Shown: one piece after another, positions 1 to 64,000 of the stretch
Layout: each line of letters starts with the position of its first letter
Position numbering within the stretch: the first letter of the stretch is position 1
Translations under genes and position numbers: made by a program
Notes under the pieces: model-generated
Databases searched by the model: none
Seen by the model: only the letters and a program-made list of their open reading frames with translations
Told to the model about the DNA's origin: nothing
NCBI RefSeq assembly: GCF_010092425.1
Contig: NZ_CP048030.1
Span: 2,491,501-2,555,500 of the forward strand
Origin: Sinimarinibacterium sp. NLF-5-8
GTDB taxonomy: Bacteria; Pseudomonadota; Gammaproteobacteria; Nevskiales; Nevskiaceae
Direction of reading: 5' to 3'
Length of the DNA stretch: 64,000 bases

Positions 1-45
1 GAAAAATACCCCCAAAACCACTGCAAACGATGCGCCCATACTCAT
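1..45 (-). CDS. Possible N-terminus of an unidentified membrane protein (partial)
   Basis: The minus strand opens a frame with in-frame ATG codons at 57, 51, 45 and 39 that runs off the window edge. From the ATG at 45 the visible peptide is MSMGASFAVVLGVFF, which is hydrophobic like the start of a membrane protein or signal peptide. A GGAG about six bases before the ATG at 39 could be its ribosome-binding site. It would lie just downstream of sufE on the same strand. Only about 15 codons are visible, so neither function nor reality of the gene can be confirmed. Confidence 0.3.
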   Translation of the reverse strand, partial: MSMGASFAVVLGVFF

Positions 46-72
46 CTCCATAGTCATTCAGAATGCGGTCAA

Positions 73-522
73 TCAAGTGCAGTGTAGCTGTTGCCTGGCA
101 ATCAGTTTGATCCGCTCCACCATGGCGTAAAAGCCATTGCGCCGATTCATCGAAATATGGGCTTCCAGCCCCAGGCGATCAAATACATTCTCGATATCCA
201 GATCGACGATGTATTGCGGTGTTTTGCCCGACAGCAGCGCAAACAGCAGCCCGATCAAGCCTTTGACGATATGCGCGTCGGAGTCGCCAACAAACTCCAG
301 CGTCAGCGGCGGGCCGGGCACAACGCGATGCGTCAACCACACCTGCGACATGCAGCCGCGCACTTTATGCAGCTCGTCGTGATCGGCCTGCGGCATCGGC
401 TCCAGCTGTCGCCCCAGCTCGATCAGATAGCGGTAGCGTTCTTCCCAGGTGCCGAGAAAGGCAAAGTTTTCGACGATTTCTTCAACATCCATAGCCGCTG
501 CATCAGTCAAAAGTGCGCGCAT
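73..522 (-). CDS. sufE: SufE-family cysteine desulfuration protein
   Basis: SufE proteins take persulfide sulfur from a SufS/CsdA-type cysteine desulfurase and pass it to Fe-S cluster assembly in the cytoplasm. The 149-residue protein has the family core: a [12 protein letters not shown] helix near residues 26-37, the active-site segment RGCMSQVW with acceptor cysteine at residue 57, and [11 protein letters not shown] later on. Length matches SufE/CsdE (about 140). An internal Met at residue 11 (492) is an alternative start. No sufS or other suf gene is adjacent, so SufE versus CsdE cannot be decided from context. It is divergent from rph, with a 63-bp spacer. Confidence 0.88.
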
Positions 523-585
523 GGTACGGCGGAATCCGCCGCAAAGTTATACTCGCGCCCCTTTTTGCTGTGGACAACCCTTGTG

Positions 586-1296
586 ATGCGCCCGTCAAAC
601 CGTGCTGTCGATCAACTCCGCGATGTGCGCATCGAGCGCCATTACACCAAACACGCCGCCGGCTCGGTGCTGGTGAGCTTTGGTGACACTCGCGTGCTGT
701 GCACCGCCAGCGTTGAAGAACGCGGTCCGGCGTGGAAAAAAGACGGCGGCTGGGTCACGGCTGAATACGGCATGTTGCCGGGCGCAACTCACAGCCGCGC
801 GCGCCGCGAGGCCGCAGCAGGCAAGCAAACCGGCCGCACCCAAGAGATTCAGCGGTTGATTGGCCGCAGCCTGCGCGCCTGCGTGGATTTATCGGCGCTG
901 GGCACCGCCACCATCACGCTGGACTGCGACGTGTTGCAGGCCGATGGCGGCACCCGCACCGCCAGCATCACCGGCGCTTATGTGGCCTTGGTTGACGCCG
1001 TGCGCAGCCTGCGCGCGCGCGGGGTGCTCAAGCGCGATCCGCTGTTTGGTCAGGTTGCCGCCGTTTCGGTGGGCATCTACCAAGGCGTGCCGGTGCTGGA
1101 TCTGGACTACGCCGAGGATTCGGCCTGCGAATGCGACATGAACGTGGTGATGAACGACGCTGGGCAATTCATCGAAGTGCAAGGCACCGCCGAAGGCCAT
1201 GCGTTTCGCCGCGAAGAATTGAATCAATTGCTTGATCTGGCCAGCGGCGGCATCGCCCAGCTGATTCAAGCGCAGCAAGCGGCACTGGCGCAATAA
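586..1296 (+). CDS. rph: Ribonuclease PH
   Basis: RNase PH is a phosphorolytic 3'-5' exoribonuclease that trims tRNA precursors. The 236-residue product begins [12 protein letters not shown] and carries family segments [15 protein letters not shown] and the phosphate-binding region around [12 protein letters not shown] and [10 protein letters not shown]. The frame is open far upstream, but homology starts at this ATG and the upstream part lies antisense to sufE. Length equals that of full-length bacterial RNase PH, so it is not the truncated K-12 form. Its TAA abuts the ATG of rdgB, implying co-transcription. Confidence 0.96.
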
Positions 1297-1905
1297 ATGA
1301 GTGCACCGATTCAGGAGCTGGTTTTAGCCAGCAACAACCGCGGCAAGCTGCAAGAAATGCAGGCGCTGCTGACGCCGCTGGGCATCACCCTGCGCCGCGT
1401 CGCTGAGTTCACCGATGTCTCGCCCGCCGAAACAGGTCACACGTTTATTGAAAACGCGCTGATCAAAGCCCGCCACGCTGCGCGCGCGTCCGGCTTACCG
1501 GCGCTGGCTGATGATTCCGGCATTGAAGTGCGCGCGCTCGGCGGCCAGCCCGGCGTGTATTCCGCGCGCTATGGCGGAGAGCCGTCGTCGGACGCCGCCA
1601 ACAATCAAAAACTGCTGACCGAACTGGCGAGCGTGCCCGACGGCGCGCGCAGCGCGCGCTTTGTTTGCGTGCTGGCGCTGCTGCGCCATGCCGACGATCC
1701 GGTGCCGCTGATCGCCCAAGGCTTTTGGCAGGGGCAAATCCTGCGCGCGCCGCGCGGTGAACACGGCTTTGGCTACGACCCGCTGTTTTGGCTGGCAGAT
1801 CCGCAATGCAGCGCCGCCGAACTGCCCGCAGAAATTAAAAACCGCCAATCTCACCGCGCGCGCGCGATGCAGGCGCTGCTGGCGCAAATCCAGACCGATT
1901 TGTGA
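1297..1905 (+). CDS. rdgB: RdgB/HAM1 XTP/dITP pyrophosphatase
   Basis: This enzyme hydrolyses dITP, XTP and ITP to monophosphates and keeps deaminated purines out of DNA. The 202-residue protein opens with LVLASNNRGKLQEM, the nucleotide-binding SNNxGK motif, and has ALADDSGIEVRALGGQPGVY and GFGYDPLF, all hallmark RdgB segments. Its ATG follows the rph stop directly, and its TGA overlaps the GTG of hemW, so the three genes form a tight unit. Confidence 0.96.
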   Translation: MSAPIQELVLASNNRGKLQEMQALLTPLGITLRRVAEFTDVSPAETGHTFIENALIKARHAARASGLPALADDSGIEVRALGGQPGVYSARYGGEPSSDAANNQKLLTELASVPDGARSARFVCVLALLRHADDPVPLIAQGFWQGQILRAPRGEHGFGYDPLFWLADPQCSAAELPAEIKNRQSHRARAMQALLAQIQTDL

Positions 1906-3050
1906 GCACGATTCCGCTGTCGCTGTATCTGCACTTTCCGTGGTGCGTGCAAAAGTGTCCGTATTGCGACTTCAACTCCCACGCGCTGCGCAGCAGTGAA
2001 GTCCCCGAAGACGCTTATGTGGATGCGCTGCTGCGCGATCTGGACTTTGAACTGGCGCAGCCGCACTTGCGCGCGCGCCCGCTGGTGTCGATCTTCATGG
2101 GCGGCGGCACCCCCAGCCTGTTTTCCGACCGCGCGATTGCGCGCGCGCTCGAAGGCGTCAACCAGCGCCTGGCCTTTGCGCCCGATATTGAAATCACCCT
2201 GGAAGCCAATCCCGGCACCGCCGAGGCCAAAAACTTTGCCGGCTACCGCGCGGCAGGCGTCAACCGGCTGTCGATGGGCGTGCAAAGCCTGAGCGATGCA
2301 CAGCTCAAGCGGCTGGGGCGGATTCACAGCGCCGATGAAGCCGTGCGCGCCTACCAACTCGCGCGCGCCGCCGGGTTTGACAACATCAATCTGGATTTGA
2401 TGTTTGCGTTGCCGCAGCAAACCCAGGCCGAGGCCGAGGCCGATTTGCGCGCGCTGATTGCCCTGGCGCCCGATCACATCAGCTGGTACCAGCTCACGCT
2501 AGAACCCAACACCGCTTTTGGCGCCCACCCGCCGCCGGTGCCCGACAGCGACGCCGCCTGGGACATTCAACAAGCCGGACTCGCCCAACTCGCCGCCGCC
2601 GGTTATCCGCAATACGAAATCTCCGCCCACGCCCCGCGCGCGCGGCAAAGCCGCCACAACCTCAATTACTGGCAGTTTGGCGACTACCTTGGCATTGGCG
2701 CCGGTGCCCACGGCAAGCTCACCACCGCGCAAGGCGAAGTGCTGCGGCGCGCGCGCCACAAGCACCCCAAAACCTACCAAGCCCACGCGGGCCGCGCGCA
2801 AGCCGTACAAGAAGCACACAGTGTTGCGCGCGCCGACCTGCCGTTTGAGTTTGTGATGAACGCCCTGCGCCTGCGCCAAGGCTTTGCGCGCGCCGACTTT
2901 GCCGCGCGCACCGGACTGCAATGGGATGCGCAAATCCCCGGCGTGGCGCGCGCGCGCGCGCAGGGTTTGCTGGATGAAACTGGCGCGCGCGTCACCACCA
3001 GCGAACTCGGCTGGCGGCATTTGAATGCACTGCTCAGCCTGTTTTTATAA
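1902..3050 (+). CDS. hemW: HemW-like radical SAM protein (haem chaperone)
   Basis: HemW proteins are radical-SAM relatives of oxygen-independent coproporphyrinogen oxidase that bind haem and are thought to act as haem chaperones. The 382-residue protein has the iron-sulfur motif CxxxCxxC at Cys15, Cys19 and Cys22 (CVQKCPYC), then FMGGGTPSLF and EANPGT typical of the HemN/HemW barrel. It lacks the longer N-terminus of true HemN. The GTG start overlaps the rdgB stop; older databases call such genes hemN by similarity. Confidence 0.93.
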   Translation: MSTIPLSLYLHFPWCVQKCPYCDFNSHALRSSEVPEDAYVDALLRDLDFELAQPHLRARPLVSIFMGGGTPSLFSDRAIARALEGVNQRLAFAPDIEITLEANPGTAEAKNFAGYRAAGVNRLSMGVQSLSDAQLKRLGRIHSADEAVRAYQLARAAGFDNINLDLMFALPQQTQAEAEADLRALIALAPDHISWYQLTLEPNTAFGAHPPPVPDSDAAWDIQQAGLAQLAAAGYPQYEISAHAPRARQSRHNLNYWQFGDYLGIGAGAHGKLTTAQGEVLRRARHKHPKTYQAHAGRAQAVQEAHSVARADLPFEFVMNALRLRQGFARADFAARTGLQWDAQIPGVARARAQGLLDETGARVTTSELGWRHLNALLSLFL

Positions 3051-3070
3051 TTCTGCGCGCGCTCAAAGGC

Positions 3071-3099
3071 TTGCGCGTGGCGTCAGGCTTGAGTAGAAT
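3071..3099 (+). promoter_or_regulatory. Sigma-70 promoter of rpmE2
   Basis: TTGCGC (3071-3076) and TAGAAT (3094-3099) are separated by exactly 17 bases, a good housekeeping promoter about 45 bases before the rpmE2 ATG. It sits just after the hemW stop, so L31 can be transcribed independently of the rph-rdgB-hemW run. Confidence 0.65.
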
Positions 3100-3143
3100 C
3101 CGCGCCCTTTTCGGGTTTTGAACCCGCTTTGCATGGTGCAACA

Positions 3144-3389
3144 ATGAAAGAAGGCATTCACCCCGAATATCGCACGGTGGCATTCAAGGACGCCGGTGCC
3201 GATCACATTTTCCTGATCCGTTCAACGGTCAAGGCTTCGGAAAAGACCACCGTTGATGGGGTCGAGTATCCGATGGTCAACCTTGATACTTCCAGCCTTT
3301 CGCATCCCTTTTACACGGGCAAGCAAAAGGTCATCGATACCGGTGGTCGCGTCAGCCGCTTCAACAATCGCTACGGCAAGAAAGCCTGA
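3144..3389 (+). CDS. rpmE2: 50S ribosomal protein L31, type B
   Basis: L31 joins the large-subunit central protuberance and bridges to the small subunit. The 81-residue product starts MKEGIHPEYR and contains SHPFYTGKQKV and GRVSRFNNRYG, typical of the type B (zinc-independent) paralogue. The type A CxxC ligands are absent. The frame extends five codons upstream to a TTG, but the homologous start is this ATG. Type B forms are often zinc-starvation alternatives; no type A copy is visible here, so this may be the only L31. Confidence 0.95.
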   Translation: MKEGIHPEYRTVAFKDAGADHIFLIRSTVKASEKTTVDGVEYPMVNLDTSSLSHPFYTGKQKVIDTGGRVSRFNNRYGKKA

Positions 3390-3404
3390 TCACGATTCTG
3401 GTAG

Positions 3405-3443
3405 CCAACAAAAAACCGCGCCGCAAGCGCGGTTTTTTGTTGG
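3405..3443. terminator. Bidirectional rho-independent terminator after rpmE2
   Basis: A perfect 16-bp inverted repeat (arms 3405-3420 and 3428-3443) has a CCGCG core flanked by A and T runs, so the hairpin ends in a U tract. It lies 16 bp after the rpmE2 stop and separates it from gltA. Confidence 0.88.
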
Positions 3444-3611
3444 CCGTTTCTCATCCAACTGGATGTTGACCGGCAAAAATCGCTATCCTTGCGCCACTTT
3501 TGTTTCTCAACCCAAGCCCATCCCCACGCGCCGCGCGCCGATGCCTTGCAGGTCGCGCCGCGTTTGTGTGTGAGGACGGGCGGATTCGGTCTTAACGTAA
3601 GAGGTTTTTAG

Positions 3612-4904
<1,293 letters not shown>

Positions 4905-4916
4905 GCGCGCGCGCAA

Positions 4917-4965
4917 CGCCCAAAAAAACCGCAGCGATTTTTTCGCTGCGGTTTTTTTGTGGGCG
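4917..4965. terminator. Bidirectional terminator between gltA and the convergent gene at 4983
   Basis: A long near-perfect inverted repeat: an arm of CGCCC, an A run and CCGCAGCGA pairs with TCGCTGCGG, a T run and GTGGGCG. Both strands end the stem in a T run, so it can stop gltA transcription and the convergent mrcA-side transcript. Confidence 0.9.
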
Positions 4966-4982
4966 CCGGTATGCGTGTGCGT

Positions 4983-5573
4983 TCAGTCCGGCGCAGACGC
5001 ATCGAGCAGGCGTTGAACTGCCGCGGCATCCGCGCGCACAAAAGCCTTGCCGTCGACCGGATTGATCGGCACGCGGCGCACGTCATCGGCGCCGAACACG
5101 GCGATATCGACGCCGATACGTTGCCATTGCAGGCGAATCAGCGGCACTTGTTCTTCTTGCCCATTGGGGTAACGGTAGCGGCGTTCGTCCGCCTCGTAGC
5201 GCAGGTGGCGATCCATCAAAAACAGATCCACCGCCTCGGCCGGATCGGCAAACGCATGCAACTGGACATGATGAGCCGGTGTCACCGCGCCGCTGAGTGC
5301 AGCTCCCACCAGACGCGGCGCAAATGCCTGCAACAGGTGCATGGCCTGGTGTGCGGCCTGACGCATCTGTTGCAGATGCGCGCGGTAGGCGCTGCCGCCA
5401 AACAGACGCTGATAGTCGATCACGGCGGCATGGATCGCACGGTTGTCAGGCAGCGGCGTGCGCGCGGGCAGCCCCAGCCGCGCCAGCGCGCGCTGCTTGG
5501 CGAGGCGGTAATCGGTGAGCTGGCCGGTACAGACCTCGCGCGCAATTTCGGCAACCAGTTCGGCAGGCAGCAT
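4983..5573 (-). CDS. Conserved hypothetical protein, possible nucleotidyltransferase-like fold
   Basis: The 196-residue product starts MLPAELVAEIAREV; the frame continues upstream into mrcA, but the ATG at 5573 lies five bases after the mrcA stop. The N-terminal half is helical and Arg/Ala-rich. The middle reads LVGAALSGAVTPAHHVQLHAF followed by DPAEAVDLFLMDR. This recalls small nucleotidyltransferase-fold proteins (a Gly-Ala turn followed by acidic residues), but no full catalytic Asp pair is obvious. No signal peptide or membrane segment is seen. Co-transcription with mrcA is likely; function is unknown. Confidence 0.7.
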   Translation of the reverse strand: MLPAELVAEIAREVCTGQLTDYRLAKQRALARLGLPARTPLPDNRAIHAAVIDYQRLFGGSAYRAHLQQMRQAAHQAMHLLQAFAPRLVGAALSGAVTPAHHVQLHAFADPAEAVDLFLMDRHLRYEADERRYRYPNGQEEQVPLIRLQWQRIGVDIAVFGADDVRRVPINPVDGKAFVRADAAAVQRLLDASAPD

Positions 5574-5577
5574 GGCG

Positions 5578-7938
5578 TCAGAACAAATCCTGCAAGGGAT
5601 TGCTGCTTTCGCCCGGCGTGTTGCCATCGGCCTGGGTTTCGGCCTCGGGGATGTTGTCCTGCTGAACGGTTTCAAAGATGGCATCGGCATCACCTGCGGC
5701 GGCCAGCTTGCCGGTTTTGCGGTTGATCCGCACTTCGGTCAACCCCGGTGGCCGTGGCAGGCGTTCCTGTTTGACGCCCTTGAGCGCCGTGCGCATGTAG
5801 TCAATCCAGATCGGCAGGGCGGTGCGGCCCCCGACTTCACCGCGACCCAGCGGCGCGGGCTGGTCAAAGCCAACCCAGCTGGCAACCGCCTGATGGCGTT
5901 GAAAGCCGACGAACCACGCATCGTTTTCATCGTTGCTGGTGCCGGTCTTGCCGGCCAGATCATTGCGCTGCAACTCGCGCACGCGCGCGGCGGTGCCGCG
6001 CGTGGCCACGTCGTGCATCATGTCGCTGACCAGCCAAACCACCTTGGGATCAACCGCCTGTGGTGCCCGTGGCGCAGTATTTTGCGGTGTCGATTCGGCC
6101 TCGCTGTCGTCGCGGCATTGCGGGCACGCGCGCGCAGGGTCGGCACGATCCAGTACCTTGCCCTGGGCATCGCGCACTTCGGCAATCAGCCACGGCTCCA
6201 CCACAAAGCCGCCATTGGCAAACGTTGCATAGCCGCGCGCCATCTCCAGCGGCGTATACACCGCCGACCCCAGTGACAGGGTCAGGTCACGCGGCAGACG
6301 TTCGGCGGGCAGGCCAAACCGGGGGATCTCGCGCAGTGCGGTCTGGATGCCAATGGCTTGCAGCAACCGGATCGACACCAGATTGCGCGATTGCACCAGC
6401 GCCTCACGCAGGCGCATCGGCCCTTTCAGATCGCCCCCATAGTTCTGCGGTTTCCAGGTGGATTCCAGCAGGCCATCCTGCAACACGATGGGCGCATCCA
6501 GAACCACCGATGCCGGAGAAAAGCCCCGGGTCATGGCCGCCGCATACAAAAAAGGCTTGAACGACGAGCCCGCCTGCCGCCGCGCCTGGGTCGCACGGTT
6601 GAACTTGGCGGCAAAAAAATCAAAACCGCCGACCAGTGCCTCGATGCCGCCGTCATCGGCATCCAGTGCCACCAGCGCCCCCTGCACCAGCGGAATCTGC
6701 GCCAGCCGGAAGCCCTCGCCAACGGCTTGCAGGCGCACCACATCGCCGGGCTTCAAAGAAGGCTTGTCTGCCGACAAACGTGCCCATTCGAATCCGGCCT
6801 TGGGCAGCGTGCGCGCACCGGCGCGCGTCATCAGCCGGAGCGCCTCGGGCGTCAGTTGCACAACCACGGCGGGCTCCAGATCGCCGACGACCGGAATCTT
6901 GCGCAACTGTGCCGTCAGTGCCTGCGGGTCCTTGAGCAGCGCCGCATCCAGCGCTGATTCGGCACCACGCCAGCCGTGGCGGCGGTCGTAGTCGAGCAGC
7001 CCCTTGCGCAGGGCGGCATTGGCTGCGCGCTGTTTGTTGGCGTCGATACTGGTGACCACGCTCATGCCCTGGCTGTAGACCTCCTCGCCGTAGCGCTGGA
7101 TCAGCTCGGCGCGCACCATTTCGGCAACGTAGTGAGCGTCCACATCCACCTGCGCCTGATACGGGTGAACCTCCATCGGCTCAGCCTGTGCCGCGCGCAT
7201 CTGTGCCGGGCTGATGGCGCCGACCTCGGCCATCCGGCGCAGCACATAATTGCGCCGCTCGGTGGCGCGCGCCGGATTCACCGCCGGGTTATCGCGCGAG
7301 GGTGCCTTGGGCAGTCCGGCGATCGTGGCCCACTGGCCGAGGCTCAGCTCGCGGACATCCTTGCCAAAGTACACCAGCGCCGCAGCGCCCACGCCGTAGG
7401 CGCGCTCACCCAGAAAAATCTTGTTGAGATACAGCTCCAGAATTTCCTGCTTGCTCAGCTCGCGCTCGATTTTCAGCGACAGCAGGATCTCGCGCAGTTT
7501 GCGGGTATAGGTGCGCTCGCTGCTCAAAAACACATTGCGCGCCAGCTGCATGGTGATGGTGCTGCCGCCCTGGGATTTTTCGCCCGATGTGGCGAGTTTG
7601 GCGCCTGCACGCAGCAACCCTTGCCAATCCACGCCGGGATGGCTGAAAAAGCGTTCGTCCTCGACGGCGACGAAGGCCTGCACCAACTGCGGCGGGATCT
7701 GCTGATAGCTCAGCAGTGCGCGCCGTTCGGCCCCAAACTCACCGATCAGCTGCTTGTCACGGCTGTAGATGCGCAGCGGCACCGACAGGTGCAGATCACG
7801 CAGGCTGGCCACCGAAGGCAGATCGCGGCTGTAATGCTGGATGACCGCAGCGGCAGCGCCTGCGGCACAGGCCGCCAGCACCAGCACAACGGCTGAAAAC
7901 CATAACCAGACACGGCCAAAAGGCTTGGGATTAGTCAT
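5578..7938 (-). CDS. mrcA: Penicillin-binding protein 1A (bifunctional class A PBP)
   Basis: It polymerises and cross-links peptidoglycan in the periplasm from an inner-membrane anchor. The 786-residue protein has an N-terminal membrane helix (about residues 10-33), a glycosyltransferase domain with catalytic Glu in VEDERFFSHPG and QGGSTITMQLARN, and a transpeptidase domain. The latter shows the serine motif SSFKPF, the SRN triad and KTGTSN. Like other gammaproteobacterial PBP1A proteins it has a long inter-domain insert. It is divergent from pilM, a classical arrangement, and is followed at five bases by an unknown gene. Confidence 0.96.
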   Translation of the reverse strand: MTNPKPFGRVWLWFSAVVLVLAACAAGAAAAVIQHYSRDLPSVASLRDLHLSVPLRIYSRDKQLIGEFGAERRALLSYQQIPPQLVQAFVAVEDERFFSHPGVDWQGLLRAGAKLATSGEKSQGGSTITMQLARNVFLSSERTYTRKLREILLSLKIERELSKQEILELYLNKIFLGERAYGVGAAALVYFGKDVRELSLGQWATIAGLPKAPSRDNPAVNPARATERRNYVLRRMAEVGAISPAQMRAAQAEPMEVHPYQAQVDVDAHYVAEMVRAELIQRYGEEVYSQGMSVVTSIDANKQRAANAALRKGLLDYDRRHGWRGAESALDAALLKDPQALTAQLRKIPVVGDLEPAVVVQLTPEALRLMTRAGARTLPKAGFEWARLSADKPSLKPGDVVRLQAVGEGFRLAQIPLVQGALVALDADDGGIEALVGGFDFFAAKFNRATQARRQAGSSFKPFLYAAAMTRGFSPASVVLDAPIVLQDGLLESTWKPQNYGGDLKGPMRLREALVQSRNLVSIRLLQAIGIQTALREIPRFGLPAERLPRDLTLSLGSAVYTPLEMARGYATFANGGFVVEPWLIAEVRDAQGKVLDRADPARACPQCRDDSEAESTPQNTAPRAPQAVDPKVVWLVSDMMHDVATRGTAARVRELQRNDLAGKTGTSNDENDAWFVGFQRHQAVASWVGFDQPAPLGRGEVGGRTALPIWIDYMRTALKGVKQERLPRPPGLTEVRINRKTGKLAAAGDADAIFETVQQDNIPEAETQADGNTPGESSNPLQDLF

Positions 7939-7963
7939 TGTGTGCGGTCACAAAGAGATGAAA

Positions 7964-7992
7964 GTTAAAAGAAATGTTTGCTGAATGATCAA
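7964..7992 (-). promoter_or_regulatory. Possible promoter of mrcA
   Basis: Reading the minus strand, TTGATC (7992-7987) and TTTAAC (7969-7964) are 17 bases apart and lie about 26 bases before the mrcA ATG. Each box has two mismatches to consensus, so this is only plausible. Confidence 0.35.
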
Positions 7993-8015
7993 GCAGTTGG
8001 CAGATGAACTTACCG

Positions 8016-8043
8016 TTGCATGGCAGCACTGTTCGGTTATAGT
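8016..8043 (+). promoter_or_regulatory. Sigma-70 promoter of the pilMNOPQ operon
   Basis: TTGCAT (8016-8021) and TATAGT (8038-8043) with a 16-base spacer lie about 85 bases before the pilM ATG. It is the best promoter-like sequence in the 191-bp mrcA-pilM spacer. Confidence 0.6.
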
Positions 8044-8129
8044 ACGAAACCGTTCGGGAGACACATTTTATCCCCAAGGGAAGTCCAAGAGCCTGAATCG
8101 GCTCCAATAAAGGTGCGGCACGGGGCGAT

Positions 8130-9218
8130 ATGGCAGGCTTGCAGACATTATTGCGAAAAAACGGCACGCCGCTGATCGGGCTGGATATCAGTTCGAGTGC
8201 GGTCAAGCTGCTGGAGCTTTCACGCAAGGGCGCTGGGTACCATGTGGATGCGTACGCCACCGAGCCATTGCCGCCGGGCGCGATTGCCGACCGTCAGATT
8301 CAGGAACCCAAACTGGTGGGCGAGGCCGTGGCGCGCGCAGTCAAGAAAGCCGGAACCCGTGCCCGCCAGGTTGCCGTGGCGGTGCCCGGCACCACCGCCA
8401 TCACCAAGATCGTTGAAATGCCGGTTCACCTGGCCGAAGACGAGCTTGAGGCGCAGCTCAAGGCCGAGGCTGACCAATACATCCCCTACCCCATCGATGA
8501 AGTCAGTCTCGACTTTTCGATTCTTGGCCCCAATCCCAAAAACAGTGCGTTCAACAACGTGCTGCTGGCGGCGTGTCGCAAGGAACAGGTGGAACGGTTG
8601 TGCGCTGCGGTCGAAGTCGCCGGACTCAAGCCGCGCGTGGTCGATGTGGACGCCTATGCGCTCGAAAATGCCTGCCAGCTGCTGCAACCGCAGATGCCGG
8701 ATGCCGGCAAAGGGCGCACCATTGCCCTCATTGACATGGGCGCCAGCACCACTGCGATTCTGGTCTTGCATGACAACAAGACGGTCTTTACCCGCGACCA
8801 GGCGTTTGGCGGACGCCAGCTCAGCGAAGACATCATGCGCAGCTACGGCATGACCCACGATCAGGCGCAGCTGGCCAAGCGCAGCGGCGCGCTGCCCGAA
8901 GGCTACGCCACCGATGTGCTGGAACCCTTCATCACCGACATGGCGCAGCAGATCGACCGATCACTGCAATTTTTCTTCTCCTCCGCCAGCCAGTTCACCC
9001 ATGTCGATCAATTGATCCTCGCCGGGGGTTGTGCGCACATCAATGGCGTTGATGGGCAAATCCAGCAGCGCTTGCAGATTCCCACCGCCATTGCCCGTCC
9101 GCTCGCCGGCATGGGCGTGGCCTCGCGCATCAAGCCTGATCTGCTGGCGCAGGATGAAGCCACACTGATGATCGCCTGCGGTCTGGCGTTGCGCGCCTTT
9201 GACGAGCCCCGGCCATGA
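8130..9218 (+). CDS. pilM: Type IV pilus assembly protein PilM
   Basis: PilM is a cytoplasmic actin-like ATPase that docks onto the N-terminal tail of PilN and links the inner-membrane alignment complex to the pilus motor. The 362-residue protein begins its conserved core with LIGLDISSSAVKLLEL and has the FtsA-like phosphate motif IDMGASTTAILV and AGGCAHINGVD. It starts the pilMNOPQ run and overlaps pilN by four bases. Confidence 0.95.
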   Translation: MAGLQTLLRKNGTPLIGLDISSSAVKLLELSRKGAGYHVDAYATEPLPPGAIADRQIQEPKLVGEAVARAVKKAGTRARQVAVAVPGTTAITKIVEMPVHLAEDELEAQLKAEADQYIPYPIDEVSLDFSILGPNPKNSAFNNVLLAACRKEQVERLCAAVEVAGLKPRVVDVDAYALENACQLLQPQMPDAGKGRTIALIDMGASTTAILVLHDNKTVFTRDQAFGGRQLSEDIMRSYGMTHDQAQLAKRSGALPEGYATDVLEPFITDMAQQIDRSLQFFFSSASQFTHVDQLILAGGCAHINGVDGQIQQRLQIPTAIARPLAGMGVASRIKPDLLAQDEATLMIACGLALRAFDEPRP

Positions 9219-9811
9219 CCTTGCAGATCAATTTGCTGGACTGGCGCGCCGCACGGCGCGAGCAGCGCAAGCAGGCATTCATCACCCATCTTGCGCTGGG
9301 CATCGGTGTGGCCGCCGCCGCAGTGTTCGGGGTCTACACCCTGGTCGATGGCGAGTTGAGCCATCAGCAGCAGCGCAATCAGTATCTGCAGGAACAGATC
9401 AAGGAACTGGACGCGCAGCTGGTCGAAATCAAAGAACTGGAGCGAACCCGCGCCAATCTGATCGCGCGGATGAAAGTCATCGAGGAGCTGGAAGCCAGCC
9501 GTACCGCCTCGGTTCACTTTTTTGATGAAATCGTCAACACCCTGCCTGAAGGCGTCAACCTGACCGGACTCAAGCAGCAAGGCAGCAGCGTCACGCTGGA
9601 AGGCATCGCCGAATCCAATGGCCGGATTTCCACCTACATGAAAAATCTCGATGCCTCCCTGTGGTTCTCCGACCCCCGCCTGATCGTCATCAAGACCAAC
9701 GAAAAGGATCAGCGGCGGCAGGCACAGTTCACGCTCCAGGTCAAACGGCTGATCCAGCCGAAAAGCGCCGAAGGCGCTGACGATGCCGGTGACGACGAGG
9801 TGCTCGAATGA
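9215..9811 (+). CDS. pilN: Type IV pilus assembly protein PilN
   Basis: PilN is a bitopic inner-membrane protein. Its N-terminal peptide QINLLDWR is the PilM-binding INLL motif, followed by an Arg-rich stretch and a membrane helix at about residues 25-47. A coiled coil (QEQIKELDAQLVEIKELER) and a periplasmic ferredoxin-like domain follow. The 198-residue length is normal. The ATG overlaps the pilM stop, and its own stop overlaps pilO. Confidence 0.94.
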   Translation: MTLQINLLDWRAARREQRKQAFITHLALGIGVAAAAVFGVYTLVDGELSHQQQRNQYLQEQIKELDAQLVEIKELERTRANLIARMKVIEELEASRTASVHFFDEIVNTLPEGVNLTGLKQQGSSVTLEGIAESNGRISTYMKNLDASLWFSDPRLIVIKTNEKDQRRQAQFTLQVKRLIQPKSAEGADDAGDDEVLE

Positions 9812-10476
9812 ACCTGCAAGAAGCCATTGACCAGCTCAACACGCTGGACATCAACAACCCCGGCGCATGGCCGGGCTGGGCACGCCGCGCGGCGGTGGTG
9901 CTGGCCGCCGTGGTGCTGGTGCTGGCCGGGCTGTGGTTCTGGGTCAAACCCGTTTACGAGCAGATCGAAAGCGCGCGCAACAAAGAACAAAGCCTGCTGC
10001 AAGAGCTTGATGGCAAGCAGCGCAAGGTGGCCGCACTCGACGCCTACAAAGCACAACTGGCCGAAATGGAGCGCCAGTTTGGTGACATGCTGCGACAGCT
10101 GCCCAGCCGTGCCGAAGTCGCCAATCTGCTGACCGACATCTCGCAAAAGCGCGTTGAATCCGGGCTTGAAGAAGAACTGTTTCAACCCGAGCCAGAAGTC
10201 CCCAAGGAGTTCTACGCCGAAATCCCCAACAAGATCGTCCTGGTCGGCCACTATCACCAGATGGGCGATTTTGTCAGCGCCGTTGCCGCACTGCCGCGCA
10301 TCGTCACGGTTGAAAATGTCGATATTCGTGCAGCGGGCGCCGCCAGCAACGCCCGCAACAGCGATAAAAAACCCGCAACCCAATTGCGTCTCACCGGCAC
10401 GGCGCAGACCTATCGCTACCTTGACGATGAAGAAATCGCCGCAGCCAAGCCCACCCCGGCACCCCGGAGACGCTGA
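9808..10476 (+). CDS. pilO: Type IV pilus assembly protein PilO
   Basis: PilO pairs with PilN in the inner-membrane alignment complex. The 222-residue protein has a short cytoplasmic tail, one membrane helix at about residues 27-48 (VVLAAVVLVLAGLWFW), a coiled coil, then a periplasmic domain with QLPSRAEVANLLTDIS and EIPNKIVLVGHYHQMG, typical of PilO. It overlaps pilN by four bases and shares one base with the pilP start. Confidence 0.94.
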   Translation: MNLQEAIDQLNTLDINNPGAWPGWARRAAVVLAAVVLVLAGLWFWVKPVYEQIESARNKEQSLLQELDGKQRKVAALDAYKAQLAEMERQFGDMLRQLPSRAEVANLLTDISQKRVESGLEEELFQPEPEVPKEFYAEIPNKIVLVGHYHQMGDFVSAVAALPRIVTVENVDIRAAGAASNARNSDKKPATQLRLTGTAQTYRYLDDEEIAAAKPTPAPRRR

Positions 10477-11024
10477 TGAAATCCGTCAGACCGATGCTGT
10501 TGATCATCAGCCTGCTCGGCGCCGGGCTGCTCAGTGGCTGTGAACAGGACATGAGCGACCTGCAACAGCAGGTTGCCGCGCTCAAGGCGCGCAAATCCAC
10601 GCGTATTCCACCGATCCCCCAACCCAAGCAAGCCGACAGCTTCACCTACGATGCCGCCGATCGCCGCGATCCCTTCATCGAAATCGTGCCTGCGGTGCGC
10701 GTTGCCGCAATCGCCAGCGGCCCGCGTCCCAATCTCAGCCGCAACCGCGAGCCGCTGGAGGAGTTTCCGCTGGACGCCCTGCGCATGGTCGGCACCATCA
10801 CCACGTCCGGCGGAGTGTTTGCGCTGATCCGTACGCCTGACAAGGTCATCAACCGCGTGACCATTGGCAACTACCTGGGGCAAAACTATGGCCAGATCAA
10901 AAGCATCGACCCGACCCAGGTCAGTCTGATGGAACTGATCGAAGACGGCTTTGGGGGCTGGATCGCGCGCGCGGCCAGTCTCTCGCTGGACGACAGCCCC
11001 TCCACCCCCGGCGCAAATCATTGA
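10476..11024 (+). CDS. pilP: Type IV pilus lipoprotein PilP
   Basis: PilP is a lipoprotein that links PilN/PilO to the secretin PilQ. The 182-residue product has a signal peptide ending in lipobox LLSGC with the acylated cysteine at residue 22. A low-complexity linker and a small beta-sandwich domain follow (FPLDALRMVGTI, VTIGNYLGQNYGQI). The next base after acylation encodes Glu-Gln rather than Asp, which fits outer-membrane sorting. Confidence 0.93.
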   Translation: MKSVRPMLLIISLLGAGLLSGCEQDMSDLQQQVAALKARKSTRIPPIPQPKQADSFTYDAADRRDPFIEIVPAVRVAAIASGPRPNLSRNREPLEEFPLDALRMVGTITTSGGVFALIRTPDKVINRVTIGNYLGQNYGQIKSIDPTQVSLMELIEDGFGGWIARAASLSLDDSPSTPGANH

Positions 11025-11041
11025 GGACCGGAGTCCCCGCC

Positions 11042-13225
11042 ATGAATCATTTTTCTCTGTTTTTGCGCACCCTGTTCGGCAGTCTGCTGCTCCTGCTGCT
11101 GACGCCGGCCCATGCGCAACAGCTTGCACTCAACGATGTCGACTTCATCGAACTCGGCAACAACCGCGTGCTGATGACGCTGATCCTGTCCGGGCCGGCA
11201 CCGCAACCTTCCGCCTTCAGCGTCGACAAACCGGCGCGGCTGTCGCTGGATCTGCCGGATACCCGCACCGCGCTGCCGGAACGCTACAAACGCCTGAACA
11301 TCGGCAACGTGCGCGGGCTTGCCAATGCCCAGGCGCAGGGGCGCACCCGCGTCGTCGTCGAACTCGGCGAAGCCGCGCCCTACAGCATGGAAGTTGCCGG
11401 CAACCGCATTCTGGTGCGGCTGGAAAGCCCGGCGCGCAGCCTGCCCCAGCCCAGTGTCCCCTCGGTGATTGCACGGGCGCCGCCGCCCACTGCCAGCGCA
11501 ACGGCGGCGGCACCGCGCGGTGCCGCAACGCTTGGCGCGCTCGACTTTCGCCGGGGTGAAAAAGGCGAAGGTCGCCTGAGCGCGCGCATCAGCGACCCCA
11601 ATACCGTGGTCGATGTTCGTGAAGACAGCGGCAAGATCATCGCCAGCCTGCGCAACACCCGTCTTGACCAAGGCGGCGACCGACGCCTTGACGTGCTCGA
11701 CTTTGCCACGCCGGTGCAGACCGTCGATGTGCGCGAAGTGGGGCTGGATACCCAGCTCATCATCACCCCCGTCAGCGGCCAGGAATTCGAGCACGCCGCC
11801 TACCAGTCCGGCAACCGGTTCACGCTGGAGCTGCAACCGGTGACCGCAGAAACGCTGGCAGCCCGCAAGGCCGCGCAGCCAGAGTTCACCGGCGAGCGCA
11901 TCAGCCTGTCGTTTCAGAGTGTTGATATCCGCTCGCTGTTACAGATCGTTGCCGATGTCGCCGGCACCAACATGGTCATCAGCGACTCGGTCACCGGCCA
12001 GATCGCCATGCGTCTGGAAAACGTGCCGTGGGATCAGGCGCTGGACATCATTCTCAAGACCAAAGGGCTGGGCATGCGCCAGCAGGGCAACGTCATGCTC
12101 GTTGCCCCGGCGCAGGAGCTGGCCGAGCGTGAGCAGCGTGAGCTCGAAGCGATCCGGCAGCGCAGCGATCTGGCGCCGGTACGCTCGGAAATCATTCAGG
12201 TCAACTATGCCAAGGCCGCCGACCTGAAGGCACTGATCTCCAGCGGTGACATGTCCATGCTCAGTGAGCGCGGGCGGATCAGCGTCGATGAACGCACCAA
12301 CACCCTGCTGGTGCTCGAAACGCGCGACAAGATCGACGAAATCCGGGGACTGGTTGCCCGACTCGATATCCCCGTGCGGCAGGTATTGATCGAATCGCGG
12401 ATCGTCATTGCCAACGATGATTTCATCAAGGAAATCGGTGCCCGCTTCGGTGTTGGCAGCATCGGCCGCTCCGGCAGCACCACGATTGGCCAGTCGGGTG
12501 GCGCCGCCGATCCCCAGGCCAACAACTCCGGCGGCGGGGGTGGCAGTGGTGGCGGTACGGGTGGGCAACAGAACCAGAGTCTTGGCAACCTCGGTTCGCG
12601 CGCCATTCTCGGCGGGCAGCTTCCCAGTGCTGCGGACAACTATATTTTCAATATGCCCTCGTTCGCCGCCGGCAGCAGCGGCATTGGCTGGACCATTCTG
12701 GGCAAAAACTTCCTGATCGATCTGGAACTCACTGCGCTGCAACAGGAAGGGCGCGGCGAGGTTGTTTCAACGCCCAAGGTACTGACCCAGAACGGCAAGC
12801 AAGCCACGATCAAGCATGGTTTTGAAGTGCCGTATGAAACGGTCAGCCAGAACGGCACCAACGTCGAGTTCAAGGAGGCGCTGCTGCAACTTGAAGTCAC
12901 CCCCAACGTCAACCCCAACAACACCGTGTCGATGGACTTGCTGGTGACCAAGGATGAACCGGACTTCACCCGCGCGGTCAAGGGCACCCCTGCCCTCAAC
13001 AAGCGTGAGCTGCAAACCTCGGTTCAGGTCACCAGCGGCGAAACCGTTGTCCTCGGCGGAACGTTTGAAACGCAAAAAGCCAACAGCAGCTCCAAGGTGC
13101 CGCTGCTGGGCGACATTCCCCTGATCGGACGCCTGTTCCGCAACAACCGCAGCCAGAACACCAAACAGGAACTGCTGATCTTCGTCACCCCGCGCGTGCT
13201 GCAGGAAGGCATCAACGTCGAATAA
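11042..13225 (+). CDS. pilQ: Type IV pilus secretin PilQ
   Basis: PilQ forms the outer-membrane ring through which the pilus passes. The 727-residue protein has a signal peptide (about residues 1-26, ending PAHAQ), an AMIN domain for peptidoglycan binding, STN/secretin N domains (SFQSVDIRSLLQIVADV), a Gly/Ser-rich variable stretch around 12525-12565, and the C-terminal secretin barrel (EVVSTPKVLTQNGK, VPLLGDIPLIGRLFR). The frame reaches a TTG at 11021, but the ATG at 11042 has a GGAG ribosome site and starts the signal peptide. Confidence 0.95.
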   Translation: MNHFSLFLRTLFGSLLLLLLTPAHAQQLALNDVDFIELGNNRVLMTLILSGPAPQPSAFSVDKPARLSLDLPDTRTALPERYKRLNIGNVRGLANAQAQGRTRVVVELGEAAPYSMEVAGNRILVRLESPARSLPQPSVPSVIARAPPPTASATAAAPRGAATLGALDFRRGEKGEGRLSARISDPNTVVDVREDSGKIIASLRNTRLDQGGDRRLDVLDFATPVQTVDVREVGLDTQLIITPVSGQEFEHAAYQSGNRFTLELQPVTAETLAARKAAQPEFTGERISLSFQSVDIRSLLQIVADVAGTNMVISDSVTGQIAMRLENVPWDQALDIILKTKGLGMRQQGNVMLVAPAQELAEREQRELEAIRQRSDLAPVRSEIIQVNYAKAADLKALISSGDMSMLSERGRISVDERTNTLLVLETRDKIDEIRGLVARLDIPVRQVLIESRIVIANDDFIKEIGARFGVGSIGRSGSTTIGQSGGAADPQANNSGGGGGSGGGTGGQQNQSLGNLGSRAILGGQLPSAADNYIFNMPSFAAGSSGIGWTILGKNFLIDLELTALQQEGRGEVVSTPKVLTQNGKQATIKHGFEVPYETVSQNGTNVEFKEALLQLEVTPNVNPNNTVSMDLLVTKDEPDFTRAVKGTPALNKRELQTSVQVTSGETVVLGGTFETQKANSSSKVPLLGDIPLIGRLFRNNRSQNTKQELLIFVTPRVLQEGINVE

Positions 13226-13234
13226 AAACCACGC

Positions 13235-13264
13235 CAGGTGCGGATGCGCGCGCATCCGCACCTG
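13235..13264. repeat. Perfect 30-bp palindrome after pilQ
   Basis: Arms of 15 bases (CAGGTGCGGATGCGC and its complement) with no loop lie ten bases past the pilQ stop. No T run follows, so it is not a canonical rho-independent terminator. It could stabilise the pil mRNA 3' end or bind a dimeric protein. Confidence 0.6.
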
Positions 13265-13397
13265 ATGGTTAGCCCTGACGCCGCCTGCGCATCCGTCAAC
13301 GCGGATCCACGCCGCATCCGTTGTGGCGCTTGCCCGCGCAGCCAGAAGCGCGCGCAAGCCCCGTATACTTTCGGCCATCCCCTTTTGTGCATGACCG

Positions 13398-13931
13398 ATG
13401 CTTCCACACCACAACATCTTTCTGATCGGCCCCATGGGGGCAGGCAAGACCACGGTCGGGCGCCGCCTGGCGCGCGCGCTGGGGCTGCCCTTTGTCGATT
13501 CCGATCATGAAATCGAAGCGCGCACCGGCGTTGAGATTCCCTATATTTTTGAGCGTGAAGGCGAAGCCGGGTTTCGTCTGCGCGAGCGGCAGACGATTGC
13601 CGATCTGGCGCAGCGGCAAGGGCTGGTCATGGCCACCGGCGGCGGGGCCGTCATCACCCCTGAAAACCGCACCACACTGGCACAAAACGGCATGGTCGTT
13701 TATCTGCATGCCAGCGTTGACCAGCAGTTGTCGCGCACCCGCCATTCCAGGCACCGGCCCTTGCTGCAAAACGCTCCGGATCGGCGCGCGGTGCTGCGGC
13801 AATTGCTCAGCCAGCGCGAGCCGCTGTACCGTGAAATTGCCGATCTGACCCTGATCACCGACCATCGCAGTTCGCGGCATGTTGCGCGCGAAGCCGAAAA
13901 CTTCATCAAGGCGCATTTGCTGCGCGTATAG
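13398..13931 (+). CDS. aroK: Shikimate kinase
   Basis: It phosphorylates shikimate with ATP in aromatic amino-acid synthesis. The 177-residue protein has the P-loop GPMGAGKTTVGRRLA near residues 11-25, the shikimate-binding DSDHEIEARTG and FRLRERQ, and the GGGAV turn. The gene order pilQ-aroK-aroB is conserved in gammaproteobacteria. A 172-bp spacer with a palindrome separates it from pilQ, and aroB starts 25 bases downstream. Confidence 0.95.
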   Translation: MLPHHNIFLIGPMGAGKTTVGRRLARALGLPFVDSDHEIEARTGVEIPYIFEREGEAGFRLRERQTIADLAQRQGLVMATGGGAVITPENRTTLAQNGMVVYLHASVDQQLSRTRHSRHRPLLQNAPDRRAVLRQLLSQREPLYREIADLTLITDHRSSRHVAREAENFIKAHLLRV

Positions 13932-13956
13932 CGTTGTCATTGACTTGTAACACATC

Positions 13957-15042
13957 ATGCCCATTCTTCATGTCGATCTTGCCGAACGCGGCTACCCCAT
14001 CCACATCGGCGCAAATGTTTTGACCGATGCGGCGCTGTGGGCGCCGTTTGCCGGGCGTCCGCTGCGCCTGATCACCGATGACAACGTTGCGCGCCACCAC
14101 CTGGCGCCACTCAAGGCGTTGTTGCAGCTCTCCGACGAGGCCGTGCGCGTGATTCCGCACGGCGAGCCGCAAAAAAGCTGGGCCGTTGCCGGTAGCCTGC
14201 AAGACTGGTTATTGCAGACCCGGCTGCCGCGCGATGGCGTGCTGGTTGCGCTCGGCGGCGGTGTGGTCGGTGATCTGGTCGGTTTTACGGCCGCGATCTA
14301 TCAGCGCGGCGTCGATTTTGTCCAGGTGCCCACCACGCTGCTGTCGCAGGTGGATTCCAGCGTTGGCGGTAAAACCGGCATCAATCACCCGCTGGGTAAA
14401 AACATGATCGGGGCGTTTCACCAGCCCCGGCTGGTTCTGGCCGATACCGATGCCCTGCGCACCCTGCCGCAGCGCGAGCTTTTGGCGGGGATTGCCGAGG
14501 TCATCAAATACGGCCTGCTCGGTGACGAACGCTTTTTAAGCTGGATCGAGGCTCATCTGGACGCGCTGTTGGCGCTGGATCAAGCCGCGATTGGCGAAGC
14601 CGTGCGGCGCAGTTGCGAGATGAAAGCGCAAATCGTCGCGCGCGATGAAAAAGAAAGTGGCGAACGCGCGCTGCTCAATCTGGGCCACACCTTTGGTCAT
14701 GCGATTGAAACCTGGGCCGGTTACGGCCACTGGCTGCATGGTGAGGCAGTGGCGGCGGGCATGTGCATGGCGGCCGATCTGTCCGCACGTCTGGGCTGGA
14801 TCGGTGAGGCCGATGCCGCGCGCGCCACGGCACTGATTGCGCGCGCGGGGCTGCCGGTCGGCGTGCCGCAGGGGATGCAGCCGGCCGATTTCATGCAGTT
14901 GATGGCCCTGGATAAAAAAGTCGCCAGCGGCAAGGTTCGCCTGATCTTGCTGCGCGCGCTCGGCCAGGCGGTGATGACGGCGGATTTTGCCCCCGCCGCA
15001 TTGCAGCAGACGCTGCATCACTTCTGCCAGCAAACGCCATGA
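13957..15042 (+). CDS. aroB: 3-dehydroquinate synthase
   Basis: It cyclises DAHP to 3-dehydroquinate, the second shikimate-pathway step, using NAD and a divalent metal. The 361-residue protein contains VALGGGVVGDLVGFTAA, PTTLLSQVDSSVGGKTGIN and the metal-binding GHTFGHAIE with HGEAVAAGM. Length and motifs are complete. Its stop overlaps the start of the dGTPase-like gene by four bases. Confidence 0.96.
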   Translation: MPILHVDLAERGYPIHIGANVLTDAALWAPFAGRPLRLITDDNVARHHLAPLKALLQLSDEAVRVIPHGEPQKSWAVAGSLQDWLLQTRLPRDGVLVALGGGVVGDLVGFTAAIYQRGVDFVQVPTTLLSQVDSSVGGKTGINHPLGKNMIGAFHQPRLVLADTDALRTLPQRELLAGIAEVIKYGLLGDERFLSWIEAHLDALLALDQAAIGEAVRRSCEMKAQIVARDEKESGERALLNLGHTFGHAIETWAGYGHWLHGEAVAAGMCMAADLSARLGWIGEADAARATALIARAGLPVGVPQGMQPADFMQLMALDKKVASGKVRLILLRALGQAVMTADFAPAALQQTLHHFCQQTP

Positions 15043-16178
15043 ATCTTGCGCCCTATGCCGCCGACGATCGGCGTGCCGCGCGCGGACGGCGCCATCAGGA
15101 GCCACGTTCCGGGCACCGCAGCGAGTATCAGCGTGACCGCGACCGCATCATTCACAGCAGCGCATTCCGGCGGCTGGAATACAAAACCCAGGTGTTCATC
15201 AACCATGAAGGCGATCTGTTCCGCACCCGCCTGACGCATTCGATCGAAGTGGCGCAAATCGCGCGGACGATGGCGCGCAGCCTGCGTCTGCATGAGGATC
15301 TGTGTGAGGCCGTTGCGCTGGCGCATGATCTGGGACATACCCCGTTCGGCCACGCCGGTCAGGACGCCCTCAATGGCTGCATGAAGCCTTATGGCGGTTT
15401 TGAGCACAACGCGCAGTCCCTGCGGGTGGTTGATGAGCTGGAGGACAAATACGCCGAGTTTCGCGGCCTGAATCTGATGTTTGATACCCGCGAAGGCATT
15501 TTGAAACACTGTTCCGAGGCGCGCGCGCGCGAACTGGGCGATATCGGCGAGCGGTTCTTGCTGCGCCAGCAACCCGGTCTGGAAGCGCAACTGGCCAATC
15601 GTGCCGATGAAATCGCCTACAACAATCACGATATTGATGATGGCCTGCGCGCGGGGCTGATCGGCTTTGAGCAATTGCGCGCGGTGCCGCTGTTCAAGCG
15701 GCACCATGACGAAGTGTTACATCGTTATGGCAACATCAGTGCCAAGCAACAACGGCACGAAACCACACGGCGGCTGATGAACACGCTGATTGTGGACCTG
15801 ATGCAAACCTCGGCGCGCGCGATCGAAGCCGCCGGCATCGACAGCATCGACGCCGTGCGCGCGCAGCCCAGGCCGCTGATTCAATACAGCCCGGACATCG
15901 AGGCCGAAAACATCGAACTCAAGCGTTTTTTGTTCAAAAACCTGTACCAGCACCATGAGGTGTACCGGATCATGGACAAGGCCAAACGGGTTATCCGCGA
16001 ATTGTTTGCGGCACTGTTTGCCGATCCACGCTTGCTGCCGCCCGACTTTCACCAGGCCACCGAAGGGCAAAACGAGCCTGTGCGCGCGCGCGTGGTGGCC
16101 GATTACATTGCCGGGATGACCGATCGCTATGCGCTGGACGAACACGAGCGCCTGTTTGACCCGCGCCGCCTGCGCTAA
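15039..16178 (+). CDS. dGTPase-like HD-domain triphosphohydrolase
   Basis: Dgt-family enzymes cleave dNTPs to nucleoside and tripolyphosphate. The 379-residue protein carries the HD metal site: RLTHSIEVAQIAR, AHDLGHTPFGHAGQ and the later NRADEIAYNNHDIDDGL. The length is that of the short dGTPase-like (type 2) subfamily rather than E. coli Dgt (about 505), so substrate range is uncertain. It overlaps aroB, an association seen in many proteobacteria. Confidence 0.9.
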   Translation: MNLAPYAADDRRAARGRRHQEPRSGHRSEYQRDRDRIIHSSAFRRLEYKTQVFINHEGDLFRTRLTHSIEVAQIARTMARSLRLHEDLCEAVALAHDLGHTPFGHAGQDALNGCMKPYGGFEHNAQSLRVVDELEDKYAEFRGLNLMFDTREGILKHCSEARARELGDIGERFLLRQQPGLEAQLANRADEIAYNNHDIDDGLRAGLIGFEQLRAVPLFKRHHDEVLHRYGNISAKQQRHETTRRLMNTLIVDLMQTSARAIEAAGIDSIDAVRAQPRPLIQYSPDIEAENIELKRFLFKNLYQHHEVYRIMDKAKRVIRELFAALFADPRLLPPDFHQATEGQNEPVRARVVADYIAGMTDRYALDEHERLFDPRRLR

Positions 16179-16199
16179 AAAAGCGCCGATTGCCGCGAC

Positions 16200-16604
16200 A
16201 TGACCCCGCCATCCGCGAATCGCTACAGCAGCCTGCCCCGCTGGCAGCGCATCCTGCTGATCATCGCCGGCTTCATCAGCCTGTTGCTGGGCATCATCGG
16301 CGCGCTGTTGCCGGTGATGCCGACCACCCCTTTCATCATTCTGGCCGCCGCCTGCTTTGCCCGCAGTTCCGAACGCTTTCACCAAATGCTGCTGCGCAAC
16401 CGCATTTTTGGCCCCTTGCTGGTGGAGTGGGAAACCCATCGCAGCATCCCCTACCGCACCAAGCTGATCGCCCTCGCCATGCTCGCCGTCACCCTGGGCA
16501 GTTCCGTCGTGCTGTTTGTGCGGCCATTGCAACTGCAACTTGCGGTTGCCGCCGTCGGCGTGCTGGTTGGCATCTGGTTGTACCGGATTCCCTCACGCAA
16601 CTAA
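16200..16604 (+). CDS. DUF454 (YbaN-type) inner-membrane protein
   Basis: The 134-residue protein has the DUF454 signature GIIGALLPVMPTTPFIILAA followed by CFARSSERFH. Membrane helices lie at about residues 17-50 and at the C-terminal third (two helices from ALAMLAVTLG onward). The family has no firmly established function; E. coli YbaN is a member. It starts 21 bases after the dGTPase-like gene and converges with msrB. Confidence 0.85.
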   Translation: MTPPSANRYSSLPRWQRILLIIAGFISLLLGIIGALLPVMPTTPFIILAAACFARSSERFHQMLLRNRIFGPLLVEWETHRSIPYRTKLIALAMLAVTLGSSVVLFVRPLQLQLAVAAVGVLVGIWLYRIPSRN

Positions 16605-16630
16605 AAAAAACCGCGCGCGGCCTCGGGCGT

Positions 16631-17026
16631 TTACGCGCGCGCTTTGAGCACCAGTGCGGCGGAATTGATGCAATAGCGCAGCCCCGTGGGTTTGGGGCCA
16701 TCGTTGAACACATGCCCCAGATGGGCATCGCAGCGTGCGCAGAGCACCTCGGTGCGGATCATGCGGTGGCTGTGATCGGCGCGTTCGATGATGTGATCGG
16801 GATAGGGCAGTTGATAAAAGCTCGGCCAGCCGGTGCCCGATTCAAACTTGGTCTGTGCATCAAACAGCGGCAGATCACAGCACAGGCAATGAAACACGCC
16901 ATCGCGGTGCTCGTTCCACAGGGCGCCCGAAAAGGAACATTCGGTGCCGCCCTGGCGGGTCACACGGTACTGTTCTTCGCTCAGCTGCGCGCGCCATTCG
17001 GCGTCGGTTTTGATGACTTTTTCCAT
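16631..17026 (-). CDS. msrB: Peptide methionine (R)-S-oxide reductase
   Basis: MsrB reduces R-methionine sulfoxide in proteins with thioredoxin as reductant. The 131-residue protein has the four zinc cysteines (Cys47, Cys50, Cys96, Cys99), the substrate segment GTGWPSF, and catalytic Cys119 in RYCINSA. No N-terminal signal is present, so it is cytoplasmic. It begins only three bases after the nitronate monooxygenase stop and probably closes the TetR-linked operon running from 21355. Confidence 0.95.
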
Positions 17027-17029
17027 GTT

Positions 17030-18028
17030 TTACTCCATGAAGCCGCGTGCCAGTTCCGCCACCACATCCGCCGCTGATTGCAGTGATTCGATGTGGCTGA
17101 CGCACTCACCCGCATACAGCGCAGTGGTTTCAATGTTGGCCTCCGGCATGTCTTTGGTTTTGCTGGCGGCAGTGTAAAACGGCAGACCCAGCCGTTGTTG
17201 CGAGGCCATGCTCACCACCGCCGACAGCGGAATGACCCGCCGTGAAGGGATGCTCAGTGTGTTCAGCGCGCGCAACCATAAGGGTTCTTCACCGCTGGCC
17301 GCACACCATTTCTGGGTGGCGGCGTTGGGCGCCACGCGGTGCCAGGCCGGCCAGCCCAGGCCAAACAACTGCGTGCGCAGGGTGGTGCTGGCGCTGAGCA
17401 GGCGCGCCTTGTACTCATCGTGGGCATTGCTTTCGTCGGTGAGCAAAAAGCGCGTGCCTGCAACCACGCCATCGGCACCCAGCGCGCGCGCGCGGCGGCT
17501 GCTGGCCGCATCAAAAATCCCGCCTGCGGCCAGAACCGGACGGCTTTTGCTGACCGCGCGCACCTGCGGCAACAGCTGTGCCAACGGCACATCCCCGGCC
17601 AGATGGCCGCCTGCTTCCACGCCCTGGGCAATCACCGCATCGGCGCCGTCGGCAATGGCTTGCTGGGCCGCGCCGGCACTGCCGATTTGATGCCAGACCT
17701 GGATATCGGCGGCGCGCAGCGCGTGCACCAGATCGCGGTCATGGCCGTAAAACAGCACGGCCACCGCCGGACGCTGCTCGATACAGGCCGCCACATGGGC
17801 CGGACGCACAAACGGCATCAACAGATTCACCGCAAACGGAGCCCCTTCGGCCAGTGCGCGCGTGCGCTGCATGTCGGCGGCAAACTCATCCGGCGGCAAA
17901 ATCCCCAGCGTGCCCAGCCCGCCGGCCTTGCTCACGGCACCGGCCAGCGGCGCCGTGGACAATCCGCCGCCCATGCCCGCCTGCACCACGGGGACGCGCA
18001 GCCCCAGTGTTTCAAACCAATTGTTCAT
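17030..18028 (-). CDS. Nitronate monooxygenase / 2-nitropropane dioxygenase family
   Basis: These FMN-dependent TIM-barrel enzymes oxidise alkyl nitronates; relatives include FabK enoyl reductases. The 332-residue protein has the FMN-binding start VVQAGMGGGLSTAPLAGAV and the catalytic-histidine segment QGVEAGGHLAGD, plus ADGVVAGTRFLLT. The ATG at 18028 is chosen because a GGAGG lies eight bases before it; the frame runs ten codons further up. Its position among an SDR, a hydrolase and a CMD-like protein suggests a catabolic or detoxifying role; the substrate is unknown. Confidence 0.88.
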   Translation of the reverse strand: MNNWFETLGLRVPVVQAGMGGGLSTAPLAGAVSKAGGLGTLGILPPDEFAADMQRTRALAEGAPFAVNLLMPFVRPAHVAACIEQRPAVAVLFYGHDRDLVHALRAADIQVWHQIGSAGAAQQAIADGADAVIAQGVEAGGHLAGDVPLAQLLPQVRAVSKSRPVLAAGGIFDAASSRRARALGADGVVAGTRFLLTDESNAHDEYKARLLSASTTLRTQLFGLGWPAWHRVAPNAATQKWCAASGEEPLWLRALNTLSIPSRRVIPLSAVVSMASQQRLGLPFYTAASKTKDMPEANIETTALYAGECVSHIESLQSAADVVAELARGFME

Positions 18029-18099
18029 GCCTGATCCTCCAAAAAGCCTGACCATCATGCACCGATGTGCGCGGCCATGCCCCGCCCGTGGGGGTCACT

Positions 18100-18723
18100 T
18101 CAGGGATGGCGCAGCGCCGCCTCGGTGTGCGCTTCCAGCGGCAACGCGGCGCTGTTGAGCACGCCGGCCAGCATCTGGTAATGCCCGATCAGCATCGTCA
18201 CCTCGATCAACTGTGCCGCGTCATAGTGCGCGGCCAGCGTGTCCCAGGTGGTGGCGGCAATCTGCCGATCCGCGTGCAGCTCATCGCAAGCCCGCAACAG
18301 TGCGGCGCGCAGCGGCGACCAGCCCGGCGCCGTTGCGCCTTCGGCCACGCGCGCGATTTCGGCCTCGCTCAGCCCGGCGCGCAGACCAATCTGCACATGC
18401 TGACCCCATTCGTAGCGACAGCGGCAGTTCCAGCCCACGCGCAGGATCATCAGCTCGGCATCGCGCCGATCCAGCGTGCCATACGGCATCAGCCGGGAGG
18501 CAAAGTGCAGCCACGGCTTGAACAGCGTCGGCGCGCGCAGCAGCAGCAAAAACACATCGGGGACGACCTCCGTTCCTGTGCGGCTTTTGCCCCATTTGCC
18601 GGCCGCGCCCAGCAGGGTGCGCAGCGGCCAGTTCAGCTCGGCGTGGCGCAGCGGCGGCAGGCGTGGGGCTTCGGTACTCAGCCAGCCGCCGGGGGGCGCC
18701 AGATGTTCCAGCGCCACGCTCAT
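18100..18723 (-). CDS. Carboxymuconolactone decarboxylase-like (AhpD fold) protein
   Basis: The 207-residue protein matches the CMD/AhpD helical fold: LMPYGTLDRRDAELMILRVGWNCRCRYEW (read as consecutive helices, residues about 95-125), then HVQIGLRAGLSEAEI and ALLRACDELH. The pair of cysteines in NCRCRYEWGQH occupies the family active-site region, but as CxC rather than the AhpD CxxC. The start ATG overlaps the SDR stop by four bases. It likely acts on an intermediate of the same pathway; no specific substrate can be assigned. Confidence 0.82.
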   Translation of the reverse strand: MSVALEHLAPPGGWLSTEAPRLPPLRHAELNWPLRTLLGAAGKWGKSRTGTEVVPDVFLLLLRAPTLFKPWLHFASRLMPYGTLDRRDAELMILRVGWNCRCRYEWGQHVQIGLRAGLSEAEIARVAEGATAPGWSPLRAALLRACDELHADRQIAATTWDTLAAHYDAAQLIEVTMLIGHYQMLAGVLNSAALPLEAHTEAALRHP

Positions 18724-19577
18724 GGCCGGGCCGCCGTGCGCGCGATCCTGCTCAGCAGATCGTTGGCGCGCTGCATCGCAAACGCATACAGCGGCGGGCA
18801 ATAACGCTGAAACCAGTGACCCATGCGAATGTCGTTGGAGGTAAAAACAAGATACTGATTGCGCCGGATGCCGCGCAAAATTGCCTGTGCGGCCTTGTCT
18901 GGGGTGATCGCATGGGCCTGAAAGCGCGCGCGCCAGCGAGCCAGGCGCGGGGCGCTGGCATCCACCCCGACGATTTGCAGGGTTTTGACCAGCCCGGTAT
19001 CCACGCCGCCCGGACAGACCAGACTCACGCCGATTCCGTGCCGCGCCAGATCAAAGCGCAGCACCTCCGACACTCCGCGCAAGCCAAACTTGCTGGCGCT
19101 GTAGGCCGCATGCCACGGCAGGCCAAACAACCCCGCCGCCGACGACACATTGACGATATGCCCGCCGCGCCCGGCGGCCACCATCGCCGGCAAAAACGCC
19201 TCGATGACGTGAATCGGCCCCATCAGGTTGATGTCCACGCAGCGCTGCCAATGCTCGTTGCCCAGCGATTCGGGCGCGCCCCAGATGGAGATTCCGGCAA
19301 TGTTCATCAACACATCCAGGCTGCCGTGCTGCGCCTGCGCGCGCGCGGCAAAATCCTGTACCGCGTCACGGTTGGCAATATCAAACGGCTCGGCCATCAA
19401 CACCGTGCCGCCCGCGCGCGTGATCTCATCGGCCACGGCGTGCAGGGCATCGGCGTTGATGTCGGTCAACAGCAGTTGTGCGCCTTGCCGCGCGGCCGCC
19501 TGTGCGGTGGCGCGGCCAATGCCGCTGGCGGCGCCGGTGATGAAGGTTTTTTTGTTGCTGAGCGTAGATAAGGTCAT
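18720..19577 (-). CDS. Short-chain dehydrogenase/reductase (SDR)
   Basis: A classical SDR of 285 residues: cofactor motif TGAASGIGRAT, NIAGIS, and catalytic SSAAG and YSASK. Asp at the end of the second strand (LLTDIN) favours NAD(H) over NADP(H). An extended C-terminus after residue 200 resembles SDRs acting on bulky alcohols. It is 26 bases downstream of the CocE-type hydrolase and overlaps the CMD-like gene, so the three are one transcript. Confidence 0.92.
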   Translation of the reverse strand: MTLSTLSNKKTFITGAASGIGRATAQAAARQGAQLLLTDINADALHAVADEITRAGGTVLMAEPFDIANRDAVQDFAARAQAQHGSLDVLMNIAGISIWGAPESLGNEHWQRCVDINLMGPIHVIEAFLPAMVAAGRGGHIVNVSSAAGLFGLPWHAAYSASKFGLRGVSEVLRFDLARHGIGVSLVCPGGVDTGLVKTLQIVGVDASAPRLARWRARFQAHAITPDKAAQAILRGIRRNQYLVFTSNDIRMGHWFQRYCPPLYAFAMQRANDLLSRIARTAARP

Positions 19578-19603
19578 TAAAAGTCTCGGTCAGAGTGAGG
19601 TCA

Positions 19604-21355
19604 TCAACATGCGCTCCCCAGTGCTGCGCACAGGTCATTGTGCGGCAGTACCGGCAGCAGCAGACGAGAAGGCGTTATGCCGCCCAGTCCGACGGTGATC
19701 AGCCCGCCGGGAAGCGTGAGATCGTAGCTGGGTGCTGCAACCAGGGACAGGCGTAGTCGATGGCCTGTTTCAAAGCGGTTGCCGATCGGCCAGAACTCGA
19801 TCGCGTATTCGCGCATCTGCCCCGGGCGCGCACGGTCTTTGGCAGAAAAATCAGCTGTTGGCTGGATCGGCTCGCCGCGCGCGTTGTACAGCGTTCGCTC
19901 GGTCAGCAAGTGGGGAAAGCTGCTGCGCAGGCGCCCGGCGCCGACCGGGTGCACGCTGCCATCGGGCCACACATCCGACAGCACCGCGTGAAAATCAGCC
20001 TCTGGCAACAGCGAGGCGGCATGCAGAATCAAACTCGCAGGGCCGACGATATCCACGGCGGTCTGTAACGCATCGCTGGTGTAATGCAGCGACTGCGGAC
20101 CGGCCGTGAGCACACCCGACAGCAGATCGGCCAACGGACTGATTGGCGCCACCGTGGCGGTGGTGTAAGGGTCGGTGGCCAGCCCCGAGGTCAGCGCCAG
20201 ATAGCTTTGCTTGTCCGAGGTCGACGCAGGGTGGTCGGTCAGGCGTTGATCGGCGTTCAAAAACAGCGTTTGCCACTGCGTTCCCGGCACCGGCCAGTCG
20301 CTTGCGCTGTAGTGCTTCACTGCGCCATTGATCTGCGCTTGATAGCCGCCAATGCCAATCAGCATCTGAACGCGCGGCTCTTGATCGATGCCGTTGTTTT
20401 CGCCCAGCAAAAAACGGTCAAACCAGCGCTGATATTCCACAAACGGTCCCGGAGTATCGGCAGGGAAGCCATCGTGTGCGCCGAATACGCGCAAATGAAC
20501 CGGCACCCCTTGCGCGCGCAGTGCCCGATAACTTTCAAAAGGGCCGCGCGATTCCACATCATAAAATCCGGTGTCCGCCAACACCGGAAAACGATTGGGG
20601 CCAGGCCGCTGCGTGCGCGCCTGCCAATACGCATCCAGCGTCGGATGCAACAACAAATTCGCAAGAATGCCACCCATTCCGATGGCCGGCGGTAAGGGGC
20701 TGATGTTTTCTCCGGTGGCCAATCGCTGCGGAATACTTGCCAGCAGGGGCCCACCAACACCCAGACCCACCGCGATCGCAGGCAGCACGTTGGTCATGCC
20801 CCCCGGATACAGCAAATCGCGGTACAGCTCATGGGTGCCGGCCATCAACGCCGCCGCATCTACACAGGCCAAGGGCTGATGCAAGCTGTTGTAAACCGCG
20901 ATTGCACTGGCCGAAAAGCCATACAGACCAATGTGTCCATTGCTCCACGGCTGTGCACAGGCCCATTGCAAGAGCTCGGCCACATCACGCTGATCGAGCG
21001 GGCCGACCGCACTCCAGCTGCCACCGCTTTCGCCGCTGCCGCGCGCGTGTACAAAGACATGGTTGTAACGCGCGCCAAAATCGGGGATGCCATTACCGCT
21101 GTAGGGGCTGAACTCTACGATCAATGGCCGTGCCTGCAAGGTGCCGCTGTAGCTGAGCTTGGCGTGTAAGGTGATGCCATCGCTGGTGATGAAGCTCAGG
21201 TTGTCGGTTTTGCGCGCAGGGCCTGTGCTGGCATCGACGCGGTCGGCCGATCCTGCCGATGACGCCGCGCCGGACGCCGCCGCAGCGTCTGGATCGCCGC
21301 CGCAGCCACCGAGCAAAACTGCAGCCGCGACGCAAAGCAATAGTGGCTTGATCAT
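19604..21355 (-). CDS. CocE/NonD-family lipoprotein alpha/beta hydrolase
   Basis: The 583-residue protein starts MIKPLLLCVAAAVLLGGCGG, a lipoprotein signal with the acylated Cys near residue 18 and Gly-Gly-Asp after it. The catalytic domain has the nucleophile region GLYGFSASAIAVYN and the acid region FGAHDGFPAD. The C-terminal half has the jelly-roll X-Pro/CocE pattern (GPASLILHAASLLPEADF, GHRLRLSLVAAPSYDL). The frame extends 94 codons upstream, but a strong AGGAG sits at this ATG. It is likely a surface or periplasmic esterase or amidase; substrate unknown. First gene of the TetR-divergent operon. Confidence 0.88.
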   Translation of the reverse strand: MIKPLLLCVAAAVLLGGCGGDPDAAAASGAASSAGSADRVDASTGPARKTDNLSFITSDGITLHAKLSYSGTLQARPLIVEFSPYSGNGIPDFGARYNHVFVHARGSGESGGSWSAVGPLDQRDVAELLQWACAQPWSNGHIGLYGFSASAIAVYNSLHQPLACVDAAALMAGTHELYRDLLYPGGMTNVLPAIAVGLGVGGPLLASIPQRLATGENISPLPPAIGMGGILANLLLHPTLDAYWQARTQRPGPNRFPVLADTGFYDVESRGPFESYRALRAQGVPVHLRVFGAHDGFPADTPGPFVEYQRWFDRFLLGENNGIDQEPRVQMLIGIGGYQAQINGAVKHYSASDWPVPGTQWQTLFLNADQRLTDHPASTSDKQSYLALTSGLATDPYTTATVAPISPLADLLSGVLTAGPQSLHYTSDALQTAVDIVGPASLILHAASLLPEADFHAVLSDVWPDGSVHPVGAGRLRSSFPHLLTERTLYNARGEPIQPTADFSAKDRARPGQMREYAIEFWPIGNRFETGHRLRLSLVAAPSYDLTLPGGLITVGLGGITPSRLLLPVLPHNDLCAALGSAC

Positions 21356-21397
21356 GGCAACACGCTCCTCTTTTATTTGATGTTCTGCATTGTAGAA

Positions 21398-21415
21398 ACA
21401 GGACGATCGGTCTGT
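21398..21415. promoter_or_regulatory. Candidate TetR operator between the hydrolase and tetR genes
   Basis: The 18-base ACAGGACGATCGGTCTGT is an interrupted palindrome: ACAG/CTGT outer arms and a CGATCG centre match, and only the dinucleotides between them (GA versus GT) break symmetry. It lies in the 80-bp divergent spacer, 42 bases before the hydrolase ATG and 20 before the tetR ATG. Size and position fit an autoregulated TetR-family operator. Confidence 0.6.
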
Positions 21416-21435
21416 AAATGTTTGTTTGATCTGCC

Positions 21436-22107
21436 ATGCGGCATAATTTGCCCATGAACCATTCTTCTGCTCCCCCATCCCGCCGCCGTCAGGCCGAACG
21501 CAGCGAGCAAACGCGCGCGCGGATTCTGGACGCCACTCTGGATTGTCTGGCGCAGTACGGCTATGCCGGAACTGGCGTGGCACAGGTGATTGCCCAGGCT
21601 GGAGTTTCGCGCGGCGCGTGGTCACACCACTTTGCATCGATGAACGCTTTGATCGTGGCCGCCGCCGAACATCTGATGCAGCGTGTTTACGCCCAGTTGG
21701 GTCAGGTCATGCGTGCCGTCGCCCAGCCGCAACCCACCGCCGACACGCTGCTTCGGAGTGTCTGGCGGGATTTTTTTGTCAGCGAAGTCAATGAGATTTA
21801 TCTGCAGTTGCTGATTGCAGCGCGGCACGCTCCCGAACTGGCCAACACCCTGCGCGCGCTATCCGACAGGCTGGCCGGGCATCTGGATCAGCTGGCCGCA
21901 ACGCAGGTGGCAGCCACCTCTGCGGCGGTTTTGCAGCCGCTGGAAACACTGGCGCTGTCGCGCTGGGTTTTGCGCGGGCTTGCGCTCGATGCGCCGTTGA
22001 TGCCGCAAGCGCATATCGAGCAGGCGCTGGATGCGTGGATTCGGCTGCTGAGCAGTCAGATCGAACGGCGCAGCCCCTCGGCTACGCGCGCAACACCTCG
22101 CCGCTGA
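21436..22107 (+). CDS. TetR/AcrR-family transcriptional regulator
   Basis: The 223-residue protein has an N-terminal TetR helix-turn-helix (RARILDATLDCLAQYGYAG, then VAQVIAQAGVSRGAWSHHF), followed by a ligand-binding helical domain. An ATG at 21454 (MNHSS) is an alternative start. It is divergent from the hydrolase-SDR-CMD-NMO-msrB run, with a palindromic site in between, so it probably represses that operon. Its 3' end overlaps the convergent tsaC by 26 bases. Confidence 0.92.
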   Translation: MRHNLPMNHSSAPPSRRRQAERSEQTRARILDATLDCLAQYGYAGTGVAQVIAQAGVSRGAWSHHFASMNALIVAAAEHLMQRVYAQLGQVMRAVAQPQPTADTLLRSVWRDFFVSEVNEIYLQLLIAARHAPELANTLRALSDRLAGHLDQLAATQVAATSAAVLQPLETLALSRWVLRGLALDAPLMPQAHIEQALDAWIRLLSSQIERRSPSATRATPRR

Positions 22108-22648
22108 GCACATCGCGGATGCGGGTGGGCGTGCTGCGGCCACCGAGCGCGCCGGGGACGATGTAATCGAGTTGTTTGCCCAGTTGCAGCCGCACTTCGC
22201 TGATGGTTCTGGCGGGCGCGCGTCCGGAAAGATTGGCGCTGGTGGACACCAGCGGCCCGCAGCGCGCGCACAGCGCGCGCAGCAGCGGATGGGCGGTGAT
22301 GCGCACCGCCAGGCTGGGATGCGCGCCGGTGATCCATTGCGGCGCGTCGGCCGAAACCGGAAACACCCAGGTATTCGGCCCCGGCCAGCTGGCGCGCGCG
22401 CGCTGCATGGCAATGTCATCTGGACGTAACACAAAGCTGGGCAGGTCTTCAAAGCGCGCGGCCACCACAATCACCCCTTTGCGCCAGTCGCGGCGTTTGA
22501 GCGCAATCAGGCGTTCACAGGCCATTTGATTGAGGGGATCGCAGCTGATGCCCCAGACCGCTTCTGTGGGGCAGGCAATGATGCCGCCTGCGCGCACCGC
22601 AGCAGCGGCTTTGTGCAGATGCCATGGGGCCAGCGCAGGGGCGTTCAT
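22082..22648 (-). CDS. tsaC: L-threonylcarbamoyladenylate synthase TsaC (YrdC/Sua5 family)
   Basis: TsaC makes threonylcarbamoyl-AMP for the universal t6A37 tRNA modification, working with TsaD (also here at 54544), TsaB and TsaE. The 188-residue single-domain protein has GIIACPTEAVWGISCDP, the KRR motif, and VSTSANLSGRAPA typical of YrdC. It starts four bases after the topA stop on the same strand, so the two are likely co-transcribed. Confidence 0.94.
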   Translation of the reverse strand: MNAPALAPWHLHKAAAAVRAGGIIACPTEAVWGISCDPLNQMACERLIALKRRDWRKGVIVVAARFEDLPSFVLRPDDIAMQRARASWPGPNTWVFPVSADAPQWITGAHPSLAVRITAHPLLRALCARCGPLVSTSANLSGRAPARTISEVRLQLGKQLDYIVPGALGGRSTPTRIRDVLSGEVLRA

Positions 22649-22651
22649 TGC

Positions 22652-25057
22652 TTATGCCTTTTTCACGGTGGTTTTTTTGGTTGCGACTTTCTTGGTGGCT
22701 GTCTTTTTGGTTGCGGTTTTGCGCACAGCGGTTTTTTTGGCGGCGGTGGTTTTGCGCGCGCCTTTTTTCGGTGCCTTGGCGGCTTCGGCCAGATAGGCTT
22801 CGCATTCAAGCGCGGTGATGCTGTCCACCTCGCGGTTTTTCGGCACCGGCGCGCGGCGGGTGCCGTCGGTGATGTAAGGCCCAAAGCGGCCTTTGATGAT
22901 GCGCAGCCCCGATTCGCCAAATGTCTTGAGTGTGGCGGCGGCCAGCGCGGCGGCTTTTTGCTCGATCAGTTCGATCGCGCGCGGCAGCTCGATGGTGTAC
23001 GGATCATCTTCCTTTTTCAGCGAGACAAAGCTGCCGCCGTGACGCACATACGGCCCAAAACGGCCAATGTTGACGCTGACATCCTCGCCGTTGGGCAGTT
23101 GCCCCAGCTGGCGCGGCAGTTCAAACAGCGCCAGCGCAGCGTCCAGGGTGATGGTGTCGATCCGCTGGTTGGCGCGCAGCGAGGCAAAGCGCGGTTTGTC
23201 CTCGTCCTCCTTGGTGCCGATCTGCACAAACGGGCCGTAGCGTCCCAGGCGCGCGGACACCGGCTTGCCGGAGGCCGGATCGGTGCCAAGCTGGCGCGCT
23301 TCGGAGACTTCCTGACGGCTCAGTTCCTGCTTGTCGTCGATCTGTTGCTTGAACGGCTGCCAGAACTCGGCCAGCAGCGGCTTCCATTGCTTTTCGCCGC
23401 GCGAAACCGCGTCCAGGTTGTCCTCCAGATGTGCGGTGAACTCGTAATCCACATAACGGGAAAAATGATCGGTCAAAAACTTGTTGACGATCATCCCCAC
23501 ATCGGTGGGCGTGAACGCCTTGCCATCCAGCCGCACATAATCGCGCGCCAGCAAGACCGAAATGATGCTGGCATAGGTGGAAGGGCGGCCAATGTCGTAT
23601 TCCTCCAGCGTCTTGACCAGACTGGCTTCGGTGTAGCGCGGCGGCGGCTCGGTGAAATGCTGATCGGCGTTGACGTTGAGCAGGGTCACCGTATCGCCCA
23701 CGTTCATCGCGGGCAGGCGTTTGTCGTCGTCGTCATCATCCTTGCCGCTGGGGGTGTCCACACTCTGGTTGTAGACCGCCATGAACCCCGGCTCCACCAG
23801 CACCGAGCCGTTGGCGCGAAAGGCGTTGTCGGCCCCGGCGCGCAGCTCCACGGTGACGGTATCAAACACCGCCTGCTGCATCTGGCAGGCCATCGTGCGC
23901 TTCCAGATCAGCTCATACAGCTTGGCCTGATCGGGCGTCAGCATGCCGGCGATCTGCTTGGGAACGCGGGTGGCCGAAGTCGGACGCACCGCCTCGTGCG
24001 CCTCCTGTGCATTTTTTGACTTGGTTTTGTAAAAACGCGGCTCGTCCGGCACCTGATCGGCGCCAAACTGGCGGGCGATGGTGGCGCGGATATCCACCAG
24101 CGCATCCTGCGCCAGACTCACCGAGTCGGTACGCATATAGGTGATCAGCCCGACGGTTTCGCCGCCAATGTCTACGCCTTCATACAACTGCTGCGCTGCG
24201 CGCATGGTGCGGCTGGCCGAAAACCCCAGCTTGCGGTTGGCCTCCTGCTGCAAGGTCGAAGTGGTGAACGGCGGTGCCGGATTGCGGCGGCGTTGCTTTT
24301 TATCGACTGCCGCGACGTGCAGCGTGCCATTGGCCGCTTTTTCCAGCGTGGCCTTGGCCGCCAGCGCCTGCACGGTATTGATCAGCGTGAACTGCTCGAC
24401 CTTTTTGCCCGACAGCTCCACCAGCTTGGCACTGAACTTTTGGTCGCCCTTGTCTGCCAATGCCAGCAGCGTCCAGTACTCGCGCGGCTCAAACGCCTTG
24501 ATCTGCGCCTCGCGTTCACAGATCAGCCGCAGCGCCGGTGACTGCACCCGCCCGGCCGACAGTCCCGACTGCACCTTGCGCCACAACAGCGGTGACAGAT
24601 TGAACCCCACCAGATAATCCAGCGCGCGCCGCGCCTGCTGGGCATTGACCAGATCATCCGAAATATCGCGCGGATTCTGAATCGCCTTTTGCACTTCGCG
24701 CTGGGTGATCTCGTAAAACACCACGCGCTTGACCGGCTTGGCCTTGAGCAACCCCTTTTCGCGCAGCAGCTCCACCAGATGCCACGAAATCGCCTCCCCC
24801 TCGCGGTCAGGGTCAGTCGCCAGCCACAGCTCATCGGCCTGCTTCAGCGCCGAGATGATCGCCCGCACATGCTTTTCGTTGCGGTCGATGATCTGATACT
24901 TCATCTCAAAGCCATTGGTCACATCAACCGCGCCATCCTTGGGCACCAGATCGCGGACGTGGCCATAAGACGCAAGCACTTCAAAGTCCTTGCCCAAATA
25001 TTTTTTGATCGTTTTGGCCTTGGCGGGTGACTCAACGATAACCAGATTTTTGCTCAT
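22652..25057 (-). CDS. topA: DNA topoisomerase I with glycine-rich repeats and Lys/Ala tail
   Basis: It relaxes negative supercoils through a 5'-phosphotyrosine. The 801-residue protein has the TOPRIM start LVIVESPAKAKTI, the acidic ATDPDREGEAI motif and the active-site tyrosine in ITYMRTDS. The C-terminal third has three repeats of the form GR(Y/F)GP(F/Y) (about 23240, 23060 and 22890) and a tail of about 40 residues of Lys, Ala and Thr; the four-cysteine zinc fingers of E. coli TopA are absent. An ATG four codons upstream (25069) is an alternative start. Confidence 0.95.
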   Translation of the reverse strand: MSKNLVIVESPAKAKTIKKYLGKDFEVLASYGHVRDLVPKDGAVDVTNGFEMKYQIIDRNEKHVRAIISALKQADELWLATDPDREGEAISWHLVELLREKGLLKAKPVKRVVFYEITQREVQKAIQNPRDISDDLVNAQQARRALDYLVGFNLSPLLWRKVQSGLSAGRVQSPALRLICEREAQIKAFEPREYWTLLALADKGDQKFSAKLVELSGKKVEQFTLINTVQALAAKATLEKAANGTLHVAAVDKKQRRRNPAPPFTTSTLQQEANRKLGFSASRTMRAAQQLYEGVDIGGETVGLITYMRTDSVSLAQDALVDIRATIARQFGADQVPDEPRFYKTKSKNAQEAHEAVRPTSATRVPKQIAGMLTPDQAKLYELIWKRTMACQMQQAVFDTVTVELRAGADNAFRANGSVLVEPGFMAVYNQSVDTPSGKDDDDDDKRLPAMNVGDTVTLLNVNADQHFTEPPPRYTEASLVKTLEEYDIGRPSTYASIISVLLARDYVRLDGKAFTPTDVGMIVNKFLTDHFSRYVDYEFTAHLEDNLDAVSRGEKQWKPLLAEFWQPFKQQIDDKQELSRQEVSEARQLGTDPASGKPVSARLGRYGPFVQIGTKEDEDKPRFASLRANQRIDTITLDAALALFELPRQLGQLPNGEDVSVNIGRFGPYVRHGGSFVSLKKEDDPYTIELPRAIELIEQKAAALAAATLKTFGESGLRIIKGRFGPYITDGTRRAPVPKNREVDSITALECEAYLAEAAKAPKKGARKTTAAKKTAVRKTATKKTATKKVATKKTTVKKA

Positions 25058-25104
25058 GTAACTCGGCATGGTGCACCGCCAGCTGCGGTGGGAAAGTGCG
25101 CGCC

Positions 25105-25133
25105 TTATAAGCGTAAGCTCAAGCGGCTGTCCA
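25105..25133 (-). promoter_or_regulatory. Sigma-70 promoter of topA
   Basis: On the minus strand TGGACA (25133-25128) and TTATAA (25110-25105) are 17 bases apart, each close to consensus. Transcription would begin near 25098, about 40 bases before the topA start. Confidence 0.55.
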
Positions 25134-25402
25134 GCGCCGGCCTGCCACAAGCACCGGCAAAACCCGCCGCAAACCCGCATCACCCCAAATGATTCAAGCG
25201 CCCTCGCCCGCGTCTGCCAAAGCCACTTGCGCCCAGCGCAGCGCCGGTTTTGCCGGTATCGCCATCGCCCCTGACCCCGGCACCGATTCAGCGTCGCGTA
25301 CCCCCCTTGCATCTCCGCCTTTGCCGCACACCCCCACCGGCCTTGCCTGCGCGCGCCCCGCAGCCCGCTGTTGCATGGATATTGTCAAACGGATTTGTAA
25401 CT
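25134..25402. other. Non-coding spacer between topA and the PAS-GGDEF gene
   Basis: The topA to PAS-GGDEF spacer totals 345 bp, of which this is the part beyond the topA promoter. It is GC-rich and carries an open frame continuous with the downstream gene from 25250, but its translation is Pro/Arg-rich without domain character. No further promoter, RNA or repeat could be supported. Confidence 0.5.
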
Positions 25403-26374
25403 ATGCGCGGCATGAGTCAGACACCCTACTTCCCGCCCACCGAGCCAGGCTTGCGGCTTGAACCCCATCCCGAACAACTGCGCGGAGAGCGTCCCGACGA
25501 ATATCTGCGCATGCTGCACAGCATCAGCGCCCACGGCGTCTACCTGATGGATCGTGACGGCATCATCCGCAGCTGGAACCCCGGCGCCGAAAACCTCACC
25601 GGCCTGCCCGCCTCACAGATCATCGGCCAACCCTACGCCGCGCTTTACCCCGCCGCCGTTGCCAGCGCCGGCGTCCCCCGCCGCACCCTCGAATGGGTGC
25701 GCACCCACCGGCACAACCGAGAAGAAACCCCGCGCCGCAAAGCCGACGGCAGCGAATTCACCGCCCAGATCAGCCTCGACGCCATGCGCGACGGGCGCGG
25801 CGAACTGATCGGCTTTGTTGAAGTGTTCAGCGACATCAGCCAGGCCCGGCAACGTGAAGAACAGCTCTACCAGCGCGTCACCCACGACCCGCACAGCGGC
25901 CTGCCCAACCGCCACCACTTCACAGACATGCTCCAGCTCGACCTGGAGCGCGCGCGCCGCTTTGCCGAACCGCTGACGGTCGCCATCGTCAGCATCGACC
26001 CGCTGGACGACATGACCGAACGGCATGGCCGCGAAGCCCTGCAACGCACCCTCCAGGCCGTCATCAAGACCGCCTACACCACCCTGCGCAAGATCGACGC
26101 ACTCGGACGGCTGGGCGAAACCGAATTCGGCATCATCCTGCCGCGCGCCGACAAGCAACCCGCCCTCGAAATGATGCGCCGCCTGCAGCGCGCGCTCGAC
26201 CAGCTGCGCCTCGACATCGGCAGCCACCGCCAGATCAGCCTCAACAACCAGATCGGTCTGGCGCCGATGCGCCCCAACACCCGCAGCGGCGGCGACCTGC
26301 TCCAACACGCCGAAGCCGCCCTCAACAAAGCCCGCCGCCACAGCGGACGGCGCATCGAAGTCTGGTTTGAATAA
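25403..26374 (+). CDS. PAS-GGDEF protein with degenerate GGDEF motif
   Basis: The 323-residue protein has a PAS domain (about residues 30-150; GIIRSWNPGAENLTG is the typical PAS core) and a GGDEF domain (about 160-320). The catalytic motif reads GETEF at 238-242 instead of GGDEF, so diguanylate cyclase activity is doubtful, but the inhibitory-site motif RxxD is intact as RKID at 229-232. It may therefore be a c-di-GMP binder or a scaffold. No membrane segment is present. The start is ATG 25403 or 25412; upstream in-frame codons look non-coding. Confidence 0.88.
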   Translation: MRGMSQTPYFPPTEPGLRLEPHPEQLRGERPDEYLRMLHSISAHGVYLMDRDGIIRSWNPGAENLTGLPASQIIGQPYAALYPAAVASAGVPRRTLEWVRTHRHNREETPRRKADGSEFTAQISLDAMRDGRGELIGFVEVFSDISQARQREEQLYQRVTHDPHSGLPNRHHFTDMLQLDLERARRFAEPLTVAIVSIDPLDDMTERHGREALQRTLQAVIKTAYTTLRKIDALGRLGETEFGIILPRADKQPALEMMRRLQRALDQLRLDIGSHRQISLNNQIGLAPMRPNTRSGGDLLQHAEAALNKARRHSGRRIEVWFE

Positions 26375-26651
26375 CCCACCATCTGCGCGCGCCTGCATGG
26401 CAGGTGGCATGCCCCCGCCGCGAGGGTTCGGGTTCTGATGCGCTTTGCGCTCTGCCCCAAATGACATGACCATTTCACGGCAGCCGTTTTTGCGCGTGCG
26501 GGCTTCATCGGCAACGGGACGCCATCCAACCCATCGCTGCGGGGGCGTCGTGCCTGCCTGCGTGGTGGGATTGTTGGGGTAGAGTGCCGACCGGGTTTGT
26601 GCAGGCGTTGGCGTTTTGTTTTGGATCGGCGCCATTTTTGCGGGAAGGGTG

Positions 26652-26966
26652 ATGAGCTGGATTTATTTGTTTTTGGCCGGGATTTTTGAAATGGGTTGGG
26701 CGGTTGGGCTCAAGCTGAGTGAGGGTTTTACGCGCCCGTGGCCAACGTTTTTGACGGTGCTTTCGATGCTGTTGAGCATGGGATTGCTGGGGCTGGCGCT
26801 GCGCAGTTTGCCGTTGGGGACGGCTTATGCCATCTGGACCGGCATTGGTGCGGTGGGGATTGCGATTGTGGGGATGATCTGGTTTGGCGATAGCGCCAGC
26901 GTTCTGCGGGTCGCCTGCGTGGGTTTGATCGTGGTGGGGATCGCGGGGCTTAAATGGGTGGGCTGA
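26652..26966 (+). CDS. SMR-family guanidinium exporter (Gdx/SugE type)
   Basis: The 104-residue protein has four membrane helices and the SMR signature glutamate at residue 13 (LAGIFEMGWAVGLKLSEGF). The Trp and Gly-Leu-Lys that follow the Glu, and AIWTGIGAVG, are typical of the SugE/Gdx branch that exports guanidinium in exchange for protons rather than EmrE-type drug exporters. The start is the ATG after a GGGAAGGG ribosome site; the frame extends 12 codons up. No recognisable guanidine riboswitch was seen in the 277-bp upstream spacer. Confidence 0.88.
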   Translation: MSWIYLFLAGIFEMGWAVGLKLSEGFTRPWPTFLTVLSMLLSMGLLGLALRSLPLGTAYAIWTGIGAVGIAIVGMIWFGDSASVLRVACVGLIVVGIAGLKWVG

Positions 26967-27029
26967 GGGCTTGCCCGGTGTTGCGCTCAAAGCGGGAAAG
27001 CGGCGCGCGCTGGGGTTGAGCTTGTGCCG

Positions 27030-27392
27030 TCAGTCCAAAAATGGCAGGTCGCTGCGTGGACGCCAGCGGTACTGTTCCAGATCGACGCGATCTTTGGTGA
27101 AAATGACGCCTTCTGCCTGTAAAAGTTCGCGTTGCCGATAGTGACCGGGATCATCCGGTGGGATTGAGATTTTGCCTTGGGCGTTGATGATGCGATGCCA
27201 CGGAACCGGATGTGAATCGGGCACGTGACGCAGTGCCTGGGCGGTGAGGCGGGGGCGTTTGGGGTAGCCGGCAAGGCTGGCGATCTGGCCGTAGGTGGCG
27301 ACACAGCCTTTGGGGACGCGGGCGATGGTGTCCCAGATGGTGTGGTAGGCGCGCTCGGTGGCGGTGGGGTCGCCGTGGGTTTTTGCAGTCAT
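27030..27392 (-). CDS. Alkyltransferase-like (ATL) protein
   Basis: The 120-residue protein is a small relative of O6-alkylguanine-DNA alkyltransferase with the helix-turn-helix VATYGQIASLAGYPKRPR and the active-site region. That region reads PVPWHRII, with tryptophan where the methyltransferase has its acceptor cysteine (PCHR). ATL proteins bind O6-alkylguanine without repairing it and channel the lesion to nucleotide excision repair. An ATG three codons upstream (27401) is an alternative start. Confidence 0.9.
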   Translation of the reverse strand: MTAKTHGDPTATERAYHTIWDTIARVPKGCVATYGQIASLAGYPKRPRLTAQALRHVPDSHPVPWHRIINAQGKISIPPDDPGHYRQRELLQAEGVIFTKDRVDLEQYRWRPRSDLPFLD

Positions 27393-27428
27393 GGCGCGCA
27401 AGAATGCCGCAATGGGGGCGGTTCAGCC

Positions 27429-27515
27429 ATCCGCTTTGCGCGCGCGGGGTAAATCTCGCGGGTAAACCCGCTCCCACAGGACGCTGGATCCGCTTTGCGC
27501 GCGCGCGGGGTAAAT
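27429..27515. repeat. REP-like palindrome flanked by a direct repeat
   Basis: A REP-like core (27455-27480) contains the palindrome GCGGGTAAACCCGC (27458-27471) followed by TCCCACAGG, closely resembling Pseudomonas REP elements. It is bracketed by two near-identical 26-28 bp units (27429-27454 and 27488-27515; ATCCGCTTTGCGC... ending GGGGTAAAT) that differ by one extra CG. The block lies between the divergent ATL and acyltransferase genes. Confidence 0.6.
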
Positions 27516-27558
27516 AGCGGACAATGCAGGTCTTTTCCAATCCTTTGCAGGACAGCAC

Positions 27559-28197
27559 ATGACGCCGATGATCGGTGACCAGGTTCCTCGGCGTGGCAAT
27601 GCCGTTTCGCGCGCGCTGGCGCGGTTGCTGATGTGGTTGATGGGCTGGAAGTTTGCCGGTGAGGTGCCCAATCTGCCAAAGATGGTGCTGATCGGGGCAC
27701 CGCATACATCGAACATGGATGGCGTTCTTGGGCTGCTGGCACTCAGTGCGCTGGGCATACAGGGTCGCACGATGATCAAGGACTCGGCGTTCAAGGGGTT
27801 GATGGGTGCGGTATTGCGCTGGTTTGGGGCGATTCCGGTGGATCGCAGCAGCCCCAAGGGGGTGGTGGGACAAACCGTTGATCTGTTCAACCGTGAGTCG
27901 CAGTTTGTTTTGCTGATCGCGCCGGAGGGCACGCGCAGCGGTGCGCCGGAGTGGAAAAAGGGCTTTTATCACGTTGCCAAGGGCGCCGGGGTGCCGGTGG
28001 TGCCGGCAGCGGCGAACTATCAGACCCGGCAGATCATTTTTGGCCGGCCGCTGGTGCCGGGCGATGATCTGGAGGCCGATATGCAAGTGCTTTATGGCTT
28101 TTACGCCCAGCAGGGCTGCCCACGCCATCCGGATCGCTTGTCCAGGCCGTTATGCGAGGCAACCGGGCGGGTGTGGCAAGACCGGCCGCGCGGGTAG
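27559..28197 (+). CDS. 1-acylglycerol-3-phosphate acyltransferase-family protein
   Basis: PlsC-like enzymes transfer acyl chains to lysophospholipids. The 212-residue protein has acyltransferase motif I as APHTSNMDG (a variant of HxxxxD) and motif III PEGTRS, with VPVVPAA as motif IV. The spacing is typical of the short PlsC-like subfamily found next to unrelated genes; substrate could be lysophosphatidate or another lysolipid. It stands alone after a REP-like element. Confidence 0.88.
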   Translation: MTPMIGDQVPRRGNAVSRALARLLMWLMGWKFAGEVPNLPKMVLIGAPHTSNMDGVLGLLALSALGIQGRTMIKDSAFKGLMGAVLRWFGAIPVDRSSPKGVVGQTVDLFNRESQFVLLIAPEGTRSGAPEWKKGFYHVAKGAGVPVVPAAANYQTRQIIFGRPLVPGDDLEADMQVLYGFYAQQGCPRHPDRLSRPLCEATGRVWQDRPRG

Positions 28198-28205
28198 CGC
28201 CCCGC

Positions 28206-29096
28206 TCAATTGGGCTGAAGCAGTTGTCCCCGGGCGATCGGGACGACGTGGCCGCCCAGGTGCAGGGCCACGGTGGCGCCGTCACGCCGTTCGGCGCGCA
28301 CCTGCAGTTCACTGGGGCGGCTGAGCTCCAGCCCTTGCTGGATTGTCCAGTTCAAGGTGCCGTTGAGCATTTTTGATTCGCGCGCCAGGGCGGCGCCCAG
28401 CGCCAGGGCGGCCGAGCCGGTGGCCGGGTCTTCGATGACGCCCAACAGCGGTGCAAACATGCGCGCGCGCAGTTCGCCTTCATAGCCTCGGCAATAAACA
28501 TAGAGCGCCTGCGCCCACTGGCTGCCGAGCTGCTCGCGGCAGGCGGCGATATCCAGGGTAATCGACGACAGAATCTCGGGGGTGCGCACCGGCACCAGCA
28601 AATAAGGCAGCCCACAACTGGCAAAGCGCGCAGATTCGTGTTCGCTGTGCAGATCGTCCGGGTCGAGTCCGAGCAGGGCCGCCAATGTTGTGCGATCGGG
28701 CGCACCGTCGGCAAAGGTGGGCGCTTGGGTGGCGCTCATTTGCGCATAAAAAAGAGCATTTTCGCGCGGTTCGACGTGCACGGGCAGGGTGCTTGCGCCG
28801 AGTTGCAGGGGCAGCGTCTGCGGCGTGCGGGTGTCGCCCGAGACGGCACAGGCCGCGCCCAGGATCGGGTGCCCGGCAAAGGGCAGTTCCCGTGCGGGGG
28901 TGAAGATGCGCAGGCGCGCGCGCGCGTCGGCCTGGGTGGGCGTCTGGATAAAAACGGTTTCGGACAGGTTGAACTCGCGTGCGAGCGACAACAGTTGGCG
29001 GGTGTTGAGGCCATCGGCGCCAAACACCACGGCCAGCGGATTGCCGCTCAAGGGCTGCCGGGTGAAGACATCAAAAATGGCGTAATCCAGGGACAT
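28206..29096 (-). CDS. PhzF-family isomerase
   Basis: The 296-residue protein has the two-domain PhzF/diaminopimelate-epimerase-like fold: start YAIFDVFTRQPLSGNPLAVV, the catalytic glutamate at residue 46 in NLSETVF, and the second-half repeat EDPATGSAALALGAAL. Most members are not involved in phenazine synthesis, and no phz genes are nearby, so it is an isomerase or epimerase of unknown substrate. It converges with the acyltransferase gene at a spacing of 8 bases. Confidence 0.9.
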   Translation of the reverse strand: MSLDYAIFDVFTRQPLSGNPLAVVFGADGLNTRQLLSLAREFNLSETVFIQTPTQADARARLRIFTPARELPFAGHPILGAACAVSGDTRTPQTLPLQLGASTLPVHVEPRENALFYAQMSATQAPTFADGAPDRTTLAALLGLDPDDLHSEHESARFASCGLPYLLVPVRTPEILSSITLDIAACREQLGSQWAQALYVYCRGYEGELRARMFAPLLGVIEDPATGSAALALGAALARESKMLNGTLNWTIQQGLELSRPSELQVRAERRDGATVALHLGGHVVPIARGQLLQPN

Positions 29097-29200
29097 GGCA
29101 ATGCGGCGTTGAATGGTGGTGCACAGACCTTACCGCCAAATCGCACGAAGTGGGCCGATCTTCGCCATACTGCGCAGGTCATGAACGGTTTTGATTGTGT

Positions 29201-30481
29201 ATGTTGACCAATATGCTGGTGGTGGCGTTGTTGATTGTGCTCAATGGCGTGTTTGCGATGTCGGAGCTGGCGGTGGTGTCATCGCGGCGCGCGCGCTTGC
29301 AGGCCATGATGCGGCGGGGGCGTCGCGGCGCACGCACGGCGCTGGAACTGCACGAGCAGCCGGGGCGGTTTTTGAGCACGGTGCAGATCGGCATTACCTT
29401 GGTCGGGGTGTTTGCCGGAGCCTTCAGTGGGGCGACGCTGGCACAGCCGCTGGCCGATTACGTCGTCGGGCTGGGCTGGCCTGCAAGCTCGGCGCACGAT
29501 CTGGCGCTGGCGCTGGTGGTGGCCTGTATCACCTATCTTTCGCTGATCGTCGGCGAGCTGGTGCCCAAGCAGATTGCGCTGCGCAACCCGGAGCGGGTGG
29601 CAACGCTGATGGCGCCGCCGATGCAGATGCTGTCGCGCATTGCCAAGCCGGTGGTGTTGTTGCTGGACTGGTCGAGCCGGATCGCACTCAAGCTGTTCCC
29701 CAATCGCAACGCAGGCGGCGCCAGGATCACCGATGAAGAAATTCACGCGCTGGTGGCCGAGGCCGCATCCACCGGCGTGGTGGAGCCGGAGGAGCGGTCG
29801 ATGATCGCCGGGGTGATGCGCCTGGCCGACCGCAGCATTCGCGCGCTGATGACGCCACGGCAGGATCTGGACTGGATTGATCTGGATGATTCGATTGAAG
29901 ACCAGCTGGCGACGCTGCGCGAGTCGCACCACTCCAAGCTGATTGTTTCGCGCGGGGTGATTGATCAGTTTGTCGGCTTTTTGTCGGTCAAGCGTCTGGT
30001 CGATGCGCAGATTGATGGCGCCACCCACATCATCCCCGCCAGCTACATCGACGAACCGCTGGTGCTGCCCGACAGTCTGGATGCACTGGATGCGATTCCC
30101 AAGCTCAAGCGTTCGGGATTGCATTCGGCGATTGTGGTGGATGAGTTTGGCAGCTTGCAGGGCATCGTCACCGTCACCGATGTGCTGGCGGCGATTGCCG
30201 GTGAGTTTTACGACGATGGCGAACCGGGGCCGGCCACCGTGCAGCGCGCGGATGGCTCGTGGCTGGTGGATGGCGACATGCCCGCCGGGGAGATGGCAGA
30301 GGCTTTGCAGATTGAACTGCCGATGGAGCGTGATTACGAAACCGCCGCAGGGTATGTGCTTTCGCTGCTGGGGCATTTGCCCAAGACCGGCGAGACGCTG
30401 GAGCACGATGGCTGGCTGTATGAAGTGGTCGATATGGATGGTCGCCGCGTGGACAAGTTGCTGATCAAACGGTTGCCCTGA
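29201..30481 (+). CDS. CNNM/CorC-type membrane protein (DUF21-CBS-CorC_HlyC)
   Basis: The 426-residue protein has a DUF21 membrane domain (about residues 1-180; four hydrophobic segments), a pair of CBS domains (from about 200; ALMTPRQDLDWIDL and GIVTVTDVLAAIAG) and a C-terminal CorC_HlyC domain (SWLVDGDMPAGEMAEAL). Family members are linked to magnesium or cobalt efflux and are often annotated as haemolysins; the transport role here is inferred. ATG 29201 is chosen over the TTG two codons up. Confidence 0.9.
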   Translation: MLTNMLVVALLIVLNGVFAMSELAVVSSRRARLQAMMRRGRRGARTALELHEQPGRFLSTVQIGITLVGVFAGAFSGATLAQPLADYVVGLGWPASSAHDLALALVVACITYLSLIVGELVPKQIALRNPERVATLMAPPMQMLSRIAKPVVLLLDWSSRIALKLFPNRNAGGARITDEEIHALVAEAASTGVVEPEERSMIAGVMRLADRSIRALMTPRQDLDWIDLDDSIEDQLATLRESHHSKLIVSRGVIDQFVGFLSVKRLVDAQIDGATHIIPASYIDEPLVLPDSLDALDAIPKLKRSGLHSAIVVDEFGSLQGIVTVTDVLAAIAGEFYDDGEPGPATVQRADGSWLVDGDMPAGEMAEALQIELPMERDYETAAGYVLSLLGHLPKTGETLEHDGWLYEVVDMDGRRVDKLLIKRLP

Positions 30482-30560
30482 ACGGTGGCCGGGGGAACCT
30501 TTGACCGGGTTTGGGCGTCTACGCAAACACCCTTGTGATCCTTGCCCTGCGCTTGACGAC

Positions 30561-31139
30561 ATGCCCGATATGCCTGCCAACGCGATCTATCCGCCGCTGA
30601 CCCGTTACCACCCTGTTGCACAGTTGCTGCACTGGCTTACGGCGCTGCTGATCGTTGCCGCCTTTGGGCTGGGGCTGTACATGGTGGGGCTGAAAATATC
30701 ACCCACCAAACTCAAGCTGTTTTCGTATCACAAATGGATTGGCGTGACGATTTTTGCCGTTGTCGTGCTGCGCCTGATGTGGCGCTGGCACTGTCCGCCG
30801 CCTGCGCCGGTGCCGATGCCGGACTGGCAGCGCCGCGCCGCCGATGTGGGACACAAAATGCTCTACGCCCTGTTGCTGCTGGTGCCGCTGGCGGGCTGGC
30901 TGTCCAGCTCTGCCAAAGGCTTTCAAACGGTTTATTTTGCGGTGTTGCCCATCCCCGATCTGATCGGCAAAAACGCAGAAGCAGGCGAGGCTCTGCAAAC
31001 CCTGCACTGGGCGCTGAACAAAACCCTGCTGCTGCTGGTTTTGGGGCACATCGTGGCGGCGCTCAAACATCAATTCATCGATCGCGACGGCACGTTGCTG
31101 CGCATGTTGCCGGCGCTTTTTACGCGGAGAAACACATGA
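30561..31139 (+). CDS. Cytochrome b561
   Basis: The 192-residue protein has four membrane helices and the haem-ligand histidines of the bacterial b561 family: HPVAQLLHW near the start, SYHKWIG, DVGHKMLYALL and the LHWALNKTLLLLVLGHIVAALKH region. Such proteins move electrons from quinol to periplasmic acceptors, or the reverse. The first ATG (30561) or the one at 30570 may be used. Its stop overlaps the YceI gene by four bases, so the two are translationally coupled. Confidence 0.92.
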   Translation: MPDMPANAIYPPLTRYHPVAQLLHWLTALLIVAAFGLGLYMVGLKISPTKLKLFSYHKWIGVTIFAVVVLRLMWRWHCPPPAPVPMPDWQRRAADVGHKMLYALLLLVPLAGWLSSSAKGFQTVYFAVLPIPDLIGKNAEAGEALQTLHWALNKTLLLLVLGHIVAALKHQFIDRDGTLLRMLPALFTRRNT

Positions 31140-31705
31140 AAAATACCAAGGCTGCGCGCGCGCTCGGCGCTGCGGCAGTGCTTGCGCTGACCACCAGTGC
31201 CTGGGCTGCCCCGCGCGCGCTCGACCCGGCCAAGAGTCAGATTAATTTCAGCATCAAACAAATGGGCGTGGCCGTCAGCGGCCAGTTCAAAAAGTTTGAG
31301 GCGCAAGTCGATCTGGACGAAGCCGCGCCCGAAAACACCGCTGCGCAGGTGACGGTGAGCATTGCCAGCCTCACCACCGGCAACGCCGATGCGGATGAGA
31401 TCGCGCTGGACACACCGTGGCTCGACAGACTCGGTTTTCCCACTGCGCAGTTCAAAAGTACCGCCATCAAGGCGTTGGGCGGCGACCGTTATGAAGCCAG
31501 CGGCACGCTCACCATTCGCGGCAACAGCCGCAACATCCGCGTGCCGATGCAGCTCAAGCCACAAGACGGCGGTGCGGTGGTTGCCAGCGGCGAGTTCACC
31601 CTCGTGCGCACCGACTTTGGCATTGGCGGCGGCGAATGGAACGAAGGCGATCTGGTCGCAGCACAGGTCCCCGTCACGTTCAGCCTGTGGCTGGATGCCC
31701 CCTGA
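31136..31705 (+). CDS. YceI-family periplasmic lipid-binding protein (first copy)
   Basis: YceI proteins are lipocalin-like beta-barrels that bind polyisoprenoids such as quinones in the periplasm. The 189-residue product has a Sec signal peptide ending AWAAP and the family pattern DPAKSQINFSIKQMGVAVSG and FKSTAIKALGGDRYEASGTLTIRG. The ATG lies inside the b561 stop (ATGA overlap). The b561-YceI pair is common and suggests that it supplies or senses a quinone-like lipid for the b561 haem protein. Confidence 0.92.
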   Translation: MKNTKAARALGAAAVLALTTSAWAAPRALDPAKSQINFSIKQMGVAVSGQFKKFEAQVDLDEAAPENTAAQVTVSIASLTTGNADADEIALDTPWLDRLGFPTAQFKSTAIKALGGDRYEASGTLTIRGNSRNIRVPMQLKPQDGGAVVASGEFTLVRTDFGIGGGEWNEGDLVAAQVPVTFSLWLDAP

Positions 31706-31766
31706 TTTTTGATTTTTCACCCACCCATCACCACGGATCAACCCGGATAAAACCACGGATAAAGCC

Positions 31767-32351
31767 ATGAACAAAACCTTGAACAAAACCCTGCTGGCCT
31801 CGGCCCTGACGCTGGCTCTGGGCACGGTTGTCCAACAAGCTGCGGCAGCCGATGTCTACACGCTGGACAATCATCACACCTATGCGATGTTTGAAATCAA
31901 CCACCTTGGGTTTTCCACCCTGCGCGGCGGCTTTACCAAAATTGATGGCGATTTGAACGTGGATTTGGCCGCCAAGACCGGCAGCGTCAACATCACCATC
32001 GACGCCAACTCCCTGCAAACCGCCGTACCGGATTTCACCACCCACCTCAAATCCGCAGATTTTTTTGAAGTGGAGAAGTATCCGACGCTGACCTTCAAAT
32101 CCACCGCGTTCAAGTTTGAAGGCGAGCAGCTCAGCAAGGTGGAAGGCGACCTGACCATGCACGGCGTCACCCAACCGATCACGCTGGACGTGACCGCCTT
32201 CAGATGCGGCGAACATCCGATGAAGAAAAAACCGCATTGCGGTGCGGACGCACAAGCCGTCATCAAGCGCAGTGATTGGGGCATCAGCACCTACGTGCCG
32301 CATGTGGCCGATGAGGTCACGCTCAAGATTGAAATTGAAGCCACCCGCTGA
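31767..32351 (+). CDS. YceI-family periplasmic protein (second copy)
   Basis: The 194-residue paralogue has a signal peptide ending AAAADVY, the classical YceI start YTLDNHHTYAMFEINHLGFS, TFKSTAF and DWGISTYVPHVADEVTL. It is closer to E. coli YceI than the copy 61 bp upstream. Before its ATG lies a short direct repeat of ACCACGGAT. Two different YceI proteins next to b561 suggest distinct ligands or partners. Confidence 0.93.
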   Translation: MNKTLNKTLLASALTLALGTVVQQAAAADVYTLDNHHTYAMFEINHLGFSTLRGGFTKIDGDLNVDLAAKTGSVNITIDANSLQTAVPDFTTHLKSADFFEVEKYPTLTFKSTAFKFEGEQLSKVEGDLTMHGVTQPITLDVTAFRCGEHPMKKKPHCGADAQAVIKRSDWGISTYVPHVADEVTLKIEIEATR

Positions 32352-32498
32352 ACCCGCGCGCGCCCGGCGCGCCTGAGGTTGTCTGCAAATGCTTTTTCAG
32401 CCACAGCCGCCCGCGCGGGTGCTGTGGCTTTTTGCTGGCCTAAAACCGAGTACGCTCAAATGCGCGCGCGCGGTAGAGTCCGCCCATGGAGTGATGCA

Positions 32499-33029
32499 AT
32501 GAATAATGGGATACGCACAACACTGCTGCTGCTGGCGGTGACGCTTTCAAGCCCTGCCAGTTTTGCGCTGGAAGTCGGGCAGAGTGCCCCGGCGGGTTTG
32601 CAGGCCGCATCCGAACAGGGCGAGGCGCTGAGCGTGGATGCCTTTGCCGGACAGGTGGTGTATGTGGATTTTTGGGCGTCGTGGTGCGCGCCGTGCTTGC
32701 AGGCCATGCCGGAATATGAGGCGCTGTACCAGAAGTATCGGGATCAGGGCTTTACCGTGCTGGCGGTGAATGTGGACACCCATCACCGCGCGGCGCTCAA
32801 AACCCTGCAGCGGATCAAGGTCAGCTATCCGGTGGTGTTTGACCCGGATGGCCAATGGCCCGATGCCTATCAGGTCAAGGCCATGCCCAGTGCGTATCTG
32901 ATTGGGCGCGATGGCAGGGTGCAGTGGGTGCAGCCTGGTTTTCGCAGTGCTGAATTGCCGCAGATCGAGGCGGCGATCACCGCCGCAGTGCAGCAGCCCG
33001 GCGCCGCTTCACAGGAGAGAGAACCATGA
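32499..33029 (+). CDS. TlpA-like periplasmic thioredoxin
   Basis: The 176-residue protein has a signal peptide (residues about 1-24, ending SFALE) and a thioredoxin fold with active site WCAPC in DFWASWCAPCLQAMP. A cis-proline segment (VKAMPSAYLIGRDG) follows. TlpA/ResA-type proteins reduce disulfides in the periplasm, often for cytochrome or metal-centre assembly. It overlaps the DUF4266 lipoprotein by four bases and begins a TlpA-DUF4266-DUF3570-ApbE series. Start ATG chosen for the signal peptide. Confidence 0.92.
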   Translation: MNNGIRTTLLLLAVTLSSPASFALEVGQSAPAGLQAASEQGEALSVDAFAGQVVYVDFWASWCAPCLQAMPEYEALYQKYRDQGFTVLAVNVDTHHRAALKTLQRIKVSYPVVFDPDGQWPDAYQVKAMPSAYLIGRDGRVQWVQPGFRSAELPQIEAAITAAVQQPGAASQEREP

Positions 33030-33277
33030 TGTCTGATCGAACCGCGCGCGCGCTGTGGCTTGGCTTGCTGGCCGCAGTAAGCACCGTCGGCGTCAGTGGT
33101 TGCACGGTGTTTGAGGTGCAGCCGGTACAGCCGTGGCAGCGCGGTGATCTGGCGCGCGCGGAAATGGCGCTGGAGGTCGATCCGCTGCTTTCGGGATTTC
33201 GCCAGCATGTCGAAGTAAGCAAGGAAGCCGCGCGCGGGGGCACGGCGCTGGCCGGGGGCGGTTGCGGCTGTAACTGA
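33026..33277 (+). CDS. DUF4266 small lipoprotein
   Basis: The 83-residue product has a lipoprotein signal with lipobox VSGC and the acylated cysteine at residue 26. The DUF4266 core VQPWQRGDLARAEMAL follows. The C-terminus is a flexible Gly-rich tail ending GGCGCN, so two cysteines are spaced CxC at the very end and could bind metal or form disulfides. The function of the family is unknown; it is regularly found beside DUF3570 and ApbE genes. A second ATG follows immediately (MM). Confidence 0.85.
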   Translation: MMSDRTARALWLGLLAAVSTVGVSGCTVFEVQPVQPWQRGDLARAEMALEVDPLLSGFRQHVEVSKEAARGGTALAGGGCGCN

Positions 33278-33324
33278 AGGCCCAGCCAAGGATCACGGCG
33301 CGCGCGCCGTTTGGGGGAGAACAC

Positions 33325-34545
33325 ATGACCACACAGGCCATTGAACAGGCCGGACAGCCCGAAGCCGCCGCCGCGCGCGCGCCGCAGACGGCGCTGGCGG
33401 CGCTGACGGCCGCAGCCCTGGCGCTGCCGGGACTGGCACAGGCACAAATCCAGACCGATTACCTGTATGCGCACTACCGCGAAGGCGATCTGGCCGCTGA
33501 TCAGGTGCAGGCCGGGCAAACGCGCGAGCGTTATCAAATCGACACGCATCAATTCAAGCTGGCGCTGCCGCTGGCCGACGAGCAAGCGATGACCGCCGCC
33601 ATCACCTACGAAACCATGAGCGGTGCCTCGCCGTGGTGGGTGCAGCCCGACATCAACGGCAAGCCGGTGCTGGTGATGAGCCGCGCGAGTATTCGGGAAC
33701 AGCGGGTGGATACGCAGTTCAGCTACCTGCGCGCGCTGGCGGGGATCGACTGGACGGCCACGCTGGGCTATTCCCACGAAAACGACTACGACGCCCTCAG
33801 CGGTGGCCTGCAAGCCGAGTTCACCCCCGAAGGCTCGGCGCTGACGTACAGCGCCGGATTGGGCTACTCCTATGACCGTCTCAACCCCACCGTTGGCGCC
33901 AGCAGCACGGATGTCATCGACAAGGCCGACAAGGACAGCCTGAGCCTGTTTGCCGGCAGCACCTGGACGATCAACCCGCAAACCTTGCTGCAAACCGCCG
34001 TCAGCTATGGCCGCGATCACGGTTATTTGAGCGATCCGTACAAGCGCGCGTACATCGTGGATTTGAGCGATGCCATCCGCGATGCGCGCCCCGGCAAGCG
34101 CAACGGCCTGGCCCTTTCGGCGCGGCTGCGCCACTACCTGCCGACGCTGGCAGCGGCGCTGCATGTGAATTACCGCTATTACGCAGACGACTGGAAAGTC
34201 TCGTCCCACACCCTGGAGCTGGCCTGGCATCAGGTGCTGGCACAAAGCTGGCGGCTGTCGCCCAGCGTGCGTTGGTACAGCCAGTCACAGGCCACGTTTT
34301 ATGCGCCGTATTACCAAAACCTGCGCGCCGATGGCTATGCCAGCAGCGATTACCGGCTGGCGCCGTATGGCGCGGTGACCTTGGGTATTGATCTGCGCAA
34401 AGCCCTGCCGCAGGACTGGGAAGCAGGCGGTGGCGTGCAGTGGTACCAGGCGCGCGCCGATTACGCGCTGGGCAACGTGCGGCTTGCCCATCCCGGTTTG
34501 CTTGAATACTGGCTGCTGAATCTGCGCTTGAGCAAACGCTTCTAG
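33325..34545 (+). CDS. DUF3570 outer-membrane beta-barrel protein with ApbE-like flavinylation motif
   Basis: The 406-residue protein has a signal peptide (long n-region, hydrophobic core about residues 22-38, cleavage after LAQA) and then mostly amphipathic beta-strands ending in an aromatic C-terminus (RLSKRF), typical of outer-membrane barrels. Residues 96-102 read ETMSGAS, which resembles the DxxSGA(T/S) site to which ApbE attaches FMN on RnfG/NqrC, but with Glu for Asp. It is 26 bases upstream of apbE. Family function is unestablished; a flavin-carrying barrel is inferred. Confidence 0.85.
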   Translation: MTTQAIEQAGQPEAAAARAPQTALAALTAAALALPGLAQAQIQTDYLYAHYREGDLAADQVQAGQTRERYQIDTHQFKLALPLADEQAMTAAITYETMSGASPWWVQPDINGKPVLVMSRASIREQRVDTQFSYLRALAGIDWTATLGYSHENDYDALSGGLQAEFTPEGSALTYSAGLGYSYDRLNPTVGASSTDVIDKADKDSLSLFAGSTWTINPQTLLQTAVSYGRDHGYLSDPYKRAYIVDLSDAIRDARPGKRNGLALSARLRHYLPTLAAALHVNYRYYADDWKVSSHTLELAWHQVLAQSWRLSPSVRWYSQSQATFYAPYYQNLRADGYASSDYRLAPYGAVTLGIDLRKALPQDWEAGGGVQWYQARADYALGNVRLAHPGLLEYWLLNLRLSKRF

Positions 34546-34571
34546 GCGCGCGCTTAAAAGTGGGCGGCACC

Positions 34572-35468
34572 ATGCACGTTCATCACTTTCACGGCCTTGG
34601 CGGCCCCTGCGCGCTGCATCTGGATGAAGCCGACGCCGCTTTGCGCGCGCGCGCCATCGCCATTGCCGAGGCCGAAGTCCAGCGCATCGAACACAAATAC
34701 TCGCGCTATCGCGCCGACAGCGTGCTGTCGCACATCAACGCCCAGGCCGGGCGCGGGCGCGCGGTGACGGTGGATGCCGAAACCACGGCACTGCTCAACT
34801 ACGCCGCCACGGCTTATACGCAAAGCGGCGGCCTGTTCGACATCACCTCCGGGGTGCTGCGCCGGGCGTGGGATTTCAAAACCGCACGTGTGCCCACGCA
34901 GGCGCAGATCGACGCACTGTTGCCGCTGGTGGGCTGGTCAAAACTGCGCTGGCAATCGCCGCATCTGCATCTGCCGCTGGCGGGGATGGAATTGGACTTT
35001 GGCGGCTTTGGCAAGGAATACGCGGTGGATCGTGTGGCCGGCTTGCTGTTGGCGGCGGGCGTGCGTCATGCGCTGGTGGATTTTGCCGGTGATTTGCGCG
35101 TGCTCGGCGCGCGCGCCGATCAAACGGCGTGGCCGATCGGCATTCAGCATCCGCGCCAGAGCGGCGCCATTGCCACGCTGCCGATGACCCACGGCGCGCT
35201 GGCCACCAGCGGCGACTATGAACGCGGCTTTGTGCACGAAGGCCAGCGTTACAGCCATCTGCTCAATCCGCAGACCGGCTGGCCGGTGCAGGGGCTGATG
35301 TCGGTGAGCGTGCGCGCCGATCAGTGTCTGGTTGCCGGCACCGCCACCACCTGCGCGCTGCTGATGGGCGCGCGCGGCAAACGCTGGCTGGCCGCGCTGG
35401 GACTGCCGCATTTGTGGGTGGATGCGGCAGGCGCACCCGGCGGCAGCATCGCCGCTGCTGCGACGTAA
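34572..35468 (+). CDS. apbE: ApbE-family FAD:protein FMN transferase, non-secreted variant
   Basis: ApbE transfers FMN from FAD onto a Thr/Ser of target proteins. The 298-residue protein has GGLFDITSGVLRRAWDF, LDFGGFGKEYAVDRVAG, the ATSGDYER segment and YSHLLNPQTGWPV, all ApbE hallmarks. The usual AD-A-x-x-T metal motif near the C-terminus appears as VAGTATT, with Gly for the Asp. No signal peptide or lipobox is present. An upstream GTG (34560) adds only four residues. Position directly after DUF3570 suggests that protein is its substrate. Confidence 0.9.
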   Translation: MHVHHFHGLGGPCALHLDEADAALRARAIAIAEAEVQRIEHKYSRYRADSVLSHINAQAGRGRAVTVDAETTALLNYAATAYTQSGGLFDITSGVLRRAWDFKTARVPTQAQIDALLPLVGWSKLRWQSPHLHLPLAGMELDFGGFGKEYAVDRVAGLLLAAGVRHALVDFAGDLRVLGARADQTAWPIGIQHPRQSGAIATLPMTHGALATSGDYERGFVHEGQRYSHLLNPQTGWPVQGLMSVSVRADQCLVAGTATTCALLMGARGKRWLAALGLPHLWVDAAGAPGGSIAAAAT

Positions 35469-35471
35469 GGC

Positions 35472-36755
35472 TCAGCCGGCAGCAGTCTGCGCTGTGGCCG
35501 GATGATCCGGCAGCGGTTCATTTTCGCGCGCGGCCATCGCCGCCGCCGCTTGCAACAGGGGTCGCGAATAAGCGCCATCGACGGGGTACACGCCCCAGCC
35601 GATCTGCGCGCGCGGTGCCAGGGTGCAGGCGCCGGTGTGAATCGGCAGCGCGCAGGCGGCCAGCATCTGTTTGCGTAATCCCCCGGCGCTGGCATCGGCG
35701 TTCTGGCGTGGGCGGATCAGGACAAATTCGTCATCGGTGTAGCGCGCCAGAAAATCATCCCGGCGGATCAGTGGCCGCAGGCGTTCGGCAATGATCTGCA
35801 TCGCCGTGTGCAGATCGGAGGCATTGCAGTCGGTGGCGAGTTGGAGTTTTCCGTAGAACAGTTCAAAGGATGCTCCGGCGCGCTCGCTGCGCTGGATCAT
35901 GGCGAGGATTTCCTGATTGAAGGCGCTGCGGTTGTGCATCATCGTGTAGCTGTCAAAGCTGGACAGCATCCGCGCGCGCGCTTCCAGTGCATGCAGGCGC
36001 GCGCGCTCGGCCTTGGCCGCTTGCACATGCACGTCGAGCGCGGCGGTGATCATCACCATAATGGTGAAAAGGCTGACAAATGCCGCCAGAACCCAGGCCA
36101 TCCAGCGGCTGTTGAGGCTGCCTGCGGCACCGCAGATGGCGCCGGGTTCAAAATTGGCGGCGGCCATGCCGGTGTAGTGCATCCCCGTCACCGCCACGGC
36201 CATGATCAGCGCCGCGCCCAGCCGCGCGGGCAGGCGGTATTTCTGACTGATATTGCGCAGGTTGTGCATGATCCACAGCGCCGCGCCGGAGGCCGAAACC
36301 GCAATCAGCGCCGAAGCGGCAACCCACCACGGTTGCCAGACGATGCCGGGGCGCATGTCCATCGCATCCATGCCGATGTAGTGCATGGCGCAAATGCCGG
36401 CCCCCATCAACAGCGCCCCGACCATGACCGCGCGCGCGCCCATCTGTTCGCGGCTGGCGGCAAACAATCCCAATCCGGCCACCGTCAGCCCGGCAAAATA
36501 GGACACCACGGTTTTGAACGGCTCATACCCCAGCTCGATCGGCAGGCTGAATGCCTGCATCCCGACAAAGTGCATCGTCCAGATGCCGCTGCCCATCGCC
36601 AGCGACCCCAGACCCAGCCATAGCACCTGGCGCGAGCGGTTGCGGCTGATCCGGTGAACCAGATCAATCGCCGCATAGGACGCCAGTGCGGCAGCAAAGT
36701 AAGACAGCAGCACCAGTATCGTGTCGTATTGACCGACCAGATAAGGGGAAGGCAT
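35472..36755 (-). CDS. MHYT-sensor protein with degenerate GGDEF domain
   Basis: The 427-residue protein has seven membrane helices with three MHYT-type motifs (MHFVGM at 61, MHYIGM at 124, MHYTGM at 192), thought to bind copper and sense oxygen, CO or NO. The C-terminal domain (about 260-425) is GGDEF-like, but the active site is TDDEF at 340-344. The RxxD inhibitory site is kept as RRDD at 331-334. It probably binds rather than makes c-di-GMP. It lies convergent to apbE with a 3-base gap. Confidence 0.88.
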   Translation of the reverse strand: MPSPYLVGQYDTILVLLSYFAAALASYAAIDLVHRISRNRSRQVLWLGLGSLAMGSGIWTMHFVGMQAFSLPIELGYEPFKTVVSYFAGLTVAGLGLFAASREQMGARAVMVGALLMGAGICAMHYIGMDAMDMRPGIVWQPWWVAASALIAVSASGAALWIMHNLRNISQKYRLPARLGAALIMAVAVTGMHYTGMAAANFEPGAICGAAGSLNSRWMAWVLAAFVSLFTIMVMITAALDVHVQAAKAERARLHALEARARMLSSFDSYTMMHNRSAFNQEILAMIQRSERAGASFELFYGKLQLATDCNASDLHTAMQIIAERLRPLIRRDDFLARYTDDEFVLIRPRQNADASAGGLRKQMLAACALPIHTGACTLAPRAQIGWGVYPVDGAYSRPLLQAAAAMAARENEPLPDHPATAQTAAG

Positions 36756-36949
36756 GAATCCGAGGCTCCAGGGGGTGAGTCAGGATGAGGCAGTTTTGTG
36801 ACGACATACTGTGCCTGCTTTGGCTACCGCTGCGGCGGCCGCTGCTCCGCTGAAAGCGCGCAGTTATCGTATGGCGGCCATGCCGCCGCCGGGCCGATCG
36901 CCAACAGGTTTTAAGATAGGCGTTTGGCGAAACAAACCCTGGGGTCTGT

Positions 36950-37876
36950 GTGACGGCAATCATTTGTGTTCAAGATCTGCAAAAAACCTACGAAAACGGG
37001 TTTACTGCGCTCAAATCCATCAATTTGACCATTCGGCAAGGCGAGATTTTTGCCCTGCTCGGCCCCAACGGGGCGGGCAAGACCACGCTCATCAGCATCA
37101 TCTGCGGCATCGTCAACGCCAGCGGCGGGCAAGTGTTGGCCGATGGTCACGACATCGCGCGCGATTTTCGTCCCGCGCGGCAAAAAATCGGCCTGGTGCC
37201 ACAAGAGCTGTTTACCGACTCATTTGAAAGCGTCTGGGCCACGGTGCGTTTTTCGCGCGGGCTGTTTGGCCTGCCGCGTGACGATGCGTATTTGGAAAAA
37301 GTCCTGCGCGATCTGTCGCTATGGGACAAGCGCAACGAAAAAATCATGGCCTTGTCCGGCGGCATGAAGCGCCGCGTGATGATCGCCAAGGCACTGTCGC
37401 ACCAGCCGCGCATCTTGTTTCTGGATGAACCCACCGCGGGCGTGGATGTGGAACTGCGCCGCGACATGTGGGCGCTGGTGCACCGCCTACGCCAAGACGG
37501 CGTCACCATCATCCTCACCACCCACTACATTGAAGAAGCCGAAGAAATGGCCGACCGCATCGGCGTCATCCGCAGCGGCGAGCTGGTGTTGGTTGAAAAC
37601 AAAGCCACGCTGATGGCACGACTGGGACAAAAGCAGCTCACGCTGGAATTGCAGCAACCGCTGACCGCCATCCCCCCAGCGCTGGCCGCCGAACCACTCA
37701 GCCTGAGCGCCGACGGTCAAACGCTGACCTACACCTTTGACACCCAAACCGAACAAACCGGCATCGGCGCGTTGCTGCGTCGCTTGAACGAACACGGCGT
37801 GGATTTCAAAAGCCTGCAATCCCGCCAATCCTCGCTCGAAGATATTTTTGTCAACCTGCTGCGGAGCCGCCCATGA
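36950..37876 (+). CDS. ABC-2 transporter ATP-binding protein
   Basis: The 308-residue ATPase has Walker [11 protein letters not shown]-loop VPQELFTD, signature LSGGMKRR, Walker [13 protein letters not shown] and the switch His in [15 protein letters not shown]. The C-terminal 80 residues are a regulatory extension. It starts at a GTG and overlaps the permease gene by four bases. Sequence resembles the YadG/YhhJ drug- or polysaccharide-exporter type; the substrate is unknown. Confidence 0.93.
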
Positions 37877-38640
37877 TCAGCAACTGGTACGCGGTGCGCG
37901 CGATTTACCGCTTTGAAATGTCGCGCTGGTTTCGCACCCTCACCCAAAGCATCGCCTCGCCAATCATCTCCACCTCGCTGTATTTCGTCGTCTTTGGCGC
38001 CGCCATCGGCGCGCGCATGGGCGAAGTCGGCGGCGTTTCTTACGGCGCCTTCATCATCCCCGGCCTGGTCATGCTCTCGCTGCTCACCGAAAGCATCTCC
38101 AACGCCTCATTCGGCATCTATATGCCCAAATGGTCGGGCACCATCTACGAAGTTCTCTCCGCGCCGGTATCCCCGGCAGAAGTCGTGCTCGGCTACGTCG
38201 GCGCCGCCAGCACCAAATCAGTGCTGCTGGGGTTGCTGATCCTCGCCACCGCGCGCGCGTTTGTGCCGTACAGCATCGCCCATCCGCTGTGGATGCTCGC
38301 GTTTTTACTGCTCACCGCCATCACCTTCAGCCTGTTTGGCTTTGTCATCGGCATCTGGGCCGATAACTGGGAAAAACTGCAAATCGTGCCGCTGATGATC
38401 GTCACTCCCTTAGCCTTTCTGGGCGGCAGTTTTTACTCCATCGACATGCTCCCCGGCATCTGGCACCAAATCGCCCTGCTCAATCCCGTGGTGTATCTGA
38501 TCAGCGGCTTTCGCTGGAGCTTTTACGGCAGCGCCGATGTCAGCGTAGAACTCAGCCTCGCCATGATCGCCGTGTTCATGCTGCTGTGTATCGGCATCAT
38601 CGCCTGGGTGTTCAAAACCGGCTATCGGCTGCGGCGGTAA
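37873..38640 (+). CDS. ABC-2 transporter permease
   Basis: The 255-residue protein has six membrane helices and the ABC-2 pattern [41 protein letters not shown] and [12 protein letters not shown]. It overlaps the ATPase gene and resembles the YadH family that pairs with YadG. The pair would form a homodimeric exporter with two ATPase subunits. No accessory membrane-fusion protein is adjacent. Confidence 0.93.
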
Positions 38641-38757
38641 GGCGGTTGTTTTGGGGTGTTTTTATTTTATTGTGATTTATGAACGCAAGATTTATATTTG
38701 ATTCTTGTGAGTTCAGTTAGACTGGCTTTTATTTTTTATAATATTGGATAAGTAATT

Positions 38758-39408
38758 ATGGAGATAATAGAGTGCCCTTTTTGCATTGGCGAGATTCCGT
38801 CTCATGCAAAAAAATGTAAACACTGTGGAGAATGGCTTACAAATGATAGAGGGGCATTTTCAGGAGAATCAGTAAATCCGGCTGGGTTCAATCTGGCTTC
38901 AATGTCATCGGCAGATTTAGTAAAGTACTTTGTTCCCCGTATTGAAAAACTGCTAAAGGATAAGTTCAATGCAGAAGGGGCAGGGTTGATTGAACAGATG
39001 AATAGCGTCAACTATTTGTTGCCGGTCAATTTGCAAGACAAGATTCGACAGATAGGCTGGATGCGAAATAAAGTTTTCCATGAGCATGGGTTTGAAATAG
39101 CCAATAAATCACTTTATGCTGCGGCTTGTGAAGGTATATTAAGTGAATTAGATAAGGTGGGTGTTAAATGGGGGCAAACATTTAGAAGAAGCACCGAAAT
39201 AACCGGCGTTCAGAGTGAGGAATCTGCCGCAACTGTGCGTGAGATTGCCGGTCTTTGTACTTTTAAACCTGATTATTCGCAAGTGAAACCTCGGGGAGAT
39301 AATGGTGCGATTTACTCACAGCCCCCTAATGCTAATGCTTCCAATGCACTTCAACAGTTGCTCAATGGTTTTAATGGGCGAATTTTGATTGATCCGCCAC
39401 GCAAGTAA
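38758..39408 (+). CDS. Zinc-ribbon protein with HEPN-type RNase motif, AT-rich gene
   Basis: The 216-residue protein starts with a zinc ribbon (CPFC at 6-9, CKHC at 20-23). After a linker, a helical region (about 55-140) carries RNKVFH at 103-108, matching the RNxxxH motif of HEPN ribonucleases. The tail after 145 is unstructured. Codon use is AT-rich, unlike all neighbours, and the start has no convincing upstream operon. I infer a possible RNA-cleaving or effector function and horizontal acquisition; no partner gene is seen. Confidence 0.7.
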   Translation: MEIIECPFCIGEIPSHAKKCKHCGEWLTNDRGAFSGESVNPAGFNLASMSSADLVKYFVPRIEKLLKDKFNAEGAGLIEQMNSVNYLLPVNLQDKIRQIGWMRNKVFHEHGFEIANKSLYAAACEGILSELDKVGVKWGQTFRRSTEITGVQSEESAATVREIAGLCTFKPDYSQVKPRGDNGAIYSQPPNANASNALQQLLNGFNGRILIDPPRK

Positions 39409-39604
39409 TTACCCTTATAGTCTGAAACGACGGCTCCAAGTGCAATTGATAACGATACGGCGAATATTGCTCGAGTGTTAGAGCGTTGATTTGCTCGATG
39501 TTTGATGAAGTTCCTGTTTGGGGATGCGTTTTGATTCGCGGTTGATGATGGGCATCGGTTGGTGATTCCAGGGCCGCGCGCCAACAGAGTTATAAAAATC
39601 AGAT
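39409..39604. other. AT-rich non-coding spacer, right part of the 38.6-39.6 kb island
   Basis: The 196 bp after the zinc-ribbon gene are moderately AT-rich and return to the local GC-rich composition near 39570. No promoter, hairpin with a T run, tRNA or attachment-site repeat was recognised. Confidence 0.4.
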
Positions 39605-40513
39605 TCATTGCTCGCCACTGGCGGTCAGCGGCATCACCTGTGCGGCCAGCCAGTTGTTGAAGGCTTGCAGGCGTCGCGAGGGGTGGCGGTGGTGGGGGTA
39701 TACCAGCTGGATTGGCATGGCGGGGGCTTGCCAGTTTTTGAGTACGGCGATGAGTTCGCCTTTGGCCAGATGGTCGTGCACGTCGAATGCGGGCACTTGT
39801 ATCAGCCCCAGTCCGGCGAGGGCGCAGGCGATGTAGCTTTCGGCGTTGTTGACCGTCACTTGCCCCGCCATGGTTTGCGTGTGTGTTTTGCCGCTGTGTT
39901 GCCATTCCCACGGTTCAACGCCGCCGCTGCCGGATGCGTAGTGCACGGCTTGATGGTGAACCAGATCGGCGGGCGCGCGCGGTATGCCAAATCGCGCCAG
40001 ATAGGCTGGGCTGGCGCAGTTGACCAGCGTGAGTTGCCCCAGCGGGCGCAGCATCAGGTTGTTGGGGGTGACTTGGCCCACGCGCAGGGCGCAGTCCACG
40101 CCTTCACGCACCAGGTCAACCGCGCGATCGCTGGCGCCGAGTTCCAGGCTCACTTTGGGGTACTGCGCAAAAAAGTCCGGCAGGGCAGGGGCGATGATTC
40201 GGCGCGCGATTCGGCTGGGTGCGTCCACTCGTAAATGGCCTTCGATGGTGGCGCTGTGCGTGTGGAATAGCTGTTCCAGCTCATCGGCATCGCTGACCAG
40301 CGTATCGGCGCGCGCGAGGAGCGATTGGCCGTCGCGGGTCAAACGCACGCAGCGGGTTGTGCGATGCAGCAGCCGTGTGCCGAGGCGCGCTTCCAGGCGC
40401 TGAATCGCCAGCGACACCGTCGGGCGCGGCATGTCCAGTTGCGCTGCCGCAGGGGTAAAGCCGCCGCTGTTGGCAACCTTGATGAAGATGCGCAGTTGGT
40501 CGATCAAGTCCAT
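39605..40513 (-). CDS. LysR-type transcriptional regulator
   Basis: The 302-residue protein begins with the LysR helix-turn-helix (IDQLRIFIKVANSGGFTPAAAQ and RPTVSLAIQRLEARLGTRLLHR), then the inducer-binding domain (GHLRVDAPSRIARRI, VNCASPAYLARFG). It is divergent from an SDR gene with a 112-bp AT-rich spacer, the classical LysR-target arrangement, so it probably regulates that SDR. Start ATG 40513 chosen over an upstream non-ATG extension. Confidence 0.93.
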   Translation of the reverse strand: MDLIDQLRIFIKVANSGGFTPAAAQLDMPRPTVSLAIQRLEARLGTRLLHRTTRCVRLTRDGQSLLARADTLVSDADELEQLFHTHSATIEGHLRVDAPSRIARRIIAPALPDFFAQYPKVSLELGASDRAVDLVREGVDCALRVGQVTPNNLMLRPLGQLTLVNCASPAYLARFGIPRAPADLVHHQAVHYASGSGGVEPWEWQHSGKTHTQTMAGQVTVNNAESYIACALAGLGLIQVPAFDVHDHLAKGELIAVLKNWQAPAMPIQLVYPHHRHPSRRLQAFNNWLAAQVMPLTASGEQ

Positions 40514-40625
40514 GAGCAATATTGTTATTAAATTGTAAACAGTGCAGTTGTTTTTATCTTATTTATTAACCAATAACAGAACAATAGACTGAGCTGACTC
40601 GTCCCAAAACACAAAGGAGCAGCCG

Positions 40626-41399
40626 ATGTCTCGGAATAGTCTTGAAGGCAAAGTGGTGTTGATTGCCGGCGGTGCCAAAAACCTGGGCGGCCTGCTGGCG
40701 CGCGATTTTGCCGCGCGCGGTGCAAAAGCCGTTGCCATTCATTACAACAGTGCGGCTTCTGCCGCGGCGGCGCGCGAAACCGTGGCCGCCATCGAGCAGT
40801 CCGGCGCGCGCGCGGTGGCTTTGCAAGCCGATCTGACTCGCGCGGCGGCAATGGAAAAACTGTTTGCCGATGCCGTGGCTGCGGTGGGGCGCCCCGACAT
40901 TGCCATCAACACCGTGGGCAAGGTGCTGAAAAAGCCGATTTTGGAAATCAGCGAAGCCGAATACGATGAAATGAGCGACGTGAACGCCAAATCGGCTTTT
41001 TTCTTCCTCAAGGAAGCCGGAAAACACGTCAATGACAGCGGCAAAATCGTCACCCTTGTTAGTTCGCTGCTGGGGGCGTTTACGCCGTTTTACGCCAGTT
41101 ATGCGGGCACCAAGGCGCCGGTGGAACACTTCACCCGCGCGGCCGCCAAAGAGTTTGGCGCGCGCGGTATTTCGGTGACTGCCGTCGGCCCTGGGCCGAT
41201 GGACACCGCGTTTTTTTACGGCCAGGAAACGCCCGACGCGCAGGCATATCACAAGAGTGCAGCGGCGCTGTCACCGTGCAGCAAAACCGGCCTGACCGAT
41301 ATCGAGGATGTGGTGCCGTTTATTCGCCATTTGGTTACCGATGGCTGGTGGATTACCGGGCAGACGATTTTGATCAATGGCGGCTATACGACGAAGTAA
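40626..41399 (+). CDS. Short-chain dehydrogenase/reductase divergent from LysR
   Basis: The 257-residue SDR has cofactor motif IAGGAKNLGG (the third Gly is Asn-Leu-Gly), catalytic VSSLLGAFTPFYASYAGTK with Ser and the YxGTK pair, and an NAG-like NTVGK. HYNS after the second strand favours NADP(H). The gene starts after AGGAGC in an AT-rich spacer. Likely regulated by the adjacent LysR; substrate unknown. Confidence 0.9.
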   Translation: MSRNSLEGKVVLIAGGAKNLGGLLARDFAARGAKAVAIHYNSAASAAAARETVAAIEQSGARAVALQADLTRAAAMEKLFADAVAAVGRPDIAINTVGKVLKKPILEISEAEYDEMSDVNAKSAFFFLKEAGKHVNDSGKIVTLVSSLLGAFTPFYASYAGTKAPVEHFTRAAAKEFGARGISVTAVGPGPMDTAFFYGQETPDAQAYHKSAAALSPCSKTGLTDIEDVVPFIRHLVTDGWWITGQTILINGGYTTK

Positions 41400-41543
41400 G
41401 CGTGAGTGGCTGAGTGGGCGTCATCGCACAGTGTGATATGACGCGGCTCAGAGGCGCGAATCGTGGGCAATGCTGGCCGGTATACGCGCGCCTGAAGTGA
41501 GTTTGGCGCGCGCGAGACTGGCCTGAAGTAATGGCGGCTGGTC

Positions 41544-42188
41544 TCACAACAGCTTCAACACCATCTCCACCAGCGTATGCGTGAGCCGTTCGCGCGACAG
41601 GTGCGCGGGGCGGTAGAGCACGCTTTGCAGAATCGCGGCCCAGGTCATCGTCATCAATAAAAAGGTGCTGGCTTCGGGGTCGTCGAAGCGCACCATGTTC
41701 TGGCTTTTGTGGCCGCCTTCGCTGGCGATGTGTTGCAGGGTGGCGGAGAGGTTGCGCACTTCGGGGATGTCCCACAAAAACGGGACTTCCTGCAGTGCCA
41801 CGCGCAGGATGGTCTGCTGTTTTTCCAGCGCCTGGATCATTGCGCGCATCCAGTAATCAATGCCGCTGCGAGGTTGGTCGGGCAGGGCAAGGGCGGTGCG
41901 CAGGCTGGTGGAGACTTCGCGGGTGATCTGGGTGGTAATGCGCGCGATCAGCGTGGCGACGATGGATTGCTTGTTGGGAAAGTATTCGTACAGCGAGCCG
42001 ATGCTGACGCCGGCGACTTCGGCGATGTGATTGGTGGTCAGTGCGTCGTAGCCGCTGCGCGCGAGCAATTGGCCGCTGGCTTCAACGATGGCGTCAAACG
42101 TGACTTGCGCGCGCGTCTGGCGGGGCTGCTTTTTGGGGCACAGCGCGGGCGGCAAGGCACGGGTGTTGTGTGTTGAGGCGTCAGTCAT
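41544..42188 (-). CDS. TetR/AcrR-family transcriptional regulator
   Basis: The 214-residue protein has a TetR DNA-binding domain (FDAIVEASGQLLARSGYDAL, NHIAEVAGVSIGSLYEYFPNK) after a basic N-terminal extension (CPKKQPRQTRAQ). The C-terminal ligand domain is unremarkable. It is divergent from the RoxA-like gene (106-bp spacer), its likely target. No clean palindrome was found in that spacer. Confidence 0.9.
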   Translation of the reverse strand: MTDASTHNTRALPPALCPKKQPRQTRAQVTFDAIVEASGQLLARSGYDALTTNHIAEVAGVSIGSLYEYFPNKQSIVATLIARITTQITREVSTSLRTALALPDQPRSGIDYWMRAMIQALEKQQTILRVALQEVPFLWDIPEVRNLSATLQHIASEGGHKSQNMVRFDDPEASTFLLMTMTWAAILQSVLYRPAHLSRERLTHTLVEMVLKLL

Positions 42189-42294
42189 GCGCGCAGAAAA
42201 TCCGAGTAACGAATCAAGGTTGGCCTCGCTAAGGTACGTTGTCCAGCCTGAACGTCAAAGCGCGCGAGCAAGATGCGCTCTAGGAGGAGATGTG

Positions 42295-44307
42295 ATGAAG
42301 ATTGAGCGCGCATTGTTACTGGGGGTAACGGTCTTTTGGCTGGCGGCCTGTGAGCAGACGTTTGATGGCCAGCCTGCGGTTGCGGTGAATCCGGGGGATG
42401 TTCCGGCCATTGAGGATGCGCCCGAAAAGCAATTTCCCTTGCTGGGCAGCCGTCACGGGGGGCATGCGTGGTTTGATTTTTGTGAAAGTCAGCCGGACGA
42501 AACCCGTTTGCCGCCTGATCCGCGCAGTTTGGTGGTGCCCGGCGTTGAGCAAGGCAAGGCGGTGATTTTTAACGCATGGTGGAAAAATTGCCATGCCGAT
42601 CCGGTGGCCGTGGGCGAGGCCGAGGCCGCACAGACTTGCGGCGAGTTGCGCGCGCAGGCCGCGCAAGGGCGCGCGCTGATCAGCGGTAACGGGGCGATCG
42701 GCGCAGGCTGGTTTTTTGGCGGCAGCGGCAGCCAAGGCAACCTCACGGCGGCGGATTACAACCGCTTGTGGCAACGCTGGGGAATGGACGCGCGCCCGGA
42801 TAATTTTGATGCGCTGGTGGCGCAGCGTTATGGCATGACGATTTTGCCGACGCGCAATCCGTATCCTTTGCCGGGCGAAGACCCCAATCAAACCGAGGGC
42901 GGTTCGGGTCAATTGCCGATTGCGCTGACGCAATTGCGCGAGGCCGATGGCCGCTGGACGGGCAATCTGGGCATCACCTGTCACATCTGCCATACCGGCC
43001 CGTATTACGGCAACGGCAACAGTCTGGGTGAGTTTGGGCAGTTGGAGGCCGATCTGGGTCGCAGCGCCGCGCCGGGTGTGCCGTTTCCGATTCCGGTGCA
43101 AGTGGGGCGCACGCGCGGCACCAACAATGCGCTGGCGCTGCAAATCATTACCTTGTTGATTGCGCAGGATATTCGGCCGCTGGACCCCAGCTTTTTGCCG
43201 TTTGCGCTGCTGGCGCCCAATGGCGGCTCACTGGACACCCCGGCGTGGTGGAATATGGGCTCGCGGCCGGTCAAGTTTCAGGACGGCTTTTTGGCGATGG
43301 ATGCGCTGCGTTCCGATCTGGGTTTTTACGTCCCAGGCCCTGGCCCCGGTGGTTTTGATTGGGTCAAGCGGCATGCGCGCATTGGCGATACCTATTTGAT
43401 GTCGATCAAATCGCCGCCCTATCCGGGGCCGATCGACACCGCATTGGCTGAGGCGGGTGCGATTTTGTTTCACGCCAAGGACCTGTGGGCGCCCAACTTG
43501 CGCAATCCGGTGGCGCGGCCGCAAGGTGGCAATGGCTCCTGCGCCAGTTGTCACGGGGTGTATTCGCCGCGCTACGCCAACGATCCGACGTTTTTGGCCA
43601 CGCCGGAACTGGCCGGTATTTCCAGCTACATCGTGCCGCGCGATTTGATCGGCACCGACCCGCAACGGGTGGACAGCGACACCGAGGCCGCCGAGCAATA
43701 TGGCCGCAACAACTTTTTTGCCTATCCCGAAACCATCAACGCCGATCCTGCGCTGGATTGCAGCACGCAAAACCGGGTTCAGGTTCGCGGCGCGCGCGAA
43801 CATGGGTATCTGGCCTTGCCCTTGCACGGCGTATGGGCAAGTGCACCCTATTTTCACAACGGCTCGGTGCCCAACGTGTGGGAAGTGCTCAAGCCGGAGG
43901 ATCGCAAACCGATTTGGCGACGGGTTTCGACGCCCGCGCGCGCCGATCAGCAGGGGCAGGTGGTGATGGGGTTTGATACCGATTTTGCGCGCGCTTACGA
44001 CACGCAGAAACTGGGGTGGCGCTATGACGAAATCCCCTGCGGCGTGCCCGGCAACAGCGGATTGATCGATTGCAGCGCGCGCGATGAGCACAACGAACCG
44101 GTGCTGATGACCCTGCTCAATGCCATCAATGGCGGCAATCCCTACACCTGGTATCTGGGCGTGCCCAGCGGTAACGATCGCGCGTTAGAAGATCGCAAAA
44201 TCTACAACACCCACCGTTACGGACAAGGCAACCAGGGGCACGATTTCACTGCGGTACTGACCGATGCCGAGCGGCTGGCGGTGATTGAATATCTCAAAAC
44301 GCTGTAG
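42295..44307 (+). CDS. Di-haem c-type cytochrome lipoprotein, RoxA/CcP/MauG-like
   Basis: The 670-residue protein has a lipoprotein signal with lipobox LAAC (Cys19). It has two c-type haem sites: CHICH at 229-233 and CASCH at 416-420. The second half carries PLHGVWASAPYFHNGSVPNVWEVL, typical of di-haem peroxidases and rubber oxygenases. Length and haem spacing fit RoxA-type rubber dioxygenases (about 680 residues). A distinct di-haem peroxidase is possible. AGGAGG precedes the ATG; the frame extends 69 codons up. Divergent from a TetR gene. Confidence 0.75.
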   Translation: MKIERALLLGVTVFWLAACEQTFDGQPAVAVNPGDVPAIEDAPEKQFPLLGSRHGGHAWFDFCESQPDETRLPPDPRSLVVPGVEQGKAVIFNAWWKNCHADPVAVGEAEAAQTCGELRAQAAQGRALISGNGAIGAGWFFGGSGSQGNLTAADYNRLWQRWGMDARPDNFDALVAQRYGMTILPTRNPYPLPGEDPNQTEGGSGQLPIALTQLREADGRWTGNLGITCHICHTGPYYGNGNSLGEFGQLEADLGRSAAPGVPFPIPVQVGRTRGTNNALALQIITLLIAQDIRPLDPSFLPFALLAPNGGSLDTPAWWNMGSRPVKFQDGFLAMDALRSDLGFYVPGPGPGGFDWVKRHARIGDTYLMSIKSPPYPGPIDTALAEAGAILFHAKDLWAPNLRNPVARPQGGNGSCASCHGVYSPRYANDPTFLATPELAGISSYIVPRDLIGTDPQRVDSDTEAAEQYGRNNFFAYPETINADPALDCSTQNRVQVRGAREHGYLALPLHGVWASAPYFHNGSVPNVWEVLKPEDRKPIWRRVSTPARADQQGQVVMGFDTDFARAYDTQKLGWRYDEIPCGVPGNSGLIDCSARDEHNEPVLMTLLNAINGGNPYTWYLGVPSGNDRALEDRKIYNTHRYGQGNQGHDFTAVLTDAERLAVIEYLKTL

Positions 44308-44310
44308 CGC

Positions 44311-45088
44311 GCCTGCTGCCGCCATCCTTGCGCACGCAAGGATCCCGTGCGGACTTGGACATATCACTGAAGGTATTTCTGGATTGCGGCGTTCGCCGCA
44401 ATGACGGGGGTTTGAATGGCAGTTGTGGCTCGATTTGCGTGCCGATTCGCGGCTCAAGCCGCTCCCAAGAAAGACCAGCGGTTGTGGGGGTGGCTTTAGC
44501 TGCGAAAGCTGTGAGTGATTGCTGGTCGCGCGCGGAACCCTTGCTGTCATCATCCCTGCCGGAGGTGCGCGGGTCACAAAATCTGCTGCCGTCATCCTTG
44601 CGAAAGCAAGGATCCAGTTCCCGGGTTCGGCCATTCACCGAAGGTTTTTCTGGATTGCGGCGTTCGCCGCAATGACGGGGGGGTTGAATGGCAGTTGTGG
44701 CTTGCTCTGCGTACTGATTCGCGGCTGAAGCGGCTCCCACGAAAGACCAGCGGTTGTGGGGGTGGCTTTAGCTGCGAAAGCTGTGAGTGATTGCTGGTTG
44801 CGCGCGGAACCCTTGCTGTCGTCACCCCACAAGAGCTGCGCGGGTCACAAAATCTGCTGCCGTCATCCTTGCGAAAGCAAGGATCCAGTTCCCGGGTTCG
44901 GCCATTCACCGAAGGTTTTTCTGGATTGCGGCGTTCGCCGCAATGACGGGGGGTTGAATGGCAGTTGTGGCTTGCTCTGCGTACTGATTCGCGGCTGAAG
45001 CGGCTCCCAAGAAAGACCAGCGGTTGTGGGGGTGGCTTTAGCTGCGAAAGCTGTGAGTGATTGCTGGTCGCGCGCGGAACCCTTTTTG
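44311..45088. repeat. Three tandem copies of a 271-bp repeat with hairpin modules
   Basis: The 838-bp gap between the di-haem gene and the AraC gene is almost entirely three direct repeats (units beginning near 44311, 44581 and 44852; period 270-271). Each holds an ATCCTTGCGxxxGCAAGGAT hairpin, a palindrome GATTGCGGCGTTCGCCGCAATGA, and a REP-like CGCGGCTxAAGCCGCTCCCA. Copies 2 and 3 are nearly identical, copy 1 is diverged, and the last copy decays near 45088. No coding capacity is supported. Confidence 0.85.
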
Positions 45089-45145
45089 CGCCGTGATTTG
45101 TAATGGGTGAGTGGTTGCCGGGTGCTTGTGTAAAACCCACTGCGG

Positions 45146-46189
45146 TTATCTTTGCGGAAACGGCACGTCCAATCCGCGCAGCCGCGCCTTGCGCCAGGCA
45201 TCGGGGGTTTGTCCGGTCCAGCGTTTAAAGGCGTGGATGAGGCTGGCGGGTTCGGCGTAGCCGAGCCGCTGGGCGACGTCTTCGAGCTTGAGATTGGCGG
45301 TGCTCAGGAGTTCTTCGGCCAGTGTTTGCCGCACTTCATCCACCAGTGTGCTGAACGCGGTGCCTTCGTCCTGCAAATGGCGGCGCAGCGTGCGCGCGCT
45401 GCGGTGCAGATCGGCGGCGATGGTGTCGATGCCGGGGATTTGTGCCGGCGTTTGCAGCAGGCGATTGCGTACCTCGGCGGCCAGGCCGCTGCGCTGGCGG
45501 CGCTGGGTCAACAGTTGCTGACATTGCAGCAGCGCCATGCGCGCGAGTTGCGGATTGGCCTGTGGCAGCGGCGCATCGGCATCGGCGGGATCAAAGCGCG
45601 CGGCATTGCGCGCGGCGTTGAACTGCGGGGTGATGCCGGTGATGCGTGTCCATTGGTCGGCGTAGTCGGGTGCATCGCCGCGCAAGGTCAGCGCGCGTAT
45701 CGGAATCCCGCCGGGGCGCAGTTCGCGCAGGATGTTGCAGCAGGCGGCCAGGTCGCGTTCCAGCAAAAACCGGCGCACGGCGGGCGGCAGGTGTTCATCG
45801 TGCAGCGTCACCCACAGGCCATCGGCGCTGTCGGTAAAGCGAAACTGTACGAAGGCGTAGCTCAAATCCATGAAGCGCGACACCCAATCGGCCACCGCGC
45901 GAAAGTTGGGGCTGGTGAGCAGCGCAAAGCCCCAGATGCCGTAGGCCGACAGCGGATAGCGCAGCCCGGCGCAAAGCCCCAGCGCCGGAATGTGACCCAG
46001 GTGCTTGACCAGATTGCCGACCAGTTGCAGCTCCTGGGCGGCGGTGATTTGCAGTTGCGGATCGTCCAGCGCCTTGGCGTGCAGGCCGCAGCCTTGCAAA
46101 CAAGGCTCGGCAGACAGGCCGTGCTCGGCGGCCAGTTGCAGCAGCAGTTGGGCGCTGACGGCCGTGCGGCGGGTGATCGGCGTATTCAT
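45146..46189 (-). CDS. AraC-family regulator with AraC-ligand (PF12625-type) N-terminal domain
   Basis: The 347-residue protein has an N-terminal domain resembling the arabinose-binding-like domain of OruR/ArgR-type AraC regulators (LQITAAQELQLVGNLVKHLGH, YGIWGFALLTSP) and a C-terminal double helix-turn-helix (IAADLHRSARTLRRHLQDEG, LKLEDVAQRLGYAEPASLIHAF). ATG 46189 is chosen; the frame extends 35 codons up. Divergent from the monooxygenase gene, its probable target. Confidence 0.92.
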   Translation of the reverse strand: MNTPITRRTAVSAQLLLQLAAEHGLSAEPCLQGCGLHAKALDDPQLQITAAQELQLVGNLVKHLGHIPALGLCAGLRYPLSAYGIWGFALLTSPNFRAVADWVSRFMDLSYAFVQFRFTDSADGLWVTLHDEHLPPAVRRFLLERDLAACCNILRELRPGGIPIRALTLRGDAPDYADQWTRITGITPQFNAARNAARFDPADADAPLPQANPQLARMALLQCQQLLTQRRQRSGLAAEVRNRLLQTPAQIPGIDTIAADLHRSARTLRRHLQDEGTAFSTLVDEVRQTLAEELLSTANLKLEDVAQRLGYAEPASLIHAFKRWTGQTPDAWRKARLRGLDVPFPQR

Positions 46190-46349
46190 GGTGAGCGCAG
46201 CGTAACGCTTCGGCGCGCCGGTGTCCGTTTTTATCAATCGGTTGTCCGCCGTCATCATGTTGCGGGCGCGGCAAGGCTGGCATGATGACGGCATCGGGTT
46301 TTTCGCTTTTGTGATGCCTGTCTAAATCAATATTTGAGGAGTGCAGTAC

Positions 46350-47843
46350 ATGGCCGACGGTAATTTTGTTCCCCCTTTGAAGGTCGCCATCATCGGCAGC
46401 GGTTTTGGCGGTTTGGGCATGGGTGTTTCGCTCAAAAAAGCCCGGATCGAGAACTTTGCGATCTTTGAAAAAGCCGATGATGTGGGCGGTACCTGGCGTG
46501 AAAACACCTATCCCGGCTGTGGCTGCGATGTGCCCTCGCACTTTTATTCGTTTTCGTTTGAGCGCGATTATCCGTGGCAGTGGCGCTACGCCAAGCAGCC
46601 GGAAATCTACGCCTACGCGCGCCATGTGGCCGAAAAATACGGGCTGCGACCCCATTTGCGCTTGGGCATGACGCTGCAATCCGCGCGCTTTGACGAGGCG
46701 CGCGCGCTGTGGCAGTTGCAGTTTGCCAATGGCGAGCAGGTGGAGGCCGAAACGCTGATCAGCGCCGTGGGGCAGTTGCATCAGCCGGCGTATCCCAACA
46801 TCCCAGGCCGTGAAAGCTTTGGCGGCGTGGCGATGCACTCGGCGCACTGGAATCACGACTTTGACTTGACCGGCAAAACCGTCGCCGTCATCGGCACCGG
46901 CGCCAGCGCCGTGCAGTTTGTGCCGGAAATTGCGCCCAAGGTGAAGCAGATGCATGTGTTTCAGCGCTCGCCGGGCTGGACTTTTCCCAAGGTCGATAGC
47001 CAGTTTTCAAAGGTGCAGCAATGGCTCATCGACCATATTCCTGGCGTGCGTGATCTGGATCGGCTGCGGATTTTTGGCATTACCGAGCTGCTGGCCGCTG
47101 CCTACAACGGCAATGCGGTGCTCGAAAAACTGGTGACTGCGGGGGCTAAGTTGCAGGCCAAGCGGCAGGTTAAAGACCCTGCACTGCGCGCCAAGCTCAC
47201 GCCCGACTTTGCCATTGGCTGCAAACGCATTTTGCTGACCAGCGCCTGGCTGCCGGCGCTGACGCGCGCCAATGTGGAGGTGGTGGATGACGGCATCAGC
47301 GAAATCACCGCAACCGGCGTGCGTACCGCCGATGGCACGCTGCGCGAGGTGGATGCGATCTTGTACGGCACCGGCTTCAAGGCCACGCAGTTTTTAACGC
47401 CGATGACGGTGATCGGTGCGGGCGGCGTCGAGCTGCACAGCACCTGGACGCACGGCGCCGATGCCTATTACGGCATGGCGGTGGCGGGTTTTCCCAACTT
47501 TTTTATGCTGTACGGGCCCAATACCAACGTCGGCTCCGGCTCCATCATCTTCATGCTTGAGCGCCAGCAGCGTTACATCACCCAACTGCTGCAAGCGCGC
47601 GCGCGCAATGACTGGGCCACGCTGGAGGTCAAGGCCGAGGTGCAAAAAGCCTATGCCGATGAAATGCAGCGTCGCAGCCAAGGCACCACCTACAGCAGCA
47701 ACTGCCAGAGCTGGTACAAAACCGCCGAGGGTCGCAACACCAACAACTGGGTGGGTTCGCAAATGGAGTTTGCGCGGCGGCTGAAAAAACCCGATCTGGC
47801 GGATTACGTTTATGTGCGCCGCCCGGCGGCGGTGGCAGCATGA
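46350..47843 (+). CDS. Flavin-containing monooxygenase, Baeyer-Villiger type
   Basis: The 497-residue protein has an FAD-binding GSGFGG (16-21), the NADPH-binding GTGASAVQ and, at 157-167, the Baeyer-Villiger fingerprint FxGxxxHxxxW. Such enzymes insert oxygen next to a ketone carbonyl; relatives act on cyclic or long-chain ketones and steroids. The ATG is preceded by TGAGGAG. It overlaps the acetoacetate-decarboxylase-like gene by four bases, and a divergent AraC gene likely controls both. Substrate not determined. Confidence 0.92.
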   Translation: MADGNFVPPLKVAIIGSGFGGLGMGVSLKKARIENFAIFEKADDVGGTWRENTYPGCGCDVPSHFYSFSFERDYPWQWRYAKQPEIYAYARHVAEKYGLRPHLRLGMTLQSARFDEARALWQLQFANGEQVEAETLISAVGQLHQPAYPNIPGRESFGGVAMHSAHWNHDFDLTGKTVAVIGTGASAVQFVPEIAPKVKQMHVFQRSPGWTFPKVDSQFSKVQQWLIDHIPGVRDLDRLRIFGITELLAAAYNGNAVLEKLVTAGAKLQAKRQVKDPALRAKLTPDFAIGCKRILLTSAWLPALTRANVEVVDDGISEITATGVRTADGTLREVDAILYGTGFKATQFLTPMTVIGAGGVELHSTWTHGADAYYGMAVAGFPNFFMLYGPNTNVGSGSIIFMLERQQRYITQLLQARARNDWATLEVKAEVQKAYADEMQRRSQGTTYSSNCQSWYKTAEGRNTNNWVGSQMEFARRLKKPDLADYVYVRRPAAVAA

Positions 47844-48508
47844 GTGGCGGTCTGCGCGCGCCGGCACCGTGGCATTTGGACGGACGCGGCTACATCAGCC
47901 TGCTCAAGTTTGACGATGCGCGCGCGCAAGATGCGTTTTTGCCTGAAAGCCTGCGCGGGCGGCGGCTGACTTCGCCTTATGCGTGGATGATGTTCGTGGA
48001 CTACGCCAGCTCCAATGTCGGCCCCTATCACGAACTGCTGTTCATTCCCGGCCAATTCCCGTTTGCCGATGGCCAGTGGCATCTGTCGATCAGCCGGATT
48101 TTGGTGTCGTCGCAAGACAGCGTGGATAACGGCCAGCGCAACTGGGGCATTCCCAAGGAGCGCGCCGAGTTTGACGTGGACTATGGGCAGGGCGGCATCG
48201 ACCGCGTGCGCGTGCAGCAAAACGGGCAAATGCTGGCGGAGCTGGACTATCGCAACGTACCGATTCCACTGCCGTTTTCCACTCGCATGATTCCGCAAAG
48301 CTGGCGCACGCTGGGGCAGCATCGGGACGGTCAAACCTATATTTACCGCCCCAGCGCGCGCGGCTGGATGCGTCCGGCAACGCTGCTGCGCGCGCGCAGC
48401 AATCCGGCTTTGTTTGTTGATCTGGCGCGCGCGCACTCGCCGCTGTCGGTCAAGGTCAGCGACTTTTCAATGGTGTTTCCGCTGGCGCAGGTTTTGGATG
48501 GCATCTGA
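47840..48508 (+). CDS. Acetoacetate decarboxylase-like protein
   Basis: The 222-residue protein belongs to the acetoacetate-decarboxylase superfamily: the segments SSNVGPYHELLFIPG and SQDSVDNGQRNWGIPKERAEF are characteristic of a subgroup of unknown activity. The catalytic Lys of classic decarboxylase is not obvious, but KERA provides a candidate. It overlaps the monooxygenase stop and likely handles the next step or a side product of that pathway. Confidence 0.75.
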   Translation: MSGGLRAPAPWHLDGRGYISLLKFDDARAQDAFLPESLRGRRLTSPYAWMMFVDYASSNVGPYHELLFIPGQFPFADGQWHLSISRILVSSQDSVDNGQRNWGIPKERAEFDVDYGQGGIDRVRVQQNGQMLAELDYRNVPIPLPFSTRMIPQSWRTLGQHRDGQTYIYRPSARGWMRPATLLRARSNPALFVDLARAHSPLSVKVSDFSMVFPLAQVLDGI

Positions 48509-48571
48509 ATGGACGCGATGACGGGCGCGCGCGGTCACAAGTGCGGCTGAGCGCAAAGCCTTTCAAAACTC

Positions 48572-48621
48572 AAAAACCCGTGCCGTGCGCGTGATGTGAA
48601 CGCGCGCGGCACGGGTTTTTT
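48572..48621. terminator. Bidirectional terminator between the ADC-like gene and glnA
   Basis: An AAAAACCCGTGCCG arm pairs with CGGCACGGGTTTTT, with an inner GCGCG/CGCGC extension around a short loop. The flanking A and T tracts serve both strands. It lies between convergent genes. Confidence 0.88.
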
Positions 48622-48648
48622 GTGCCTGCAAAAGCAGTGACTGCGCCG

Positions 48649-50058
<1,410 letters not shown>

Positions 50059-50189
50059 AAAGGGCTCCGGGAGACGAGGGTGCGGGCAGTCGGCAGGGCT
50101 TGGCAAACACCATCCGAGCCTTGCCCAGGCGCGCGCGTTTGCCGCAGGAACGCGCGCGCCGGGAAAGGGGCGCTATGGTAGCGGATCGG

Positions 50190-50852
50190 CTAGCTTGCTG
50201 AATACGCAGTAAGGATTTTGTCGCAGGTTTCGGCGTGGTGTCTGAGCACATCTTCGGCGCCGATGACGGTCAGTCCGAGGTTTTTGAGCCGGCCATCATC
50301 CAGGCCATAAATCCAGCCGTGAACCGACAGCGATTGCCCGCGCTTCCATGCGTCTTCGACCACCGTGGTCTGGCAAACGTGCAGCACCTGTTCAACCACA
50401 TTGAGTTCGCACAGGCAGTGATAGCGCTGATGTTCATCCTTGATCGCTGCCAGGCGCTGGGAGTAGCGATCGGCAACGTCGCGCACATGGCGGATCCAGT
50501 TGTCGGCCACGCCGATGCGATCTCCGCGCAGCGCCGCGCCAACGCCGCCGCAGCCATAGTGACCGACGACGATGATGTGCGGCACTTGCAGTGCATCGAT
50601 GGCGTATTGCATCACCGACAGGCAGTTCAGATCGGATTGCACGACGACGTTGGCCACGTTGCGATGGACAAAGACATCGCCCGGTGCCAGTCCGAGGATT
50701 TCGTTGGCCGGCACGCGCGCGTCCGAGCAGCCGATCCATAAATAGCCGGGCTTCTGATCCTTGGAAAGATCGTGGAAGTATTCGGCGTTTTCGGCAATGC
50801 GTTTGGCGGCCCAGGCGGCATTGCTGCTGAAAAGGTGATTGAGTCTGTTCAT
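50190..50852 (-). CDS. can: Beta-class carbonic anhydrase
   Basis: It hydrates CO2 to bicarbonate. The 220-residue protein has the zinc ligands Cys42, Asp44, His98 and Cys101 (CSDAR and GHYGCGG), with spacing and positions identical to E. coli Can. FVHRNVANVV and LNVVEQVLHVCQT are further family markers. ATG 50852 is chosen; the frame runs 28 codons farther up. It lies 131 bp upstream of glnA on the same strand, probably separately transcribed. Confidence 0.95.
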   Translation of the reverse strand: MNRLNHLFSSNAAWAAKRIAENAEYFHDLSKDQKPGYLWIGCSDARVPANEILGLAPGDVFVHRNVANVVVQSDLNCLSVMQYAIDALQVPHIIVVGHYGCGGVGAALRGDRIGVADNWIRHVRDVADRYSQRLAAIKDEHQRYHCLCELNVVEQVLHVCQTTVVEDAWKRGQSLSVHGWIYGLDDGRLKNLGLTVIGAEDVLRHHAETCDKILTAYSAS

Positions 50853-51002
50853 GGTGGGCGCAACTATACGCTTCTCCAAACCGGGGTAAAACCTGATTTG
50901 AGGGCGTGCCTGCGATGCAGGCCTGATTGTGGACAAGCAGGGGCAGGCGGCCGTTTTCAGCCGCGCGGGCTGCGGTTTTGGGTGCCATAAATCGCCTTTG
51001 GC

Positions 51003-51008
51003 TATACT
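51003..51008 (+). promoter_or_regulatory. Probable -10 box of glyQ
   Basis: TATACT at 51003-51008 lies 32 bases before the glyQ ATG. A -35 candidate (TTGGGT at 50978-50983) is 19 bases upstream and weak. No T-box leader is apparent, as expected for a proteobacterium. Confidence 0.35.
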
Positions 51009-51040
51009 TTGCCGCCCGTTTTCGACCCTTGGCGCAGCGC

Positions 51041-51943
51041 ATGACTTTTCAGGATTTGATCTTAAAGCTTCAAGCCTTCTGGGCAGCGCAGGGCTGCACG
51101 CTGGTGCAACCGATGGACATGGAAATGGGCGCGGGCACCTTTCACTGGGCCACGGTGTTGCGTGCGGTGGGGCCGGAGCCGTGGAACACCGCTTATGTCC
51201 AGCCCAGCCGCCGTCCTACCGATGGCCGCTACGGTGAAAATCCCAATCGCTTGCAGCATTACTACCAATTTCAGGTATTGCTCAAACCGTCGCCGCCGAA
51301 CATCCAGGCACTGTATCTGGAGTCGCTGAAAATGCTCGGCTTTGATCCGCTGACGCACGATATCCGCTTTGTTGAAGACAACTGGGAGTCGCCCACACTC
51401 GGCGCCTGGGGGCTGGGTTGGGAGGTCTGGCTCAACGGCATGGAAGTCACCCAGTTCACCTACTTTCAGCAAGTTGGCGGCTTGGAATGCAAGCCGGTGG
51501 CCGGGGAGATCACCTACGGCCTGGAACGGCTGGCGATGTATATCCAAAAGGTTGAATCGGTGTATGACCTGGTGTGGTCGGATACCGGCGGCCGCGTGGT
51601 GACGTATGGCGACGTGTATCACCAAAACGAAGTGGAGCAGTCCACCTACAACTTTGAGTGTGCCGACACCGCCATGCTGTTTGAGCGCTTCAACACCTGC
51701 GAGGCCGAATGTATGCGCCTGCTGGAGCGTGAAAAACCGCTGCCGTTGCCCGCCTATGAGCGCATGGTCAACTGCTCTCACGCATTCAACCTGCTGGACG
51801 CGCGCGGTGCGATTTCGGTCACCGAACGCCAAGCCTACATTTTGCGAGTGCGCACTTTGGCGCGCGCGGTTTGTGAGGCGTACTACCAAGCGCGCGAGGC
51901 GCTCGGCTTTCCGATGCTGGCGCGCGCGCCAGACGCTGCGTAA
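51041..51943 (+). CDS. glyQ: Glycyl-tRNA synthetase alpha subunit
   Basis: It forms the catalytic half of the alpha2beta2 glycyl-tRNA synthetase. The 300-residue protein has the class II motifs: [36 protein letters not shown] (motif 2 region) and [19 protein letters not shown] (motif 3). ATG 51041 is the family start; the frame extends 38 codons up without homology. glyS follows after 64 bp. Confidence 0.97.
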
Positions 51944-52007
51944 TTGATTTTTAGACTTTTAATTTTGCCGCGCGCGCTGCGCACGGCCCTTTGAGCTGTC
52001 AACCGCC

Positions 52008-54074
52008 ATGTCATCCGCCCTGTTGCTTGAAATCGGAACCGAAGATCTCCCCGCCCGCTATGTGCTGCCGCTGGCCGACGCCCTGCTGCGGGGAATCAGT
52101 GAAGGCTTCACGCGACGCGGCATTGGTTTTTCTGGCGCGCGCCGCCTGGCCACGCCACGCCGCCTGGCGCTGGTGATGGAGGCGGTGGACGCGCGCCAAA
52201 GCGATCAGGTGATCGAACGCCTGGGGCCGTCACTCAAAGCCGCGCTCAAAGATGGCGCGCCCACCCCTGCTGCGCTGGGCTTTGCCCGTTCTTGCGGAGT
52301 GGACTTTGCCGCGCTGGGCGAAAAAGACGGCAAGCTGCATTTTTCGGCCCAACAGCCTGGCCAGCCGACCGCCGATTTGCTGCCGCAAATCTTTGAAGAA
52401 GCGCTCAAACAAATGGACGCACTGGTGCCCAAGCGGATGCGCTGGGGCGATGGCGACATCACCTTTGTGCGCCCGGTGCAGTGGCTCACCTGTTTACTCG
52501 GTGAAAACGTGGTGCCGCTGACCGCGTTTGGTCTGACCGCCGATCGCATCACCTACGGCCACCGCTTTCATGCCCCGCAAGCTATCACCCTGCGCGCGCC
52601 AGCCGAGTACGAAACCGCGCTGCGCAATGCCAAGGTCTGGGCCGATGCCGACAGCCGCACCGCCGAAGTCAAACGCCAAATCCAGGCCGAGGCGCAAAAA
52701 CTTGGCGGCCATGTGCGCATGACCGAATCGCTGGTGGAAGAAGTCAGCGCCCTGGTGGAATGGCCGGTGGCGATTGTGGGACGCTTTGAATCCACCTTTT
52801 TGCAACTGCCGCCAGAGGTCATCGTTGCCACGGTTGAAACCAACCAGCGCTATTTCACCGTGTTTGAAGACGCCGCCCAAACCAGGCTCACCAACGCCTT
52901 CATCACGCTGGCCAATGTGGAGTCGCGCGATGTCAGCCAAATCATCAGCGGCAACGAGCGCGTGGTACGCCCGCGCCTGTCAGACGCGCTGTTTTTCTGG
53001 CAACAAGACCGCCGCCGCGCGCTGGCGGACTACGCCGAAAACGCCGAAAACGTCACCTACCAACGCGATCTGGGCAGCCTTGCCGCGCGGGTGACGCGCC
53101 TCACCGCACTGGCGCAAACGCTGGCGCAAGACCTCGGCGCCAACGCCGAGGCCAGCGCGCGCGCCGCCGCCCTGTGCAAATGCGATCTCAGCACCGCGAT
53201 GGTGGGCGAGTTCCCCGAACTGCAAGGGATCATGGGCGGCTACTACGCCGCTGCCGACGGTGAAACCGAAGCCGTTGCCCAGGCCATCCGCGAACACTAT
53301 TTGCCCACCCAGCACGGCACCCCAATTCCCGCCAGTGCCAGCGGGCAAATCGTCGCCCTGGCCGACAAGCTCGACGCGCTGGCCGGCATCTTCGCCATCG
53401 GGCAAAAACCCACCGCCAGCAAAGACCCCTTTGCGCTGCGCCGCGCCGCCCTGGGCGTGCTGCGCATCAGCATCGAAGGCGAGTGGGCGCTGGACGTGCG
53501 CCGCGCCCTGCAACACGCCCTGCAAGCCCAGCCCACCGGTGCGCGCGATGCCGCCACGCTGGATGCGCTGGTCGAGTTCGTCATGGAACGCCTGCGCGCG
53601 CATCTGGTGGGCAGCAGTGTGGACAACCGCGCGGTCAGCGTTGAAGTGTTCGAGTCGGTCAAGGCGCTGGGCATCACCGCGCCGCTGGATTTTGTGCAAC
53701 GCCTGCACGCCGTCCATGCGTTCATCAACCTGCCGGATTCCGCCAACCTCGCCGCCGCCAACAAACGCATCCACAATCTGCTCAAGCAAGCCGGTGACGT
53801 GGGCGAGGCGGTTGACCCGCAACGCTTCACCGACGACGCCGAGCGCGCGCTGTTTGCCAAACTCAGCGAACTGGAAGCGGCCAACGCCGCCCTCAGCGAC
53901 TACTGGCAAATGCTCAACACCCTCGGCGCCCTGCGCGCGCCGGTTGATGCTTTCTTTGAGCACGTCATGGTCAACGACCCCGACACCGCGATTCGCAACA
54001 ACCGCCTGGCACTGCTCAAGCGCCTGGAAGCCCTGTGCTGCTCGGTGGCGGATCTGTCGCAACTGCCGGGATAG
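52008..54074 (+). CDS. glyS: Glycyl-tRNA synthetase beta subunit
   Basis: The 688-residue beta subunit binds the tRNA. It begins LLLEIGTEDLPARYVLPLADAL and has VPKRMRWGDGDITFVRPVQW, ETNQRYFTVFE and QGIMGGYYA, all strongly conserved. An HD-like and anticodon-binding region forms the C-terminal half. Length is normal. glyQ-glyS is an operon; folB converges on its 3' end after a 99-bp spacer. Confidence 0.97.
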   Translation: MSSALLLEIGTEDLPARYVLPLADALLRGISEGFTRRGIGFSGARRLATPRRLALVMEAVDARQSDQVIERLGPSLKAALKDGAPTPAALGFARSCGVDFAALGEKDGKLHFSAQQPGQPTADLLPQIFEEALKQMDALVPKRMRWGDGDITFVRPVQWLTCLLGENVVPLTAFGLTADRITYGHRFHAPQAITLRAPAEYETALRNAKVWADADSRTAEVKRQIQAEAQKLGGHVRMTESLVEEVSALVEWPVAIVGRFESTFLQLPPEVIVATVETNQRYFTVFEDAAQTRLTNAFITLANVESRDVSQIISGNERVVRPRLSDALFFWQQDRRRALADYAENAENVTYQRDLGSLAARVTRLTALAQTLAQDLGANAEASARAAALCKCDLSTAMVGEFPELQGIMGGYYAAADGETEAVAQAIREHYLPTQHGTPIPASASGQIVALADKLDALAGIFAIGQKPTASKDPFALRRAALGVLRISIEGEWALDVRRALQHALQAQPTGARDAATLDALVEFVMERLRAHLVGSSVDNRAVSVEVFESVKALGITAPLDFVQRLHAVHAFINLPDSANLAAANKRIHNLLKQAGDVGEAVDPQRFTDDAERALFAKLSELEAANAALSDYWQMLNTLGALRAPVDAFFEHVMVNDPDTAIRNNRLALLKRLEALCCSVADLSQLPG

Positions 54075-54173
54075 CGCGCGCAAACCTCACCGCCGTCATC
54101 CGTGAGTAGGCTAAAACCTAGCGAGGCGTATCCACAAGGTTTTGGGTATAACGGCTGCTCTGGCGTGCACGGT

Positions 54174-54533
54174 TCAGCGCAGTTTGCGTTGGCGCTGGAT
54201 TTTGACGCCGACGCTTTGCGTCCCCGGCACCGCGCCGGGTTTGTGGACGGTGAGGCGCAGTGCGTGGGTGGGGAATTGCTCAAACAGCGCCTCGGCAATG
54301 GCTTCGGCCAAGGTTTCGAGCAGCTTGGGTTGGCGTGTTTCGGCGATTTGCGTGATGACTTTGGCCACGGCGGCGTAGTCAATCGCGTGGTTGACGTCGT
54401 CGCCTTCGATGGCGGCGGCAAAGTCGGTGTCCAGTTCCAGATCGATCAGCAGCGGGCGCGGCAGTTGGCGTTCCCAGTCGAATACGCCGATGGTGGTGGT
54501 GACGCGCAGGCCGTTGATAAAAACCGTATCCAT
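54174..54533 (-). CDS. folB: Dihydroneopterin aldolase
   Basis: FolB converts dihydroneopterin to 6-hydroxymethyl-dihydropterin in folate synthesis. The 119-residue protein begins MDTVFINGLRVTTTIGVFDWERQ (residues 1-23) and has AIDYAAVAKVI, the catalytic-glutamate helix KLLETLAEAIAEAL and HKPGAVPGTQSVGV. The ATG at 54533 lies ten bases after the tsaD stop, so the two genes are co-transcribed; upstream in-frame codons fall within tsaD. Confidence 0.93.
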   Translation of the reverse strand: MDTVFINGLRVTTTIGVFDWERQLPRPLLIDLELDTDFAAAIEGDDVNHAIDYAAVAKVITQIAETRQPKLLETLAEAIAEALFEQFPTHALRLTVHKPGAVPGTQSVGVKIQRQRKLR

Positions 54534-54543
54534 ATCCAATCCT

Positions 54544-55578
54544 TTACGCCGCGCGCGGGGCGCTGAGTTGATCCAGTGGCCAGCGCGGGGTGGTGAACAG
54601 TTTGCTGCCGGGGGCGATGCCGTCATGGCGGCGCACCCAGCCGGTGAAGGCGACCATGGCGGCGTTGTCGGTGCAAAACGCATGGCGCGGAAAGTGCAGG
54701 GCAAAGCCTTGTTGTTCGGCGCGCGCGCGCAGTTTTTCGCGCAGGCGCTGGTTGGCGCCGACGCCACCGGCGACAACAACGCGATTCAAATCAGCCGCTT
54801 GCAGCGCGCGCGTGACTTTAATGACCAAGGTGTCCGTCACTGCTTCTTCAAAGCCGCGCGCCAGGTCGGCGCGGGTTTGCGCGTCGGCGTCTTTGGGCAG
54901 GGCGGTGAGCACGGCGGTTTTGAGGCCGCTGAAGCTGAAATCCAGCCCCGGACGGTCGGTCATCGGGCGGGGAAACTTGAAGATGCCGTCGTGTCCGCTT
55001 TGCGCGAGTTTGGCCAGTTCGGGGCCGCCGGGGTAGGGCAGGCCGAGCAGTTTGGCGGTTTTGTCAAAGGCTTCGCCGACCGCGTCATCCAGGCTTTCGC
55101 CGAGCAGTTGGTATTGGCCAAAGCCACGCACGGCGACGAGCAGGGTATGGCCGCCGGACACCAGCAGCGCCAAAAACGGGAATTGCGGCGCGGGGTCTTC
55201 GAGCATCGGTGCGAGCAAATGCGCTTCCATGTGGTGTACGGCAATCAGCGGCTTGTCCAGCGCGGTGGCAATGCCGGCAGCGACCGAGGCGCCGACCATC
55301 AGTGCACCGATGAGGCCGGGGCCGGCGGTGTAGGCAATGCCACCAAGGTCTTGCGCGCGCACGTTGGCCTCGTCCAAAGCCTTGCGAATCAAGGGATTGA
55401 TGCGGGCAACGTGATCGCGCGAGGCCAGTTCAGGCACCACGCCGCCGTATTCGGCGTGCAGGCGGATCTGGCTGTGCAGGGTGTGCGAGAGCAGGCCGCG
55501 CGCGCCGCTGTAGACGGCGGCGGCGGTTTCGTCGCAGGAGGATTCGATGCCTAGAATCGGCAGGTCTGGATTGTGCAT
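54544..55578 (-). CDS. tsaD: tRNA N6-adenosine threonylcarbamoyltransferase TsaD
   Basis: TsaD transfers the threonylcarbamoyl group from TC-AMP to A37 of tRNA, together with TsaB/TsaE; tsaC at 22082 supplies TC-AMP. The 344-residue protein begins [14 protein letters not shown] and has the metal-binding [15 protein letters not shown] and [14 protein letters not shown] 55578 is the family start. It is divergent from rpsU, a widely conserved arrangement. Confidence 0.96.
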
Positions 55579-55613
55579 GGGTTTATTGTAAGCGCGCGCG
55601 TTGCGCCGTGGGA

Positions 55614-55642
55614 TTGCACAGTCTGGCAACAGCCGCTAGAAT
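55614..55642 (+). promoter_or_regulatory. Sigma-70 promoter of rpsU
   Basis: TTGCAC (55614-55619) and TAGAAT (55637-55642) are 17 bases apart, a strong housekeeping promoter about 58 bases before the rpsU ATG. A small GGGGCAAAGCCCC hairpin lies in the 5' leader (55657-55669). Confidence 0.7.
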
Positions 55643-55699
55643 CTCGACCCTTTTTTGGGGCAAAGCCCCCAGTTCCTTGAGAATAGCGAGTAAGTTTTT

Positions 55700-55915
55700 A
55701 TGCCATCAGTACGCGTCCGTGATAACGAGCCATTTGAAGTTGCCGTGCGTCGTTTTAAGCGCACCTGTGAAAAAGCAGGCGTGCTGACGGATCTGCGCAA
55801 GCATGAGTATTTTGAAAAGCCCAGCCAGGAGCGCAAGCGCAAGCGCGCGGCTGCGGTCAAGCGTCAAGCCAAGAAGGTTCAGCGCGAGTCGAATCGTCGG
55901 ATTCGCTTGTACTGA
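55700..55915 (+). CDS. rpsU: 30S ribosomal protein S21
   Basis: The 71-residue basic protein starts [20 protein letters not shown] and ends in a Lys/Arg-rich tail, as in all gammaproteobacterial S21. It heads the macromolecular-synthesis operon (rpsU-dnaG-rpoD), which here includes yqeY. The strong promoter and a downstream attenuator-like terminator explain how S21 can be made in excess over primase. Confidence 0.97.
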
Positions 55916-55965
55916 TCACGCGGCGTGCCTTGTCGCACGCGCGTTTGTTTCTCGCATTACACAGA

Positions 55966-55996
55966 AGTGCGGCTCTTTGAGGCCGCATTTTGTGTT
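55966..55996 (+). terminator. Terminator/attenuator between rpsU and yqeY
   Basis: TGCGGC (55968-55973) pairs with GCCGCA (55982-55987) across an 8-base loop, followed by TTTTGTGTT. It mirrors the known partial terminator between rpsU and dnaG in E. coli, and would reduce read-through into dnaG. Confidence 0.6.
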
Positions 55997-56027
55997 GCCC
56001 GAAGAATTGTGATGATTGGAGTAGCTC

Positions 56028-56474
56028 ATGTCTGCACTCAAAACCCAGATTACTGAAGACGTCAAAACCGCGATGCGTGCAGGCGACAAGCCGCGACTGG
56101 GTGTTTTGCGGATGCTGCAGGCCGAAATCAAGCAACGCGAAGTGGTGGATGCCATCGAGATCACCGATGCGGTGATCCATTCCGCAGTCGAGAAGATGGT
56201 CAAACAGCGGCGTGATTCAGAAAAGCAGTTTCGCGACGGCAACCGCGCCGATCTGGCGGACAAGGAAGCCGCCGAGATCGTGGTGCTGATGGGTTATCTC
56301 CCGCAGCAGTTGACCGATGCCGAGGTGGCTGCGTTGATTGATCAGGCCATTGCCGAAACCGGCGCCGAAAGCGGCAAGGACATGGGCAAGGTCATGGGCT
56401 GGATCAAATCCAGGGTGCAGGGACGTACCGATATGGGCAAGTTGTCGGGTTTGATCAAGGGCAAGCTGGGCTGA
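56028..56474 (+). CDS. yqeY: GatB/YqeY-domain protein
   Basis: The 148-residue protein matches the GatB/YqeY family: QITEDVKTAMRAGDKPRLGVLRML, FRDGNRADLADKEAAEIVVLMGYLP, and GKVMGWIKSRVQGRTDMGKLSGLIK at the end (each quoted in part, start to end). The domain is homologous to the tRNA-binding tail of GatB and is often inserted between rpsU and dnaG. Function is not established. GGAG lies before the ATG. Confidence 0.9.
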   Translation: MSALKTQITEDVKTAMRAGDKPRLGVLRMLQAEIKQREVVDAIEITDAVIHSAVEKMVKQRRDSEKQFRDGNRADLADKEAAEIVVLMGYLPQQLTDAEVAALIDQAIAETGAESGKDMGKVMGWIKSRVQGRTDMGKLSGLIKGKLG

Positions 56475-56657
56475 AAATTGCGCCTGCGCTGCGCGCGCGG
56501 GATCAGCGGTCTGTTTGCGGCACCGGCGCGGCGATGGGGCGATCGTTGTCGCGCGCGGGCGTGTGCGGCGCCTGGGGTGCTGGCCGGGTTGGGTGCCGAT
56601 TCGGGTGCTGTTGGGCGCGGCGACAAAAGATCATCAGCAGGCTCTTACAATACGGCC

Positions 56658-58430
56658 ATGTCCCGCATTCCCGAATCGTTTATTCAAGATCTGCTCGCGC
56701 GGATCGACATTGTTGAAATCATCGGCGCGCGCGTGGAGCTGAAGCACGCCGGGCGCGAACTCAAGGGGTTGTCGCCGTTCACCAGTGAAAAATCACCGTC
56801 GTTTTTCGTCAATCCGCAGAAGCAGATGTTTTTTGACTTCAGTTCGGGAAAAAACGGCAACGCAATCGGTTTTTTGATGGAGTTTGATCGCCTGAGTTAT
56901 GTGGAGGCGATCGAGGAACTCGCCCATCGCGCCGGGGTGGAAGTGCCGCGCGAGGCCGGCGCGGGCGGCAGCGCCGTTCTCGAAGGGCCGCTGGATGCCT
57001 TGGCCGCGGCCCAGCGTTTTTTTCTTGAACAGCTTCGACATTCACCACAAGCGATTGATTATCTTAAAAAACGTGGCGTCAATGGTGAAACCGCCAAACG
57101 CTTCGGCATCGGTTATGCGCCGGATCGCTGGGATGCACTGACGCATTTTGTCAGAGACTCGACCCGACATGCGTTGACCGCAGGCTTGCTCATCGAACGC
57201 GATTCTGGCGGCACTTATGATCGCTTTCGCCATCGTGTGATGTTCCCGATCCGGGACGCGCGCGCGCGCGTCATTGGTTTTGGCGGGCGCGCGCTGGGTG
57301 ATGATCCGGCCAAATACCTCAACTCTCCGGAAACGCCGTTGTTCCATAAAGGCCGGCATCTGTATGGCCTGTATGAAGCCCGGCAAGCGAGTAAAACCGG
57401 GGTGCTGGCGTATGTATTGGTGGTTGAAGGCTATATGGATGTGGTGATGCTGTCCCAGCACGGCATCACCGGCGTGGTGGCAACACTGGGCACCGCCACC
57501 ACGCGCGAGCATGTGCAGCTGCTGTTCAAGTCCACGCGCAAAGTGGTGTTTTGCTTTGATGGTGACCGTGCAGGGCGTTCGGCCGCTTGGCGCGCGCTGG
57601 ATCAAGTGCTGCCGGAGGTGGACGAAGGCCGCGAATGTGCGTTCATGTTTCTGCCGGAGGGACAGGATCCCGACAGCCTGGTGCAGTTGGAAGGCCAGGC
57701 GGCGTTTGCGGCGCGCATCGCCGAGGCGCAACCGCTGTCGGCGTTTTTGCTCGGGCAGTTGCAGCAGCAGAGCCCGGTGACCACATTGGAAGGGCGCGCG
57801 CAGTTCGTGGCGCTGGCGCGGCCTTATCTGGGCAAATTGCGCGAGGGTGCGTTGCGCACGCTGATGCGGGCCGAAGTGGCGCGGATCGCGCGGATGAGCG
57901 TTGCAGAGCTTGATTTTTCGGCCAGGCTGGCGCCGGCCAGACCGGATTCGCTGGCGCAGCCCCCTGCTGCAACCGCAGGCGATGAGGGTGCCGGGCGCAC
58001 GGTTGCCCCCAGTGCGCCGGTGCAGCGCCTGTTGCAACTGTTGCTGGAGCAGCCGCAGCTGGCAAGCCAGGTCAGCCACATCAAGGCGCTGGAAAAGCTG
58101 CCTCTGGAGGGGATGGACTTGTTTGTGAATGTTGCCGACTGGTTCATCGAACACCCGCAGGCGCATGCTGCGTTGCTGTTGCAAGCGTGGGAAGGGCGGC
58201 CAGAGTGTCGCTGGCTACAGCCGCTGGTGGCAGCGCCAACGGTGGCCGGAGAGCAGCAGAGCATTGCCCAGGAATTTGTCGAGAGCCTGGACAGATTGCA
58301 TCAGCGGGTGTTGCTGGAGGAGAGCCAGGCGCTGCTGGATCAGGCGAGTCAGCGCGAATTGACGGCGCAGGAATGGCATAAAATCCGCGCAATTCAGGGG
58401 CAATTGAGATCTTTTAGGCTAAAAGACTGA
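56658..58430 (+). CDS. dnaG: DNA primase with zinc ligands lost
   Basis: Primase makes RNA primers at the fork. The 590-residue protein has a normal RNA-polymerase/TOPRIM core ([28 protein letters not shown]) and a DnaB-binding C-terminus. The N-terminal zinc domain is degenerate: the positions of E. coli Cys40, His43, Cys61 and Cys64 are Ser39, Thr42, Asp60 and Ser63, while the surrounding scaffold ([26 protein letters not shown]) is kept. The DNA was read directly here. ATG 56658 chosen; the upstream frame has no homology. Confidence 0.95.
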
Positions 58431-58444
58431 GCTTGGAGTATAAT
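58414..58444 (+). promoter_or_regulatory. Probable internal promoter of rpoD
   Basis: A perfect TATAAT (58439-58444) begins just after the dnaG stop. The best -35 is TTAGGC (58414-58419), 19 bases upstream and weak. It would give rpoD expression independent of rpsU-dnaG. Confidence 0.45.
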
Positions 58445-58498
58445 TATACGTTTCACGCCCCTTTTACCCTTCTGGCGTGTATCCCTATCGAGATCTGT

Positions 58499-60400
58499 AT
58501 GGCAAGCGACAAAGCAGACAAGGCGCTCAGTGAAAAACAGGCGCAGCAAGCACAAAAACAATCCCAGATCAAAATTCTGATCACGCTCGGCAAGGAAAAA
58601 GGCTATCTGACCTATGCCGAGGTGGCCGACCATCTGCCCGAGATCGTCGATACCGAACAGATTGAAGACATCATCGGCATGATGCAGTCGATGGGCATCC
58701 ATGTGCGCGAGGATGCCCCGCAGGACGATGAGCAGCTGTTTTCAGAACCTGCGGTTGTGGCGTCCAACGAAGAAGAAGAGGAGGCCGCGGAGGAGGCCGC
58801 CGCCGCAATCGCGGCACTGGACGACCAGTTTGGCCGCACCACCGATCCGGTGCGCATGTACATGCGCGAGATGGGCAGTGTGGAACTGCTTGACCGTGAA
58901 GGTGAAATCCGCATCGCCAAGCGCATCGAAGAAGGTCTCAACGAGGCCATGTTTGCGATGGCGCAATACCCCGAAACGGTGGCCATCCTTCTGGATGCCT
59001 ACGAAGCACACAAGCAGGGCAACAAAAAACTGACTGAAATCCTCACCGGATTCTTCGATCCCAACGCGCCGGATGAGCCGCCGCCGCCACCGCCTGCCCC
59101 GGCGGTCAGCAGCAAGGCCGACGATGATGATGAGGAGGAGGACGAAGACGACAAGGACAAAGAAGAAGAAACACCGGATACCGGGCCGGATCCGGTTCTG
59201 GTTGCCGAAAACTTCGAGCAGCTGCAAAAGCTGTATGACCTGGCGTGGGATGCGTTGCTCAAGCAGGGCAGTGCGCATCCGGAAACGCAAGCGCGGCGTG
59301 AAGCCATGGCGCAGCACATCGTCACGTTCAAGCTGTCGCCCAAGATCGTTGAGGAAATCAGTGCGAACCTGCGTGAGCGGATTCAGCTGATTCGCAATAC
59401 CGAGCGCCAGATCATGAAGATCTGTGTGACTGACGCGGGAATGACGCGCGAGGAGTTTCTACGCCTCTACCGCGACAGTAACGGCGCGACCAACCCCGAG
59501 TGGGTGCACAAGGCGATCCGCGCCAAGCGCAAGTACTCGTCGGAACTGAACAATCGCCAGGACGAAGTCTTTGCGCTGCAGGCCACACTGACCAAAATGG
59601 AAGGCGACAATCTGCTGTCGCTGCATGAGATCAAAGAGCTGAACCGCCGCGTCAACGTCGGCGAGGCCAAGGCGCGTCGCGCCAAGAAGGAAATGGTTGA
59701 GGCCAACCTGCGCCTGGTCATCTCCATTGCCAAAAAATACACCAACCGTGGTCTGCAATTCCTTGATTTGATTCAGGAAGGCAACATTGGCTTGATGAAG
59801 GCGGTGGATAAGTTCGAGCACCGTCGTGGCTTCAAGTTTTCAACCTATGCCACCTGGTGGATTCGTCAGGCTATCACCCGCTCGATTGCCGACCAGGCAC
59901 GCACCATCCGTATTCCGGTGCACATGATCGAAACCATCAACAAACTCAACCGCATTTCACGACAGATGCTCCAGGAAATGGGGCGCGAGCCGACGGCTGA
60001 AGAACTCGCCGAAAAGATGGAGATGCCGGAAGACAAGATCCGCAAGGTGATGAAAATCGCCAAAGAGCCGATTTCGATGGAAACCCCGATCGGTGACGAC
60101 GAGGATTCGCATCTGGGTGATTTCATTCCTGACGATTCGGCGGTGTCACCGCTGGAATCGGCAACCTCGCAGTCGCTGAACGAGGCCACCTATCAGATCC
60201 TCGCCAGCCTGACCCCGCGCGAGGCCAAGGTGCTGCGGATGCGCTTTGGGATTGATATGACCTCTGACCACACGCTTGAAGAAGTCGGCAAGCAATTTGA
60301 TGTGACGCGCGAGCGGATCCGGCAAATCGAGGCCAAGGCGCTGCGCAAGCTGCGCCACCCCAGTCGCGCCAACTATCTGCGCAGCTTTCTCGAAGAGTAA
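58499..60400 (+). CDS. rpoD: RNA polymerase sigma-70 factor RpoD
   Basis: The 633-residue housekeeping sigma factor has region 1.1, a region 1.2/non-conserved acidic stretch with a run of Asp/Glu (about 59125-59170), and regions 2-4: [21 protein letters not shown] (region 2, quoted in part), [37 protein letters not shown] (regions 4.1-4.2 read in part). ATG 58499 fits the family. Its ligand for DNA is the TTGACA/TATAAT promoters found in this window. Confidence 0.97.
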
Positions 60401-60437
60401 TGCGCGGGTTTCAAGACCGAAAGGCAAAGTGTACACA

Positions 60438-60470
60438 GCCCGGAACAGAATGATGTTCCGGGTTTTTTTG
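60438..60470 (+). terminator. Terminator after rpoD
   Basis: CCCGGAACA (60439-60447) pairs with TGTTCCGGG (60454-60462), then a run of seven T. It closes the rpsU-yqeY-dnaG-rpoD operon. Confidence 0.9.
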
Positions 60471-60506
60471 TGACTTTTTGCCGAGGGGCGGAATCGCCGG
60501 GCACAA

Positions 60507-60539
60507 AAAAACCCGCTGCATATCATGCAACGGGTTTGG
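60507..60539 (-). terminator. Terminator of the outer-membrane barrel gene
   Basis: On the minus strand AAACCCGTTGCA pairs with TGCAGCGGGTTT (arms 60526-60537 and 60509-60520), followed by a T run (60509-60504). It ends transcription of the minus-strand gene and faces the rpoD terminator. Confidence 0.85.
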
Positions 60540-60559
60540 ATGACGGCCGTGCCGCTTTT

Positions 60560-61207
60560 TCAGAAGCGGAAGCGCAAGCCGGCGCGCACATCTTTTTGTT
60601 TGACATCGACCTTGTTGCCGTTGGCGTCATTATCGAAGTCATTGACACGATAGTCGGCAAACAGGCCAAAGTGCGGGTCGAGGTTGAAGCCGAGGCCAAC
60701 GACGTATTCGAGGCCGTCGGTATCGTCAACATCGACGTAGCCAACGCGCGCGTCAAAAGTCACATATTTGAATAAATCGATGCGGGTGCCGAGGTGGACA
60801 CCAAAGCCGTCTTCATCGGAGTCCACCAGATTGGTGCCGCCGATGTTGATCTTGGTTTCATGGCGTGCCCACTCTGCCAGGCCGTAGAAGAACCAGGGCG
60901 TCTGGTAGCCCAGTCCCACGCGAGTCTGGCGTGATTGCCCGTTGCCGTTGTTGCCCTGGCGATAGTCGGCCGATTGGAACTCGGCGCCAAAGAAAAAGCC
61001 GCCATCACCCAGTGGCATGGCCAGCCTGGCGCCAAAGCCATCGCCATCATCGGTATCGACGGTGGTGCCGACTTCAAATTTTGTATCGGCGATGTAATAC
61101 GCATCCAGATAGCGCATTTGCGCCTGTTGCACCGGCCCTTGTGCGTGTGCCGCAACCAGCGGTGCTCCCAACAGCAAACCGCAAATCAAGCTCCCAACCC
61201 GTTTCAT
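60560..61207 (-). CDS. YfaZ-like outer-membrane beta-barrel protein
   Basis: The 215-residue protein has a signal peptide (about residues 1-22, ending AAHAQ), then alternating strands and aromatic residues typical of small outer-membrane barrels (RYLDAYYIADTKFEVG, YQTPWFFYGLAEWARHET, VDARVGYVDVDDTD), ending in GLRFRF. It resembles the YfaZ family of unknown function. GGAGG precedes the ATG at 61207; the frame extends 27 codons up. Transcribed from a promoter near 61300, separate from rpoD. Confidence 0.8.
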   Translation of the reverse strand: MKRVGSLICGLLLGAPLVAAHAQGPVQQAQMRYLDAYYIADTKFEVGTTVDTDDGDGFGARLAMPLGDGGFFFGAEFQSADYRQGNNGNGQSRQTRVGLGYQTPWFFYGLAEWARHETKINIGGTNLVDSDEDGFGVHLGTRIDLFKYVTFDARVGYVDVDDTDGLEYVVGLGFNLDPHFGLFADYRVNDFDNDANGNKVDVKQKDVRAGLRFRF

Positions 61208-61298
61208 GAGGTGTCCTCCGACCTTCAATAAATGGTATCTGCGATGCGCCGTCTCCCCGATCCACAACCGAACAGATGTTGAGCGCAAGCATCTGTGC

Positions 61299-61304
61299 AG
61301 TATA
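61299..61304 (-). promoter_or_regulatory. Possible -10 box of the barrel gene, overlapping a plus-strand one
   Basis: On the minus strand TATACT (61304-61299) lies about 92 bases before the barrel ATG, with a poor -35 (TGCGCA). On the plus strand TTGAGC (61279-61284) and TATAAC (61301-61306), 16 apart, could direct a transcript toward metH. The overlapping boxes suggest a compact divergent promoter. Confidence 0.35.
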
Positions 61305-61344
61305 ACGAGGCTTGCGCGCTTGCGCAGGGGGTGTTGCTGCGCAA

Positions 61345-61450
61345 TATAAAAAAAGGCCAGACAAGCAAAGGTCTGGCCTTGAAATGACCCGGAAAAATTG
61401 GGGAGATCCGGGTTGGGGGAGAGCTGTTCACAGGCTTGTTAGTGATCCAT
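61345..61450 (-). ncRNA. Candidate small RNA with C-rich loop and strong terminator
   Basis: The minus strand carries a stem ACCCGG/CCGGGT (arms 61408-61413 and 61387-61392) whose loop contains CTCCCC, preceded by CTCTCCCCC. A perfect 10-bp stem AAGGCCAGAC/GTCTGGCCTT (61353-61362, 61371-61380) follows, with a T run. No gene lies upstream on that strand. A -10-like TATTCT at 61462-61457 would start an RNA of about 105 nt. C-rich loops are typical of sRNAs pairing with ribosome-binding sites. Confidence 0.35.
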
Positions 61451-61565
61451 GGCGTCAGAATAGTTCCATTCACGCAAAAAAATGCTGCGGTGCGATAGAG
61501 GGCGGTTTTTTTGCCGATCAATGGCGTGTGCGATGGTCTTTTATCTGTCCATCCGCATGAACGGA

Positions 61566-61571
61566 TATAAT
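61566..61571 (+). promoter_or_regulatory. -10 box of metH
   Basis: A perfect TATAAT lies about 32 bases before the metH ATG, with no clear -35. The implied 5' leader is about 25 bases, too short for a cobalamin or SAH riboswitch. Upstream sequence (61463-61565) shows no further structure. Confidence 0.5.
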
Positions 61572-61602
61572 CAAGGTTCCGCCGTATCTGATGATCTTTG
61601 CC

Positions 61603-64000
61603 ATGAATCGCCACCCTGCCTACGCCCAGCTTGAAACCCTGTTGACCCAGCGGATTTTGGTCATCGACGGCGCAATGGGCACGATGATTCAGCGGCACAA
61701 ACTGGAAGAGGCCGATTTTCGCGGCGCGCGCTTTGCTGACTGGCCCAAGGACTTAAAAGGCAATAACGATTTGCTGGTGCTCAGTCAGCCGCAGATCATT
61801 GGCGAGATTCACCGGCAGTATTTGGCCGCCGGTGCCGATTTGATTGAAACCAACACCTTCAACGCACAAAAAATCTCCCTGCACGATTACGGCATGGAAG
61901 CGCTGGCGTATGAGATCAACCTTGCCGCTGCCACCCTCGCGCGCGCGGCTGCTGATGAGTTCACCGCGCAAACGCCGCAGCAGCCGCGCTTTGTGGCCGG
62001 TGCACTCGGCCCCACCAGCCGCACTTGCAGCATCAGCCCCGACGTTAATGACCCCGGCGCGCGCAACATTACTTATGACGCGCTGGTGGAGGTGTATTTA
62101 GAGCAGATTCAAGGGTTGGTGGACGGCGGCGTTGATCTGCTGCTGATTGAAACCATTTTTGACACGCTCAACGCCAAAGCGGCGATTTTTGCCTGCGAAA
62201 CTTTTTTTGAAAACACCGGCACACGCCTGCCGGTGATCATCTCCGGCACCATTACCGACGCCTCCGGGCGCACGCTGTCGGGGCAGATGACCGAGGCGTT
62301 TTGGAACTCGATTGCCCACGCTCGCCCGCTGGCGGTGGGGCTCAACTGCGCGCTCGGCGGCAAGGATATTCGTCCCTACATTGCCGAACTGGCGCGCGTG
62401 GCCGACTGCTTTATCTCCTGCTATCCCAACGCCGGGCTGCCCAACGCTTTTGGCGAATACGACGAGCGCGCGGACGAAACCGCTGCGATTTTGGGCGAGT
62501 TTGCGCAAAGCGGGCTGGTCAATATCGTCGGCGGCTGCTGCGGCACCACGCCCGATCACATCCAGGCGATTGCCCAGGCGGTGCAGGGCGTTGCCCCGCG
62601 CGCCAAGACCACGCCGCCGCCGGCCTGCCGCTTGTCGGGTCTGGAGCCGTTCAACATCGACGACAGCACCTTGTTTGTGAACGTCGGTGAGCGCACCAAC
62701 GTCACCGGCTCGGCCAAGTTCAAAAACCTGATCAAGGCTGGGGACTTCACCACGGCGGTGGCGGTGGCACGGCAGCAGGTGGAAGCGGGCGCGCAGGTGA
62801 TCGACGTCAACATGGACGAGGGGATGCTCGACGGCAAAGCCGCGATGGTGCGGTTTTTGAACCTCATCGCCTCCGAGCCGGACATCGCGCGCGTGCCGAT
62901 CATGATCGACTCCTCCAAGTGGGAGATCATCGAAGCCGGGCTCAAATGCGTGCAGGGCAAGCCCATCGTCAACTCCATTTCGCTCAAAGAAGGCGAAGAA
63001 GCCTTTATCAAACAAGCGCGCTTGTGCCGCAAATACGGCGCCGCTGCGGTGGTGATGGCGTTTGATGAAGACGGCCAGGCCGACAATCTGGAACGGCGCA
63101 AGGCGATTTGCGCGCGCGCCTACAAAATCCTCACCGAGGTGGTCGATTTTCCGCCGCAGGACATTATTTTTGACCCCAACATCTTTGCCGTGGCCACCGG
63201 CATTGCCGAGCACAATCTGTACGGGCAGGACTTCATCGAGGCGGTGCGCTGGATCAAGCAAAACCTGCCGCACGTCAAACTCAGCGGCGGCGTGTCCAAC
63301 GTGTCGTTCTCGTTTCGCGGCAACAACCATGTGCGCGAGTCGATTCACTCGGTATTTTTGTACCACGCGATTCGCGCCGGCCTGAGCATGGGCATCGTCA
63401 ATGCTGGCGCGTTGATGGTGTACGACCAGCTCGACCCGGAACTGCGCGAACGCATTGAAGACGTGATTCTGTTCCGTCGTGAAGATGCCACCGAGCGTTT
63501 GATTGAAATTGCCGAACGCTTCAGAGGCGAAAAACAAGAAGCCAAGGCCGAGGATTTGAGCTGGCGTGAGCTGCCCGCCGAGGAGCGCATCAAACACGCG
63601 CTGGTCAAGGGCATTGATGCCTTTGTTGAGGCCGATACCGAAGAACTGCGCGCGCAAATTGCCGCGCGCCAAGGCCGCACCATCGAGGTGATCGAAGGCC
63701 CGCTGATGGCCGGCATGAACGTCGTTGGCGATCTGTTTGGCGCGGGCAAGATGTTTTTGCCGCAGGTGGTCAAATCCGCGCGCGTGATGAAAAAAGCCGT
63801 GGCTTATTTGATTCCGTTTATCGAAGCCGAGAAAAAACCCGGCGATGCCGCGCTCTCCAACGGCAAAATCGTCATGGCCACGGTCAAGGGCGACGTGCAC
63901 GACATCGGCAAAAACATCGTCGGTGTGGTGCTGCAATGCAATAACTACGAAGTCATCGACCTCGGCGTGATGGTGCCTGCACAAAAGATTCTGGACACTG
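61603..64000 (+). CDS. metH: Cobalamin-dependent methionine synthase (partial, cut by the window end)
   Basis: MetH methylates homocysteine using methyl-cobalamin and methyl-tetrahydrofolate. About 799 codons are present. The homocysteine domain ([13 protein letters not shown]; zinc cysteines in GLNCALGG and VGGCCGTTP) is followed by the pterin domain ([18 protein letters not shown]), the four-helix cap and the start of the B12 domain with GDVHDIGKN, where His is the cobalt ligand. The remaining B12 and the activation domain lie beyond 64000. ATG 61603 or 61591 (four codons up) starts it. Confidence 0.96.

Follow-up and report, generated by a model that had tools for sequence, protein, structure and literature searches.

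A DUF3570 operon in Sinimarinibacterium sp. NLF-5-8 predicted to couple a leaderless ApbE to a flavinylated outer-membrane barrel

The 64,000-nt stretch of contig NZ_CP048030.1 from Sinimarinibacterium sp. NLF-5-8 analysed here (hereafter, the window) contains an operon whose genes, all on the plus strand, encode in this order a TlpA-like thioredoxin, a DUF4266 protein, a DUF3570 protein, and ApbE. The first gene (32499..33029) specifies a TlpA/ResA-like exported thioredoxin with the motif WASWCAPC, and the second (33026..33277, with its ATG at either 33026 or 33029) a small lipoprotein of family PF14086, recognizable by the lipobox VSGC (Cys codon at 33101) and by a C-terminal CGCN followed by the stop codon (33263..33277), which we propose to be a redox-active tail. 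The ORF at 33325..34545 matches DUF3570 (PF12094) with an E-value of 5.3e-64 and 217 bits against a Pfam cut-off of 25, and codes for a 406-aa protein that is devoid of Cys, ends in KRF, that is, with a C-terminal Phe, and is predicted to fold as a 16-strand outer-membrane barrel. Translation and Pfam search thereby bear out the first-pass annotation, which had read this ORF as a DUF3570 protein with an ApbE-like motif, ETMSGAS, at residues 96-102; its further statement that apbE starts 26 bases downstream is equally accurate, as the DUF3570 stop codon occupies 34543-34545 and the apbE ATG lies at 34572. The product of apbE (34572..35468, with a GTG at 34560 as an alternative start) is a 298-aa PF02424 protein (E 1.4e-74) that belongs to a leaderless clade.

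Flavinylation of DUF3570 by ApbE is established for the family and is not new. The DUF3570 protein of Chlorobium luteolum was flavinylated by its cognate ApbE upon co-expression in E. coli, and the signal was lost only after the Ser residues of two [S/T]GA[S/T] sites had both been changed (Meheust 2021; PMC8238504). The same source describes clusters of genes for thioredoxin-like proteins, DUF4266 proteins with a C-terminal CxC, DUF3570, and ApbE, some including DsbD and 316 without it. The window cluster likewise holds apbE, a DUF4266 gene with a CxC tail, and a thioredoxin-like gene, and it has in common with the Chlorobium luteolum system the Pfam family, the [S/T]GA[S/T] motif, and the linkage of apbE. 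It departs from that system in having one intact site and no DsbD in the operon, and in an ApbE that lacks a leader and carries an altered active-site signature, two traits on which the available passages of PMC8238504 are silent. These passages also give neither a barrel fold nor an outer-membrane location for DUF3570; the words 'barrel' and 'porin' are absent from the available main text, where the outer membrane is mentioned once, for siderophore receptors. In the accessible part of Huang et al. 2024 (PMC11334425; preprint PMC10979944), there is likewise a single mention of the outer membrane, as a place where flavinylation substrates occur, with DUF3570 unnamed. Our literature search on DUF3570/PF12094 or DUF4266/PF14086 retrieved PMC8238504 alone and, judged by titles and abstract starts, no paper on a flavinylated outer-membrane barrel; neither did the literature searched provide a published account of a leaderless ApbE lineage, an outward-facing site, or a conserved leader in such systems.

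To place the window protein within its family, DUF3570 sequences were drawn from whole-genome searches, in which the gene turned up in 33 of 61 relatives and, across the phylum, in 29 of 398 genomes (59 loci kept), and from one scan of named genomes, of which the best 80 of 458 relatives were kept (the 80-locus set). The resulting 139 loci, minus nine duplicates and the long L041, yielded an alignment of 129 distinct proteins. Beyond this Proteobacteria/Myxococcota set, the comparison extends to two Hymenobacter plasmid loci. Across the 121 rows that remain once L047 and seven rows of an 'IDV' class with eroded sites are omitted, the Gly of site 1 (33610..33630, plus strand; FMN predicted on Ser102) is kept without exception (121/121), and the strict tetrad [ST]G[AS][ST] occurs in 115. 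This conservation, which continues past the motif (ETMSGASPW), rules out a chance occurrence of ETMSGAS. The Glu that the first-pass annotation had noted in place of Asp is genuine and is the rule within the window's DUF3570 clade; it poses no obstacle to flavinylation because in another ApbE substrate, according to the available text of the review from which the motif rule is taken (PMC12052999), replacing Asp with Ala had a minor effect.

A second site, which the first-pass annotation did not mention, is conserved in the window's clade, 20 residues past the first, and reads [ST]GA[ST] in 81 of 85 clade rows, the remaining four being SRAS (window), TAAT, SGST, and SGPS. The window protein therefore likely bears a single FMN, since next to an intact SGAS at site 1 its site 2 (33679..33690, residues 119-122) has eroded to SRAS. 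Site 2 is probably weak rather than surely dead, because a change of Gly to Ala only about halved flavinylation in another ApbE substrate (PMC12052999, in the portion available). Covalent FMN, the central proposal of the first-pass annotation, is thus published for the family in the case of the Chlorobium luteolum protein (PMC8238504) and is strongly suggested for the window protein. As a separate observation, the long L041:1390-4125 encodes a DUF3570 protein of 912 residues with a C-terminal extension that matches no Pfam family over the cut-off.

A model of mature DUF3570 built from 81 aligned sequences reached a pLDDT of 95.9 and a pTM of 0.90, which lends support to the earlier claim of an outer-membrane β-barrel. 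DSSP assignments, counted by hand, give 16 strands, joined at one end of the barrel by seven turns of 2-6 residues and at the other by eight loops of 2-27 residues. Known outer-membrane barrels were the best structural matches (Z 21.7 for a BamA model, 20.9 for PelBC, and 19.5 for BcsC), a similarity that shows a shared fold only, and a search of solved structures with a DUF3570 sequence profile returned no match at E 10. The even number of strands, the short turns facing long loops, the C-terminal aromatic residue, and export, with a hydrophobic leader that by eye ends in AQA, are all those of an outer-membrane barrel. Both sites fall within one hairpin (model residues 57-83). The termini of known even-stranded outer-membrane barrels face the periplasm, and on this basis the hairpin would lie on the extracellular side. 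That side contains 234 of the 367 residues (64%) and 49 of the 50 most conserved positions (Mann-Whitney p 5.6e-7 for conservation on the outer versus the other side), a pattern that is unusual because the outer loops of outer-membrane barrels usually vary.

The window ApbE has no N-terminal secretion signal, unlike periplasmic (lipoprotein) ApbE; in this gene and in the adjoining apbE genes of the loci inspected, the start codon shortly precedes the domain. In a midpoint-rooted FastTree tree, a single split with support 0.959 sets the ApbEs linked to DUF3570 (118 tips) apart, evidence that is independent of the bit threshold, derived from a profile of adjacent ApbEs, by which they were first sorted. 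Of the 118 sequences in the clade, 112 of them distinct, none scored as signal-like, compared with 27 of 38 ApbEs outside it, where the other 11 also appear leaderless. The detector passes 119/129 DUF4266 proteins and 108/119 thioredoxins and is crude, as only 71/130 DUF3570 proteins pass although these must be exported. Because the cognate ApbE is devoid of an export signal, FMN is probably transferred inside the cell, before DUF3570 is exported. The DUF3570 leader itself, part of which reads LAALTAAALALPG in the window (33394..33432, plus strand; clade consensus LxALTxAALALPG), is unusually conserved: in the 80-locus set, its best 12 columns hold 2.97 bits of information (78 sequences), compared with 1.96 bits for DUF4266 leaders (76) and 1.81 bits for those of the thioredoxins (72). 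By eye, a similar pattern recurs in most of the other leaderless-ApbE class and is absent from seven IDV-class leaders. Such conservation would be compatible with a partner that meets the precursor in the cytosol, ahead of export, without proving one.

Alignment of 71 DUF4266 sequences revealed invariant K41, E42, and CGC, with the final Asn present in at least 90%, and the model of this protein consists of a helix and a disordered tail (pLDDT 72.7). DUF4266 itself contains a motif-like KEASSGG, but it was set aside as a second flavinylation substrate because the would-be FMN-bearing position is variable. A thioredoxin gene lies upstream of DUF3570 in 73 of the 80 loci. In the other main DUF3570 class (L002-L038, e.g., L033), the ATG of DUF3570 sits within the CGCN-stop codons of DUF4266, an overlap found in 26 of 132 such C-termini that suggests coupled translation.

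Collectively, these features incline us, with some reserve, toward an operon that makes a flavinylated outer-membrane redox barrel, tagged before export and passing electrons outward via the DUF4266 tail and FMN. The leaderless ApbE would move FMN from FAD to Ser102 of the DUF3570 precursor prior to export, the residue being indicated by the published homologue and the cytosolic compartment by the absent leader. The precursor would then cross Sec unfolded, together with its FMN, and insert into the outer membrane as the predicted 16-strand barrel, with the FMN hairpin between strands 3 and 4 predicted at the extracellular end, amid the most conserved residues. A DsbD-like protein could supply reducing equivalents to the TlpA-like thioredoxin, which would hand them on to the CGC thiols at the C-terminus of DUF4266. 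The tail of this lipoprotein, flexible and rich in Gly, may reach the FMN; a thiol tail that works as a swinging arm beside a flavin has its likeness in thioredoxin reductase. Electrons would leave the FMN for iron or a secreted redox protein, located on the cell surface or beyond it, a step that we infer, direction included, and that would amount to the route across the outer membrane which the first-pass annotation had thought possible. As modeled, an FMN on the outer hairpin would be separated by the membrane from the periplasmic thioredoxin and DUF4266, unless either the tail or the hairpin extends into the barrel lumen.

The genes that accompany the operon bear on whether electrons cross the membrane at all. 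There is no DsbD gene in the window operon, and the single DsbD_TM match of the genome (G000:C1:2768881-2769519) maps outside the window. Scanning one representative per cluster placed DsbD near the operon in 8 of 80 loci, RoxA-like large cytochrome c genes in 19 (e.g., L074 and L100), and DUF1588/DUF1592 cytochrome genes in 14; DUF1501 genes occur in 13/80. These minorities of loci with DsbD or large cytochrome-like proteins, along with the conserved association with a thioredoxin and a CxC lipoprotein, argue against a reading in which no electrons traverse the outer membrane. In that reading, the flavin would have a structural or regulatory role, or DUF3570 would act chiefly as a pore or transporter (e.g., for iron or copper), and the task of the thioredoxin and DUF4266 would be to mature thiols or handle metals. 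CxC tails are nonetheless able to bind metals, and the canonical glycines are missing from some DUF3570 proteins. The VIT1 iron transporter encoded in 25 DUF3570 clusters (PMC8238504, in the passages available) points in the same direction, and we regard this reading as rather unlikely. The upstream cytochrome b561 and YceI genes of the window (30501-32351) found no support as parts of the system: phmmer searches at E 1e-4 matched b561 or the second YceI in 0/80 loci, with fetched flanks shorter than 8 kb in some.

The distribution of the leaderless clade bears on whether DUF3570 is tagged before or after export. Membership, called across a score gap between 186 and 144 bits, was assigned to an ApbE in 31 of 33 relatives with DUF3570 versus 1 of 28 without it (Fisher 6.8e-14, a value that overstates independence because the compared genomes are kin). 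The two DUF3570 genomes without a clade ApbE are G015, of the IDV class, and G045, where DUF3570 lies at a contig end; the sole clade apbE without a detectable DUF3570 (G026:C53:3685-4508, L255) is split over two frames and is perhaps a relic. In 57 of 80 loci, clade apbE and DUF3570 share a strand and either overlap or are no more than 600 bases apart. Among 15 named loci whose fetched sequence contains no apbE, and with L132 (contig end) left out of the check, 13 of the genomes have a clade member elsewhere, which in some of them may belong to further DUF3570 copies; for L089, also at a contig end, none was found elsewhere in its genome.

The distribution and linkage of the leaderless gene thus weigh against flavinylation of DUF3570 after export, whether by the second, leader-bearing ApbE that the genome encodes or by one that leaves the cytosol through an unrecognized route, in which case the absent leader would be irrelevant. 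The window genome does encode a second, distant ApbE with a strong N-terminal hydrophobic segment. The expected substrate of this second ApbE is an NqrC-like FMN_bind protein, which the genome encodes within an nqr-like operon (Nqr genes recognized by reading). Further, in Hymenobacter DG25B a leader-bearing ApbE-family gene adjoins DUF4266 and a DUF3570 with SSAS at the site. On this evidence, we hold post-export tagging to be unlikely for the window operon. A Hymenobacter plasmid locus (L190:4015-6630) combines a DUF3570 broken into two ORFs (site SSAS) with an ApbE-family protein whose KG motif is altered to LQG.

The IDV class adds further counter-cases. Site 1 has Ser or Asn for Gly in six of nine IDV-class proteins and retains Gly in three (L056, a copy in L195, and a copy in L254, with a further low-scoring copy in G400 left out). 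Seven of the nine genomes are without a clade ApbE, and in the other two, G306 and G327, it stands beside another DUF3570 copy. IDV-class genes sit within a larger cluster, and in several genomes a leader-bearing or divergent ApbE is encoded 6-18 kb off. The covariation of motif and ApbE envisaged in the first-pass annotation is therefore largely but not strictly observed: it holds for the site-1 Gly outside the IDV class and L047 and for the genome-wide association of leaderless ApbE with DUF3570, and it is weakened by the three IDV-class proteins that keep Gly. Together with Hymenobacter, this class makes cytosolic tagging a feature of one branch rather than of the whole family. We do not claim for either that loss of the glycine means loss of flavin, because Gly to Ala only halved flavinylation elsewhere (PMC12052999, available portion). 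IDV clusters (L191-L196, L254) additionally encode small barrel proteins, an HZS_alpha-domain lipoprotein, a DUF1585-like protein, and an ApbE of another type.

The leaderless clade is further set apart by two linked changes in its active-site signature, KG to KE and AD to AG, which occur in 108/108 resolved distinct members and in 0/36 resolved others. In the window apbE, the Glu of KE is encoded at 35016-35018 and the Gly of AG at 35337-35339 (plus strand). The latter occupies the column equated by alignment with Asp285 of V. cholerae ApbE, the conserved catalytic Asp named in the available text of PMC12052999; this column is Gly in the window protein and in all 108 resolved distinct clade members, compared with 33 Asp and 3 Glu in the 36 resolved ApbEs outside the clade. 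The new Glu emerges two residues past a conserved GG, in the KE motif of the same proteins, and the Ser and His catalytic positions appear to be kept. An acidic active-site residue has apparently been relocated, the nearby Glu replacing Asp, and with Gly at the conserved catalytic position the enzymatic activity of the clade is not certain. It is nevertheless quite improbable that this ApbE is no flavin transferase but an FAD-binding assembly factor or FAD hydrolase, with SGAS as a structural turn, a reading to which the invariant Gly and the hairpin conservation beyond the motif would lend themselves, given the apparently retained Ser/His positions, the gained Glu, and the activity of the cognate Chlorobium ApbE on DUF3570 (PMC8238504, in the passages available), Chlorobium being outside the genomes compared.

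Returning to the favored flavinylated redox barrel, a bolder version can be formulated that we consider doubtful as a whole. A separate cytosolic ApbE lineage, whose acidic metal ligand would have shifted between loops (Asp to Gly in one, Gly to Glu in the other), would recognize the conserved DUF3570 leader and attach FMN to a Sec substrate that is still unfolded and not yet exported. FMN would then be displayed by the barrel at the surface, and the CGC tail of DUF4266 would enter the lumen from the periplasmic side with electrons, altogether a haem-free thiol-flavin conduit.

Among known systems, NqrC/RnfG with their periplasmic lipoprotein ApbE share with the window operon the ApbE family and the D/E-x-x-[S/T]-G-A-[S/T] logic. 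They differ in that the window substrate is a predicted outer-membrane barrel without an FMN_bind domain and its ApbE is leaderless, with KE/AG instead of KG/AD. In porin-cytochrome conduits of the MtrAB type, a barrel with a multihaem cytochrome inside it aids the passage of electrons across the outer membrane. The likeness to these lies in the idea of a barrel conduit, a function that is putative for DUF3570; unlike MtrAB, neither DUF3570 (no Cys) nor DUF4266 (no CxxCH) has a haem motif, and predicted FMN and a CxC tail would take its place. The cytosolic ApbE that serves a soluble fumarate reductase in Klebsiella pneumoniae also lacks a signal peptide, but its substrate stays in the cytosol (PMC12052999, in the portion available), whereas that of the window would travel to the outer membrane.

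DUF3570 systems are widespread and may bear on how electrons pass the Gram-negative outer membrane without haem wires. Should FMN be fixed on the cytosolic precursor, an outer-membrane protein would be translocated by Sec and assembled with a covalent cofactor already in place, and the source of FAD would be explained. The signature of the ApbE clade and its co-occurrence with DUF3570 offer a simple sequence test for systems that would perform cytosolic tagging, and the operon is small enough to be rebuilt in a laboratory strain. Finally, the whole window is strongly enriched in GCGCGC (475 occurrences versus 193 expected from dinucleotides) and contains GCGCGCGC 185 times, against 29 expected (sd 6). 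The GCGCGC excess is absent from 15 loci of relatives and others (ratio 0 to 1.0), and in the window it resembles a HIP1-type repeat word.
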